Shown here: one piece after another, positions 1 to 45,951 of the stretch
Layout: every line of letters starts with the position of its first letter
Numbering within the stretch: the first letter of the stretch is position 1
IMG/VR virus record: IMGVR_UViG_3300032294_003070
Coordinates: 1 to 45,951 of that record
Strand: one strand, 5' to 3'
Length of the DNA: 45,951 bases
From: a virus
Program-made: the position numbers and the translations under genes
The notes under the pieces: model-generated
Databases searched by the model: none
Told to the model about the DNA's origin: nothing
Seen by the model: the letters and a program-made list of their open reading frames with translations, nothing else

Positions 1-798
1 ATTAACCAATCCTTAAGTCGTAATATACTCTATTTTTACTTATCACTCTTCGAGGTTGCCACCCCAATTAATCCTTGCGAGATTAGAGAACTTTCAAAAC
101 AATCGTATCGGGCTTGGGACCCTTTACGGCCATGAACAACTCATGACTAAGTAGTGACCTGTCTACCACGACTGACGAACACTTTTCCTTTATTGATTTA
201 TAAGTTGTTAAACCTTAATTAACAAAGTTGTGATTTGTGGATAATAGATGTAGCGGTCCGTCAAACCAGCCATCCCATCTTTTGAACGAGACGATACTGA
301 ACTACACCTTGAAGTCTCCCGACCTCCATACTTTAAGTCTACTTCATAACTCCTACCTTGGTAGGTGAAGAGTAAGGAGAACAACAGCACCACCTGTACG
401 AACCCATACCTTTCGGTTTTAAGTCTACTTTAATATTGAACTCCGTAATTGTATAGTTGGATGACCATACTTCTTACAACAGCTCTACGAGTTATTCTTA
501 TTGGTGTTCCCACCTCAACCAAACGACCCACATCGCTTGGTCACCTAACCACTTTCCCTAAAGTGTCACCCTCAATACTCAAGGTCAGATGATATCCCGC
601 TTGTCTACTCGAGCTCCGTTTCCGAAGCCGCAACCGTTCCAATCAAGAACGAGTCACTTTATACCACTTTCATGGTTTATTTTATGGACTATAGACCGCC
701 CAATATTTTTATTCAAAGAACTTTTCAAGAATGAAGAAAAGGGGAAACTTTACGACCAAGTAAACTCGGAACCTTTACTACCCCTTCTCTTCATTTGT
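1..798 (-). ncRNA. Large structured non-coding RNA candidate (GOLLD/ROOL-like); 3' end not defined
   Basis: About 800 nt with no credible protein in either strand: every frame is cut by stops. Read on the minus strand it is full of local hairpins: a 15-bp stem with one G-U pair opens the predicted transcript (730-744 with 781-795), followed by 550-565 (6 bp, AGGG loop), 519-540 (8 bp), 503-514 (GGAA tetraloop), 352-365 and 311-326 (6 bp, GGGA tetraloop). A Bacteroidota promoter (803-834) would start the RNA at about 798, three nt before the first stem. A tRNA lies just upstream on the same strand. Very large ornate RNAs next to tRNAs in phage genomes are the hallmark of the GOLLD and ROOL classes. 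The class assignment is inference; no terminator is visible before position 1, so the RNA may leave the window. Confidence 0.5.
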
Positions 799-802
799 CT
801 TA

Positions 803-834
803 CAAAGGTAAGAATGTTTTGGGAAACAATCAAA
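803..834 (-). promoter_or_regulatory. Bacteroidota-type promoter of the large RNA
   Basis: Minus strand: TTTG (834-831), 20-nt spacer, TACCTTTG (810-803). This matches TTTG-N20-TANNTTTG exactly. The predicted start is near 798, at the foot of the first hairpin. Confidence 0.65.
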
Positions 835-985
835 CTTTTTTTTGTAAGTTTTTTTAACAAGATAACTGAATTGGTTATTCTTCATTGAAGATGTGTTATT
901 CACCCTCAATCACCCCCCACTCCTAATGGGACAGGTTAACTTCATCTCGATGTTAAAGAACTCTCGGTCTTACCCGATTGTTTGT

Positions 986-1017
986 CAAAGATATGAAGAA
1001 CTTTTCAGTTCGTCAAA
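986..1017 (-). promoter_or_regulatory. Bacteroidota-type promoter, tandem copy
   Basis: Minus strand: TTTG (1017-1014), exactly 20 nt, TATCTTTG (993-986). It points toward the large RNA; predicted start near 981. There is no terminator between it and the 803-834 promoter, so it may give a longer form of the same RNA. Confidence 0.6.
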
Positions 1018-1080
1018 TCTTTTTTTAAGAAAGGGAACCTCGATTTTATGACCGTAATCAACCTTTCTTGTTTTGTCTTA

Positions 1081-1112
1081 CAAAGATAAGAAGTTATTTT
1101 CGAACTATCAAA
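1081..1112 (-). promoter_or_regulatory. Bacteroidota-type promoter, tandem copy
   Basis: Minus strand: TTTG (1112-1109), exactly 20 nt, TATCTTTG (1088-1081). The bases running out of the -7 box (CTTTGTAAGACAAA) are identical to those of the 803-834 promoter. Predicted start near 1076, followed by an 8-bp stem (AAGAAAGG with CCTTTCTT). Confidence 0.6.
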
Positions 1113-1150
1113 TCTATTGAAAGACTTTTTGTGAAATTACTTTCACTTTG

Positions 1151-1222
1151 TTGCGAAGGATGGATTCGAACCACCGACCTAAAGGTTATGAGCCTTCCGA
1201 GCTACCTCTGCTCTACCTCGCG
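1151..1222 (-). tRNA. Initiator-type tRNA-Met (anticodon CAT)
   Basis: Full cloverleaf on the minus strand, 72 nt without encoded CCA. The acceptor pairs at 1221-1216 with 1158-1153; the first pair is a C1-A72 mismatch (1222/1152), the hallmark of bacterial initiator tRNA. The D stem is GAGC/GCTC, the anticodon loop CTCATAA, the T loop TTCGAAT on a 5-bp stem, and the discriminator A is at 1151. The anticodon stem GAAGG/CCTTT has only two G-C pairs next to the loop, whereas canonical initiators have three. It sits just 5' of the tandem promoters and the large RNA. Confidence 0.9.
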
Positions 1223-1233
1223 ATATATCTTAA

Positions 1234-1304
1234 TGATTACAATCCCACTTTCCCCACGGTCACCTATCCACGTCATGCGCTGGTTGAACCAGCGGGTGTA
1301 ATCA
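1234..1304 (-). other. Unidentified tRNA-sized structured element
   Basis: A 71-nt element closed by a perfect 7-bp stem (TGATTAC with GTAATCA) and containing a CACC/GGTG stem stacked on a 6-bp CGCTGG/CCAGCG hairpin with a 5-nt loop. The size and closing stem recall a tRNA, and it lies 11 nt upstream of the initiator tRNA. No T-loop or anticodon arm can be drawn on either strand, so I do not call it a tRNA. It could be a processing element of the tRNA transcript or a decayed tRNA. Confidence 0.4.
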
Positions 1305-1330
1305 ATATTTTTCTAAGAACTAATACATCC

Positions 1331-1381
1331 GATAAAAAATCCCACAAGTTACTAAAATTTCTCAACTTTCTCACTTGTGGG
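1331..1381 (-). terminator. Intrinsic terminator just behind a promoter
   Basis: Minus strand: 9-bp stem CCCACAAGT (1381-1373) with ACTTGTGGG (1349-1341), then ATTTTTTAT. It begins about 9 nt after the predicted start of the 1395-1426 promoter, so it would release an RNA of about 58 nt unless read through into the tRNA. Confidence 0.6.
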
Positions 1382-1394
1382 ACGGGTTGTTTCA

Positions 1395-1426
1395 CAAAGG
1401 TAATTAACAATTTTGACACTGTAAAA
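1395..1426 (-). promoter_or_regulatory. Probable promoter upstream of the tRNA region
   Basis: Minus strand TACCTTTG (1402-1395) matches TANNTTTG. At the -33 position, 20 nt upstream, the bases are TTTT rather than TTTG, so this copy is weaker than the others. Predicted start near 1390. Confidence 0.4.
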
Positions 1427-1497
1427 TTTTTATGAAACTTTTTTTTGGGGATGTTCACCTTTTCAGGTGTGGAAATATAAATATCTCCGTTTTCATC

Positions 1498-1523
1498 AAA
1501 AGTCTTACAAATATAAGACTTTT
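1498..1523. terminator. Hairpin with T/A runs, terminator of the Nudix operon
   Basis: A 9-bp stem AAAAGTCTT (1498-1506) with AAGACTTTT (1515-1523). It lies directly behind the small membrane gene on the minus strand. The plus strand carries the longer T run, so it may work in both directions. Confidence 0.6.
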
Positions 1524-1526
1524 TTT

Positions 1527-1637
1527 TTAATGGTCAAGTTTTTTTAAGGTATCTTTAATTTTTTTTCTATAATGAACATATGCCCATACATTAGCAATAA
1601 GAGATAAGACAACCCAGATTCCTATTAAAATTTTCAT
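1527..1637 (-). CDS. Small single-span membrane protein (36 aa)
   Basis: A 36-residue protein beginning MKILIGIWVV. It has one hydrophobic helix (about residues 3-22, ending in WAYVHY) followed by a basic tail (RKKIKDTLKKLDH), so it probably sits in the inner membrane with the tail in the cytoplasm. Its ATG overlaps the Nudix stop as ATGA, which suggests translational coupling, and a terminator hairpin follows the stop at once. Function unknown. Support: the tight overlap, the sensible topology and the terminator position. Confidence 0.6.
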   Translation of the reverse strand: MKILIGIWVVLSLIANVWAYVHYRKKIKDTLKKLDH

Positions 1638-2053
1638 GATAAAATAATTTCCGCTAATTTATGAAGATATTCACCTGAAGTCTCAGGTTTAATTTCTTCT
1701 ATTGTAAAATAACCACATTCAGTATGTTCCTCCCCATCAATAGCATTTACCAAGTCAGGGTACATCGGAGACTCTGTATTCAATAAATACACATACATAA
1801 ATCCTTTTACTTTTTTACCATCACGTGTATGTCTTGGAATAAGTCCAACAAATGTTAACTCAACATCATCAATATTAAGTGATGTTTCTTCGAAGAACTC
1901 GCGTTTTGCTCCTTCTTGGGTTGTTTCATTTTCTTCTAATTTACCTCCAGGTATTGACCACATACCTGGGAATGAACCCTGATTGTTTCTTTTACATAAA
2001 AGGAGTTTGTTTTGATGTTTTACCGCCACACCGACGTATCTTTTTTTATCCAT
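1634..2053 (-). CDS. Nudix hydrolase
   Basis: 139 aa, a typical single-domain Nudix length. The Nudix box GX5EX7REUXEEXG is complete at residues 37-57 (G37, E43, R51-E52, E55-E56), with strand-forming residues before it and the usual GMWSIPGG approach. Such enzymes cleave nucleoside diphosphates linked to another moiety; the substrate cannot be read from the sequence. Mutator-type enzymes that clean oxidised dNTPs and ADP-ribose or NAD pyrophosphatases are the main possibilities in a phage. The gene is divergent from the DUF192 gene with a 14-nt gap and is coupled to a 36-aa membrane protein. Confidence 0.9.
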   Translation of the reverse strand: MDKKRYVGVAVKHQNKLLLCKRNNQGSFPGMWSIPGGKLEENETTQEGAKREFFEETSLNIDDVELTFVGLIPRHTRDGKKVKGFMYVYLLNTESPMYPDLVNAIDGEEHTECGYFTIEEIKPETSGEYLHKLAEIILS

Positions 2054-2054
2054 G

Positions 2055-2064
2055 GTATTTATAT
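2055..2064 (+). promoter_or_regulatory. RTATTTATWW box, 3 nt before ATG
   Basis: GTATTTATAT ends 3 nt before the ATG of the DUF192 gene. It is one of about eleven such boxes near gene starts and a candidate second promoter class. Confidence 0.35.
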
Positions 2065-2067
2065 AAT

Positions 2068-2415
2068 ATGAGAGTTAAAATTAATGATAATATTTTTAAT
2101 GTAAAAACTTTAGTTGATGAAAAGTCCCAATCAATTGGTATGATGGGTAAGAAATTTAATTCGACTTTCAACGGACTACTATTTTTAATGGGTGGAAAGA
2201 AACAATGTTTTTGGATGAAAAATTGTATCATTCCTCTCGACATAATCATAATAAAAAATAATGTTATCGTAAACATCCATTTTAATTGTCCACCTTGTAA
2301 TGAAGAACCATGTCCTTCTTATTGTGGTAGAGGTAATATTGTTTTAGAATTGATGGGTGGAAGTTGTGAGCACTTAAACATTCAGGCTGGTGATTCTGTC
2401 GAGTACATTTTCTAA
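2068..2415 (+). CDS. DUF192 family protein
   Basis: 115 aa. It shows the DUF192 signature: an early G-M-M segment (residues 26-28), then FWMKNCIIPLDIIII near residues 51-65, and a C-terminal VLELMGG...GD pattern with GD at about residues 108-109. The function of the family is unknown; cellular members are often exported, but no signal peptide is visible here. Four cysteines between residues 75 and 90 (CPPCNEEPCPSYC) are more than the family core needs and might bind metal. I chose MRVKIND because a longer reading would run through the divergent Nudix gene. The stop overlaps the convergent cobalamin adenosyltransferase gene by 4 nt. Confidence 0.85.
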   Translation: MRVKINDNIFNVKTLVDEKSQSIGMMGKKFNSTFNGLLFLMGGKKQCFWMKNCIIPLDIIIIKNNVIVNIHFNCPPCNEEPCPSYCGRGNIVLELMGGSCEHLNIQAGDSVEYIF

Positions 2416-2951
2416 TTTTTCCAAATAGTTTCTTTTACTTCCTCTTTGTGAGCAATAAATCTTGCCAAAACAAAAAAGTAATCACTAAGTCTATTAAGAT
2501 ACTTCGATATGGGATGAAGTTTGATAAAGTTATCCAAAACTTTACATTCTAAAACTTCTATTTCTGTTCTTCTCGCTATTGTTCTACAAATATGTGCTGT
2601 TGAAACTGCTCGACTACCTTTTGGTAAAATAAAGTTTTTTAATTCAGGTAATTCTTTGTTCATGATATCCATTGACTCTTCCAATGATTTAATATCCTCA
2701 TCTGTAACTTCAGTTAAATCAGTATCATTATCATTGATAATCATTGAACCAGCGTTGAATAGATTCCACTGAATAATTTCGAAGATTCCATTAACATCCA
2801 ATATCTCACTCCTTAGTAAACCTACGAATGAGTTTAGTTCATCCAATGAACCTACCGCCTTAATTTCTTGAATTGTTTTGGAGACCCTTCGTCCTGATAA
2901 CAAACTTGTTGTTCCGTCGTCCCCTTTTTTTGTGTATACTTTATTTGCCAT
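2412..2951 (-). CDS. Cob(I)alamin adenosyltransferase, PduO type
   Basis: 179 aa. The N-terminal ATP-binding motif TKKGDDGTTSLLSGRR (residues 7-22) is the PduO/MMAB signature; SLDELNS (35-41) and the later HICRTIARRTEIE helix match the conserved active-site helices. The enzyme transfers 5'-deoxyadenosyl from ATP to cob(I)alamin to make coenzyme B12. In a phage it could supply a B12-dependent ribonucleotide reductase, which is not in this window. I start at MANK rather than two codons earlier because a promoter-like TATATTTT with GTTG 20 nt upstream ends 4 nt before this ATG, as in the leaderless genes elsewhere here. Confidence 0.9.
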   Translation of the reverse strand: MANKVYTKKGDDGTTSLLSGRRVSKTIQEIKAVGSLDELNSFVGLLRSEILDVNGIFEIIQWNLFNAGSMIINDNDTDLTEVTDEDIKSLEESMDIMNKELPELKNFILPKGSRAVSTAHICRTIARRTEIEVLECKVLDNFIKLHPISKYLNRLSDYFFVLARFIAHKEEVKETIWKN

Positions 2952-2969
2952 ACACAAAATATATTAAAG

Positions 2970-4409
2970 TTATTTCGAACTTTCAACCGATTGTTTCTCG
3001 GATTGTATTTTTTCTTTCAACTTAGATTTGAAATCATTCGCAACCATCTTTGTGAACTTTACGTAAGGACTATCATCCGAGTTTGGGTCATATCGATAAT
3101 TCCCTTGAGGTGGTCTAGTACCTCGACCTAAATAACTTAATCCACCTATATTTGTAATACACTTATGCCCACCTGAGTTTGCCTGTATTAAATCCCAAGA
3201 GTTTACCATAATAGAATCTAATATTCTTTTTTCATCATCAGTCAGGTCTTTGAATGGTTTCTCCATCATATCCTTAACCCTTTTCAACACTTCCTCTCCA
3301 TTCGGTAAACCAATAAATTTACCACCATAAATTGCATCAAAGTCTTGGAATGTAAAACCAATACTTTCAGGTCCTACACTTGTTTCACTAATCCATTTTA
3401 TGGTTGAGAGAGGTATTTTCTTGTCTTTAAGTTTGTCTTCCCACTTGGATAAAACCTCTTGGGCAATTTCACCAAGGTTGACACCTTTAAGTTCCCTCTC
3501 CTTTTTGAACGGATTACACGACGCTTGTACCAAACCCATCGGCCATGCCATGATAAGAAAGTCTGCCTCAGGGTTATTTCTAAATGGGGTATACCTATCA
3601 TATGACCCAGGTTTGAACATACTGCCCCCGCCATATTGGTAAATAATATTATCACTAACTTCTGGGAAGTTCTTCATTTGTTCTGCATAATCTTCTGCGT
3701 TTTTTTGTAACACTTCAGGTTTTGGTGCCGTTGTCATCGTCATCCAATTCTTGATGTTGTTCAGTATTGAAAGTAATGATGGTTCTGAATCCATTACCAA
3801 CCCTTCCAAAAATCCTGGCTTGTTTTTGAATGCTAAAAGTAGTTTGTTAATTACCAAACCTAATAACATTTTATTTTTTTGTAGTGAATCTTCTTTGTCT
3901 ACTCTGTATATGTAATTGACAACTTGTTCAGGTGAGATATTATGTTTAGCAAAATCTGCAGAGTCAACGGTATTGATGAGTAAAACATCTGAAGTTGGGA
4001 ATAAATCTTTTGGGGAAACTATTTGAGAAAGGGTTTCAACGTTTGAACGAGCTCCTCTGAATTGTTTTGACGTTCCCTTCTCAACACCGACTTGTCTATC
4101 ATGGTGGTCAGTATGAATCTTGAACATTGGTTTACCATGTGCAAAGTCAACTAAAACTGGCATCGTATCTCCTGTCGCATCGTTTTTCTTGACAGCAAAT
4201 TCTTTGTCACCATATTGAATGACATGTGAACCAACAACCTGTATACCATTGTCCTCCAAGTATTTTTTCATGGCAATAGCGGTTGTTACCCCATCCAAAT
4301 CTTGATGGAAATAAATTTCAGCTTTGGGATATCTCTTCCTCAAAGCTGAAATGTCTCTTATACCCGTTTCTGTGATTAATTTTTTACGCACGATGTACAA
4401 AAAGTTCAA
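2970..4409 (-). CDS. DHH-superfamily phosphoesterase
   Basis: 479 aa. Motif I is HQDLDG (residues 35-40) and motif III is DHHD (101-104), with D88 as the likely motif II aspartate; together they form a two-metal phosphoesterase site. A C-terminal SGGHK near residues 423-427 resembles the GGGH of DHHA1 substrate-binding domains. The family includes RecJ exonuclease, nanoRNases and cyclic-dinucleotide phosphodiesterases. The roughly 300 residues between the motifs and DHHA1-like end are longer than in NrnA, so this is neither a clear RecJ nor a clear NrnA. The start overlaps the upstream gene by 26 nt. Possible roles are ssDNA degradation in recombination, or removal of short oligonucleotides or signalling nucleotides. 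Confidence 0.7.
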   Translation of the reverse strand: MNFLYIVRKKLITETGIRDISALRKRYPKAEIYFHQDLDGVTTAIAMKKYLEDNGIQVVGSHVIQYGDKEFAVKKNDATGDTMPVLVDFAHGKPMFKIHTDHHDRQVGVEKGTSKQFRGARSNVETLSQIVSPKDLFPTSDVLLINTVDSADFAKHNISPEQVVNYIYRVDKEDSLQKNKMLLGLVINKLLLAFKNKPGFLEGLVMDSEPSLLSILNNIKNWMTMTTAPKPEVLQKNAEDYAEQMKNFPEVSDNIIYQYGGGSMFKPGSYDRYTPFRNNPEADFLIMAWPMGLVQASCNPFKKERELKGVNLGEIAQEVLSKWEDKLKDKKIPLSTIKWISETSVGPESIGFTFQDFDAIYGGKFIGLPNGEEVLKRVKDMMEKPFKDLTDDEKRILDSIMVNSWDLIQANSGGHKCITNIGGLSYLGRGTRPPQGNYRYDPNSDDSPYVKFTKMVANDFKSKLKEKIQSEKQSVESSK

Positions 4410-4734
4410 GTTTTCCCATTTCGTTTACATATAAATCCACTCCTTGGAAATATTTTCTTCTGTCTGCGGGTGATATACTACTCATTGTAACTTTATCACC
4501 TTTTCTCATTTGTACAAGAGTATTTGGTCCTAATTTTGCCATCTTGGCAATTACTTTACCGTCAGCCATAGGACTACCTTCAACCGCAACTACTTCATAA
4601 TTCCTCGTTCTAGCATCAGGAAATTCTGATTTAGCTTTACCAATTGAACCTTTGGCAACCATTGATTGTTCCTCTATTACTTTCTTAACTATATTAGTCA
4701 AATCTGACTCAGTTAGTCTAATTACTTTTCCCAT
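4384..4734 (-). CDS. Probable virion protein with head-targeting-like N-terminus
   Basis: 116 aa, no recognised domain. The N-terminus is an amphipathic helix, RLTESDLTNIVKKVIEEQ (residues 6-23), ending in I-E-E followed by Q-S. This is one of several proteins in the window whose first 10-25 residues end in (I/L)xE, the cleavage signature of T4-type prohead proteases. The remainder (K/R/G-rich, VAVEGSPMADGKVIAKMAKLG) could be a small beta domain. It lies between the ferritin-like gene (1-nt gap) and the DHH gene (26-nt overlap). A virion location is inferred only from the N-terminus. Confidence 0.6.
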   Translation of the reverse strand: MGKVIRLTESDLTNIVKKVIEEQSMVAKGSIGKAKSEFPDARTRNYEVVAVEGSPMADGKVIAKMAKLGPNTLVQMRKGDKVTMSSISPADRRKYFQGVDLYVNEMGKLELFVHRA

Positions 4735-4735
4735 G

Positions 4736-5107
4736 TTAATATTTTAATGTTAATCTATATTTTAATTGGTTAATACTTCCCAACATTTCATCTCTTAAGT
4801 TCAATAAATCTGTATCATATCTTGAATCCAAATGGTCAGTCATCTCAACCAAAAATTCAGTAATTCCATCCATGAAATTCTGTACACTTAATGACTTTAT
4901 GTCTTGAAACATGATTGAAAACTCAGGTTCGAATTCAACTCTACCATATTTTCCCATCATCGTTTCTACGAAAGTATCAATCATATCACCCAACGAGTCA
5001 TATATTTCACCATAAGCTTTATGTTTAGCATCTCCAAAAGTTTGCCAATGTAAAAATTTGAATTGTAATTGGATTTGTACCAATTTGAGCGTTAATTCTT
5101 CTTTCAT
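4736..5107 (-). CDS. Ferritin-like small helical protein (DUF5856-like)
   Basis: 123 aa, almost all helix. The opening LQFKFLHWQTFGDAKHKAYGEIYDSLGDMIDTF resembles the first helices of Dps/ferritin-like proteins, where an HW pair precedes an H-x-x-x-x-E/D helix. Large phages often carry such short proteins, catalogued as DUF5856. The conserved H and E/D residues could bind iron, but the full diiron set cannot be confirmed by eye. It sits in the same operon as two putative virion proteins (10-nt and 1-nt gaps). It could equally be a plain four-helix protein. Confidence 0.6.
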   Translation of the reverse strand: MKEELTLKLVQIQLQFKFLHWQTFGDAKHKAYGEIYDSLGDMIDTFVETMMGKYGRVEFEPEFSIMFQDIKSLSVQNFMDGITEFLVEMTDHLDSRYDTDLLNLRDEMLGSINQLKYRLTLKY

Positions 5108-5117
5108 GTTCTATCTA

Positions 5118-6272
5118 TTATATTTTATTTAGCCCTAATAATTGTCCTCCTAATACACTCTTAAAATAATCTCCAATAGGATTACTCTGAGGTGTTGAGG
5201 GTTGAGCTGAAGGTTGTGTTGTCGGTTTATTACTTGTTTGTTCTGTATCTGACACACTCGCATCTTCGTCACCAAAGTCATCTTTGAAATATTGTTTACC
5301 TTGTTCAGTTTGTTGGTATTGTGCCATTTTGGATTCTACTTTTTCCTGACCCATTTTTTCTACTAATTCATCAGGTCCAACAAAATTACCAAGTCCTAAG
5401 AAATCCAAGAATCCAGCATAAAATTTGGTTTGTCTCATAAGAGCTCTAACCGACTTATTTCTACCTATCAACTGAGGCATTCCACCAAAAATAGTTTTCC
5501 ATGACATCAAACCTTTTGAGGTTCTATATGATGTGAATAAACCTGATTTCTTGGATGCATTTATTAATTTTTGAAGTCCATCTTGTTGAGCTTCTTTACT
5601 TAATTTGGGGAAATTTTTAGCAAATACTTGAGAATTAAGTCTCACTTTAGTACCTTTTCTTGCCGCACTTGAAAACAAATCCAACCATTGTATTAGTGTT
5701 CTCTTTAATCCACCAGGTAAAGGAATTCTTTCTACAACTCCTCTAAGTTTTCCACCTATTTTACTTACTCCGTCCACGAACTTTCCTGTAAGTCCGCCTG
5801 TAGCAGAAATTTTTGCCAATTGTTGAGAGGCCTTTGTTATTTCCTCTGCGGACTTAGCGTTTTTAACAGTTTTCAAAACTCCTTCTAATGCTTTTGCACT
5901 TGGTGCACCAACCTTAAGAGCACCCATTACAGGTTTGGCAACTAAGTCACCAGCATATGGGATTGCTGAAACTAAAGATAAAAATCCAAATAAATTATCC
6001 CCTTGATTGATATATGAAATACCATTCACTAAATCCACAACACCTGTTGGGTCAAAAATACCTGCAATATCTCCAACTGTGTTATACCATTCAGATTCTT
6101 TAAGAAGTTTTGATTTTTGTGGATAAAGTTCTTTACAGATTTCTACAATCATTGACTTTTCCTCGTCCGAAAAGTTTGACCAATTATGTTCAGCCAATTT
6201 GAGATTTTCTTCTTGTGTGATTAAATCTTGGATTAATTCTAATTGTTTCTCGTTTATTATGATTTCCGCCAT
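5118..6272 (-). CDS. Virion-type protein with hydrophobic glycine-rich domain
   Basis: 384 aa. After an N-terminal helix (EIIINEKQLELIQDLITQEE) comes a hydrophobic region (about residues 65-115) with IAGIFDPTGVVDLVNGISY and SAIPYAGDLVAKP. That pattern is shared by many large-phage proteins and recalls pre-toxin 'TG' linkers. The middle is lysine- and glycine-rich, and the last 60 residues are a Ser/Thr/Gln/Pro-rich tail (TKPTTQPSAQPSTPQSN-like). The mixture suggests a structural or injected protein, perhaps interacting with membrane. It is preceded by an RTATTTATAA box 11 nt upstream and a terminator of the methyltransferase operon. No enzyme motif is visible. Confidence 0.6.
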   Translation of the reverse strand: MAEIIINEKQLELIQDLITQEENLKLAEHNWSNFSDEEKSMIVEICKELYPQKSKLLKESEWYNTVGDIAGIFDPTGVVDLVNGISYINQGDNLFGFLSLVSAIPYAGDLVAKPVMGALKVGAPSAKALEGVLKTVKNAKSAEEITKASQQLAKISATGGLTGKFVDGVSKIGGKLRGVVERIPLPGGLKRTLIQWLDLFSSAARKGTKVRLNSQVFAKNFPKLSKEAQQDGLQKLINASKKSGLFTSYRTSKGLMSWKTIFGGMPQLIGRNKSVRALMRQTKFYAGFLDFLGLGNFVGPDELVEKMGQEKVESKMAQYQQTEQGKQYFKDDFGDEDASVSDTEQTSNKPTTQPSAQPSTPQSNPIGDYFKSVLGGQLLGLNKI

Positions 6273-6283
6273 TGGTATTTTTC

Positions 6284-6293
6284 TTATAAATAT
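6284..6293 (-). promoter_or_regulatory. RTATTTATWW box before virion-type gene
   Basis: Minus strand ATATTTATAA, 11 nt before the ATG at 6272 and just behind the 6308-6325 terminator. Confidence 0.4.
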
Positions 6294-6307
6294 CCAAGTA
6301 ATAAAAA

Positions 6308-6325
6308 AAGGGTCATTCGACCCTT
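6308..6325 (-). terminator. Intrinsic terminator of the methyltransferase operon
   Basis: Minus strand: AAGGGTC (6325-6319), 4-nt loop, GACCCTT (6314-6308), then a T run read from the A7 at 6303-6309. It lies 4 nt behind the methyltransferase stop. Confidence 0.75.
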
Positions 6326-6328
6326 ATA

Positions 6329-7177
6329 TTATGAAATTAATTTCAATTGTTTATTCTTATCAACAAAATGTTGAACTCTATCTTTAGCAACTTTACAGTA
6401 ATTTTCACTCAATTCTATTCCTATCCATCTTCGACCACTTATTTCCGCAGCACAGATGCTAGTTCCACTTCCAGTGAATGGGTCAAGAACTATATCGTTT
6501 CTATAAGTTAATATCTTTATTGCTTTCATTGGAATGTCCATCGAGAAAGTTGCTTTGGTCTGTTGTTTTGTGTCTGCGAAGTATTCCCACTGACCATAAA
6601 CTAAACTCATGAATTCTTTCTTATCTTCCTCTTGATACATCATTTTTTGTTTGATAGTACCATCTTCTTGTTCCAAATCAACTAAATCCCCTTTCCATTG
6701 TGGCTCTCCTTTAATTTTCTTTATGTGATTCTTTTTATATCCTAATATTACACATTCTTTTGGATTATAGATGTAAGGAGCTGACGGAGACATCCAAGAA
6801 CCCCACGCAGTAGTCTTACTTCTGTGTGGTGAATTCTCATCCAAGTCGACTAATCCAAAGAATTTGAACCCAAGGTTCTTCATAATTTGGTAGAACTCAG
6901 ACATAAACAATATCCTTCCACCTCTGTCTTGTACATTTACCTCGTAAGGAATATTAACCGCAATTCTTCCGTCGTCTTTAAGAATTCTGAATGACTCTGA
7001 TAACCAATCCTTTGTGAATTGCCAATAGTCCTCCATAGACTGTCTATCATTATGTGTATCATAATCAATTCCAACGTTGTATGGTGGTGAAGTAACTATA
7101 AGGTCTACTGAAGATTCAGGCAGATTTGCCATAACATCAACACAGTTACCATTTATTATTTTATTTGTCTCAATCAT
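6329..7177 (-). CDS. Site-specific DNA methyltransferase (N4-cytosine/N6-adenine, beta class)
   Basis: 282 aa. Catalytic motif IV is TSPPYN (residues 29-34), before the AdoMet-binding motif I DPFTGSGT (232-239): the order of the beta class. GRRWIGIEL after motif I is the usual AdoMet pocket. The target-recognition region between them contains WGSWMSPSAPYIYNPKE and a basic stretch. The enzyme would methylate an exocyclic amino group in a short DNA motif, probably to evade host restriction; no partner nuclease is present. Its ATG overlaps the upstream stop as TAATG, so it is the last gene of a coupled set with the nucleotidyltransferase, APS-kinase-like and DUF3310 genes. Confidence 0.92.
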   Translation of the reverse strand: MIETNKIINGNCVDVMANLPESSVDLIVTSPPYNVGIDYDTHNDRQSMEDYWQFTKDWLSESFRILKDDGRIAVNIPYEVNVQDRGGRILFMSEFYQIMKNLGFKFFGLVDLDENSPHRSKTTAWGSWMSPSAPYIYNPKECVILGYKKNHIKKIKGEPQWKGDLVDLEQEDGTIKQKMMYQEEDKKEFMSLVYGQWEYFADTKQQTKATFSMDIPMKAIKILTYRNDIVLDPFTGSGTSICAAEISGRRWIGIELSENYCKVAKDRVQHFVDKNKQLKLIS

Positions 7178-7578
7178 TATATTTTACCTTCTTGTTTTAA
7201 TTGTTCTCTAATTTTAGTTGCCGATATCTCACTTACTTCTGTTGGTGGTATATGTTCAATGATATCATAACCAACTCCTCTACCAAAGTTTACTGATTCG
7301 ATGTCAGGGATTTTGATAATTTCAACTCTTTTTTCACTAATTAAATCCAACAATTCAACAACTATATTTGAATGTACTTGTTCGGTAGTAAATGGGTTTT
7401 TCTCGTCAGGTTGAACATCTCTAATACAAATCAAAACATTTTTACCCTCATTAAGTCTTTGGTCAATCAACCATCTGTGACCTTTGTGCCAAGGTTGCCA
7501 TCTACCAATAAACATCGAATATTGTTTACCTGAACTATTCTTTAACTTAGGGTCTCCCTCAACGTGAATTTTTTGCAT
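7177..7578 (-). CDS. Small HxGH nucleotidyltransferase (NMNAT/cytidylyltransferase-like)
   Basis: 133 aa. The GRWQPWHKGH segment (residues 25-34) carries HxGH (H31, H34), and ISATKIRE (118-125) matches the ISxTxxR motif of the nucleotidyltransferase superfamily that includes NMN adenylyltransferase and phosphopantetheine adenylyltransferase. The reaction is transfer of NMP from NTP to a phosphate or acid substrate. The gene overlaps the APS-kinase-like gene by 20 nt, which suggests that the two act together. ATP sulfurylase belongs to the same superfamily and feeds APS kinase in cells, but this protein is far shorter and its substrate cannot be named. NMNAT is an equal alternative. Confidence 0.8.
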   Translation of the reverse strand: MQKIHVEGDPKLKNSSGKQYSMFIGRWQPWHKGHRWLIDQRLNEGKNVLICIRDVQPDEKNPFTTEQVHSNIVVELLDLISEKRVEIIKIPDIESVNFGRGVGYDIIEHIPPTEVSEISATKIREQLKQEGKI

Positions 7579-8002
7579 AATCTAAAATTTTTTTTACTGA
7601 CTCTTCAACACTATCATTAGTTGTATCAATGTCTAAATAATTTTCAGTCGGGTGTCCATATTCCTTCACAAAGAAATCTTCTCTTCCTCTTGGTTCGGAG
7701 GTGTGAACATAGACTTCAATTAGGTTATCCCCTATCTTTTCTTTGAACTTGTCTCTTTGGTCTTTATATGGGGAAACCAAAGACACCAAAACGTCTTTAC
7801 CTTTATTGGTAAGGTATTCAGCAATTTGTTGTGCGAGTTGAATGTTTTTTCTACGACCTTGTTCAGAATAATCTTTATTATCGAACAAGTCTCTCAAATC
7901 GTCACCATCAATATGAAAAATTCTATTATCTTTGAGGTTCAGAATTTCTTTACAAATTGTTGTTTTACCTGAACCAGGTTGTCCTGTAAGCCAAATAATC
8001 AT
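7559..8002 (-). CDS. Adenylylsulfate-kinase-like P-loop kinase
   Basis: 147 aa. The Walker A motif is GQPGSGKTT (residues 7-15) and IDGDDLR (30-36) is the hallmark of APS kinase. Further matches are GRRKNIQLAQ, the VSPYKDQR segment near residue 77, and a late REDFFVKEYG resembling R-x-x-K-G-x-Y. APS kinase makes PAPS by phosphorylating the 3'-OH of adenylylsulfate. In a phage the substrate could be APS or another adenylylated compound. The length is shorter than the usual cellular ~200 aa. The gene is coupled by ATGA to the DUF3310 gene upstream and overlaps the nucleotidyltransferase gene downstream. Confidence 0.85.
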   Translation of the reverse strand: MIIWLTGQPGSGKTTICKEILNLKDNRIFHIDGDDLRDLFDNKDYSEQGRRKNIQLAQQIAEYLTNKGKDVLVSLVSPYKDQRDKFKEKIGDNLIEVYVHTSEPRGREDFFVKEYGHPTENYLDIDTTNDSVEESVKKILDYAKNSR

Positions 8003-8277
8003 TTTTCTAAATTTTTGATTTTTCTATCTAAATAGAATGCCGCTTTTTTGAGGTCTTCCAATTCCTTGGCAACATCTTTTTTCCCCGCCCTTGCAACATA
8101 CTTTACAACATTGAAAAGGTATGCATCGAAATCTAATCCCCAAGCCTCACAGACTTTAATTACCTCATACGGATTATCCGCACCACCATAGTGAGCGGGT
8201 CCATTTACCATTTCTTTACTCATTTTTTCCCCATTTTTTTTCCATGTATTCGATGTATAGGTGAGTTTTGTTTCCAT
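7999..8277 (-). CDS. DUF3310 family protein
   Basis: 92 aa from METK. The DUF3310 core is clear: VNGPAHYG, then YEVIKVCEAWGLDF, then LFNVVKYVARAGKK and EDLKKAAFYLDRKI. Phage members are common and sometimes called nucleotide-kinase-like; their molecular role is unknown. A second possible start, MSKEM at 8223, would give 74 aa with only a short lead into the domain and is preceded by an A-rich leader; either start is plausible. It opens the operon that continues into the APS-kinase-like, nucleotidyltransferase and methyltransferase genes. Confidence 0.85.
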   Translation of the reverse strand: METKLTYTSNTWKKNGEKMSKEMVNGPAHYGGADNPYEVIKVCEAWGLDFDAYLFNVVKYVARAGKKDVAKELEDLKKAAFYLDRKIKNLEK

Positions 8278-8336
8278 TATATAACATCCAAACAAAATAA
8301 TAGTCAAACCACCAATCTAATTTATTCAATATTTTA

Positions 8337-8453
8337 CTAATCAACTTCTTCATAATCATCTTCGAGTTTATTGATTTGATTTATCATATCAACTGTACCG
8401 TATACCACAAAGATTGTTAAGAGTAAAATTACGAAAGGTACAATTAATTCCAT
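8337..8453 (-). CDS. Small single-span membrane protein (38 aa)
   Basis: 38 aa beginning MELIVPFVILLLTIFVVYGTV. One strong hydrophobic helix covers residues 3-20 and an acidic tail (KLEDDYEEVD) follows. It fits neatly between the DUF3310 gene and the next coding gene, 5 nt after the latter's stop. Function unknown; a membrane-anchored regulator or lysis accessory cannot be told apart from sequence. Confidence 0.6.
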   Translation of the reverse strand: MELIVPFVILLLTIFVVYGTVDMINQINKLEDDYEEVD

Positions 8454-8458
8454 TTTAT

Positions 8459-8707
8459 TTATTTTTTGGTTTTTTCAGGTTTACTACCTTTCTTGTAAGG
8501 TTTTCTTTCAACTTCTTCTGTTGATTGCTCTGACGCCTGTTCGTTTTTTTGTTCTGAAACTTTTTTACCTCTTGACAATTTCCATTCTGTTTTGGAAACA
8601 TATGCCCAAGATGAACCCACCATATTATAGGCAGTTTTTTCATCTACTCTTTTGATGTCACCTACTTGTACATCTTTTCCTGGTCTTAACGCTTTAATAC
8701 ACTTCAT
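8459..8707 (-). CDS. Hypothetical protein with charged tail (82 aa)
   Basis: 82 aa, not recognised. The first half is compact (ALRPGKDVQVGDIKRVDEKTAYNM) with a YNMVGSSWAYVSKTEWK segment, and may be a small beta domain. The second half is a Glu/Lys/Ser-rich disordered tail (EQKNEQASEQSTEEVERK). The start lies 14 nt inside the upstream gene, so the two are coupled. Large phages often carry short proteins opening in this way ('MKCIKALRPGKDVQVGD'-like), of unknown role. Confidence 0.65.
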   Translation of the reverse strand: MKCIKALRPGKDVQVGDIKRVDEKTAYNMVGSSWAYVSKTEWKLSRGKKVSEQKNEQASEQSTEEVERKPYKKGSKPEKTKK

Positions 8708-8915
8708 TGGTTTTTTCCTCCATGTTTTGTTTTTGATTAATTATTATAAGAATTTCATCGTCGGATTTACCTTGACAGAATAGGTCAAAAATTAGTGAAC
8801 TCGTTTCATCTTCAAAGACTAACGAATCACTTTTACCATAGTAATCTTTTAATTTACCTTCTGTAAGTGCTTTGATACATCTATCAAGTACGACCCATCG
8901 TTGATTAAATCCCAT
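8694..8915 (-). CDS. Hypothetical protein from a leaderless promoter (73 aa)
   Basis: 73 aa, not recognised. It is a small mixed-charge helical protein with a single cysteine-containing hydrophobic stretch (SSLIFDLFCQGKSDDEILIIIN). Its start is set by the promoter: TATATTTG ends 4 nt before the ATG and TTTG lies 20 nt further upstream, so the transcript should begin at the A of the ATG. Its end overlaps the 82-aa gene by 14 nt. The clean promoter suggests early, independent control. Confidence 0.7.
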   Translation of the reverse strand: MGFNQRWVVLDRCIKALTEGKLKDYYGKSDSLVFEDETSSLIFDLFCQGKSDDEILIIINQKQNMEEKTNEVY

Positions 8916-8919
8916 GTTA

Positions 8920-8951
8920 CAAATATAGGCAAATTATTCTTCAGAATCAAA
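8920..8951 (-). promoter_or_regulatory. Leaderless Bacteroidota-type promoter
   Basis: Minus strand TTTG (8951-8948), 20 nt, TATATTTG (8927-8920), then 4 nt to the ATG at 8915. The -33 element lies inside the 3' end of the preceding gene. Confidence 0.7.
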
Positions 8952-9713
8952 GTTATTTATCTTTTCATAGTTAACTATCTGAAAAACATACGCCATAATT
9001 TTACGTTTCATTATTGGAATCAACGTTTCTTCCATTGGGAATGGTTGGGAACATTTGGCTTCGAATATTGGAAATTCTTTATATCCTTCTACATCATTCC
9101 ATGATGAAAATGTCTCAATAATATGATGGAGTGTTAGTTCACTTGGAGCTCCTTCATAGATTAATTTGATGTAGGTTTTATTGTTGTGTTTGTCTGTTTT
9201 GGGTTTTTTAATTTGATACTCCCAAACTAAAACTTTGTTATCTTCCTTCTTATAGAAAAAAACATACCCAAGTCCTCCACTCAAATTTTTTTTATTCTTT
9301 TTGATTGAAATATCTAAATTATCGTAAGCCATATTCCAAATTGATTTGGCTGTGTTGAAAGCATCAAACAATTTATTTCCTGAATATTGGATTGTTTTAT
9401 CCAATTCAAGTTCTTCTGTTTTCGATAATTCTCTTGGTTTTTTTGCAACAAGTTCTTTAACTAATATTTCATCATCACAAGATTCAAATTTTTTATTAGT
9501 AAGAAGTAATGTATTTTCTTTGACTAAAGATTGAATATTTGCTAAATGTAGCGATAACTCAACAAAATCTGGATATATTTCAAGATTGCTAAATCCTTTC
9601 TCACATTTTTGCAGGTAGTCCAATAAGGTGTACTTATTGTATTCAAAGTCTATAGGTTCTTTCAACATCCACTCTGGACTTAATTTGAACGTCGTCTTTT
9701 TCTTTCTTCCCAT
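8934..9713 (-). CDS. Hypothetical protein (259 aa)
   Basis: 259 aa, not recognised. The N-terminus is basic (GRKKKTTFKLSPEWMLKEP), which could contact nucleic acid. The middle is helical with long Leu/Glu/Lys segments; near residues 150-185 there are alternating strands (LGYVFFYKKEDNKVLVWEYQIKKP). No signal peptide, membrane span or catalytic motif is evident. It stands between the WCTA protein and a leaderless gene whose promoter occupies its last codons. Confidence 0.7.
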   Translation of the reverse strand: MGRKKKTTFKLSPEWMLKEPIDFEYNKYTLLDYLQKCEKGFSNLEIYPDFVELSLHLANIQSLVKENTLLLTNKKFESCDDEILVKELVAKKPRELSKTEELELDKTIQYSGNKLFDAFNTAKSIWNMAYDNLDISIKKNKKNLSGGLGYVFFYKKEDNKVLVWEYQIKKPKTDKHNNKTYIKLIYEGAPSELTLHHIIETFSSWNDVEGYKEFPIFEAKCSQPFPMEETLIPIMKRKIMAYVFQIVNYEKINNFDSEE

Positions 9714-9740
9714 AGAATAATTATAACCTTCGTTAATTAG

Positions 9741-11501
9741 TTAATCAATTCTCATCACATAAAATAATTCATCTTGGACGTATATCTCATCAGCATTACC
9801 ATCGTAAGTACTCATACTATGTCCATATCCGTCCGCTTGAATTACGGCGGTGATAAAATCATCCTTATCAACATATTCAGACCATTCAAGTCCGAATTCA
9901 TTCATGAACCACTCAGGGTCACTCCTTACGTCGCTAACTAAGTCCTCAATTTTTTCACTTATCATATCCTCAGGGAATTCACCTTCAGGTGAAGATTCAA
10001 TGTCTTGAATCTCATCTTCGTATTCCATAATAATATCTGTTAACTCCTCTATCTTCTCATCTAACACTTCATCATTTTCATCATCATATTGGTCTTCTAA
10101 ATTTGAAATCAACTGTTTCGTTTGAGATATTCTCATCTTAATAATTCCGATTTGTTCCAATTGCGCATCCGAAAGTTGTCTCTCACTATCATCAAAATAA
10201 ACATCAGGATTATTTCTAACATCATCATCGTAAGTTTCTTCAGCATAACTAGCAACGGCTTCTACGTCTATATGTTCTCTTGCAAATCCTGCATTGAATC
10301 CTTCATATCCAATATCATCAATCAAATTTTCTATAGATTCGTAACTACTACTTTCCATTTCACTTTCAGTACCAACAGCATATGAATTACCCTCCACCTC
10401 ACTATCTATAACCTCAAATAATGTTGTGTCATAATGTGTACCTGTTGGTACGATATTGTAGACATCAATTTTACCATCTTTAATTTCCTCAATCTCGTCT
10501 TCTAAATTACTTATCTCATCCAATAAATCTGTTCTTGCGTCTCCACTGTTGTCATATTCAGCTTGAAGTTCATCTATTTGATTTTGTAATCTTAGGATTT
10601 CATTTCTGTCCTCATTTGTAATAATTGAGGCGTCTCCATTTTCAATCAAATATTTTAATAATGCATGTGCCTTGAGTCCATCCTCAGGACAATCAGGACC
10701 TAATTCCCATTCACCCTCTATTCTTCTTTCTTGAGCTTCTTCCCTTCTCTCATTAAGGATTCTTTGTTGTCTCAATCTTTCCAATCTTTCTCTTTCTTTC
10801 TTTGCAGATTCTTTATCTCTCCAAATTTTCAATTGTTCTTGATATTCTGACTCCATGTATGTATCGATAGCAACTAATAATTTGTCAAACAATTCGGTAC
10901 CATTAATCCAACGAGACCCTTTAAGAGTTTCATCAACCGCATCGTAAAACGTCATACCACCATCGAATTTTTTTAGTAAAGCCACTTTATATAGTGGGTC
11001 GTTAGTTGGTAAAGTTTTATCCAAGATGTAAAATAATTTACCATCTTGATTGTATTGCTTAAATTGGTAATCCGAATCGGCAGCAGTACACCATTTAGTA
11101 CCTTTACCATAATAACATGAAGATTCGTGAGTAAGTGGATTCACAATAAAGAATCTATCGTCTTCGTAAACCACATTTCCACCCTCGACTTTTCTGAAAT
11201 TTCGTCTTATTCTTTCATCATAATCCTTTATGGATTCCGCTAGTTCACCTAAACTCACATAATCATTCAAATCGGTTTTTGGGAGATTACTCGATATTTT
11301 TTCAAACCTATCCAATGTAGATTTAAGAGATGGGAAATTTTCGTTGAAATTTATACTATCGAAGTTTTTTCCAACCCAACTTAAAAACTTTTGAGGAATA
11401 GAATCAATAATCCTATCCAATTGTTCCGAAGAATATTTTTTACCAAATTTATTCTTGAAGTCTTCTACCCTACTCTCTAATATAATTTCTGAAAATTTCA
11501 T
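9741..11501 (-). CDS. 'WCTA'-domain protein with head-targeting-like N-terminus
   Basis: 586 aa. The N-terminus MKFSEIILES closely resembles T4 head-targeting peptides of internal proteins (MKTYQEFI(A/T)E-like) and ends in I-L-E, a T4-type prohead protease site. Residues 85-190 form a domain with CYYGKGTKWCTAA (129-141) and a later KLFYILDK strand; the same domain, with RWCTS, is in the protein at 25063-26385. Residues 215-260 are a charged coiled coil (KESAKKERERLERLRQQR). The C-terminal half is very acidic with Asp/Glu-rich helices. I infer a protein packaged in the capsid and perhaps injected. The catalytic role of the Trp-Cys-Thr domain is unknown to me. Confidence 0.7.
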   Translation of the reverse strand: MKFSEIILESRVEDFKNKFGKKYSSEQLDRIIDSIPQKFLSWVGKNFDSINFNENFPSLKSTLDRFEKISSNLPKTDLNDYVSLGELAESIKDYDERIRRNFRKVEGGNVVYEDDRFFIVNPLTHESSCYYGKGTKWCTAADSDYQFKQYNQDGKLFYILDKTLPTNDPLYKVALLKKFDGGMTFYDAVDETLKGSRWINGTELFDKLLVAIDTYMESEYQEQLKIWRDKESAKKERERLERLRQQRILNERREEAQERRIEGEWELGPDCPEDGLKAHALLKYLIENGDASIITNEDRNEILRLQNQIDELQAEYDNSGDARTDLLDEISNLEDEIEEIKDGKIDVYNIVPTGTHYDTTLFEVIDSEVEGNSYAVGTESEMESSSYESIENLIDDIGYEGFNAGFAREHIDVEAVASYAEETYDDDVRNNPDVYFDDSERQLSDAQLEQIGIIKMRISQTKQLISNLEDQYDDENDEVLDEKIEELTDIIMEYEDEIQDIESSPEGEFPEDMISEKIEDLVSDVRSDPEWFMNEFGLEWSEYVDKDDFITAVIQADGYGHSMSTYDGNADEIYVQDELFYVMRID

Positions 11502-11513
11502 TCAACTTTTATT

Positions 11514-11523
11514 TAATAAATAT
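11514..11523 (-). promoter_or_regulatory. RTATTTATWW box before the WCTA gene
   Basis: Minus strand ATATTTATTA, 12 nt before the ATG at 11501. Confidence 0.4.
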
Positions 11524-11552
11524 CTTTTGTATTGTATAATTGGATTACAAAC

Positions 11553-11562
11553 ATATTTATTA
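11553..11562 (+). promoter_or_regulatory. RTATTTATWW box in the divergent spacer
   Basis: Plus strand ATATTTATTA, 27 nt before the ATG at 11590. It forms a divergent pair with the box at 11514-11523. Confidence 0.35.
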
Positions 11563-11589
11563 TAATAAACAAAACAAAATTTAATAATC

Positions 11590-11775
11590 ATGGGATGCGG
11601 ATGTAAAAATAACGGAAATCAAAATCCACCTCAGCCACAAACACCTCAGCAAGTACAACAAGTGCAACAAGCTAAACAACAACAAAATGAAAGTATTAAA
11701 TCTGCAATCAAGAAAACTGTGGAAAAATACTACAACGTTAACAAGACAAACACGAACGGTTGGGTGAAAGGTTAG
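11590..11775 (+). CDS. Small Cys- and Gln-rich protein (61 aa)
   Basis: 61 aa. It begins MGCGCKNNGN and continues with a Pro/Gln tract (PQPQTPQQVQQVQQAKQQQ), then a helix ending in YYNVNKTN. The N-terminal C-x-C could bind metal or be acylated, but there is no signal peptide. Such short 'MGCGCK' proteins occur in several large phages; the role is unknown. It has its own terminator (11798-11825), so it is a single-gene unit on the plus strand, divergent from the WCTA gene. Confidence 0.65.
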   Translation: MGCGCKNNGNQNPPQPQTPQQVQQVQQAKQQQNESIKSAIKKTVEKYYNVNKTNTNGWVKG

Positions 11776-11797
11776 TAATTTATCTAAAAACTATTTG

Positions 11798-11825
11798 AGG
11801 GGCAATGAAAATTGTCCCTTTTTTT
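11798..11825 (+). terminator. Intrinsic terminator abutting the next promoter box
   Basis: AGGGGCAAT (11798-11806), loop GAAA, ATTGTCCCT (11811-11819), followed by T7. The GTATTTATAT box of the next gene starts at 11826, directly after the T run. Confidence 0.8.
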
Positions 11826-11835
11826 GTATTTATAT
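11826..11835 (+). promoter_or_regulatory. RTATTTATWW box, 3 nt before ATG
   Basis: GTATTTATAT immediately behind a T-tract terminator and 3 nt before the ATG at 11839. Confidence 0.4.
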
Positions 11836-11838
11836 GTG

Positions 11839-12837
11839 ATGGACATTGATGATATCATAGAAAAGTTTAATAATAACGATTTAGACGTTGAAAGGTATTT
11901 CAACGACTATGAAACTTTTTTCAATATGTTGAAGAAAAGAGGTCGTATGGGCGAAATAGACCCAAACAACGCCGTTGATGGTGGAGATTGGCAAAATGAA
12001 TATCTTTTATGGTTATATGACAACGATAAAAAAAATTATTATAAATGGATTCAGACTTTATTGAATGACGTAGTAATTGAGAATGAAAAGGCATATTTGG
12101 AACTTAGTGATAGAGGTGATTTAGCAAGATTGTTTTGTAAAAACGACAGAAATGGATTATCAAGAGATACCATCGAAGAAATATTGAATGGGGAATCTAG
12201 CTGGGAACCGTTTTGGAACACGACAGAAGACTTGTATAGAGACGTTATTGAAGAGTTAACACCTGAAAACGATAAAAGATTATGTGAATACATTGTAGAT
12301 ACATTAAAAGGTCAACAAATTCCTGCTGAAACTGAAGAACTCGAACTCATTGCAACAGAACAGGGTCATCCTGAGTATGTTGATGTTAATTCGGAAAATG
12401 TTAAGAGAATTGTGGATGATGAAGAAAGTATGAATGAATTACTTGATGGTCCATTGGAGCACCTGAAAAGTGAATTATACTCAATCCATAGTTCATCATA
12501 TAACTCAGCCTATGAGGATGATATTTATCGTTCAATATGGTACGAATTACAAGATTATGTCATAGGTCCAGGTGAATGGATAACAAAACCCCACCCGTAT
12601 AAAAAGAATACTGAAATTCAATATACTAAGATACCTTTGACAGCATTTGAGGCAGACATCAATAACTATCTACATAATAATAAAGGTTATGGTAATACAG
12701 GGACTTTAGAATACCACGGTAGTTTTATATCCATCATGGCAGAAGATAGAGATTGTTTATCTGTACATGCACCTGATTATCCAGATTCCCGTACGGTAGA
12801 TAAGAACATAAATGAGTATTTCAAGGAATACATTTAG
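11839..12837 (+). CDS. Hypothetical acidic protein (332 aa)
   Basis: 332 aa starting MDIDDIIEKF, not recognised. It is strongly acidic, with aromatic-rich helices (YLLWLYDNDKKNYYKWIQ near residues 55-72) and a C-terminal region with beta character (GNTGTLEYHGSFISIM). I chose MDIDD because the upstream in-frame codons lie in the T run of a terminator. Its TAG overlaps the next gene's GTG by one base, so it is coupled to the two metallopeptidase-like genes. Its acidity and place suggest that it may partner with them; this is inference. Confidence 0.7.
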   Translation: MDIDDIIEKFNNNDLDVERYFNDYETFFNMLKKRGRMGEIDPNNAVDGGDWQNEYLLWLYDNDKKNYYKWIQTLLNDVVIENEKAYLELSDRGDLARLFCKNDRNGLSRDTIEEILNGESSWEPFWNTTEDLYRDVIEELTPENDKRLCEYIVDTLKGQQIPAETEELELIATEQGHPEYVDVNSENVKRIVDDEESMNELLDGPLEHLKSELYSIHSSSYNSAYEDDIYRSIWYELQDYVIGPGEWITKPHPYKKNTEIQYTKIPLTAFEADINNYLHNNKGYGNTGTLEYHGSFISIMAEDRDCLSVHAPDYPDSRTVDKNINEYFKEYI

Positions 12838-13628
12838 TGAATATTGTAAATAACATATTAAAAGTTCTCGAAGAACAAAGAGGTTTCACTCCACGAAAGA
12901 CCCCGCCAACAAACATTAAGAATATTTTATCTCAAATAGAATTATTCGAAATGTATCCGAAAATTTATGCTCTCGTAATCAAAGATGATAAATTAAGAGC
13001 AAGAGTATTCATGAGATACCAAGAATTCTATGAATCAGATTCAGATTCATTCAGAGGTAAGGGTTTCAAATGGTATGATTATGTAAAGTTTTATAAAGAA
13101 AAAACAAAGAAAGATTATTTTTCATACCATGAAGATTGGGCGGGATATAATATTCCTTGTACATCAATAGAATCATGTATAACCAAGATACCTGACTTAA
13201 ACTTTTACGATTTAATAATGTTCAGTGTTGTCGAGACGTTAAGGAGTATTGTTGGGAACGATAATTACTATCTAATTGGTATTGACCAATCGACTGGAGA
13301 TGACCCATCTTTAATATTTCATGAAGTAGCACACGGATTATGGTTTGTGAATCCAGTTTATAGAACCAAACAATCGAAAAACATCGAAAGAATGGACCCA
13401 CGTGTTAGAAATGCGGTTGCTAAAAAAATAACTGGTATGGGATATGGTGAAAACGTGGTGGATGATGAAATTCAAGCCTATTTATCTACAGGGATTGGTG
13501 ATAACATGACAAGAATCAAAGACATCAAAAAAGCTCAGATACCATTCAAGGAAACTTTTGATTCTTATGCAGGTAAAATTAAACCAAGAAAACTCCCAAT
13601 AGATTGGAGAACAGATTTAGATAGATGA
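12837..13628 (+). CDS. HExxH metallopeptidase-like protein, possible virion cargo
   Basis: 263 aa, GTG start. The motif HEVAH (residues 162-166) is a zinc-peptidase HExxH, and DDEIQAY (209-215) offers E211 as a plausible third ligand, as in gluzincins. The first 14 residues, NIVNNILKVLEEQ, end in L-E-E-Q, resembling the cleavable head-targeting peptides seen in its neighbours. The remainder has no signal peptide or membrane span. It sits between an acidic protein and a second HExxH protein, with 1- and 4-nt overlaps. Possible roles are capsid maturation, or cleavage of a host protein after injection; the target is unknown. Confidence 0.7.
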   Translation: MNIVNNILKVLEEQRGFTPRKTPPTNIKNILSQIELFEMYPKIYALVIKDDKLRARVFMRYQEFYESDSDSFRGKGFKWYDYVKFYKEKTKKDYFSYHEDWAGYNIPCTSIESCITKIPDLNFYDLIMFSVVETLRSIVGNDNYYLIGIDQSTGDDPSLIFHEVAHGLWFVNPVYRTKQSKNIERMDPRVRNAVAKKITGMGYGENVVDDEIQAYLSTGIGDNMTRIKDIKKAQIPFKETFDSYAGKIKPRKLPIDWRTDLDR

Positions 13629-14476
13629 TTAAATTTATAAACATATTGACTTCGGTTATTTCTGAACAAAAAAGATATCAGTTCTCTCCTGAAACACAGG
13701 AAAGATTGAAATCAGTTGTTGACAAATTATGGAATGATAGGAATAAGAAATACGTGAAGAAAACTAGAGTTGACTTCTTCCCTTTCAAGCTTGCAGATGG
13801 TACCGATGGTTTAGTCAAAGTTATTGTTAATCCGAGACTTCCTTATATTGGATTCATGGGAACTAACCCAAAAAAGTCTTTAGACCCCGCAGATATTTTC
13901 ATTGAAGTTAATCCGAAACATTATCAGTCAAAGAAAAATTTATACCTTACAATATATCACGAGATGATTCACGCATCTGACCCAACTCAAAGTCACGAAT
14001 GGAAGCCAAGTTATGAAGTAACTTACAATCCCAAAAAGGACGAAGAGTATTGGGGACATCCAATAGAGTTCTTTGCAATTACAAATGAGTTTCTTGAGGG
14101 TTTGGTGAATGAGTACACAAGAAGAGTTAACAGGACAAAAAACCCCGAAAATAAGTCCTTATTGTTGAAATCATTCAACAATATATTAGATTATTTTTCA
14201 AAAGGTGAAAAATTGAGTAAATTATCACAAGATGTTCTTTATAGAATAAATGACGAATATGTTAATAGTGATAAAATCTCAAACATGTTAGCAGATATTT
14301 CAACAGATTATCCAAATGTTTCTGAACTAATCCCTAATAAAGAAGAAATACCTTACTATCTACACTACATACTACTCATTAAAAAATATAACCCTGATAT
14401 TTGGAAAAGGTTTTTGACTATGTTATTTAAGACAAAAAATGAAATTGAAAATATTATAAATAAAAAAAGGGGTTAA
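13625..14476 (+). CDS. Second HExxH metallopeptidase-like protein
   Basis: 283 aa. HEMIHASD gives H112-E113-H116, and HPIEFFA places E148 as a likely third zinc ligand; [10 protein letters not shown] recalls the E-x-x-A of other phage zinc peptidases. The N-terminal 14 residues ([14 protein letters not shown]) end in I-S-E-Q, again like a T4-type processing site. It is coupled to the preceding metallopeptidase-like gene by a 4-nt overlap, but the two share little beyond motif and N-terminus, so they probably have different targets. The stop lies inside a bidirectional terminator shared with the first collagen-like fibre. Confidence 0.72.
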
Positions 14477-14489
14477 ATTAACCCCTTTT
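14465..14489. terminator. Bidirectional intrinsic terminator
   Basis: AAAAGGGGTTA (14465-14475), 3-nt loop, TAACCCCTTTT (14479-14489). It holds the stop codons of both convergent genes and gives T runs on both strands. Confidence 0.85.
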
Positions 14490-16596
14490 CTTTTGCTATT
14501 AATTCTAGTTTTTCTAATTTACTTAAACTGTTTTCAATTACTATAGATTGTTCTTTGATTGCCTCAATACAAAGTGCCACAATATCTTGATATTTAACAA
14601 TTAAATAGTTGGGTTCTTGCCCTACCACTACTTCAGGTAAAGCCACTTTTAACTCTTGAGCGATAAAACCAATGTCTCTTTTTTCAACATCCGTTTCACC
14701 ATCTTTAATCCAATAGAAACTTACCCCTCTAATTTTTTTAATTTTATGAATAGAATCTTTTAGTGGTTTTATCTCCTTTTTGAATCTGAAGTCAGAGGGT
14801 CCTGGAGCTCCTGTAGCTCCTTGAGCACCTTGTGGTCCTGTTCCTCCCATTCCTCCTTGTGGTCCTGATGCTCCTGGTCCCCCTGGTGCTCCTGTTGGTC
14901 CTCCTGCCCCCTGTGCACCTTGAGCACCTCCAGGTCCTGTTGGTCCTTGTGGTCCTGTAGCACCTCCTGGTCCTGTTGGTCCTGTTGCTCCTTGACCTCC
15001 TTTTGGTCCTTGTGGCCCTGCAGGTCCTTGGGCACCTTGAGCACCTCCTGGTCCTCCAGGTCCTTGGGCACCTTGAGCACCTCCAGGTCCTGTTGGTCCT
15101 GTTGGTCCTTGAGCACCCTTTGGTCCTTGTGGCCCTTGAGCACCTTGACCTCCTTGAGGACCTTGCGAACCCTGAGCACCTTGACCTCCTTGTGCCCCTT
15201 GACCTCCTTGAGCTCCTTGAGCACCTCCAGGTCCTGTTACCCCTTGACCTCCTTGGGCTCCTTGTGGACCCGCAGGTCCTTGTGAACCTGTAACACCTTG
15301 TGGTCCTGTCCCACCTTGAGCACCTTGACCTCCTTGACTACCTTGAGCACCTCCTGGTCCTGTTGGTCCTGTTGCACCTTTAGGACCTTGTGCACCTTGT
15401 GCTCCTGTTGGAGATGTACCTGTAGCACCCACAGCACCCGTAGGTCCTTGTGCTCCTTGTCCCCCTTGTGAACCTTGAGCACCTTGTCCCCCTTGTGAAC
15501 CTTGAGCACCTGTTGGTCCAGCACCTCCTTGTGAGCCCTGTGCTCCTGTGGCTCCTCCTCCCCCTTGTGAACCTTGGTTACCTGTTCCTCCTTGTGAGCC
15601 TTGAGCACCTGTGGCTCCCTGAGAACCTGTAGCACCTTGAGCACCTTGTCCTCCTTGGGGACCTTTTGGTCCTTGAGCACCTTGTCCTCCCTGAGCACCT
15701 TGGGCACCTTGACCTCCTGTAGTTCCTTGAGCACCTGTTGCACCTATTCCTCCTTGAGCACCTTGAGCACCTTGTCCTCCTTCGGCACCTTTCGGTCCTT
15801 GAGCACCTTGTCCTCCTTGTGCACCTTGGGCACCTTGACCTCCTGTAGTTCCTTGAGCACCTGTCGCACCTATTCCTCCTTGAGCACCTTGAGCACCTTG
15901 TCCTCCTTGGGGACCTTTTGGTCCTTGAGCACCTTGTCCTCCCTGAGCACCTTGGGCACCTTGACCTCCTGTAGTTCCTTGGGCACCTGTTGCACCTTGC
16001 CCTCCTTGAGAACCTTGCGCACCCTGTCCACCCTGTGAACCTTGAGAACCTGTATTACCTTGGGAACCTTGTCCTCCCTGAGCTCCTTGTCCTCCTTGAG
16101 CACCTTGTCCTCCCTGAGAACCCTGAGCTCCTTGTCCTCCCTGAGCACCTTGTCCTCCCTGAGCACCTTGTCCTCCTTGAGAACCCTGAGCACCTTGAGA
16201 ACCCTGAGCTCCCTGTCCTCCTTGAGAACCCTGAGCACCTTGTGCTCCTGTCGCACCTGATAATCCTTGAGCTCCCGTTGCACCCGTAAGTCCTTGAAGT
16301 CCTTGTGAACCTTGACCACCTTGAGGTCCTTGTGAACCTGGAGGTCCTGGGGGCTGAGGGTTCCCCAACCAACCACCAGGACCTATCAACCCAAAAGTAT
16401 TGTTACTAACACCTCCCGCATTCATCGATACACCCAATGTTAATGTAGGACTAGTTTGGTTGAATGATAGGTATGTCGTTGCTCCTCTCTTGAACTTGAT
16501 TGAACCACTTTCAATAACCATGGTTGTCACTGTGTCACCAGTGTCAATAAAATCAATCTTTCCCGATGCTGGGGTTATTATTATATCTTCAGCCAC
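14473..16596 (-). CDS. Collagen-like fibre protein with S74 chaperone domain (paralog 1)
   Basis: 707 aa in three parts. Residues 1-80 are a beta-rich head. Residues 84-600 are continuous Gly-X-Y triplets dominated by GAQ, GSQ, GGQ and GPQ. Residues 601-707 are a peptidase-S74-type intramolecular chaperone beginning SDFRFKKEI (S601-D602), with IGFIAQEL and LPEVV. In the family, the Ser-Asp site cuts the chaperone off after it trimerises the fibre. The likely product is a triple-helical side or whisker fibre of the virion. It overlaps the second paralog by 8 nt; the three fibres form one operon read from 21231 to 14473. Glutamine- and alanine-rich triplets instead of hydroxyproline-type ones are usual for bacterial collagens. 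Confidence 0.92.
14797..16347 (-). repeat. Collagen triplet repeat DNA, fibre 1
   Basis: About 170 Gly-X-Y codon triplets, much more GC-rich than the surroundings. Synonymous codons are mixed, so exact long DNA repeats are limited. Two blocks near 15600-15760 and 15780-15990 are nearly identical and mark recent internal duplication. Confidence 0.85.
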
Positions 16597-18799
16597 TTAT
16601 TAAATCTTTAAGTTTGTTTATTCTTTGATAAATTGAATCAATTATTTTTTGTTGTTCCTGTATTGAACCAAACCCAAGACTAACCATAGCCCCATATTCT
16701 ACAGATTTGAAACCATCCTCATCAGTGAAGACAACTTCAGGAACAATGTTTTCTATTTGCTGAGCAATTACACCGATTGACGGTCCCTTGAAGGCATCCA
16801 TTACCGCAATATTCTCATCGTCTTTAATTTTTGAATGGTCATGGTCCCAAATGAAACTAACACCTTCAATACCTTTTGTCTTATTATAAACATCATCAAT
16901 CTTTTTGATGTTGTCTTTCAACCTCCAATCAGACGGTGGTCCAATATTACCCTGAGCCCCCTGAGCACCTTGTGGACCTGTAGGTCCAGGTCCTCCCGCA
17001 GGACCTTGTGGACCTGGTCCTCCTGTTCCTCCAGTCCCTCCTTGGGCACCTGTTGCTCCACCTCCACCTTGTGGTCCCTGTGCACCTTGTGCACCTCCTG
17101 GTCCTCCTGGTCCCTGTGCACCTTGTGAACCCTGTACTCCTCCTCCGCCAGGACCTCCTTGTGCACCTTGTGGTCCTGTTCCACCAGTCCCTCCTTGTGC
17201 ACCTTGTGCTCCACCACCACCTGTACCTCCTTGTGCACCTTGTGAACCTGTAACACCTGTTGGTCCCTGTGCACCTTGTGTTGTACCTGCTGGTCCAGTT
17301 GCACCCTGAGCACCTTGTACTGATGACGCGGCTCCTGTATTACCCTGTGCACCTGTAACTCCTCCTCCACCTTGAGGTCCCGTTGGTCCTGTGGCACCTT
17401 GTGGTCCTGGGGTTCCTTGAGCACCTTGAGGTCCTGTTGCACCTACTGGTCCTGTGGCACCTACATTACCCTGAGCACCTGTAGCCCCTCCTCCTCCTTG
17501 AGCACCTTGGCTACCTAAAGCACCTTGAGCACCAGTGGAACCTTGGGCTCCTTGTCCTCCTTGTGGACCTGTTGGACCCGTGGGTCCTGTGGCTCCCTGA
17601 ACTGAACTTTGAGCACCTGTAGCTCCTTGAACAGAACTTTGTGCTCCAGTGGCACCCTGAGGTCCTGGTACACTACTTTGAGCACCTGTTGCTCCTGCCC
17701 CTCCTTGTGAACCTTGTGCACCTGTGGGACCTGTAACTGAACTTTGTGCCCCCGTTGCTCCTTGAGCACCCGTGGCACCTTGTGCACCTTGAGCCCCTGT
17801 TGACGCTCCTTGAGCACCTTGAGCACCTTGAGCTCCTGTATTACCTGTCGCACCTTGGGCACCTGTATTAGCACCTTGAGCACCTTGGGCTCCTTGAGGA
17901 CCTGTATTACCTGTCGCACCCTGTGCACCTGTATTAGCACCTTGAGCACCTTGGGCTCCTTGAGCACCTGTATTACCTGTCGCACCCTGAGCACCTGTAT
18001 TAGCACCTTGAGCTCCTTGAGCTCCTTGAGAACCTATATTACCTGTTGCACCCTGAGCACCTGTATTAGCTCCTTGAGCACCTTGGGCTCCTTGAGCACC
18101 TATATTACCTGTCGCACCCTGAGCACCTGTATTAGCACCTTGAGCACCTTGGGCTCCTTGAGCACCTGTATTTCCCGTCGCACCCTGAGCACCTGTGGTT
18201 CCTCCTTGAGCACCTGTTGCACCTTGTGTTCCTTGAGCACCTTGGTCACCTTGTGCACCTGTTGATGCACCTTGAGCACCTTGAGAACCTGTTGCTCCCT
18301 GAGCACCAACATCACCTTGAGCACCTGTTACTCCTCCTTGTGCCCCTGTGGAACCTTGTGCTCCTATATTTCCTTGAGCACCTGTATTTCCTGTGTTTCC
18401 TTGAGCACCTGTATTTCCTTGAGCACCTGTATTTCCTGTAGCTCCCGCGGCACCTTGAGAACCTGTTGGTCCTTGTTGTCCTGTATCACCTTGAGCACCC
18501 GTGGAACCTTTTGGTCCTTGCGAACCTTGTGCACCTTTTAGACCTTCTGTTGGTCCAATCCAATCTCCCGTAGAGTTAATCATAGCTACTCCACCAACAT
18601 ATAAAATACCTGATATTGTCGTACCACTTGATGAACCCACAAAGTCTCCCGAAATTACAGATGAACTTGGACTTGTAGATGATGAAAATGATATAGAACC
18701 ATCGTTAACATCTAGCGCCATTTGGGAACCGTCTTCCATCAGTATATATGGGTCGGTTATGCCTCCATTACCTTGGGGATATATAATTACATTAGCCAT
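16589..18799 (-). CDS. Collagen-like fibre protein with S74 chaperone domain (paralog 2)
   Basis: 736 aa. A Ser/Gly-rich beta head (1-86) ends in [10 protein letters not shown], a segment shared with paralog 3 ([10 protein letters not shown]). Gly-X-Y triplets run from about 89 to 620, and the S74-type domain starts at SDWRLKDNI (S623-D624) with [16 protein letters not shown]. Six 22-residue super-repeats near residues 203-334 each hold one four-residue GANT or GAST unit, which breaks the triplet register at regular spacing. The end is a helix, [10 protein letters not shown]. It overlaps paralog 1 by 8 nt and paralog 3 by 1 nt. Role as for paralog 1; different heads and chaperones suggest separate homotrimers. 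Confidence 0.92.
16940..18535 (-). repeat. Collagen triplet repeat DNA, fibre 2
   Basis: Gly-X-Y coding repeat with a 66-bp super-repeat (22 residues) at about 17798-18193, six copies, each with a GANT or GAST interruption. Confidence 0.85.
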
Positions 18800-21231
18800 T
18801 ATTTCAATTTATTTTCTAACTCGATTAATTGTTGTTCTATGTCTTCAATAAAGACCTGTTGTTCTTTAATACCTTCAACTAAAACAGCATTCAATTTAGG
18901 ATAATTTATTTTGTAATAACCATCTTGCATGATGGTAACAACCTCTGGGTAAAATTGTCTTATATTTTGAGCAATCAATCCGATTGAGTGAATTCTGTTT
19001 TGTTTATTATAATAGTTATATTGACTCTCATTCAAATTTTTATTCCAATCAAACTCAACAACATCGAATTTTAAGATAGACTTCAAACTTTCAGGTAATG
19101 TTTCAACACCTTGTTTCAATCTTTTATCTGAACAAAAAGAGTTACCATCCCAAAATCCATCTCCACCAACATAACCAAGTACACTATTACAGTTCATTTT
19201 GATATAACCAGGACCGATTAAACCCCAAGAAGTTCCACCTGCCTCACAGGAAGTAATATTGTCGTATAGATAAAGAGCACCACTAGGACATGTAAAATTT
19301 GAGTAAGCTGAGTAATTACTTGGGAAAAAACAAGCTTCGGAAGTACTGCCTCCCCAAGAAACTGAATTAAAATAACATGTAAAAGCTGCTGGTCCTGTGC
19401 TTCCTTGTGCTCCTTGTGCACCTTGTGCACCTCCTGGTCCTGTAGGTCCTTGTGGTCCTTGTGGTCCTTGTGGTCCTTGTGGTCCTGTTGGTCCTGTAGC
19501 ACCTTGTGGTCCTGTGTTTCCCGTTGGTCCTGGAGCACCCTGTGGTCCTGTTCCTCCTCCTGGTCCTGTAGCACCTTGAGCTCCTTGTGGTCCTGTCCCT
19601 CCTGTGGGTCCTGTAGCACCTGTAGCACCTGTTGGTCCTGTTGGTCCTGTAGCACCTTGTGGTCCTGTTCCTCCTGTTGGTCCTGGTGCCCCTGTGGCTC
19701 CCTGTGGTCCTGTTGGTCCTAATGCTCCTTGTGGTCCAGGTCCACCCGTAGGTCCCGTTGCACCTGTAGCCCCTTTTGGTCCTTGTGCACCTGTTGCACC
19801 TTGTGGTCCTTGTACTCCTTGTGGACCTACTGGTCCTTGTGGTCCTTGTGGTCCTGTTGGTCCTATAGCTCCCTGTGGACCTTTTGGTCCTTGTGGTCCT
19901 GTTGGACCTTGAGCTCCTGTTGCTCCTGCTCCACCTGTCCCTCCTGTAGCACCTTGCGGTCCTGTAATCCCTGTTGCACCTGCACTACCTTGAGCACCCG
20001 TGGGACCTGCTGGTCCTTGTGGTCCTTGTGGTCCTTGTGGTCCCGTCGGTCCTATGGCTCCAGTTGCTCCTGTTGGTCCCACAGCTCCTGTCGCACCTTT
20101 TGGTCCGATTGGTCCCACAGCTCCTGTTCCACCTTGGGAACCTTGAGCCCCTGTGGCACCAGTTGCTCCTGTTGGTCCAATAGCACCTGTTCCTCCCGTA
20201 GCACCTTGTGCACCTGTATTTCCTGTGGCTCCTTGAGCACCTGCATGACCTGTTGGTCCTGTTGCACCACCTGGTCCTGTTGCTCCTGTAGCTCCTTGAG
20301 CTCCTGTATGTCCCACAGCACCTTGAGCACCTTGAGGTCCTTGAGGTCCCGTAGCACCTTGAGCACCTGCGTGGCCCGTTGGTCCTGTGTCTCCTGTTGG
20401 TCCAGTTAGTCCTGTAGCTCCTTGAGCTCCTGTATGTCCCACAGCACCTTGAGCACCTTGAGGTCCTTGAGGTCCCGTAGCACCTTGTGCTCCTGCATGA
20501 CCTGTAGGTCCTGTGTCTCCTGTTGGTCCGATTGGACCTGTGGCTCCTTGAGCACCTGTATGACCTACAGCACCTTGAGCACCTTGAGGTCCTTGAGACC
20601 CCGTAGCTCCTTGTGGTCCTACACTACCCGTATTACCTGTTGCACCTTGTGCACCTGTATTACCCGTAGCACCTTGAGCACCTGCATTTCCTATATTACC
20701 TTGCGCACCTGTATTTCCTTGGCTACCTATCGAACCAGTTGGTCCGACTGCTCCTTGATTACCTACCGCACCTTGAGAACCTATTCCTCCCTGAGCACCT
20801 ACAGCACCTTGAGCACCTTGTGGACCTGTAGCACCTTGTGGTCCTTGTGGTCCAGGTCCTGCACCTTGTGCTCCTTGAGAACCTTGAGCTCCTACAGAAC
20901 CTTGTGCTCCTTGGGGACCCGTTGCACCTTGAGCTCCCTGCGCACCATCAAGCCCCAATGTTGGACCTACCCAATTATTAGTTGTGTCAATAACTTGTGT
21001 ACCACCCATCCTTAAAAAGGTACCAACGACAAACGCATTACCAGCCGTAACTAATGAGTCATTTGGACTGATAACTAATACGTTAGAGTATGTTGATGAA
21101 CTAAATTGTATAGTTGCTCCTGATTGAACCAGTAATTTAATACCTCCTGTATTAATGAAATCAATGAACGGAATTCGTGATGGTAATCTCGAAATCTCGT
21201 TACTTGGATATATTATGATGTTTTTAGCCAT
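18799..21231 (-). CDS. Collagen-like fibre protein with Cys-rich cap and S74 domain (paralog 3)
   Basis: 810 aa, first gene of the fibre operon. Residues 1-92 are a beta-type head ending [10 protein letters not shown]. Gly-X-Y triplets (96-616) are richer in GPT, GPQ and GAT than in the other two fibres. Residues 617-700 form a cap absent from the paralogs, with seven cysteines in total (FTCYFNS to NSFC) and aromatic residues, possibly a receptor-binding or lectin-like tip. S74 follows at SDKRLKQ (S701-D702), then IGLIAQNI and PEVV. The mature tip would be the Cys-rich cap after auto-cleavage. A GTATTTATAG box lies 20 nt upstream of the ATG. Confidence 0.92.
19384..20946 (-). repeat. Collagen triplet repeat DNA, fibre 3
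   Basis: Gly-X-Y coding repeat. A block of about 120 bp occurs at 20280-20410 and 20410-20540 ([20 protein letters not shown]-type units, three copies at protein level), showing unequal-crossover-type duplication. Confidence 0.85.
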
Positions 21232-21250
21232 GGACTATTTTTCTCTTAAT

Positions 21251-21260
21251 CTATAAATAC
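21251..21260 (-). promoter_or_regulatory. RTATTTATA box before the fibre operon
   Basis: Minus strand GTATTTATAG, 19 nt before the ATG at 21231. The last base departs from the usual A/T. Confidence 0.4.
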
Positions 21261-21352
21261 AATGAAACATTGTTATTTACCAAAAAGTTTATTCCTTTTT
21301 ATTTTTAATTTTACTATAATTTTAATTACAATAAATAATTAGAAGAATCAAA

Positions 21353-22108
21353 ATGATAATAAAAAAAGAATCAAGTAGAATATTTGTATTGAACTTATTT
21401 GCGGACTTTATAGTCTCCAAAATACCTCATGAGGAACAATCAATCATCAATCTCGTTGACTGTAAAAATTTTATTTTAGTCAAAGGTTTCACAACATCAA
21501 AAGAAATATTGAATCTTACAGAGATTTCAAATGAATTTTCGAAAATTCATGCAAAGTATTTGGAAAAACACAAAATCACACACACAATTGATTTGATTGA
21601 ATACAATAAGGATTTACCCCAAACCGAAACACTAAGTTTTACATATCATAACACAGATAACTGTTCATATCACCCCAAACAAATTGAACACTACGAAAAA
21701 AATGACATTTCATGTGATTACAATTATAACGTTAAAGAATTAGGAGATGATATTCTCATTCTATCATCTGAGTTCCCCCACGGTTATTCCTTAGGTCAGG
21801 GTAGGTTACTTTATTATTACGGTAAACATATTTTCTACAATATACCACCAAACTATCCTGTTAAAACTCTAACATTTAATCTTTCCACAATGAAAGACGA
21901 CACTAACATTCCCATATTTTCTGTATACAATAACTCTTCCGAATCTGAAGATATTATTGTAGAGTCTTGGGTGTTAGATAATTTTGACTTTAATATGGTT
22001 TGGTTAAGTAATGAAATAAAAAAAGTGGATTGGAGTATTGAACTCACAAATCCACTTTCTGAATATGATTTCCTGAAAAAAAGAAATAAAGATTTTATAA
22101 TAATCTAA
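21353..22108 (+). CDS. Hypothetical protein (251 aa)
   Basis: 251 aa, not recognised. It is a mixed alpha/beta protein rich in Asn, Ile and Tyr with no signal peptide or membrane span. A short segment, FPHGYSLGQGRLLYYYGKHIFYNIPPNYP (given here only as its region, residues 141-170), is aromatic. It is divergent from the fibre operon across a 121-nt AT-rich spacer, so it could be a fibre-related factor, but nothing in the sequence shows this. Its stop overlaps the convergent glutaredoxin-like gene by 4 nt. Confidence 0.65.
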   Translation: MIIKKESSRIFVLNLFADFIVSKIPHEEQSIINLVDCKNFILVKGFTTSKEILNLTEISNEFSKIHAKYLEKHKITHTIDLIEYNKDLPQTETLSFTYHNTDNCSYHPKQIEHYEKNDISCDYNYNVKELGDDILILSSEFPHGYSLGQGRLLYYYGKHIFYNIPPNYPVKTLTFNLSTMKDDTNIPIFSVYNNSSESEDIIVESWVLDNFDFNMVWLSNEIKKVDWSIELTNPLSEYDFLKKRNKDFIII

Positions 22109-22404
22109 ATTATTCCTACTTTCTTTCTGTGTTCATTAATTATATCAACCGCTTCGGTTAACTCCATGTAGTTTCTGTCAGGTGCATAAAGAAATGATTC
22201 ATATTTTTCACCATCACCTTCTATTATTAGAAGTGCTGGTATCATATCATTTTCAGTTATCTTCGAGAATGAATCATATTCATCACTGTATTCATCAATA
22301 TCTCTATCGAAGAATTCTATGGACTCTTGAACCAGCATCTCTTTGAATTGGTCACAAAAGGGGCATCCTTTCATCGTATACACTATTACATTCAAGTCTT
22401 TCAT
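22105..22404 (-). CDS. Glutaredoxin-like protein
   Basis: 99 aa. The redox site is C14-P-F-C17 in VYTMKGCPFCDQF, with the expected following helix and a cis-Pro region at MIPALLII. The length is typical for glutaredoxin. It would reduce disulfides or serve as electron donor to ribonucleotide reductase. It lies 3 nt behind the thioredoxin gene, so the two form a redox pair. The GSH-binding TVP is replaced by MIP; as Bacteroidota often lack glutathione, it may work with thioredoxin-type reductants. Confidence 0.85.
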   Translation of the reverse strand: MKDLNVIVYTMKGCPFCDQFKEMLVQESIEFFDRDIDEYSDEYDSFSKITENDMIPALLIIEGDGEKYESFLYAPDRNYMELTEAVDIINEHRKKVGII

Positions 22405-22407
22405 ATC

Positions 22408-22731
22408 TTAATCTAATAAACTTAGAACTTCACTTGGAGTCATTACACCAGGTTTTGAAAAAACCTCTTTTCCTCCTTTGTAAATTTTTATTGTTGGTAC
22501 GCTTCTGATACCTAATTCAGTAATTACAAATTCCTTATCAGTATCAATATCGTATTTGTAAATATTGTATTTTGGTGAACCCGCAGATTCATTTATCAAT
22601 GATTCATTAACCTTTGATAAATTATTTAACATCACTTTACACGGACCACACCATGTGGCGAATAAATCTAATACAAAATCTTCCCCATTTTGCATTTTCT
22701 CTTTAAGTTGTTCTGTTGTTAGTTGTTGCAT
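22408..22731 (-). CDS. Thioredoxin
   Basis: 107 aa, canonical length. The active site is W27-C28-G-P-C31 in FATWCGPCKVM, and the cis-Pro loop is RSVPTIKIY near residue 76, followed by GGKEV. It reduces protein disulfides, can feed ribonucleotide reductase, and can act as a polymerase processivity factor in some phages. The 3-nt spacing to the glutaredoxin gene and 29-nt overlap with the upstream hypothetical gene put it inside an operon. Confidence 0.92.
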   Translation of the reverse strand: MQQLTTEQLKEKMQNGEDFVLDLFATWCGPCKVMLNNLSKVNESLINESAGSPKYNIYKYDIDTDKEFVITELGIRSVPTIKIYKGGKEVFSKPGVMTPSEVLSLLD

Positions 22732-23056
22732 TTTTATATTGTTTTAATAGTTGTGATAAGAACAAAAACAATTCATTGTATTGTTCTACTTTATAATAAA
22801 TAGTTAGATGGAAAATTGTTTCGGATTGAGGAATTGTTCTAATTTGAACAGATAAATAAAAATCTTGTTGGCTCTTAAAAATTACCTCCTCGAAAGTCAA
22901 ATAACCATTCTCCTTCATTGAGGACTTTTCATAAACTCTTGTTAGTTTTTTCTCACTCAAATATTTTAGAAAATCTCCTTTCAGGGTATGACATACCATA
23001 ACCGAAAAAAAATTATCTTTCGATTCCAAATTTTTTATATATTCAGGTTTATCCAT
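22703..23056 (-). CDS. Hypothetical protein (117 aa)
   Basis: 117 aa, not recognised. It looks like a compact alpha/beta domain (FYLSVQIRTIPQSETIFHLTIYYKV) ending in an Asn/Thr tail that overlaps the thioredoxin start by 29 nt. It overlaps the PcfJ-like gene by 8 nt at its own start. No motif is visible. Confidence 0.6.
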   Translation of the reverse strand: MDKPEYIKNLESKDNFFSVMVCHTLKGDFLKYLSEKKLTRVYEKSSMKENGYLTFEEVIFKSQQDFYLSVQIRTIPQSETIFHLTIYYKVEQYNELFLFLSQLLKQYKNATTNNRTT

Positions 23057-24707
23057 GGAAGTTAAATTGTAGGTTGTTTATATATGAATGACTATTATCT
23101 ATATTTTTATAGGTCCATCGTAATTTACCTTCGTCGTCCCAATAGGAGTCTGAATTAAGAATCGTACCATTAGAACACACCTTTGATATTTTTACTGTCT
23201 CAAATCTTTCATCTCTTATACAAGATAATACTTGTTGGTCTAATTTCAATAGAACTGTTGACCAATACTCCTCTAATTTTTGATTGAACTTTCCCAAACT
23301 CTGTACTCTATTAGCCCGAACATCTTTTCCTTCTTTAGTTAAAACATATTCCACCGTCGCTCTTTCATCTAACAATTCACCAGTTCTAACAGAAATAATG
23401 ATTGAGCCTGTTTTTCCAATATAACCTTTAACACAATTTGATTGATGGTTACTCTCACGATTATATTTCTCACTCGAATCCAAAAGAATAGGATAGTAAT
23501 CTTTACACAGAGGTTGAGAAATTATTTCATACATGTACTCGGGATAAGTTCTTTGGTACGTCCCCATCTTATAGTGTTGTAACTTATCGGTCCAATCCAA
23601 ATGTTCTTTTCGAAATTCATCTTTATTATCAACTGATTGCCATTTCAAATCCTGTTCTCCGAACATTTTCAGTTCTGTATACATTCTAATGTGGTCATGA
23701 AATGAATAAGAATCTAGGTTTTGGTGTATGAAAACTTGTTTGAATAAACTATAAACTTTTTTCAATTCTTCTTTCGAAATAACTTCAGAAAATAATCGTG
23801 GATAGTTGAGTGAACCTATGGACGATTCAGATGAATTCAACAGATTTAGGATAACATTTTCCTCATCTTGATTTATCCAATCGTCACCGAAAAGATTTTT
23901 AGCTGTTTTATAGAGTTCGATATTCAATCCTTCACAAACATGTAACGCTTGTTTGATTTTTTTACCTGATAGACCATTTTTTATCATTATGGCATCAATC
24001 AACTTCTTGTCGTTTTTCTTTAATATTTTTTTTATCTCGGGTCCCACCAATTGTCTTGGGAAGATTTTGAAATTGTTTGGATATTTGTAACCTCTTTTAT
24101 CGAGGTAGAATCTAAATAATCTATCACCGAAATTTAATGTTTCGAAGTTTTTTCTTTGGTCAATGTGAAACATGAATTCAGAAAATGCCATAGACACCTC
24201 ATCGAAAGATTTATTGGTGAACCTTGTGAGAATGTTTTTGATTTTGGTTTTAAGCAATTCCACAGGTTCTAAGAAGAAACTATTTCTTTTAACCAATTTT
24301 ACACATCTTTTCTTTCTTTGATATCCATGAATATACCCGTTATAGACATCACCTGTTTTGGTATTGACTGTAATATAATCTACGTTCTTTTCAACTTTGA
24401 ACCATGGTTTTCCTTCTCTCCTATGTTTATAACCTTGAAAGAATTTTATCGCAATCTTGTCTTCATTTTTTTCAACAATAATCATAACATATTCTTTCAT
24501 TACAGAATACATTGGATTACCAAAATATTGATTATAAGCTTCCTCAGTATCATAAGATTCTTCAAATGCAAATAACGGATGTTCAACACCATATTGAATT
24601 AAGTAGTCATCATGATAATCGGTGGTGATTGGCATGATACTATTAGTGTCTTTATACTTGTTACAAGTATATTTCTCGAAATTTTTTTTGTAGATTTTTT
24701 GTTTCAT
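23049..24707 (-). CDS. PcfJ-like protein
   Basis: 552 aa from MKQKIY. The C-terminal third has the PcfJ pattern: SNCVKGYIGKTGSIIISVR, then TVEYVLTKEGK, then RVQSLGKFNQ, near residues 430-495. PcfJ-like proteins occur in conjugative elements and phages; their biochemical role is unknown. The N-terminal part is basic and aromatic, without further motifs. The start is set by a promoter: TATCTTTG ends 5 nt before this ATG, and the in-frame codons upstream lie within that promoter. A terminator of the preceding gene overlaps the promoter. Confidence 0.65.
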   Translation of the reverse strand: MKQKIYKKNFEKYTCNKYKDTNSIMPITTDYHDDYLIQYGVEHPLFAFEESYDTEEAYNQYFGNPMYSVMKEYVMIIVEKNEDKIAIKFFQGYKHRREGKPWFKVEKNVDYITVNTKTGDVYNGYIHGYQRKKRCVKLVKRNSFFLEPVELLKTKIKNILTRFTNKSFDEVSMAFSEFMFHIDQRKNFETLNFGDRLFRFYLDKRGYKYPNNFKIFPRQLVGPEIKKILKKNDKKLIDAIMIKNGLSGKKIKQALHVCEGLNIELYKTAKNLFGDDWINQDEENVILNLLNSSESSIGSLNYPRLFSEVISKEELKKVYSLFKQVFIHQNLDSYSFHDHIRMYTELKMFGEQDLKWQSVDNKDEFRKEHLDWTDKLQHYKMGTYQRTYPEYMYEIISQPLCKDYYPILLDSSEKYNRESNHQSNCVKGYIGKTGSIIISVRTGELLDERATVEYVLTKEGKDVRANRVQSLGKFNQKLEEYWSTVLLKLDQQVLSCIRDERFETVKISKVCSNGTILNSDSYWDDEGKLRWTYKNIDNSHSYINNLQFNFHG

Positions 24708-24712
24708 CAATG

Positions 24713-24744
24713 CAAAGATACGGAAAATAAAAATGGGAGACAAC
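24713..24744 (-). promoter_or_regulatory. Leaderless promoter overlapping a terminator
   Basis: Minus strand GTTG (24744-24741), 20 nt, TATCTTTG (24720-24713), 5 nt to the ATG at 24707. The -33 part (TTG only) lies in the stem of the 24731-24758 terminator. Confidence 0.55.
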
Positions 24745-24758
24745 GTTGTCTCCCATTT
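24731..24758 (-). terminator. Perfect-palindrome intrinsic terminator
   Basis: A 14+14 nt palindrome centred on AACGTT, followed on the minus strand by TTTATTTT. It ends the 24765-25046 gene. Confidence 0.8.
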
Positions 24759-24764
24759 AATATT

Positions 24765-25046
24765 TTAATTCAAACAAATTAAACCATATTTTGTGGTGAT
24801 AAAAACACCATCTATTTTTCGGTCGGCCACTGGGTGTTTACCGTTTAGAATAACACAGATTTCCATTAATTGTTTCTGTGTCAGATTAGCGTCCTCACCT
24901 TTTTCAATATTTTTGAAAGCTTCTTCACGAATTTTGTTGTAAAACTCTTCTTCTTTACTTTTAGGTATAAGATTAAGTAAATCACTTGGATTCTCTTTGA
25001 AGAATTTTATCATGTTATTCATGTATATCTCAACATCAACACTCAT
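24765..25046 (-). CDS. Hypothetical protein (93 aa)
   Basis: 93 aa, not recognised as a named family. It is helical in the first two thirds (MNNMIKFFKENPSDLLNLIP, then KIREEAFKNIEKGEDANLTQKQLMEI) with a short strand end (DGVFITTKYGLICLN). Similar short 'FFKENPxDLxxLIG' proteins are common in large phages with unknown function. It is 16 nt behind the WCT/LRR gene and ends at a strong terminator, so the two form one unit. Confidence 0.65.
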   Translation of the reverse strand: MSVDVEIYMNNMIKFFKENPSDLLNLIPKSKEEEFYNKIREEAFKNIEKGEDANLTQKQLMEICVILNGKHPVADRKIDGVFITTKYGLICLN

Positions 25047-25062
25047 ATCTTAAGGTTTTGAA

Positions 25063-26385
25063 TTAATCGTCTTGAAGGTCCCACATTCCACCACCCATTT
25101 CAGTTCCTTTCTCCTTGATAGAATCAGGAATTTGAACGTTGTTACTACCTTTCAAATTCAAGAAAAATAGATTTGGTAAGTCAGCAACACAGTCAGGGAT
25201 TGAAGTTAACTTAGGGTTATTGATTAACGCTAAGAATCTCAATTTTGGTAATGTACAGATTGCATCTGGAATACTTTCAATACAGTTATCCAAAAGAATC
25301 ATATGTAGATTTTTGAATCTTCCGATTTCTTCAGGGATTGTAATTGTTACATCACTCTTGTTATCTCTGTTTTGAATTTGGAATTCTTCTAATGTATCAG
25401 GTAAATTACCAATTAAATCGTCTAAACCGTAAAGTGCTATGAATTTACCAATAGCTCCGTGACTGAAACTATCAATAACTAATTTTTGTCCACCAACTGT
25501 CAATCCTTTTGCGAACTCAGGTTTGAAGAATGTCTTCAATTCTGACATAGGTCCGTTTAATAAAGCAACCAAGTCTTGTTGACGGTCGTCCTTATCCATG
25601 AATTGATTTGATGGGAAATGGAATTGATAACGAGTTTTAGGTAAACCTGTAGCTGGTGCAATATCAGTATCATTTGGATTGTATACAACATACAAAGGAC
25701 CATCCTTAATATATCTGTCAAACCATGAAGCACCTGGTGCAGAAGTACACCATCTTGTCTCTTGGTTATTACCACCATAGAAACACGCGGCTTCTTTACC
25801 TACAGCACCTTTATCTTTAATTTCAACAACTCTCCAATTATCACCGTCGAAAACTAATTTACCACCAGGGTGTACCTCAGCACTTTTTCTTTCGGCCTTA
25901 GTTGTTGATGCTAAAGTCAAATCAAAATCTTTTACAGCATCATATAATGAGTCGGGAGTAAGTTTATTAATATCTCTTGACTCAGCTGGTAACTTACCTT
26001 TGAATCTTTCAAACTTTTTCAAGTCATCAGTAACTTTATACAAATCCTCCATGAATGTATCCTTAACCGCCTTAACCTCTTTTTCATAACCGTTATCACC
26101 AGGTTGTCTTTCAGTCTTTGGAGTTAAATAGTTTTTAATTAACCACTGTACATACTTACCCGCCTTGATTTTGTCAAGCTCTTTCGAGTTGGCTGTTTCA
26201 GGGTCAACATTATTCATTTTAGTTGTAGGGTCAGCCTGAACAAGTGCCAAGAATTCTTGAGGACTCATTTTAGGCTTTGTCTTATTTCCTTCTTTATCTT
26301 GAGCTGGCTTCGTTAAAGCATCTCTTAGAATCTCGAATCTTGATTGCTCAAGTATAACTTGTCTTAATATTGACGTGAATCTCAT
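25063..26385 (-). CDS. 'WCT'-domain and leucine-rich-repeat protein, possible virion cargo
   Basis: 440 aa. The N-terminus FTSILRQVILEQS ends in I-L-E-Q, a T4-type prohead processing site. Residues 140-260 form the same domain as in the 9741-11501 protein: an LVFDGDNWRVV strand pair, CFYGG and RWCTS (211-215), then PLYVVYN. Residues 330-430 are leucine-rich repeats (TIPEEIGRFKNLHMILLDN, SIPDAICTLPKLRFLAL, SIPDCVADLPNLFFLNL). LRRs bind proteins, so I infer a capsid-packaged effector or receptor-type protein. Its chemistry is unknown. An ATATTTATAA box is 15 nt upstream of the ATG. Confidence 0.75.
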   Translation of the reverse strand: MRFTSILRQVILEQSRFEILRDALTKPAQDKEGNKTKPKMSPQEFLALVQADPTTKMNNVDPETANSKELDKIKAGKYVQWLIKNYLTPKTERQPGDNGYEKEVKAVKDTFMEDLYKVTDDLKKFERFKGKLPAESRDINKLTPDSLYDAVKDFDLTLASTTKAERKSAEVHPGGKLVFDGDNWRVVEIKDKGAVGKEAACFYGGNNQETRWCTSAPGASWFDRYIKDGPLYVVYNPNDTDIAPATGLPKTRYQFHFPSNQFMDKDDRQQDLVALLNGPMSELKTFFKPEFAKGLTVGGQKLVIDSFSHGAIGKFIALYGLDDLIGNLPDTLEEFQIQNRDNKSDVTITIPEEIGRFKNLHMILLDNCIESIPDAICTLPKLRFLALINNPKLTSIPDCVADLPNLFFLNLKGSNNVQIPDSIKEKGTEMGGGMWDLQDD

Positions 26386-26400
26386 TACCGTTGATTTATA

Positions 26401-26410
26401 TTATAAATAT
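26401..26410 (-). promoter_or_regulatory. RTATTTATWW box before the WCT/LRR gene
   Basis: Minus strand ATATTTATAA, 15 nt before the ATG at 26385. Confidence 0.4.
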
Positions 26411-26429
26411 ATTGTGAATACAAAAATAG

Positions 26430-27272
26430 TTAATAATTCAATATCAACAGCTCTTCACCCATATTTTGTTTGGTATTTTTTTTCGCAGCCGCCGCTTTTG
26501 CAAACAACTTACGTTCCCAACGATACTCATCCTCAGGAAACCATTCGTGTAATAACGGAAAATCGTAATAAGATAGACTGAACTTACCTTCCATACCTTT
26601 GATAGTGTTTGCTAACCTTTCATGGTCATCTCGGTCGAAATCATGATTATTATAATAGTTCTCAGTCTTCCAATAAGGTGGGTCTAAATAAACATATGTA
26701 GATTTTGAATCATACTTAGTGATGACATCCGCAAAATCCATATTTTCAACATGGGTAATTTTATCAAAATGTGCAATCCATGCAGGTTTTGATAATTTGT
26801 CCCTAAACGAAAGGTATTTGGACCTGTATTTTCCCTTCAAATCAATAAACGATGAAGTCTCAGGCTTACTACCCGAAAAGACCTGTGTGAGGACGTATGC
26901 GTATTTGGCAGCTACCTCATAGTCAGGGTAGTTTATCGTAAAACCCGATGAGAATAATTCAGTTTGATATTCCACGAATCTATTCCTATAACTTATGTCA
27001 GTAACAGGAGTCCCCACCTGTTGAACAGGGATGGAATCCAAAGCTCTTTGTAGTTCTGTAGGATTCTGAACACATCTGAAAAGATTGTAATTTAGTGGGT
27101 TAAAGTCATTGTATACGACTTTTTTAAGATTTGGGTATCTTTCCAAATCCATGTTAAAGAAACACCAAAACATTCCTCCGAATGTCTCAACATATGTTTC
27201 CATTTCTTGTGAGTAAAATGGAACTATCCATTTACCAATACGACTTTTACCACCAATATAACTCATTGCCAT
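26430..27272 (-). CDS. dam: DNA adenine methylase (Dam/D12 class)
   Basis: 280 aa, usual Dam length. The N-terminal YIGGKSRIGKWI (residues 5-16) is the D12-class motif X, ETFGGMFWCFF (29-39) is motif I for AdoMet, and DPPY (197-200) is the catalytic motif IV. VVYNDFN (52-58) supplies the acidic ribose contact. It methylates N6 of adenine in a short site, probably protecting phage DNA. MSYIGG, two codons in, is an alternative start. It lies 4 nt behind the homing endonuclease gene. A second, beta-class methyltransferase is at 6329-7177. Confidence 0.9.
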   Translation of the reverse strand: MAMSYIGGKSRIGKWIVPFYSQEMETYVETFGGMFWCFFNMDLERYPNLKKVVYNDFNPLNYNLFRCVQNPTELQRALDSIPVQQVGTPVTDISYRNRFVEYQTELFSSGFTINYPDYEVAAKYAYVLTQVFSGSKPETSSFIDLKGKYRSKYLSFRDKLSKPAWIAHFDKITHVENMDFADVITKYDSKSTYVYLDPPYWKTENYYNNHDFDRDDHERLANTIKGMEGKFSLSYYDFPLLHEWFPEDEYRWERKLFAKAAAAKKNTKQNMGEELLILNY

Positions 27273-27275
27273 ATA

Positions 27276-27959
27276 TTATTTTTTTCTATATTTTTTTTTA
27301 TCATTAATTATTTTAATCACCTCATCAAATATAATTTTTTTCCTTGTAAGAAACAAATTGGTTTCGGAATAAAATCCTTGATATATTTTTTCTATGTCTG
27401 TCATTGCTCCCCACCCAATGTACTTGAATTCTTTATCTTTGGGGCCATATAATTTATTAATATTAGTACCAAATAGTACACTCATTCTTTCATTTAATTT
27501 ATTTAACATTTCCAATGAACCTCCAACTATTCTTAAATCACCTCGTTTTGTACCATCTCTTTTATCTACATTTGTTCTTATACAACCATCACCATCAAAA
27601 TATCCTCTTAAAAAATGTTTTTCTAATTTTTCATCAATATTAGGATATTTCAACGTAAAGGTTTTATTCGGTGTTACCCCTAACTTAATCAAGTCAATAA
27701 CTATTTTTTTACCTGAAAATCCAACTTCACACATATCTCTTTGACCATGAAACCAAATATCCGTTTCACCATTTACATATTTGATTAAAGATTCTAATAT
27801 GTGACTATCTTTAGTATGTAATTTCAACATTAGTTTATATCTATATTTTTCATCGTCGTAAATTACCGACCCATCAGCATAAATAAACCCCAAAAAATAC
27901 GCCTTATCTTCCGTATCTATTTGTTCGAAATAATCCTCATTATAATTCTTTTTTTTCAT
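27276..27959 (-). CDS. LAGLIDADG homing endonuclease
   Basis: 227 aa. Two dodecapeptide motifs are present: AYFLGFIYADG (residues 20-30) and FLRGYFDGDG (116-125), each ending in the metal-binding Asp, so it should act as a monomer with two active sites. The spacing and basic loops (NVDKRDGTKRGDLRI) fit the family. It is free-standing, with no intron or intein signs in its neighbours, and sits next to the dam gene. Its start overlaps by 20 nt a small gene with a ribbon-helix-helix look. Confidence 0.9.
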   Translation of the reverse strand: MKKKNYNEDYFEQIDTEDKAYFLGFIYADGSVIYDDEKYRYKLMLKLHTKDSHILESLIKYVNGETDIWFHGQRDMCEVGFSGKKIVIDLIKLGVTPNKTFTLKYPNIDEKLEKHFLRGYFDGDGCIRTNVDKRDGTKRGDLRIVGGSLEMLNKLNERMSVLFGTNINKLYGPKDKEFKYIGWGAMTDIEKIYQGFYSETNLFLTRKKIIFDEVIKIINDKKKYRKK

Positions 27960-28104
27960 AATACTCCTTAACTAATTTTTGAATAAATTTAGAAATACTC
28001 GCTTCTTCTTTTTTCATTTTTTCGAAAAGATATCGGTCAATACTGATTCCGTACTTGACTTTTTTATCTTCATTTTCTTTACTAGGTCTACCTATTTTTG
28101 CCAT
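27940..28104 (-). CDS. Small ribbon-helix-helix-like protein (54 aa)
   Basis: 54 aa beginning MAKIGRPSKE. After a Gly-Arg-Pro-Ser start come a strand (KKVKYGISID), then helix-turn-helix spacing (RYLFEKMKKEE, SISKFIQKLVKEYYEKK), as in RHH/CopG-type DNA-binding proteins. It may repress the homing endonuclease gene or help DNA contact. It overlaps that gene by 20 nt and has an ATATTTATAA box 3 nt before its ATG. The fold is inferred from pattern only. Confidence 0.6.
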   Translation of the reverse strand: MAKIGRPSKENEDKKVKYGISIDRYLFEKMKKEEASISKFIQKLVKEYYEKKEL

Positions 28105-28107
28105 ATA

Positions 28108-28117
28108 TTATAAATAT
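28108..28117 (-). promoter_or_regulatory. RTATTTATWW box, 3 nt before ATG
   Basis: Minus strand ATATTTATAA, 3 nt before the ATG at 28104, the same distance as at 2055 and 11826. Confidence 0.4.
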
Positions 28118-28205
28118 CACAAAAAATAATAAAAGTGCGTTATAAAGTCAAAATATTGAAAAGACAAATTTTTTTTCGTATTATTTATAATCTAAATAGA
28201 AAATC

Positions 28206-28352
28206 ATGTCTGAACAAAAAAGTTGTAAAAAATGTATGAAATCTAAGTCATACAAACACATCGGTGTAATTGTGCTAGGTTTATACGTACTATTCTCATC
28301 TATATATGGTACCGTCGAAATTGTCAAAGAATTAATTTCAATTATGAAGTAA
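28206..28352 (+). CDS. Small membrane protein with CxxC (48 aa)
   Basis: 48 aa. The N-terminus has C7-K-K-C10 followed by a basic stretch (MKSKSYKH), then one membrane helix (GVIVLGLYVLFSSIYGTVEIV, residues 20-40). The topology is probably a cytoplasmic N-terminus that may bind zinc or form a disulfide. It stands alone on the plus strand and overlaps the 3' end of dnaJ by 11 nt. A TTATTTATAA box is 15 nt upstream. Function unknown. Confidence 0.6.
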   Translation: MSEQKSCKKCMKSKSYKHIGVIVLGLYVLFSSIYGTVEIVKELISIMK

Positions 28353-29262
28353 CTCTTTCGAACCTAACGTTTAATTTGACATACATATCACCACCAAAAT
28401 ATCCTTTACCTTTAAGTCTTAAGGGTTTAGAGGTGTCAAAGACTTTCGGTGCTTCCATACTCAGGTCCCCATCTGGATGTGGAATTAAAAACTTTTCATT
28501 TTGTATCTCCTCTAAGTTAAGAGTAAGATTATATACCAGGTCGTTGTTAATTTTTTCGTAGTTATCTTTTGGTATAACCTCAATTTGAACAATTAAATCA
28601 CCGAACTCACCATTTCTATAGTCACCTAAATCTTGTAGTTTGAGATATTGTCCACTATCCACACCTAAAGGTAATGTTATCTTAACTTCATTAGAACTAG
28701 GTTTTGAACCTCTTCCATCGCAGTAGTAACACTTATGGACTAACGTATATCCTCTACCTGCACAAGTCGGACACTGTGTTCTGATTTGTTGAACCATGAA
28801 TCCTGTTCCAAATTGTTTGATTGTAAACCCTGAACCTTTACAAGTTGAACAAACTTGTTGGTCTCCTCCCGCTCCACTACATACACTACATCCCATATCT
28901 CTAACATAGTATAATGTCTTTTCAACACCGAGATATGATTCGATTGGAGTCACTTGGAGTTTAATTATTTTATCGGGTGTAGATTTTCTCTGTCTGAAAT
29001 TAGGATTTTGTTGATTAAACATTGAATTGAAAATATCCTGAAATGGTGTTCCTGCATATGGATTTTTCTTCGAAGTGTTATATTGTTCTCTTTTGGTCTT
29101 ATCACCTAATGTTTCGTATGCCTCGGCAATCTCCTTAAATTTCTCCGCACCTTCAGGATTTACATCTGGGTGATATTTCTTAGATAGAGACCTATAACTT
29201 TTTTTTATGTCGTCATCGGACGCATTCTCTTCAACTTCTAAAATTTTGTAATAATCTTTCAT
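28342..29262 (-). CDS. dnaJ: DnaJ co-chaperone
   Basis: 306 aa from MKDYYKILEV, slightly short of a cellular DnaJ. The J domain has the HPD triad in KKYHPDVNPEG. After a short, Asn/Phe-containing linker instead of a long Gly/Phe region comes a zinc domain with four CxxCxGxG-type repeats (CSVCSGAG, CSTCKGSG, CPTCAGRG, CYYCDGRG), then a substrate-binding C-terminus (GDLIVQIEVIPKDNYEK). It would recruit host DnaK, perhaps for virion assembly or DNA replication. MPYMKDYY, three codons upstream, is an alternative start that would overlap the divergent gene; I prefer the family-like MKDYY. Confidence 0.93.
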   Translation of the reverse strand: MKDYYKILEVEENASDDDIKKSYRSLSKKYHPDVNPEGAEKFKEIAEAYETLGDKTKREQYNTSKKNPYAGTPFQDIFNSMFNQQNPNFRQRKSTPDKIIKLQVTPIESYLGVEKTLYYVRDMGCSVCSGAGGDQQVCSTCKGSGFTIKQFGTGFMVQQIRTQCPTCAGRGYTLVHKCYYCDGRGSKPSSNEVKITLPLGVDSGQYLKLQDLGDYRNGEFGDLIVQIEVIPKDNYEKINNDLVYNLTLNLEEIQNEKFLIPHPDGDLSMEAPKVFDTSKPLRLKGKGYFGGDMYVKLNVRFERVTS

Positions 29263-29264
29263 AT

Positions 29265-29906
29265 ATGGCAAACTACTTGGTAGTACTCTTCAAGGATAAA
29301 AAGAGAAAAAGAATAATAAAGAAGTTCATCACACATAAGAAGGCAAAACTTTTATATGATAAAATGATGAAAGAATCGGATGAGGTAATTTTCAATACTG
29401 AGGTTGAGAATGGTAATCCGTGCAAGTATGAGTTAGGTATTGTCGAAATGAGTTCCAAACAATTAATACCCGTATACATTACAGACGAATTTGGTCGTTC
29501 TGTAAAGGTTAAACTCGAGGAGGATGGAATGACTTTATACCAAATTGCCCCATACAAAAAGGAAGAGACCATTTACGATATTGAAAAGAAAAAGAAGATT
29601 ACCACGAAAGAGTTTGTTTCCAAATACTTGAAGGGAACGGGAATGAAAATGTTATCCTCACTCAATAACAAAATAATTGTTCAAGAAGAGGAGTCCATCC
29701 ATCTGTTTACGACAAAGTCAGAATCCGAATCTCAAAGGTTTTTAGATTGCTTGTCATTACATTTTTTCAAAAATAAAAGAGGGGATTGTCTATTTGTCAA
29801 AGACCACTCAACACCGCAAAAAAAATACCTTTATGATTTATTGGAATCTAAAGGTATCTCTAAAAAAATCTTATACAGGAAATTTACTTCTCTACCGTCT
29901 TCTTAG
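29265..29906 (+). CDS. Hypothetical protein (213 aa)
   Basis: 213 aa, not recognised. It opens MANYLVVLFKDKKRKRIIKKF, a strand followed by a basic helix, and is lysine-rich throughout; KELVSKYLKG- and LYDLLESKGISKK-like helices suggest nucleic-acid or nucleoprotein contact. Similar proteins of unknown role recur in large phages. It is divergent from dnaJ with only 2 nt between the start codons and overlaps the convergent 81-aa gene by 23 nt. Confidence 0.65.
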   Translation: MANYLVVLFKDKKRKRIIKKFITHKKAKLLYDKMMKESDEVIFNTEVENGNPCKYELGIVEMSSKQLIPVYITDEFGRSVKVKLEEDGMTLYQIAPYKKEETIYDIEKKKKITTKEFVSKYLKGTGMKMLSSLNNKIIVQEEESIHLFTTKSESESQRFLDCLSLHFFKNKRGDCLFVKDHSTPQKKYLYDLLESKGISKKILYRKFTSLPSS

Positions 29907-30129
29907 TCTCTTCTGTTGAAACAAAGTGGAATTCAGTACCTGATATGTCTATCGAAAATTGTTTGTGTTGTCTATCAATCTCTCTGAAATGATTGATGAC
30001 TTTTTTATATTCTTTCTTTCCTAATTCAAACACTATTGTTGCCTTTCCATTAAACATCGCTTGAACTGATTCCGCAATCAAGGCTAACTTTTCTAAGTCC
30101 CCAATATCATCACTTTTAACTTCTGCCAT
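29884..30129 (-). CDS. Hypothetical protein (81 aa)
   Basis: 81 aa, not recognised. The order is helix (LEKLALIAESVQAMF), strand (ATIVFELG), helix (EYKKVINHFREI), strands (FSIDISGTEFHFVS). This compact pattern would suit a small structural or adaptor protein. It overlaps the convergent 213-aa gene by 23 nt and the upstream 64-aa frame by 37 nt. Confidence 0.6.
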   Translation of the reverse strand: MAEVKSDDIGDLEKLALIAESVQAMFNGKATIVFELGKKEYKKVINHFREIDRQHKQFSIDISGTEFHFVSTEETKKTVEK

Positions 30130-30287
30130 AAACTTATTTTTTTTGGTTCAGGAAAAATATCCTTTTTATTAATCTTCTTGATTTGTTGAACTAGGAGCTT
30201 TTTTTGAAGTTCTAGTTCTCTTTGGTCCTTCCTCTTCTCGCTCTCCAACCAATTTATTATTCTCTGGTTCTGTTTCGCTTGGCTCAT
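30093..30287 (-). CDS. Overlapping small basic protein (64 aa)
   Basis: 64 aa starting MSQAKQNQRIINWLE. A charged coiled-coil helix (KRKDQRELELQKKLLVQQIKK) is followed by EPKKISLWQKLKVMILG, an amphipathic end typical of small phage proteins. Its first 119 nt overlap, in another frame, the low-complexity tail of the 169-aa gene, and its end overlaps the 81-aa gene by 37 nt. It fills what would otherwise be a gap. The protein-like composition favours a real gene; codon usage or expression data would decide. Confidence 0.5.
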   Translation of the reverse strand: MSQAKQNQRIINWLESEKRKDQRELELQKKLLVQQIKKINKKDIFPEPKKISLWQKLKVMILGT

Positions 30288-30678
30288 GAATATCTAAATT
30301 TGTATCTTCGTCAATATCAAAATCAAAATAAAGATTCTGAAGTTTATCCAAATCCGTTTTTTCGAATGTTTGTTTTAGTTGTTCAACTGTTTGACGGAAA
30401 AGTCTTTCTTTCAATTCTTTTTCTTTGTTAAGTTTTATAACTTTGGCAATTTTAGTCAACACTTCATTCACTGCCACGTCCGTTATTTCGGTAACGAATG
30501 AAATGCCTTTGGTTTCCGCCCCTTCTGTTTCGAATGCAACGATTTGTCCTTCTTCCACCAAATTTTTTGGTAATGACCACTTGGTAGGAAAAACCATATC
30601 AAAACTTAAATAATTTTTTAGTTTTCTTATTGAATGAATGTAATCAATAAATGGTACTATTTGTTTGTAAAAACTCAT
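30169..30678 (-). CDS. Hypothetical protein with acidic tail (169 aa)
   Basis: 169 aa, not recognised. Residues 1-110 look folded (PFIDYIHSIRKLKNYLSFD, then VAFETEGAETKGISFVTEI), and the rest is acidic and disordered (DIHEPSETEPENNKLVGE, then a KRTRTSKKAPSS end). Its start codon overlaps the stop of the upstream membrane gene by 4 nt. The tail codes for the 64-aa frame in another phase. Confidence 0.65.
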   Translation of the reverse strand: MSFYKQIVPFIDYIHSIRKLKNYLSFDMVFPTKWSLPKNLVEEGQIVAFETEGAETKGISFVTEITDVAVNEVLTKIAKVIKLNKEKELKERLFRQTVEQLKQTFEKTDLDKLQNLYFDFDIDEDTNLDIHEPSETEPENNKLVGEREEEGPKRTRTSKKAPSSTNQED

Positions 30679-30863
30679 CTCGAAATAATATATGTGATTA
30701 TGTAACTTATTGATAAACCTAAAAATATAAGTTCCCTGTTACTATAAACCAATGGTTTTGGTTCTCTCTGTAACAGGGCACCTATAAACTTTGTGACATT
30801 TCTTAATGACACTAATATTGTGAACACAAATACAAAAAGATATATCGTATCAATATTATGCAT
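30675..30863 (-). CDS. Two-span membrane protein (62 aa)
   Basis: 62 aa with two hydrophobic segments (DTIYLFVFVFTILVSL, residues 5-20; LIFLGLSISYIITYII, residues 46-61) joined by a basic loop (NVTKFIGALLQREPKP). The size and topology are compatible with a small holin or with any phage membrane protein; it is not near the endolysin, so I do not call it a holin. It overlaps neighbours on both sides by 4-8 nt. Confidence 0.65.
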   Translation of the reverse strand: MHNIDTIYLFVFVFTILVSLRNVTKFIGALLQREPKPLVYSNRELIFLGLSISYIITYIISR

Positions 30864-31038
30864 TTTCTGCTGTCTTGTTGTGTTCTAGAATTTCACCTCT
30901 TAATTTTTGTAAGAGAGCCTTTAGTTCTTGTGCTGTTTTTCTAGCTCTTGTTCCAGCACTTTTATTACCTTTGAAAAATTTTGTGCTGTCAACAGAAAGT
31001 ACTTCAGTTAATTCTTTGATTTGTTCTAATGTTTCCAT
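30856..31038 (-). CDS. Histone-H1-like DNA-binding protein
   Basis: 60 aa. FFKGNKSAGTRARKTAQELKALLQKLR (residues 21-47) matches the short histone-H1/Hc1-like proteins of Bacteroidota, with the diagnostic GNK-(S/A)AGTRARK core flanked by helices. Such proteins bind DNA non-specifically and shape the nucleoid. In the phage it may compact its genome or mimic a host nucleoid protein. It begins an operon of small genes read toward 29884. Confidence 0.8.
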   Translation of the reverse strand: METLEQIKELTEVLSVDSTKFFKGNKSAGTRARKTAQELKALLQKLRGEILEHNKTAENA

Positions 31039-31118
31039 TTTTTGAAATTATTAAAATTGTTTATTACAATGAAATTGTAACTTTTTTTGTCCTGGTGTAA
31101 ATACAAATAAGGTTTTTT

Positions 31119-31586
31119 TCATTCTATATTTTTTTCTAAGAGTTTATATAACTCTGTCAATATATCTAAATCTGATTTTGTAAAATCCTTATCGACATCA
31201 AAAACATCATAAACAAAATTGGGAATCGCACCTTTAATGTTTTTTTCTGTAGGGTTATAGAAGGTATCTAAATAAAACCCTCTGAAATAGTTCTTGTGTT
31301 CGCCGTCAGGTAGAATCTCAATATTTTCTTTCATGAATTCTTCAATCGTCTTTTTCCAACACCACTCGAAATGTAGTTCTTTGTCTTCCTGACTCAAAGA
31401 TATTTTTGTTTCAGTTATGTCATCACCCATGTAGGTGTCATGCACAACTTGATTGAGTGATTTGAAAATATCACCATATAGTTCAATTTTTTCATAATTC
31501 ATATTATGAACATTAAACCAAATAACAACTTCTTCCTTAGGGATTGGTTTACTCATCCAATTAAAAAAATTCTCCATAGAGTTCAT
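31119..31586 (-). CDS. Hypothetical protein starting inside a terminator (155 aa)
   Basis: 155 aa, not recognised; it is aromatic and acidic (MENFFNWMSKPIPKEEVVIWFNV; FHYDTYMGDD-like centre; EWCWKKTIEEF). The ATG at 31586 lies in the loop-stem junction of the 31570-31596 hairpin, and the T run behind the hairpin codes for Asn-Phe-Phe-Asn. MENFF at 31577 is the alternative start. This protein could only be made from transcripts that read through the upstream terminator or start just before it. Confidence 0.65.
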   Translation of the reverse strand: MNSMENFFNWMSKPIPKEEVVIWFNVHNMNYEKIELYGDIFKSLNQVVHDTYMGDDITETKISLSQEDKELHFEWCWKKTIEEFMKENIEILPDGEHKNYFRGFYLDTFYNPTEKNIKGAIPNFVYDVFDVDKDFTKSDLDILTELYKLLEKNIE

Positions 31587-31596
31587 CTATGGAGAA
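31570..31596 (-). terminator. Intrinsic terminator overlapping a start codon
   Basis: A perfect 11-bp stem TTCTCCATAGA/TCTATGGAGAA with a 5-nt loop, followed on the minus strand by T7. It should end the 31626-33353 gene, yet it contains the next gene's ATG. Confidence 0.75.
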
Positions 31597-31625
31597 TATA
31601 GTAAAATGATTATAAATGTGAATTT

Positions 31626-33353
31626 TTACTGAGTTTTTCTGTTGTATGAAATTAAATTTTTCATTTTTTCCATTTCTTCAGAGATAATCTTTTCCTTCTT
31701 ATTTTCTGTTGATTCTAACTGACTCATGATTTTGTTAGCTTTAGCTGCTGAGCTCTTTTTGATACTTTTTAACGAACCAGCACTTTTCTTAGTACCAGCA
31801 ACATCAACAGGTTGTGGTTGTCTTTTGTAAGAAACTTCCATTTGTTCTGCACCGTAAAGATTTTCGTCGAAGTTCTTTTTGAATCTTTCTCCAACTTTCT
31901 CACTTCTCTTAGAAACGTTTCCTAAAGCTTTACCGTCTTTTCCTGAAACAGCGTTACCGTTTTTAGAATCACCTTTAATTTGCTTTGTAATCATTTCATC
32001 ATCAGGTTTGATTTCATCGTAAACTAAATTTGTCATACCAGGGTAAGCAAACGCTTCGATGTACTCTTCAACGGCATCTGATGGATGATACTTCATTTCT
32101 TTGTGTTCTTTCTCCATATCATAGTTACTTTGTGGGAAATCGTCAGGATTTTCATCAAAGGTTTTACCTCCGTTGAACATGTCTTTTGCATATCCTTTCA
32201 TTTTCTTAACAACCTCTTTAGCATAGTCTTCATTCTCTTTCTTAGAACCTTCTAACGCTTTCATTGTTTTTTTAAGACCTTCTGGTTCTTTAGTTGCAAT
32301 ATTTGATTTCTCACCCTTATCTTTAACTTTTTGTTCAACTACAATTTTTTCAATCAAATCAATTAATTCATTTTCACTTAATTGAAGTGAATTTTTGTTC
32401 TCTTTAATCCCTTTAAGAGTTAAAGCTAAATTAACTTGTTTGAGTAGTGTTGAATCAGATTTAGAAAGTTTTTTGTCTCCTTCACCTTTACTCATTAACT
32501 CTTTCTTCAAAGATTTAAGTTTTGATTGAGGTATCTTATCTCCTTCAGGTATTCCAAGTTTCTTGTGTAAACCACCTTTCTTCATTTTTGTTTTTTGAAT
32601 CCATTTGTCCTCAGCCTCTTTAACATTAAACTTCTTACCGTCAACTTCAAAGTTGTCCTTACCGTCTTCTTTAGCTTTAGCTAAAGCACCTGTAAATGCA
32701 TTTCCTTCTTGAGTTTCAGCCTCTTCTTCTAATCCTTTAACGACTCTAATTTTCATAGGTCCATATTTTTTCTTATACATGTCAAACAATGTTTGACCTC
32801 TCTCACCTGGTGAGAACCATCTTGTTTTGTCACCAAATTTGTCATACATAGATGAGAAATCGTCGAATTCTTCTTCATCGTAGTCAAAATCGAAATCTCC
32901 TTTGAAATCACGGTCTTTCTCATCATACCATCCATGGTCATCATTGAAAGAGCCAAAGATTTTTCCTGGTTTGTTATCTGATAATCCTTTACCTACATAC
33001 GTAGGTTCTTGAGCCGATAATTCTTCAGCTTCATCTTCTGCCTCTTCATCACCTTCGTAATCACCAGGTGTTGATTCATCTTCATCTTTATCGAAATAGA
33101 ACCATTCGTCTAATTCTTCCTCTTCTTCTTTTGTTTCCTTTTTCTTACTTCTAAGTTTTTTGAAATCCGCAGCATCAAGTTTACCTTTAGGTTCTGCAAC
33201 GTCTAATTTCTTTTGTCCTCCTTTAAGGGCTTCTTTAGTTTCAACCTCCATCCACTCCCCTTGAGATTCTGTAAGTTCTTTAACTTTATTCTCGATTTCC
33301 TCATTTAATATTTTGGAAACGAGGTCATCAATATTTTTTTTGAAATTGCTCAT
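31626..33353 (-). CDS. Large charged probable virion/core protein (575 aa)
   Basis: 575 aa, with very high Lys, Glu and Asp. The N-terminal helix FKKNIDDLVSKILNEE ends in L-N-E, like the processed leader peptides of other proteins here. An internal copy of the same type, NELIDLIEKIVVEQK (about residues 328-342), ends V-V-E-Q and could be another processing site. Acidic runs (KKKETKEEEEELDEW) and repeated FKGD/DYDEEEFDD segments suggest a largely disordered internal protein, such as a scaffold or core protein of the head. No enzyme motif is visible. An ATATTTATTA box is 11 nt upstream and a terminator follows. Confidence 0.65.
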   Translation of the reverse strand: MSNFKKNIDDLVSKILNEEIENKVKELTESQGEWMEVETKEALKGGQKKLDVAEPKGKLDAADFKKLRSKKKETKEEEEELDEWFYFDKDEDESTPGDYEGDEEAEDEAEELSAQEPTYVGKGLSDNKPGKIFGSFNDDHGWYDEKDRDFKGDFDFDYDEEEFDDFSSMYDKFGDKTRWFSPGERGQTLFDMYKKKYGPMKIRVVKGLEEEAETQEGNAFTGALAKAKEDGKDNFEVDGKKFNVKEAEDKWIQKTKMKKGGLHKKLGIPEGDKIPQSKLKSLKKELMSKGEGDKKLSKSDSTLLKQVNLALTLKGIKENKNSLQLSENELIDLIEKIVVEQKVKDKGEKSNIATKEPEGLKKTMKALEGSKKENEDYAKEVVKKMKGYAKDMFNGGKTFDENPDDFPQSNYDMEKEHKEMKYHPSDAVEEYIEAFAYPGMTNLVYDEIKPDDEMITKQIKGDSKNGNAVSGKDGKALGNVSKRSEKVGERFKKNFDENLYGAEQMEVSYKRQPQPVDVAGTKKSAGSLKSIKKSSAAKANKIMSQLESTENKKEKIISEEMEKMKNLISYNRKTQ

Positions 33354-33364
33354 TTGTTTTTTTT

Positions 33365-33374
33365 TAATAAATAT
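33365..33374 (-). promoter_or_regulatory. RTATTTATWW box before the charged core gene
   Basis: Minus strand ATATTTATTA, 11 nt before the ATG at 33353 across an A-rich leader. Confidence 0.4.
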
Positions 33375-33376
33375 CT

Positions 33377-34057
33377 TTATTTAGTTCTTTTACTTAGTTT
33401 TTCATATTCATGTTCCAAAATTGATTTGATAACATTTTCACCTATGTTTAATTTTTTCGAGACGTTTTTGATTGCTTCTGCAACCGCTTCGTTCTTCGAT
33501 ATATTAAGTGCATTTATATCTCCCTGATTACAATACGGGAATTTGGTACATTTCTTTTTAACTGAAACAAATTTACCACCAGGGTATTGTGTTTTTCTAC
33601 TTGGTCCCCAATCTTTCTTCTTAGTCGACTTCGCCCACATTGCAGGAGACGAATAACCACCAACAGAACCTGAACCTGTTGCTTCGGTCGCTTCAACCTT
33701 TTCAACCTCACTTTCTTTCAGTTTTGGAGTCTCACTTCTACTTCTCTCCCAAAACGCATCGTCACCTCCAAATACTGGTCCTGAATAAGCACCTGATGAA
33801 CCTGAACCTGTAGCTTCTGTCGCTTCAGATTTACCTTTCTTCTTACGACCATCACAATGTGCTCTTTGACTAAATCCTTTAGGTTTAGAACAGTCTATAG
33901 ATTTTTTATATTTTTCAGTCCATTTCTCAGTTACGTCTTCTTCCTTCATGCCTTGTTTTGCAGACATTAAGTCGGTCATCGTATCTTTATTCAGATTGAT
34001 TTTTGAGAAAGCTTTATCAAGCCCTTTTTTGAAATTTTCTGCTGATGAATCTAACAT
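33377..34057 (-). CDS. Probable virion protein with Cys motif and internal repeat (226 aa)
   Basis: 226 aa. DCSKPKGFSQRAHCDGRKKK (residues 55-74) is a conserved C...PKGFSQ-A-C-G pattern of large-phage virion-type proteins. Two copies of EATEATGSGS-(S/V)-GGY-S follow (near 80 and 124), leading into FWERSR and WAKSTKKKDW. A third Cys pair, KKCTKFPYC, precedes the C-terminal helix with SILEHEYEKL, which again contains I-L-E. The tandem EATGSGS units recall linkers marking proteolytic or assembly sites. It is 3 nt behind the 81-aa gene and precedes the charged core gene. Confidence 0.65.
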   Translation of the reverse strand: MLDSSAENFKKGLDKAFSKINLNKDTMTDLMSAKQGMKEEDVTEKWTEKYKKSIDCSKPKGFSQRAHCDGRKKKGKSEATEATGSGSSGAYSGPVFGGDDAFWERSRSETPKLKESEVEKVEATEATGSGSVGGYSSPAMWAKSTKKKDWGPSRKTQYPGGKFVSVKKKCTKFPYCNQGDINALNISKNEAVAEAIKNVSKKLNIGENVIKSILEHEYEKLSKRTK

Positions 34058-34059
34058 GA

Positions 34060-34305
34060 TTATGCGTTTTTAAGTCTTGGTTCCCAATAGCTTCTATTCA
34101 TCCACATGAATTGGTAGAACTCACGGAACATTCTTAGAGTGATATCTTTTATATCACCTTCCAATTTGCCTCTTTTGATTTCCTTTTTTATTTGGTCCAT
34201 CAATTTATCCTCAAATTGTTTTAAGGTATTAGCCGCCATAAAGTTTTTTATTTCTTTACGGATTAATACCTCAATTTCTTTTGTTTCTGTATTAGTTAAT
34301 GCCAT
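34060..34305 (-). CDS. Small helical phage protein (81 aa)
   Basis: 81 aa. Long helices (TETKEIEVLIRKEIKNFM; TLKQFEDKLMDQIKKEIKR) lead to REFYQFMWMNRSYWEPRLKNA, an aromatic end common to this kind of short protein in large phages. Role unknown, probably structural because it lies between the virion-type genes and the lysis genes; its start abuts the upstream stop at 34305. Confidence 0.65.
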   Translation of the reverse strand: MALTNTETKEIEVLIRKEIKNFMAANTLKQFEDKLMDQIKKEIKRGKLEGDIKDITLRMFREFYQFMWMNRSYWEPRLKNA

Positions 34306-34715
34306 TATTTTGTAATTAAGAAGACAGTTAATATTGCTATAACACCTGTTCCAACTATTGATTTGAACTTACTGTTAACTCTTTCTTTCTTTAGGTCCCA
34401 TTCAAGTTTCTTTGAATAGTTTTCCATGATTCCAAATTTTTGTTTTTCAGAATCAATTATAGTCAAATAGTTAACTTCTTTAAGTTTCATAGTGTTGATA
34501 ACACTATCTTTCAAAACAACTTTCTGCTCTGTTTGAGTTAGTTGTTCTTCAGTAAGTTTCAACTGAGCCTTAGCTTGGTCTCCACTTAATAAGTCTTTCA
34601 TTATTTTCCTCACCGTTGGGATTGGAAAACATTTAACTTGATTAGTTGTATCTGTTTGAGAAAAAACTGTCAAGCTCAGGGTTAGAAAGCTTGTCAACAT
34701 TATTAATTTTTTCAT
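34305..34715 (-). CDS. Exported protein with C-terminal membrane span, spanin candidate
   Basis: 136 aa. A clear signal peptide (KKLIMLTSFLTLSLTVFSQ, residues 2-20) with the Bacteroidota-style cut near FSQ is followed by a coiled coil (about 40-110) and a C-terminal hydrophobic helix (SIVGTGVIAILTVFLITK, 119-136). There is no lipobox cysteine. The gene overlaps by 74 nt the upstream gene, which has an N-terminal anchor and a coiled coil. Overlapping genes of this kind, one anchored and one exported, are the classic Rz/Rz1 spanin layout. The C-terminal span differs from a lipoprotein o-spanin, so a unimolecular or atypical spanin role is inferred. Confidence 0.6.
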   Translation of the reverse strand: MKKLIMLTSFLTLSLTVFSQTDTTNQVKCFPIPTVRKIMKDLLSGDQAKAQLKLTEEQLTQTEQKVVLKDSVINTMKLKEVNYLTIIDSEKQKFGIMENYSKKLEWDLKKERVNSKFKSIVGTGVIAILTVFLITK

Positions 34716-35001
34716 GGTATATTTCTTTAATGATTGTTTTTTGACCTTTTATTTTATCGATGTGATTGTCAACCTCATCAATTTTTTGATTGTAACCTTG
34801 AATGTTACTATCAAGTTTTAATTGGTCTTTATGAATTTCTTCGATTAGGTTATTCAAAGAGTCGATTTTTGCTCTATCATCTTGAGCCATTTGAACTTTC
34901 GGTGTTAAGAAAAATATCAAATAATAAAGAATGAATAGACCAAAGGCAACTTTGATTAACGTTTTGTAATGTTTCTTAAAAAAGTCTAATACTGTTTCCA
35001 T
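34642..35001 (-). CDS. i-spanin-like anchored coiled-coil protein
   Basis: 119 aa from METVLDFF. A membrane helix (LIKVAFGLFILYYLIFFLTP, residues 15-34) with positive flanks puts the rest outside the inner membrane. That part is a coiled coil (DSLNNLIEEIHKDQLKLDSN; DEVDNHIDKIKGQKTIIKEI). This is the i-spanin topology. Its 3' 74 nt overlap the exported downstream gene. The endolysin is two genes away. I chose METV because the earlier in-frame codons lie within the preceding gene. Confidence 0.65.
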   Translation of the reverse strand: METVLDFFKKHYKTLIKVAFGLFILYYLIFFLTPKVQMAQDDRAKIDSLNNLIEEIHKDQLKLDSNIQGYNQKIDEVDNHIDKIKGQKTIIKEIYHEKINNVDKLSNPELDSFFSNRYN

Positions 35002-35002
35002 G

Positions 35003-35575
35003 TTATCTTGGTGATTCTTTTGTTTTCTTTCTACTTGCAAGTACCTTACCCCATTTGGATTTGAACTTTTGGTAGAACTGTTGTAGTTTATTTATCATTT
35101 CTAAAAATTCTGTATCAACTTTAACCATTTGTCCGTTGATATATATTCCACTATCTTCTCCGATAGATAATATAAATTCTAAATCTTCGTCAATTACTTT
35201 ACCTGACCATTCCACGTTGTTTTGATATACATTCAATACACCAAAATCAACAAGGTCAGAAACCTCATTTACGAATTCATCCATAGTCTCTTGGAATGCA
35301 ATTTTCTCATCAGATGTAATATCTAAATCACTTCTGTCTTTTCCGTGTAATGCTAGTATACCACCAGAGATTCTATACTTCTGTGTCTTATCAGATGGTG
35401 TAGGTTCTTGGCCGTTTTCAATTTCGGTCTCAGCGGTATCGTATTCGTTATCCTGAGTGATTCTTGATTCCAAATCTTTGGCAACATTAATTTGAGTTTC
35501 TTGTTCAAGTAAAACTCTTGATTTTTTTAAGAGAGATTTAATCTCATCATACCTGTCATTGTGCGTATTGCTCAT
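35003..35575 (-). CDS. Hypothetical protein (190 aa)
   Basis: 190 aa from MSNTHND, inside the endolysin's last codons (20-nt overlap). The N-terminal helix (YDEIKSLLKKSRVLLEQE) ends L-E-Q like the processing sites discussed here. The core (YRISGGILALHGKDRSDLDI; DFGVLNVYQNNVEWSGKV; GIYINGQMVKVDTEF) looks like a beta domain found in large-phage virion-type proteins of unknown role. The tail is basic. Confidence 0.65.
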   Translation of the reverse strand: MSNTHNDRYDEIKSLLKKSRVLLEQETQINVAKDLESRITQDNEYDTAETEIENGQEPTPSDKTQKYRISGGILALHGKDRSDLDITSDEKIAFQETMDEFVNEVSDLVDFGVLNVYQNNVEWSGKVIDEDLEFILSIGEDSGIYINGQMVKVDTEFLEMINKLQQFYQKFKSKWGKVLASRKKTKESPR

Positions 35576-36164
35576 TTTCAATATATTTTGTGAAGGCTGC
35601 GAAGTCAAAAGAAGGACTGAGGTCAGTATATTTCGTATCAAGATTACTCTTGGTTAAAATACCATCAAAGTTTTTGATTCCTTCAACCTTGACGTTATGA
35701 CCAATACACTTCTTCTCAATCTGAAAAGTTTCTGCGATTTGTAAACTTAAACCTGCCGCCGCTTGAATTTGGCTTGGGGTATAAGGTTCCCAAAAAAAGA
35801 AATCTCTCCATTTTTTTTCGTATACCTGTTGTTTATAAATACTCCCTTTCCAGTTAATATAATAGTTGGTCAATGGTTTCTTTTCCAACCATCCTAAATT
35901 TTCCAAACATATAAGAACTGAGGTTTTGTTCAGGTTTTCGTCCGTAAAGTAATTTGAATATGCGTTTTCAGGTAAAAGTTGTAATATTTTACCTTCTTTA
36001 GTTATAACAAAATGTGGAATCTTGTCGTACTTACCATTAAATCTAAATTTAAGGGAGGTTAAGTATTCACCAACCTCCCTTGAAGTATGACATAAGATAA
36101 TCTTAGTCTTTTTTTTATGTTTTCCTGTGACTTTGAAATCACCATATTTCTGAATGTTAAGCAT
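35556..36164 (-). CDS. N-acetylmuramoyl-L-alanine amidase endolysin (Amidase_2 type)
   Basis: 202 aa. The zinc ligands fit Amidase_2: H26 in ILCHTS, H156 in CIGHN and D181 in TDLSPSFDF, with a DKIPHFVITKEGKILQL segment (48-62) typical of the family and E88 near the catalytic position. It cleaves the MurNAc-L-Ala bond of peptidoglycan. No signal peptide is present, so it needs a holin or another route; the neighbouring four-span protein (36157-36897) is a holin candidate. The gene is coupled by overlap on both sides within the lysis cassette. Confidence 0.85.
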   Translation of the reverse strand: MLNIQKYGDFKVTGKHKKKTKIILCHTSREVGEYLTSLKFRFNGKYDKIPHFVITKEGKILQLLPENAYSNYFTDENLNKTSVLICLENLGWLEKKPLTNYYINWKGSIYKQQVYEKKWRDFFFWEPYTPSQIQAAAGLSLQIAETFQIEKKCIGHNVKVEGIKNFDGILTKSNLDTKYTDLSPSFDFAAFTKYIENEQYAQ

Positions 36165-36897
36165 CTCTTCTTAAATAACTCAAAACTTTTTTGACGGTTC
36201 CTGGTGTTTGTTCAGGTTGTGGTTCTTCAACTTTATCAAGTTCGAAGATTGGGTCTTCTGTTGTGGTTCCGAATTTTTGTTCGTTTAGTTTTGTTAACAC
36301 TCCTTCTAATTTTTCCAATTCTTCTGGAGTTGCCGTAAGAGGGTCTTCAACAAACTCTCTTTCCTTAATTCCTGCTTGAATACTTAATTCATCGATATCA
36401 ATATCTTTCAGGTCTAAGGTGTTAGGTTTCTTTTTTTCCTCTTCCTCAAATTTAACTAACATGTGTAAAAACGAAAGAGAAATTATTGGAAGCATTCCCC
36501 CCGCAAACAACGCCAAAAATCTTTTGTGTCCTATTGGGTCTCCTTCTTCAACACCCATGAATTGAACCAATGGTCCAACCATATCAACCCAATCCTTAAA
36601 TGATTGTGAGTTGACATCAATATATTGGTAAGCAAAGAATATGTTACCGATAAATTGAATTAATGTTACTATGAAGAATGGGAAGTAAACCTTTTTACCC
36701 ATCTGTGCAGATATTGCAGCCAACGCAGATAACGCAGCAATCTCAATACCTACCGATAAATAAATTGCCCATCCTGTTGGGTTTGAGATTCCGTACCACT
36801 TGGTAACGTGAGATATTGATACCGCAGCTACCGTTAAGATAGGAACCAAAAAAGCAACATAGATTATTGTTTTGAAGTTTCTTTGAAACCAATTCAT
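36157..36897 (-). CDS. Multi-span membrane protein, holin candidate
   Basis: 246 aa. Four hydrophobic segments at about residues 10-27 (IIYVAFLVPILTVAAVSI), 43-62, 72-92 (FPFFIVTLIQFIGNIFFAYQY) and 130-150 (LFAGGMLPIISLSFLHMLV), then an acidic cytoplasmic tail of about 95 residues (FEEEEKKKPNTLDLKDID...). It overlaps the endolysin start by 8 nt, the place where holins often lie. It is larger than common holins and the long tail is unusual, so another membrane function is possible. Confidence 0.6.
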   Translation of the reverse strand: MNWFQRNFKTIIYVAFLVPILTVAAVSISHVTKWYGISNPTGWAIYLSVGIEIAALSALAAISAQMGKKVYFPFFIVTLIQFIGNIFFAYQYIDVNSQSFKDWVDMVGPLVQFMGVEEGDPIGHKRFLALFAGGMLPIISLSFLHMLVKFEEEEKKKPNTLDLKDIDIDELSIQAGIKEREFVEDPLTATPEELEKLEGVLTKLNEQKFGTTTEDPIFELDKVEEPQPEQTPGTVKKVLSYLRRDA

Positions 36898-37178
36898 TAT
36901 TTTACATTTAATCTTTTTATCTCATCTTCGATTTCAGTTTGTCTTCTCACATCAAGGAGTTTTCTATCTGTTGCTTGAATCATTCTTTTTTCAGCTTCAA
37001 GACCTGAAATTCTAAGTTGTCTATTCAACTCATCTTTAGTATAAGTTGAATCTTTGATTGCTTTAATATCTTTTTTGATTTTTGACAATTCTCTTGTATC
37101 TCCACAACTTTTGAAGAATGTCAATAAAGCAATTACCAATACAATAACCACAAAGTTATTTTCTATAAATTTTTTCAT
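36897..37178 (-). CDS. Small anchored coiled-coil protein (93 aa)
   Basis: 93 aa from MKKFIENN. One hydrophobic helix (FVVIVLVIALLTFF, residues 9-22) leads into KSCGD and a charged coiled coil to the end (KIKKDIKAIKDSTYTKDELNRQ; KRMIQATDRKLLDVRR). The Cys behind the helix resembles a lipobox but lacks its small residues. The topology again fits an i-spanin or lysis accessory; it starts the lysis cassette. I chose MKKF because longer readings would pass through the upstream terminator and promoter. Confidence 0.6.
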   Translation of the reverse strand: MKKFIENNFVVIVLVIALLTFFKSCGDTRELSKIKKDIKAIKDSTYTKDELNRQLRISGLEAEKRMIQATDRKLLDVRRQTEIEDEIKRLNVK

Positions 37179-37208
37179 AATTTTAATTTTAGGTTTAACA
37201 CCAAATAT

Positions 37209-37237
37209 AAAAGGTGTACTTAATAAATACACCTTTT
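37209..37237 (-). terminator. Intrinsic terminator of the sigma gene with a promoter box in its loop
   Basis: Minus strand AAAAGGTGT/ACACCTTTT (9 bp), followed by TTTTATATTT. The loop contains the GTATTTATTA box (37221-37230). Confidence 0.8.
37221..37230 (-). promoter_or_regulatory. RTATTTATWW box inside a terminator loop
   Basis: Minus strand GTATTTATTA in the loop of the sigma-gene terminator, 42 nt before the lysis-cassette ATG at 37178. Confidence 0.35.
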
Positions 37238-37245
37238 AATCTAAA

Positions 37246-38043
37246 TTACATATAATCGAACAGACTGCTCGTCTCATTTCGTAACTTTCGGAGAGCTTTT
37301 TCTTTGATTTGTCGAACCCTTTCTTTGGTTAAATCGAAGTCATTACCAATATCTTCGAGGGTTCTTGTCGAACCTGATAACCCAAAATAGTCTTGAATAA
37401 TTATCTTTTCTCTTTCGTCCAACACATCCAACATACCCAATAACTTATCCTTAAGAGTTTGTTCTGTAGATAAACCAGCGTCAGCAAGTTCAGCGTTTGG
37501 ATTACTCAACATGTCCATTAACGTATCACCATCTTCATTTAGAGGGTTCTCCAAGTTAATAACTTGTGGAAGATTGACAAACTTATCAGGTAATTCTGTA
37601 CCCGTAGCATCCAAATCTTTCTTTGCCTTTTGAAGTTCTTGAACAACGTTTACTGGTAGACGGATGGTTCTAGCATTCTCATTAAGAGATTGTAGAATGG
37701 ATTGACGAACCCACCAAACCGCATAAGATATGAATCTTAATTTTTTTGACCAATCGAAGTTTTCGATTGCTTTTAATAAACCATAGTTACCTTCAGCAAT
37801 CAAGTCAGGTAAATCCAACCCTTGATTCTGATATTGTTTACTAACGGTTATAACAAACCTGAGGTTTCCCTCAACCAATTCTTTTTGGATTTCATGTTTC
37901 TCTGATAATGTTAATTTACCTGACAGCATCTTTTCTGCCAGTTCTCTTTCCCTTTCGGGAGTCATCACCTTAATTTTACGAATGTCTTTGAGATAGGAAT
38001 TAATTTCTTCTTGATTAATAGGAATTGCAGATTTTTCTTTCAT
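37246..38043 (-). CDS. RpoD-like sigma-70 factor with reduced region 3
   Basis: 265 aa, without region 1.1, as in Bacteroidota RpoD. Region 1.2 covers about residues 10-45; region 2 is full (NLRFVITVSKQYQNQGLDLPDLIAEGN, then RFISYAVWWVRQSILQ, 59-128), including the aromatic -10-melting residues. Region 4 is full (LLGMLDVLDEREKIII and LTKERVRQIKEKALRKLR, 200-256). Between them region 3 is shrunken: after RLPVNVVQEL only about 60 residues remain and the usual helical region 3.1 is not recognisable. It would redirect host RNA polymerase to phage promoters, perhaps late ones. A terminator follows. Confidence 0.93.
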   Translation of the reverse strand: MKEKSAIPINQEEINSYLKDIRKIKVMTPERERELAEKMLSGKLTLSEKHEIQKELVEGNLRFVITVSKQYQNQGLDLPDLIAEGNYGLLKAIENFDWSKKLRFISYAVWWVRQSILQSLNENARTIRLPVNVVQELQKAKKDLDATGTELPDKFVNLPQVINLENPLNEDGDTLMDMLSNPNAELADAGLSTEQTLKDKLLGMLDVLDEREKIIIQDYFGLSGSTRTLEDIGNDFDLTKERVRQIKEKALRKLRNETSSLFDYM

Positions 38044-38046
38044 ATA

Positions 38047-38568
38047 TTATTTTTTACTATAGTCATCTAATACGTCTAATTCAAATGGTGTAAGAGTTTC
38101 CAAACCCTTGGAATTTATTTTATCCAAGATTTGGTCAAGAGTAGGTTTCTTGAATAATCTCTCCTTCTCACCCAAAAGTAATGCCACAAAGTCGTCTTCT
38201 TCTTCCTCTTCCATAGATTGGTCTAAACCATTTCTAACTTGTCTCATATCTATATTCATATCTATATCCTCACTCAAGTTTTCTAAATCAAAAAGATGAC
38301 TTTTTACCTCTTTAGGCATAGAAACTGACAAATTGTCATTAATCTCTGTCAAAATGAACGTTTCAGTGATACCAAAGAACACACCTGTCACATAATCAAA
38401 TAATTCACCTTTATCAACTTCTGTTGCGAAATGGAAGATAAGAATACCCTTTGAGTGTTGAAATTTCAAGTTTGGAGAATCCACAACTGGTGTTAATGAA
38501 ATTGCCATATCCTGACACATCTCCTCTGATTCAAAATTACCAATAACCGTTAACAAATAATTCTTCAT
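38047..38568 (-). CDS. Hypothetical protein upstream of sigma factor (173 aa)
   Basis: 173 aa. Residues 1-100 look like an alpha/beta domain (YLLTVIGNFESEEMCQD; GILIFHFATEVDKGELFDYV). An acidic linker (SMEEEEEDDFVA) leads to a C-terminal motif PTLDQILDKINSKGLETLTPFELDVLDDYSKK, whose pattern (L-x-x-I-L-D-K-I, G-L, S/T-L-T, L-x-x-Y-S) recurs at the C-termini of Bacteroidota proteins. The gene is 3 nt from the sigma gene and likely co-transcribed; a sigma partner or anti-sigma role is possible but unproven. Confidence 0.6.
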   Translation of the reverse strand: MKNYLLTVIGNFESEEMCQDMAISLTPVVDSPNLKFQHSKGILIFHFATEVDKGELFDYVTGVFFGITETFILTEINDNLSVSMPKEVKSHLFDLENLSEDIDMNIDMRQVRNGLDQSMEEEEEDDFVALLLGEKERLFKKPTLDQILDKINSKGLETLTPFELDVLDDYSKK

Positions 38569-38636
38569 ATTTTATATAATATTTTCGCTAAGATAACTAA
38601 AAATTTTAAGATTCCGTATTAATACTGATTGTTTTA

Positions 38637-39113
38637 TTAAAAATAAACTCTACCCTTTTTACCTGAATGTTGTTCATACCACTTCCCTTCTTTATCGGTC
38701 CAAACATAAGGGTCCTCAGGGTTCTCCGTCCAACCGTATTGACAATAGAATTCAGGTTCTTTCTTGAGAAGATTTGCCCGATGTGAAGAATGGAACCTTT
38801 CGTTACCCATAAAAGGAGGATAAATAACCTCACTTTCCTCCACATCTTCCATTATCATAGTATTCTTGAATCCACGAACAATCCACTCACCAATTGAATG
38901 ATTGAGATACAACTTAAGAGCGGGAACATGGTCCTTCCACATAATGGTACAGGGATGGTTCAACCAACCCTTATAAGGAGTTCCATCCAACTTTGGTCTA
39001 CGGGTGATAGCGGAGATAATCTGATAGGTCTCAACACGTTGTTTACCCAATCGTTTGTTGTCCAACACTTGAAGGGATTTTCTGAAGTCGTTGTAGGGAA
39101 GAAAGATTTGCAT
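38637..39113 (-). CDS. MSMEG_6728-family / endonuclease-V-like protein
   Basis: 158 aa. The opening MQIFLPYNDFRKSLQVLD followed by KRLGKQRVETYQI, then GWLNHPCTIMW, WIVRGF and SHRANLLKKEP matches the MSMEG_6728 family, often annotated as pyrimidine-dimer glycosylase (endonuclease V) relatives. That name is inherited; repair activity in this subfamily is not firmly shown. A weak promoter-like TACCTTGG ends 4 nt before the ATG, but no -33 element is at the right distance. Confidence 0.75.
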   Translation of the reverse strand: MQIFLPYNDFRKSLQVLDNKRLGKQRVETYQIISAITRRPKLDGTPYKGWLNHPCTIMWKDHVPALKLYLNHSIGEWIVRGFKNTMIMEDVEESEVIYPPFMGNERFHSSHRANLLKKEPEFYCQYGWTENPEDPYVWTDKEGKWYEQHSGKKGRVYF

Positions 39114-39153
39114 GGTGCCAAGGTAATGAAAAAAACGTTACAAAAAAATTAAA

Positions 39154-39771
39154 TTAACTCCATTCTAAGATTTGTTTGTTAACCTTGATAAGTTGCTTCT
39201 TCAAAAACTCCTGCATCAACAATTTGAAATCACCGTACCAACCCACCTTACCTTTCTCTGTGAATACCAAATTATTGTTAGCATTCTTAATCTGCAACTG
39301 ACCCTTACCAAGTGCACCAACTCCCAAGATGGATATGTCAAGTTCCCATAAGAAAAACACCTTAATATCACTTATTATAACCATACCTTCGGTGATGGCA
39401 TAACTCACGAAAACATAGATTAATTCCTTATCCGTGGTGTCGAATAGTTTCTTAATCTTTTGAACCGAGGTTAGATTCGGCATGGAAAATTCCGAATTGA
39501 TGTCGTGAGTCTTGGGGTCAATGTAATATGACACACCATTCGATACAAGAGTAACGTCCTCGATAGATTTCTTACTCCTCGGTGCTCTCTTCTCAGATAT
39601 CAACTCACTGGTTGAATTGAACAATATCTCAGCAACCTTACTCTCAATTAAGTCACCAACAGTTCTCTGTTGACCACCTTCGATTAATACGAAATTCTCT
39701 AACTGTTCATCCAACAACTCCTTAATATGTTGTTTGATTGGATTTACAGGTAATTTTATTTCTTTATCCAT
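39154..39771 (-). CDS. Hypothetical protein from a leaderless promoter (205 aa)
   Basis: 205 aa, not recognised. It is rich in strand-type segments in the second half (DVTLVSNGVSYYIDPKTHD; ITEGMVIISDIKVFFLWEL; LDISILGVGALGKGQLQI) and resembles a small nuclease-like fold, but no catalytic set is certain (D/E-x-K around YIDPKTHD is possible). TATATTTG ends exactly 4 nt before its ATG, with TTTG 20 nt further upstream inside the previous terminator's T run. Confidence 0.7.
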   Translation of the reverse strand: MDKEIKLPVNPIKQHIKELLDEQLENFVLIEGGQQRTVGDLIESKVAEILFNSTSELISEKRAPRSKKSIEDVTLVSNGVSYYIDPKTHDINSEFSMPNLTSVQKIKKLFDTTDKELIYVFVSYAITEGMVIISDIKVFFLWELDISILGVGALGKGQLQIKNANNNLVFTEKGKVGWYGDFKLLMQEFLKKQLIKVNKQILEWS

Positions 39772-39775
39772 TCTG

Positions 39776-39807
39776 CAAATATATAAAATATTATTGACAA
39801 AAACAAA
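39776..39807 (-). promoter_or_regulatory. Leaderless promoter fused to a terminator
   Basis: Minus strand TTTG (39807-39804), 20 nt, TATATTTG (39783-39776), 4 nt to the ATG at 39771. The -33 TTTG is part of the T run of the 39807-39828 terminator. Confidence 0.75.
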
Positions 39808-39828
39808 ACCCCACTTATTGGTGGGGTT
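39807..39828 (-). terminator. Intrinsic terminator sharing its T run with a promoter
   Basis: AACCCCAC/GTGGGGTT with a 6-nt loop, then TTTTGTTTTTG on the minus strand. It ends the 39833-40303 gene 4 nt after its stop. Confidence 0.85.
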
Positions 39829-39832
39829 CTGA

Positions 39833-40303
39833 TTAGTTTAACATCAAGTCCGATAAACCATCTATCTGTATCTCACAAGCCAAATAACTCTCATAATTCA
39901 AATAGGTAGGATTTTTCTTTGCAACAACAGTTACCTTACTATGTTCATCCTTAGATAACTTAACCGTTGAACAATACTTCTTCAACAGAGCGATGAACTT
40001 ATCAACACCCATATCCTCATCCCTATCCAATTCAGAAAATATGAACTTCATGGCCTTACTCCTCTGAATATAGTGGTCATCAACCAACTGAGTCAACGGA
40101 ATGTTTTTCGCTGACTCAGACATAAGACCAGTCTTAAAATACTTGCAATTGGTAATATCCCAAATCGGATTTCTGTTCCTAACAAAGAACTGTTTCAACT
40201 TGGTCTCATTATCTTTGACACTTCTATAACGTGTCAACAATACCTTAAAATCCTCCAAGGTCTCCTTAATGTTGGATAACTGATTGTAATTTAATGTTCT
40301 CAT
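39833..40303 (-). CDS. Hypothetical protein from a leaderless promoter (156 aa)
   Basis: 156 aa from MRTLNYNQ, not recognised. It is a helical, basic protein (LEDFKVLLTRYRSVKDNETKLKQFF) with a short strand end (VTVVAKKNPTYLNYESYLACEIQI). The ATG at 40303 is favoured over a GTG two codons upstream because TACCTTTG ends 5 nt before it. It has a promoter and terminator of its own, so it is a single-gene unit. Confidence 0.7.
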   Translation of the reverse strand: MRTLNYNQLSNIKETLEDFKVLLTRYRSVKDNETKLKQFFVRNRNPIWDITNCKYFKTGLMSESAKNIPLTQLVDDHYIQRSKAMKFIFSELDRDEDMGVDKFIALLKKYCSTVKLSKDEHSKVTVVAKKNPTYLNYESYLACEIQIDGLSDLMLN

Positions 40304-40308
40304 AATCA

Positions 40309-40339
40309 CAAAGGTAAACCAGTTTAATTAAACGGCAAA
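40309..40339 (-). promoter_or_regulatory. Leaderless promoter fused to a terminator
   Basis: Minus strand TTTG (40339-40336), 19 nt, TACCTTTG (40316-40309), 5 nt to the ATG at 40303. The -33 element sits in the T run of the 40342-40369 terminator. Confidence 0.7.
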
Positions 40340-40341
40340 AT

Positions 40342-40369
40342 AAAACCCCACCGTTGAGGGTGGGGTTTT
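40342..40369 (-). terminator. Intrinsic terminator sharing its T run with a promoter
   Basis: AAAACCCCACC/GGTGGGGTTTT (11 bp, 6-nt loop), then ATTTTG on the minus strand. It ends the 40373-40990 gene 3 nt after the stop. Confidence 0.85.
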
Positions 40370-40372
40370 ATA

Positions 40373-40990
40373 TTAAAAATTTTTCATTTTTTTCTCACGA
40401 GCTTGTTCAGGACTCATTCCGTGTTTCTTTGTTTTCATGTGACTAATGACAACATCTCTGATTCCGAGTTTGATTGCCGTACTATAAGCACTTGGATTAC
40501 CTCTACTAAAACTACTAATTGAGTCATATTTTTCAGATTCTTTTAGAACTAATTCCATGGTCCATTTAGCCGTTGGTTTTTCCAAAGAATAAAATTTTAC
40601 AGTCAATCTTGCCTTTGTTATTAAATCAATGATTAAACTTTCCATCAAAATTTTACTCATGGAAGTATGAATAAACACACTTGGTAGTATTTCTTTGATT
40701 GAGGATGGTTTGTTTCGATATGACTCTTTGAAGTCATCCTTACTTGTTTTTAGAGTTTCACCAAACCCTTTGATGATGTCTTCCATGAAATAATCACCAT
40801 ATTTTGCCGATAATAGGTCGGTAGCAAATCTAACAAAGTTTTTTGTCAAATCACCCTCATCATATACGACTTTGAGGTCTTCATCTAAATTTAATGCTTG
40901 TGAGATGGGATTGTTTGAAACCTCGAAAGCATCTTCCCCACGTTTGCTCTGAATTTTGTTAATTAACTCTACTAAATTATTTTTTTCCAT
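40373..40990 (-). CDS. Hypothetical protein with phage 'AYSxAxxxGxxD' motif (205 aa)
   Basis: 205 aa. The first 130 residues are helical without a known domain. The end has KWTMELVLKESEKYDS-ISSFSRGNPSAYSTAIKLG-IRDVVISHM, a pattern (W-T/K-E, F-x-x-G-(N/S)-x-x-A-Y, A-x-x-x-G, H-M) found as a short DNA-binding-type module in many phage nucleases and helicases. A DNA-binding role is therefore likely, but catalytic residues are not seen. An ATATTTATAA box is 18 nt upstream, and a terminator follows. Confidence 0.65.
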   Translation of the reverse strand: MEKNNLVELINKIQSKRGEDAFEVSNNPISQALNLDEDLKVVYDEGDLTKNFVRFATDLLSAKYGDYFMEDIIKGFGETLKTSKDDFKESYRNKPSSIKEILPSVFIHTSMSKILMESLIIDLITKARLTVKFYSLEKPTAKWTMELVLKESEKYDSISSFSRGNPSAYSTAIKLGIRDVVISHMKTKKHGMSPEQAREKKMKNF

Positions 40991-41008
40991 ATTTATATTT
41001 TTATATTA

Positions 41009-41018
41009 TTATAAATAT
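41009..41018 (-). promoter_or_regulatory. RTATTTATWW box
   Basis: Minus strand ATATTTATAA, 18 nt before the ATG at 40990. Confidence 0.35.
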
Positions 41019-41063
41019 ACCATAATTATGGAATTACGTAAAGTTTTTCTGTAAATTATTTTA

Positions 41064-41483
41064 TTATTTTTTTGGTGGAACTCTTCCTGGTAATAAATTA
41101 TGTTCTAATATAAAATTATTCACATCATTTTCTAACTCATCGTAATCCAATTCCAAAAATGGTTTTTGAACAAAGTATGACTCGTTAATTTTGTTAGTAA
41201 GTTTCCTGTCAGTATAATAATATGATTCCATTTTTTCTTCTGAATTCATCCGTGAGTTTTCTCTTTCTCTAATGTCGTAAAGAGAATTCTTACCACGAGA
41301 ATCATAATAAAACTTGCCCACTTTGACATAACAGTGGTCTAATGATTCTGCAAAATGCGCGTTATAGTCATCCACATAATGTCCGTAGATTACACAATAC
41401 TTACATTTGACATCGTTCTCATTTAGTGTCGAGTATAGTAATGCCGCAAAGTAGTGGCAGTGTCCTGCTTGATAGTTATTCAT
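41064..41483 (-). CDS. Papain/transglutaminase-like small protein (139 aa)
   Basis: 139 aa. GHCHYFAALLY (residues 7-17) offers C9 at the start of a helix, DHCYVKV (49-55) offers H50 at the start of a strand, and YYDSRG (59-64) offers D61. This C-H-D order and spacing resembles transglutaminase/papain-fold enzymes. No signal peptide is seen. It could be a protease, a deamidase or an inactive fold. It is 6 nt behind the helicase gene and shares its leaderless promoter. Confidence 0.6.
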   Translation of the reverse strand: MNNYQAGHCHYFAALLYSTLNENDVKCKYCVIYGHYVDDYNAHFAESLDHCYVKVGKFYYDSRGKNSLYDIRERENSRMNSEEKMESYYYTDRKLTNKINESYFVQKPFLELDYDELENDVNNFILEHNLLPGRVPPKK

Positions 41484-41489
41484 GTATAA

Positions 41490-44261
41490 TTACTTATTTC
41501 TTTTGTCCCACCCATTCAATAATGGCATATGGGAGAATACAGTTTTTTTATGTCCATTAGCACAAACCCACGCAAAATCATCAGGATGATTCTCTAAGAA
41601 TTCTTTACGTGTGGTAAACTTTTTAGCCCTTTCTATTATTTCTGATAATGAACGATTTCGATTACGGGATTTTTCTAAAGAGTCGAGTAAATTCATAGAG
41701 TTGAGTCTTTCAAGAATTCTTTTATGGTTAGAGTATTTGGAATACCACTCAGTATAGTTTATTGATTCATCTATGGACTTCTTAATTCTTTTTAATTTAT
41801 CTTCGTCTTTGAGAAACTCCATAGGAACTTTATCACCCCATTTTGAGATAATTTTATCATACCACGTATCTTTACCTCTATGAAACAGTGCGCGGTATTT
41901 TTTATTATGTTCCTTATCTGTTTCTCTCGCACTATTAGGATAGGTTTCTGATGTTAAATTATCAAAAAACTCTTGTAACACCTCATCTGAATATGCTCGT
42001 GTACGAAGCTCAACCAAATGTTTAGTGTATTTTTCTATGAGAACTTTGTCTTGGGTTGAATACAAACTTTGTAGGATAGCATAATAAGGTTTTTTTCTTG
42101 TATCTCTTTTATTTTTACAATCTAATAATTTCTTGAAATCCTCTTCGGTTTTATTTCTGTGATGTTTGTGCCAAATGTTATATTTTTTCAAAAGATTATC
42201 GTGTATACCCAAATCCCTAGCCATTTGAATTGGGTGACTGTGTGATGAAATATTAAATTCTGAAAATGGTTTGTCTTGGTATTGAGCATATAATTGCTCT
42301 ATTTTTTCTTCATCATATGTCTCTCTATAATCGGATGCTCTACCAATAGAATTATTAGTGAGGTCAGAGTAAACTTTATCCCAATATATTCTCAAAGTTT
42401 TATCCGCATTAATATCTTTATCAATTTCTGAAGTAATTGGAGATTTTTTGGCGGAACCTAAAACAGTTTTTTCTTCAGATTCTGTGGTTTCTTTACCAAA
42501 ATTGTGTGAGTTGTGACCAAGAATAAAATTGTTGGCAACTCGAAGCATGGTTGGGATTTCACTGGAATCTGGGTTCACAGGGATATAAACAATTAAGTTT
42601 TTATCTTGGTACTTTCTTTGTCCTCTACCTACACCTTGAGTTGCTGTAATTTCACTCCCCATGTCGTAAAGAGGAATAAAACCGTCAGTTTTAGGTGCAT
42701 CAATACCTGTAATAACCCAAGGAGTACCCACCATAATAGATTTACTACCGTTGTTAAATTTTTTTGCAGAATCCAATCCATCTTCTCTGAAAGCTCTAAT
42801 CACTTCGAAATCTTCAGGTATTACTTTGAATTCTTTGAGAATATTAATCATTTTGATTGCATCTTCAGTGTCTGAACGATAATTAGTAACTAAAAGAGGG
42901 TGATTACGATTGTCCTCATTGATGGATTTTACTAAGCAAACAATTCCACGTAATAACCTTCCCCTAATTTCCACAGAATAGTTCTCGTTGAATAATGTTT
43001 CAATTGTAGAATTTTTTTCTATTGCGGTCATTAATTCATGATTGAATGAAACCTCAACAGTTTTGAAATGAATGGGACAACTTCTTCCCTCTTGGATTGT
43101 TTGAGTTGGAAAAATTTCAACAGCTACAACACCAAAATATTGTTCATCATCATTATAGATTTTGTTAATATTAGTATCTTGACCTCTTCTTCTTTCCGTT
43201 GCAGTGAAAGAAACAAGTGGAGAGTCTATCGGTTCAGAAATAACCTGTACTTTGGTGGATGATTTATTACCCGTTACTTCTTGTGATTCATCAATAATAC
43301 GTCCTACATTTTTATAAGTTTCATATGCTAGTTCAGATGCAATTTTATTGAACTTCTTATTAAAAAGACCCGCACTCATTTTATTTACATAAAATGCCGC
43401 TCTTTGTGTGAATTGGATATGTTGTCTGATAATATTATCAAGTTCATTATCAGATGCAGAAATATTTACAATTCCCTGTTCGATTTGTCCCTTTACATTT
43501 TTAGTTTCTGAACAAACAACATACCTTTTAATTTGACCATGATACATAGTGTCTGACGCATACTCTGAATGTTTCAATGCTAACTGTTTAGTAGCTGGAA
43601 TATTATGAGTATAATATACTATCGTTTTTTTATCCGTAAACGTATTCCATTTGTGAGGACCTGCATACATCAAAAATCCTTTTCCGTAACCACAAGGAAT
43701 AATTACACGAATTTTGGATTCGATTTCTAATGATTCAGAAATTTGTTCAGTCACAACCCCTTGACTACCTAATGTTTGTAAATCACCTAAGTTTTTGTTT
43801 TCAGAAAAACCTAAAACAAGATTTGTTGCTTTAATTAAAGAATCATTCCACTTTTCTTTTATTGTGTCTAACCAAATACTTTTAGGACCAATATAAAATT
43901 CAGTCCCATATTCTTTGATTTTTTTTATGTCTCGGTATACCCATTTCATTTCCTTCATATCTTCCTTGAAAAGAGCATCCATCTTGAACACAATTTGGTT
44001 AGCCTCTAATTGAGATATACCCACAGGAAGATATTTTCGGTCGGATTTGAAACCAAAATGAGGAATAGTCTGTAGTTGTTTTCCACGAGTAGGGGTTGCT
44101 TGAGACATGGCGGTAAGAACATCTTCTTTTGTAATTCCAGATTTACCAATAAAATCATCTCCTTCGTAACAAATTTCAGAGTATGACCAAGCATAACAAT
44201 TTGTAAAATATTGGTTGAGTTCTTTATCATAACCCAATCCATCAACTAATAATTTTTCCAT
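41490..44261 (-). CDS. SF2 (DEAD/DEAH-type) helicase
   Basis: 923 aa from MEKLLVDG. Motifs in order: PCGYGKG (189-195, motif I with a Gly where Thr/Ser is usual), DESQ (324-327, motif II), SFTAT (351-355, motif III), VGTPWVITGID (motif V) and QGVGRGQR (motif VI). About 350 residues of basic C-terminus follow, with short repeat-like segments (KNKRDTRKKPYYAIL) that may bind DNA. Likely roles are replication, recombination or transcription-linked remodelling. The start is fixed by TATCTTTG ending 4 nt before this ATG; five in-frame codons upstream lie in the promoter itself. Confidence 0.85.
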   Translation of the reverse strand: MEKLLVDGLGYDKELNQYFTNCYAWSYSEICYEGDDFIGKSGITKEDVLTAMSQATPTRGKQLQTIPHFGFKSDRKYLPVGISQLEANQIVFKMDALFKEDMKEMKWVYRDIKKIKEYGTEFYIGPKSIWLDTIKEKWNDSLIKATNLVLGFSENKNLGDLQTLGSQGVVTEQISESLEIESKIRVIIPCGYGKGFLMYAGPHKWNTFTDKKTIVYYTHNIPATKQLALKHSEYASDTMYHGQIKRYVVCSETKNVKGQIEQGIVNISASDNELDNIIRQHIQFTQRAAFYVNKMSAGLFNKKFNKIASELAYETYKNVGRIIDESQEVTGNKSSTKVQVISEPIDSPLVSFTATERRRGQDTNINKIYNDDEQYFGVVAVEIFPTQTIQEGRSCPIHFKTVEVSFNHELMTAIEKNSTIETLFNENYSVEIRGRLLRGIVCLVKSINEDNRNHPLLVTNYRSDTEDAIKMINILKEFKVIPEDFEVIRAFREDGLDSAKKFNNGSKSIMVGTPWVITGIDAPKTDGFIPLYDMGSEITATQGVGRGQRKYQDKNLIVYIPVNPDSSEIPTMLRVANNFILGHNSHNFGKETTESEEKTVLGSAKKSPITSEIDKDINADKTLRIYWDKVYSDLTNNSIGRASDYRETYDEEKIEQLYAQYQDKPFSEFNISSHSHPIQMARDLGIHDNLLKKYNIWHKHHRNKTEEDFKKLLDCKNKRDTRKKPYYAILQSLYSTQDKVLIEKYTKHLVELRTRAYSDEVLQEFFDNLTSETYPNSARETDKEHNKKYRALFHRGKDTWYDKIISKWGDKVPMEFLKDEDKLKRIKKSIDESINYTEWYSKYSNHKRILERLNSMNLLDSLEKSRNRNRSLSEIIERAKKFTTRKEFLENHPDDFAWVCANGHKKTVFSHMPLLNGWDKRNK

Positions 44262-44265
44262 ACCA

Positions 44266-44297
44266 CAAAGATACACACCTCATTCGAATCTACCAAA
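44266..44297 (-). promoter_or_regulatory. Leaderless promoter fused to a terminator
   Basis: Minus strand TTTG (44297-44294), 20 nt, TATCTTTG (44273-44266), 4 nt to the ATG at 44261. The -33 TTTG closes the T run of the 44302-44327 terminator. Confidence 0.75.
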
Positions 44298-44301
44298 TAA
44301 A

Positions 44302-44327
44302 AAAAGTCCCACTATTGTGAGACTTTT
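44302..44327 (-). terminator. Intrinsic terminator overlapping the gp46-like gene end
   Basis: AAAAGTCTCAC/GTGGGACTTTT (11 bp, one G-T pair, 4-nt loop), then TTTATTTG on the minus strand. The left arm codes for the last residues of the gene. Confidence 0.8.
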
Positions 44328-45951
44328 GATACATTATCAGTTTTTGTAATATGAACCACGTTATCTGCCCAATTGGATATAAGTGGGTTGTGACTGATTA
44401 CAAAGATTTTCTCAAAATAATCTTTCAATTTCATGAAAAAATCTCCCACCATTTCCAAATTATCGTTTGAAACCTTACCCCACGTCTCATCGTAAACTGA
44501 TATGTTTGGTTTTGGAAGTGAACATACCTTAGCGAGTACCGCTCTGATAGCCAACGCTCCAACGGTTTTCTCATATCCTGAACCTGCGGTCATTGGTTTT
44601 TCAATACCTGTTCCGTTGTCAATCATGATGAAGTCAACCTCATTCTTGTCGTTAATACGAATCTCCAAGTTGAAGAAACAAGAGTCCTGAAGTAATCTCT
44701 GAAGTTCAGAGTTAATCAAAGGTAACATTGTCTTCATAATAATCTTAGCAATTCCGTTCTTACCGAAGACATCTAAGTAAATCTTATAAATCTTCTCACG
44801 TTCGAACTCTTCGGCTATCTTGAGGATGGTCTCATTGTTCTTCTCAATACGAGAGTTTAGGTTTTCAATTTGATTCGCGTTAGTTGTTTGAGTTCTTTCA
44901 TAACCTCTCTTCTCTCCAATCAAATCTTCGATTCTCATACCCGCTTTAACCAACTGACCTTCAATCTCATTGTTCTTTTTAATCTTATCCTGAACCTCCT
45001 CATAACGTTTTAGTTTGTCTTCAGATTGTTCCAATTTAAGATTGTTTGCTTCAAAGGTCGCCTCATATTTTTCTTTAATGAGTTTTGCTCTTTCGTATTC
45101 ATCGAAATCTTTCTTAAGTTGAGTGAAAGATTCTTCTTTCTTTTCAAGACCTTCAATTTCTTTTTTGAATTCCTTAACAAGTTTTTTATACCCTTCAAGT
45201 TGGTCAATCTTTTTCTTGGTCAACTCAGCCTCCATCAACTTGATTCCGCAGTGTTCACACTGAATTCCATCACCATATTTTTCAATAAGGTCTTGGATTT
45301 CTTCCACCTTGTTCTCACAGGTTACCTGTTCAGCAAAACGAGATTTGATAACTTCTTTAACCGCATCGTGTCTGTCTTCGTGGTAGAACTCTTTGGGTTC
45401 AACAATTTTAACTTCGTCAATCTGTCCTTTGATTCTTTTTCCGATGGTTCGGTACTCATCAATCTGACCTTTGAGTCTTTCAGGGTTCAAGATAACCAAC
45501 TCTTGGTCCAAGTCCGTGTATTTGGATTTCAACAAGTTATCTTTGTATTCCTGACCCTTTTGAAGACGACTATCAACATCTTTTATCTTTTCAGTTGCTT
45601 CTTCGATTTCAATACTAAGTCTTTGGATTTCCTCTTTTGAGGTACTGATATCCTGTCTTAACGATTCAGTGTTATATACATTGGACATCATTCCTTTCGA
45701 GAACTCAGAATAGATTTCTTTACCTGTTTCTTCTTTCTTTTTAAGGAACTCTAACCCCAAGAATCTACTTAACACCTGACCACGAGCCGTTGGTTTTGCT
45801 TCCAACAAGTCTTCAAGGTTTGATGCGGTAGTCACAATGGTCATTAGAAAGTCATCCATGTCACCAATTGATGTCTTGATAAAGTTCTCAGTCTCACGTC
45901 TTTGCTCCCCTGTAAAGTTCTGTAATTGACCATCAGATAGCTTCTTGAAGA
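44312..45951 (-). CDS. gp46/SbcC/Rad50-like recombination nuclease subunit (5' end cut by the window)
   Basis: At least 545 residues; the frame stays open to the last base, so the N-terminal Walker A part is outside the window. In the visible part, two long coiled coils flank a CEHC zinc hook (in GIQCEHCGIKL). The C-terminal half has the ABC-type signature region (MTAGSGYEKTVGALAIRAVL), Walker B (PNISVYDETW) and the H loop (IFVISHN). In T4, gp46 works with the gp47 nuclease to process DNA ends for recombination and host-DNA degradation. Position 45859 has an internal Met that should not be taken as the start. A terminator and the helicase's promoter follow its stop. Confidence 0.92.
   Translation of the reverse strand, partial: FKKLSDGQLQNFTGEQRRETENFIKTSIGDMDDFLMTIVTTASNLEDLLEAKPTARGQVLSRFLGLEFLKKKEETGKEIYSEFSKGMMSNVYNTESLRQDISTSKEEIQRLSIEIEEATEKIKDVDSRLQKGQEYKDNLLKSKYTDLDQELVILNPERLKGQIDEYRTIGKRIKGQIDEVKIVEPKEFYHEDRHDAVKEVIKSRFAEQVTCENKVEEIQDLIEKYGDGIQCEHCGIKLMEAELTKKKIDQLEGYKKLVKEFKKEIEGLEKKEESFTQLKKDFDEYERAKLIKEKYEATFEANNLKLEQSEDKLKRYEEVQDKIKKNNEIEGQLVKAGMRIEDLIGEKRGYERTQTTNANQIENLNSRIEKNNETILKIAEEFEREKIYKIYLDVFGKNGIAKIIMKTMLPLINSELQRLLQDSCFFNLEIRINDKNEVDFIMIDNGTGIEKPMTAGSGYEKTVGALAIRAVLAKVCSLPKPNISVYDETWGKVSNDNLEMVGDFFMKLKDYFEKIFVISHNPLISNWADNVVHITKTDNVSKVSQ

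Follow-up and report, generated by a model that had tools for sequence, protein, structure and literature searches.

Introduction

To our knowledge, GOLLD is one of two natural RNAs that form large hollow cages. Many of its members exceed 800 nt in total length. The member env-38, which lies downstream of a Met-tRNA, forms a 14-mer cage in which the 5' and 3' regions are separate domains that a single A-minor contact joins between chains; its half-shells meet partly via loop L21a, whose inner dinucleotide swaps between GC and CG in evolution (PMC12286853). GOLLD is also bound by ribosomes in pull-downs (PMC12286853). In a Lactobacillus brevis prophage, GOLLD is reported to accumulate in lytic infection and to be dispensable for prophage production (PMC7567579). 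ROOL is likewise a giant phage RNA found near tRNAs, but its cage is an octamer and its secondary structure is different. The abundant ~800-nt non-coding RNA of ICP1 is also long, phage-borne and free of ORFs; however, it has no tRNA nearby and is not known to be a GOLLD (PMC7567579).

The window analyzed here is an IMG/VR virus record of 45,951 bases, taken in full. We find that the minus strand of positions 1-798 is almost certainly a truncated GOLLD RNA gene of a large phage. Like env-38, this RNA is phage-borne and downstream of tRNA-Met, and it has the GOLLD 3' domain, a variable linker after the first 3'-domain hairpin and a self-complementary L21a-like loop; the 5' domains are alike by length (~412 nt here versus residues 1-420). 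Unlike env-38, it occupies a phage locus of Bacteroidota type, in which it has a TAnnTTTG promoter of its own, a boxA, a leader hairpin that is optional, and a terminator; its linker contains no tRNA.

Results

To identify the RNA, the whole window was scanned with 4227 Rfam families, which gave two matches above cut-off, a tRNA at 1222-1151 and GOLLD (RF02032) at 309-1 on the minus strand; no other family exceeded its cut-off in the window. The GOLLD match scores 223 bits against a cut-off of 150 (E 1.8e-63) with the Rfam covariance model and spans model positions 1-313 of 416, where the contig end cuts the 3' side. About 103 model positions and the terminator thus lie beyond the contig end, a truncation that the first-pass annotation had not noticed. 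The cmsearch that it had proposed for the minus strand is therefore clearly positive for GOLLD, and the GOLLD part of its "GOLLD/ROOL-like" label holds; the ROOL part does not, because a restricted sensitive Rfam search of 1-1500 found no ROOL match up to E = 10 and ruled out ROOL or another Rfam family. It had also put the RNA at ~800 nt. A giant structured RNA it is, but the ~800 nt run from the promoter to the contig end, and complete relatives measure ~0.9 kb from promoter to terminator, so that the size is better given as about 900 nt. Because the last quarter of the 3' domain is missing from the window copy, we assume from the relatives that the gene is intact. The features of the gene, in order of transcription, are:

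803..834, minus strand: Bacteroidota-type promoter, recognized by sequence, with TTTG at 834-831, 20 nt, and TACCTTTG at 810-803
730..795, minus strand: leader hairpin of 15 bp in the promoter-boxA interval (z = -4.9), optional in relatives
713..721, minus strand: boxA-like GTTCTTTGA, then AAUAAAAAUAUUG, bordering the GOLLD fold on its 5' side
about 310..710, minus strand: GOLLD 5' domain (cap domain), from covarying pairs in a 27-sequence alignment
603..696, minus strand: pseudoknot 696-691/608-603 of the first-hairpin loop with a downstream junction; double changes in 3/6 pairs, 98.8% paired
237..531, minus strand: loop-linker helix 531-528/240-237; double changes in 4/4 pairs, 100% paired
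1..309, minus strand: GOLLD 3' domain (ring domain of the env-38 cage), from the RF02032 match, with nested and crossing helices showing double changes
181..242, minus strand: variable A/U-rich linker between the outer 3'-domain hairpin and the rest, from its position in the RF02032 alignment
174..262, minus strand: pseudoknot 262-256/180-174 within the 3' domain; double changes in 6/7 pairs, 99.6% paired
71..83, minus strand: hairpin 83-71 with loop CGCAAG, a positional match to the L21a half-shell contact (bridge B8) of env-38

Two other explanations of 1-798 were weighed against this assignment. The Rfam model describes only the 3' half of GOLLD, and the 5' half is divergent and has no Rfam model, which is what gives some appeal to the idea, raised in the first-pass annotation, of a new giant ornate RNA class separate from GOLLD and ROOL. 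However, the 3' half is unambiguous GOLLD, the RF02032 match refutes a separate class, and GOLLD as described includes a divergent 5' domain of about such length (PMC12286853); we thus regard a new class as highly improbable, and the RNA is an ordinary GOLLD member. Still less credible is a decayed protein gene or pseudogene, for which one could cite the short ORFs scattered over several frames of 1-798, the longest (99 aa) on the opposite strand. None is a convincing gene, and both the Rfam match and compensatory changes in RNA helices fall on the other, minus strand; a protein or pseudogene is therefore ruled out, and the stretch is protein-free as first described.

To establish the fold, we aligned the 5' domain and the first 3'-domain hairpin of 27 distinct relatives. 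The 5' domain, which measures ~412 nt from boxA to where the 3' model begins, is less conserved than the 3' domain. The resulting fold has 132 pairs in 21 helices, with 97.4% of the alignment cells paired and compensatory changes (both sides changed) in 83 of the 132 pairs, a count of events that are not independent because the relatives share ancestry. None of 500 shuffles reached such pairing and covariation, and pairing dropped to 37-45% when the partner columns were slid by 1-3. The covariation test proposed earlier thus yields overwhelming compensatory changes; the strand of 1-803 alone also folds better than 20 of 20 shuffles (z = -4.2).

Nearly all of the stems first read from the single sequence are real and conserved. 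The stem at 519-540, given as 8 bp, is real and has 10 bp (541-532/527-518), with double changes in 7 of 10 pairs; the 6-bp stem with a GGGA loop at 311-326 (4/6 pairs doubly changed) and the 4-bp hairpin with a GGAA loop at 503-514 (3/4) were correctly placed, and the stem at 352-365 belongs to 373-363/358-349 (9/10). The supposed hairpin at 550-565 overlaps two real stems (591-583/550-542 and 575-570/563-557) but is absent from the consensus as a separate element. The "opening stem" at 730-795 is an exact 15-bp helix (795-781/744-730), but it stands outside the GOLLD fold as a leader hairpin. An assignment of this helix to GOLLD P1 was rejected, since boxA comes after it and relatives lack it or have another hairpin instead.

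Helices outside the nested fold were sought by a covariation scan and then followed in a 32-sequence full-length alignment. The three crossing helices found, two pseudoknots and the loop-linker helix, reach 99.4% pairing taken together, and 13 of their 17 pairs are doubly changed. The loop-linker helix joins the loop of the 10-bp 5'-domain hairpin with the first bases of the linker, which in the relatives is ~60 nt long, A/U-rich, variable in length and poorly alignable, and which holds no tRNA in the window. Five loops occur with five complementary partners (GUGG/CCAC, ACGG/CCGU, GCGG/CCGC, CUGA/UCAG and GUAG/CUAC). Set against the text description of env-38, the three covarying helices are apparently a new detail.

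The L21a-like loop reads CGCAAG in 28, UGCGAG in 1 and GUCGAA in 3 of the 32 sequences, proportions that are biased towards CGCAAG because part of the set was picked by a pattern including it; the assignment to L21a uses an Rfam-to-env-38 numbering estimated from total lengths. In the three GUCGAA sequences (L043, L326 and L327) the palindromic GC has become CG. This swap favours pairing between copies without proving it.

Relatives were collected with a neighbouring protein of 479 aa, which led to 80 close loci, and with a GOLLD 3'-domain pattern, which led to 38. Among 48 related or pattern-selected virus records, 44 carry exactly one GOLLD each, all above cut-off; complete relatives mostly exceed 300 bits with RF02032, and the GOLLD-bearing contigs of the phage group reach 321 kb. 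GOLLD lies 1.2-3.5 kb downstream of the 479-aa protein gene, on the same strand, in 39 of the 80 protein-selected loci. Every locus with at least 4 kb of downstream sequence has it (39/39), the other 41 ending too early to tell, and GOLLD thus appears to be a constant part of this phage group. The 479-aa protein has no Pfam or PHROGs match. A blastn query with the 5' domain and tRNA region also reached LR745206 and LR756502, uncultured, unannotated phages of 635 and 642 kb, in which the Rfam model confirmed GOLLD, whereas blastn with the 3' domain gave no match in the annotated phage collection, indicating that sequence similarity alone would miss GOLLD. It was absent from the three single Flavobacteriia genomes examined. 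The host of the phage is probably a Bacteroidota bacterium.

Many phage contigs, among them the window and L008, L021, L034, L063, L067, L068 and L080, end within GOLLD. The probable reason is that assembly graphs break where strains living together share so conserved a sequence, and GOLLD may as a result be under-counted in metagenomes.

The transcription signals around GOLLD were examined in the same relatives. TTTG and TAnnTTTG separated by ~20 nt are the promoter form of Bacteroidota, and the promoter at 803-834, although correctly located before, is of this type rather than the "consensus promoter" it was called. Counting in the 50 distinct GOLLD loci with sequence, 395-620 nt upstream of the 3' domain, we found TAnnTTTG in 43 (versus 14.6% of shuffles) and boxA with at most one mismatch in 49 (versus 1.8% of shuffles), the boxA count being one of related loci rather than of independent events. 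Between the two signals, some relatives have another hairpin type or no hairpin; in the hairpin-free leaders (L104, L111, L127 and L137) boxA follows the promoter by ~20 nt, so that the leader hairpin is optional. At the other end, an intrinsic terminator lies within 90 nt of the GOLLD 3' end in 34 of 39 relatives under a strict rule, and two of the five that this rule misses (L100 and L127) clearly have a terminator by eye. With a promoter and boxA before it and a terminator after it, GOLLD forms a stand-alone unit of ~0.9 kb, apparently a new detail. We infer from these signals that it is transcribed from the promoter near 800.

The phage also encodes, at 37246-38043 (minus strand), a sigma-70-like factor with regions 1.2, 2 and 4. 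This factor may read the TAnnTTTG promoters.

In E. coli, boxA of the rRNA leader recruits NusB and S10 and blocks Rho-dependent termination; the consensus given for gamma-proteobacteria is GYTCTTTAANA, from a survey that left out non-coding RNAs (PMC5725501). To obtain the form of the probable host, we took 102 leaders of 16S genes, picked by pattern, from Flavobacteriia and relatives. Examples such as AAAGTTCTTTGAAAATATTGAAG and AGTTCTTTGAAGGTATTGAAAAG, ~75-125 nt before 16S, are the same module as the GOLLD leader AAGTTCTTTGAATAAAAATATTGGGC, and under one fixed rule the boxA-AUAUUG module occurs in 31 of the 102 leaders versus 0.2% of shuffles. As in the rRNA leader, GUUCUUUGA followed by AUAUUG stands between a promoter and a long structured untranslated RNA; the difference is that it here precedes phage non-coding RNAs rather than rRNA. 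In 10 phage loci, boxA with TAnnTTTG at most 130 nt upstream is found mostly in the non-coding island, where it recurs before two further units, RNA-B and RNA-A/tRNA.

The features of this island, and the protein gene upstream of it, are:

2970..4409, minus strand: highly conserved 479-aa protein containing HQDLDG and DHH motifs; throughout the phage group it lies upstream of GOLLD
1235..1303, minus strand: RNA-A, a ~70-nt conserved motif just 5' of tRNA-Met, recognized by its core pattern in IMG/VR
1150..1222, minus strand: tRNA-Met (CAT), initiator-like (ARAGORN; Rfam 60.6 bits)
1027..1069, minus strand: small hairpin AAGAAAGG...CCCUUUCUU, preceded by a promoter of its own at 1112-1081
about 840..961 (core 907..961), minus strand: RNA-B, with boxA GTTCTTTAA at 961-953 and its own promoter at 1017-986

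Read 5' to 3' on the minus strand, the island runs from a promoter (1402-1395) through a hairpin (1380-1335), RNA-A (1303-1235) and tRNA-Met (1222-1150) to a promoter (1112-1081) with the hairpin 1069-1027, a further promoter (1017-986), boxA (961-953) with RNA-B, and GOLLD. The promoters 834-803, 1017-986 and 1112-1081 precede non-coding units; at 1402-1395 there is TAnnTTTG only. The tRNA had been called an initiator, and its C1.A72 mismatch fits this, although of the three anticodon-stem pairs that are usually G-C one is A-U. A tRNA-Met or a tRNA array lies near GOLLD in many relatives.

RNA-A and RNA-B, neither of which has an Rfam match, are apparently two further conserved non-coding units around tRNA-Met and a new detail. 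The RNA-A core, ACAACCAGNGCAUGACNUGGAU, is nearly invariant and was found in 48 IMG/VR contigs with a strict pattern and 57 with a relaxed one, the latter giving no match in 84,980 bacterial and archaeal genomes. Besides the window, the motif was recorded in L149-L203; in other phages RNA-A sits between tRNA-Asp and tRNA-Met of tRNA arrays. Most positions of its alignment are invariant, a C/G position pair of the core becomes A/U in several phages, and its single-sequence folding energy is no better than that of shuffles (z = -0.3). RNA-B, which lies between tRNA-Met and GOLLD in many relatives, has a conserved hairpin core (CCUGUCC...GGGGGGU; 32 IMG/VR matches) and shows only two short hairpins, which carry a few double changes.

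The hairpin at 1069-1027 has the internal part GGUUGA...GUAAAAUCGAGGUUCC; in some relatives the element looks like a terminator after the tRNA, in others (L038 and L061) like the GOLLD leader hairpin. The hairpin at 1380-1335 (minus strand) is terminator-like and is followed by ATTTTTT; a TACCTTTG promoter immediately precedes it, and RNA-A lies further downstream. It is possibly an attenuator or a very short RNA.

Discussion

These observations suggest the following course of GOLLD expression. RNA polymerase would start at the TTTG/TAnnTTTG promoter near 800, pass the optional leader hairpin and copy the rRNA-like boxA, which would most likely recruit the host NusB/S10 antitermination complex; we propose that the long untranslated RNA is thereby finished and helped to fold. 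An intrinsic terminator would then free a transcript of ~0.9 kb, which would fold into a 5' cap and a 3' ring domain tied by the covarying helices and most likely build a hollow 14-mer cage like GOLLD env-38. That the GOLLD boxA acts in antitermination via the host Nus complex seems to us somewhat the better reading of the motif. Family membership and the loop swap make assembly into a hollow cage likely.

Each of these two steps has a rival. The boxA-like motif immediately adjoins the fold on its 5' side, ~412 nt from the start of the 3' model, where env-38 begins. It could thus belong to the GOLLD fold itself, or be a site at which the mature 5' end is processed, rather than an antitermination signal; moreover, under the rule used, boxA appears in no more than about one in three of the 16S leaders sampled, which weakens the case for antitermination. 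We nevertheless consider a role in folding or processing unlikely, since an insert of ~60 nt separates boxA from the fold in many relatives and since its recurrence before RNA-B and RNA-A/tRNA is what is expected of a transcription signal. The RNA could also act as a monomer, sponge or regulator, with cages arising only in vitro, an idea that gains from the dispensability of the prophage GOLLD (PMC7567579) and from the fact that no in vivo cage is reported in the cited GOLLD literature. However, the inter-chain contact loop keeps a palindromic dinucleotide through the GC to CG swap, a pattern difficult to account for unless copies pair with each other, and we consider a purely monomeric RNA unlikely.

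What a cage would do for the phage is more speculative. GOLLD is constantly linked to tRNA genes and is reported to bind ribosomes (PMC12286853), and in view of this our best guess is that the cage may help to handle tRNAs or ribosomes late in infection, although we hold this with considerable doubt. Slightly better founded, yet still tentative, is the picture of a dedicated non-coding RNA island whose units (RNA-A with tRNA-Met, RNA-B and GOLLD) each have a host-type promoter and an rRNA-type boxA, by which the phages may borrow host rRNA antitermination for the bulk production of cage RNA. In this picture RNA-A and RNA-B would be two undescribed classes acting together with GOLLD, and cap and ring would be held to each other by the loop-linker helix. 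This phage group provides a deep, syntenic GOLLD family with complete transcription units and strong covariation. In it, boxA offers a concrete, testable reason for how phages could produce untranslated RNAs of this length, and the conserved RNAs next to GOLLD are candidates for its partners.

Several other genes of the window were recorded in passing. A cobalamin adenosyltransferase (PF01923, E 3.4e-48) is encoded at 2412-2957 (minus strand), near a NUDIX hydrolase at 1634-2053, and a DNA methyltransferase at 26430-27959 (minus strand) has a homing-type endonuclease gene directly upstream. Three consecutive collagen-like proteins of 700-810 aa with G-X-Y repeats, encoded at 14473-21231 (minus strand), are probably tail fibres.
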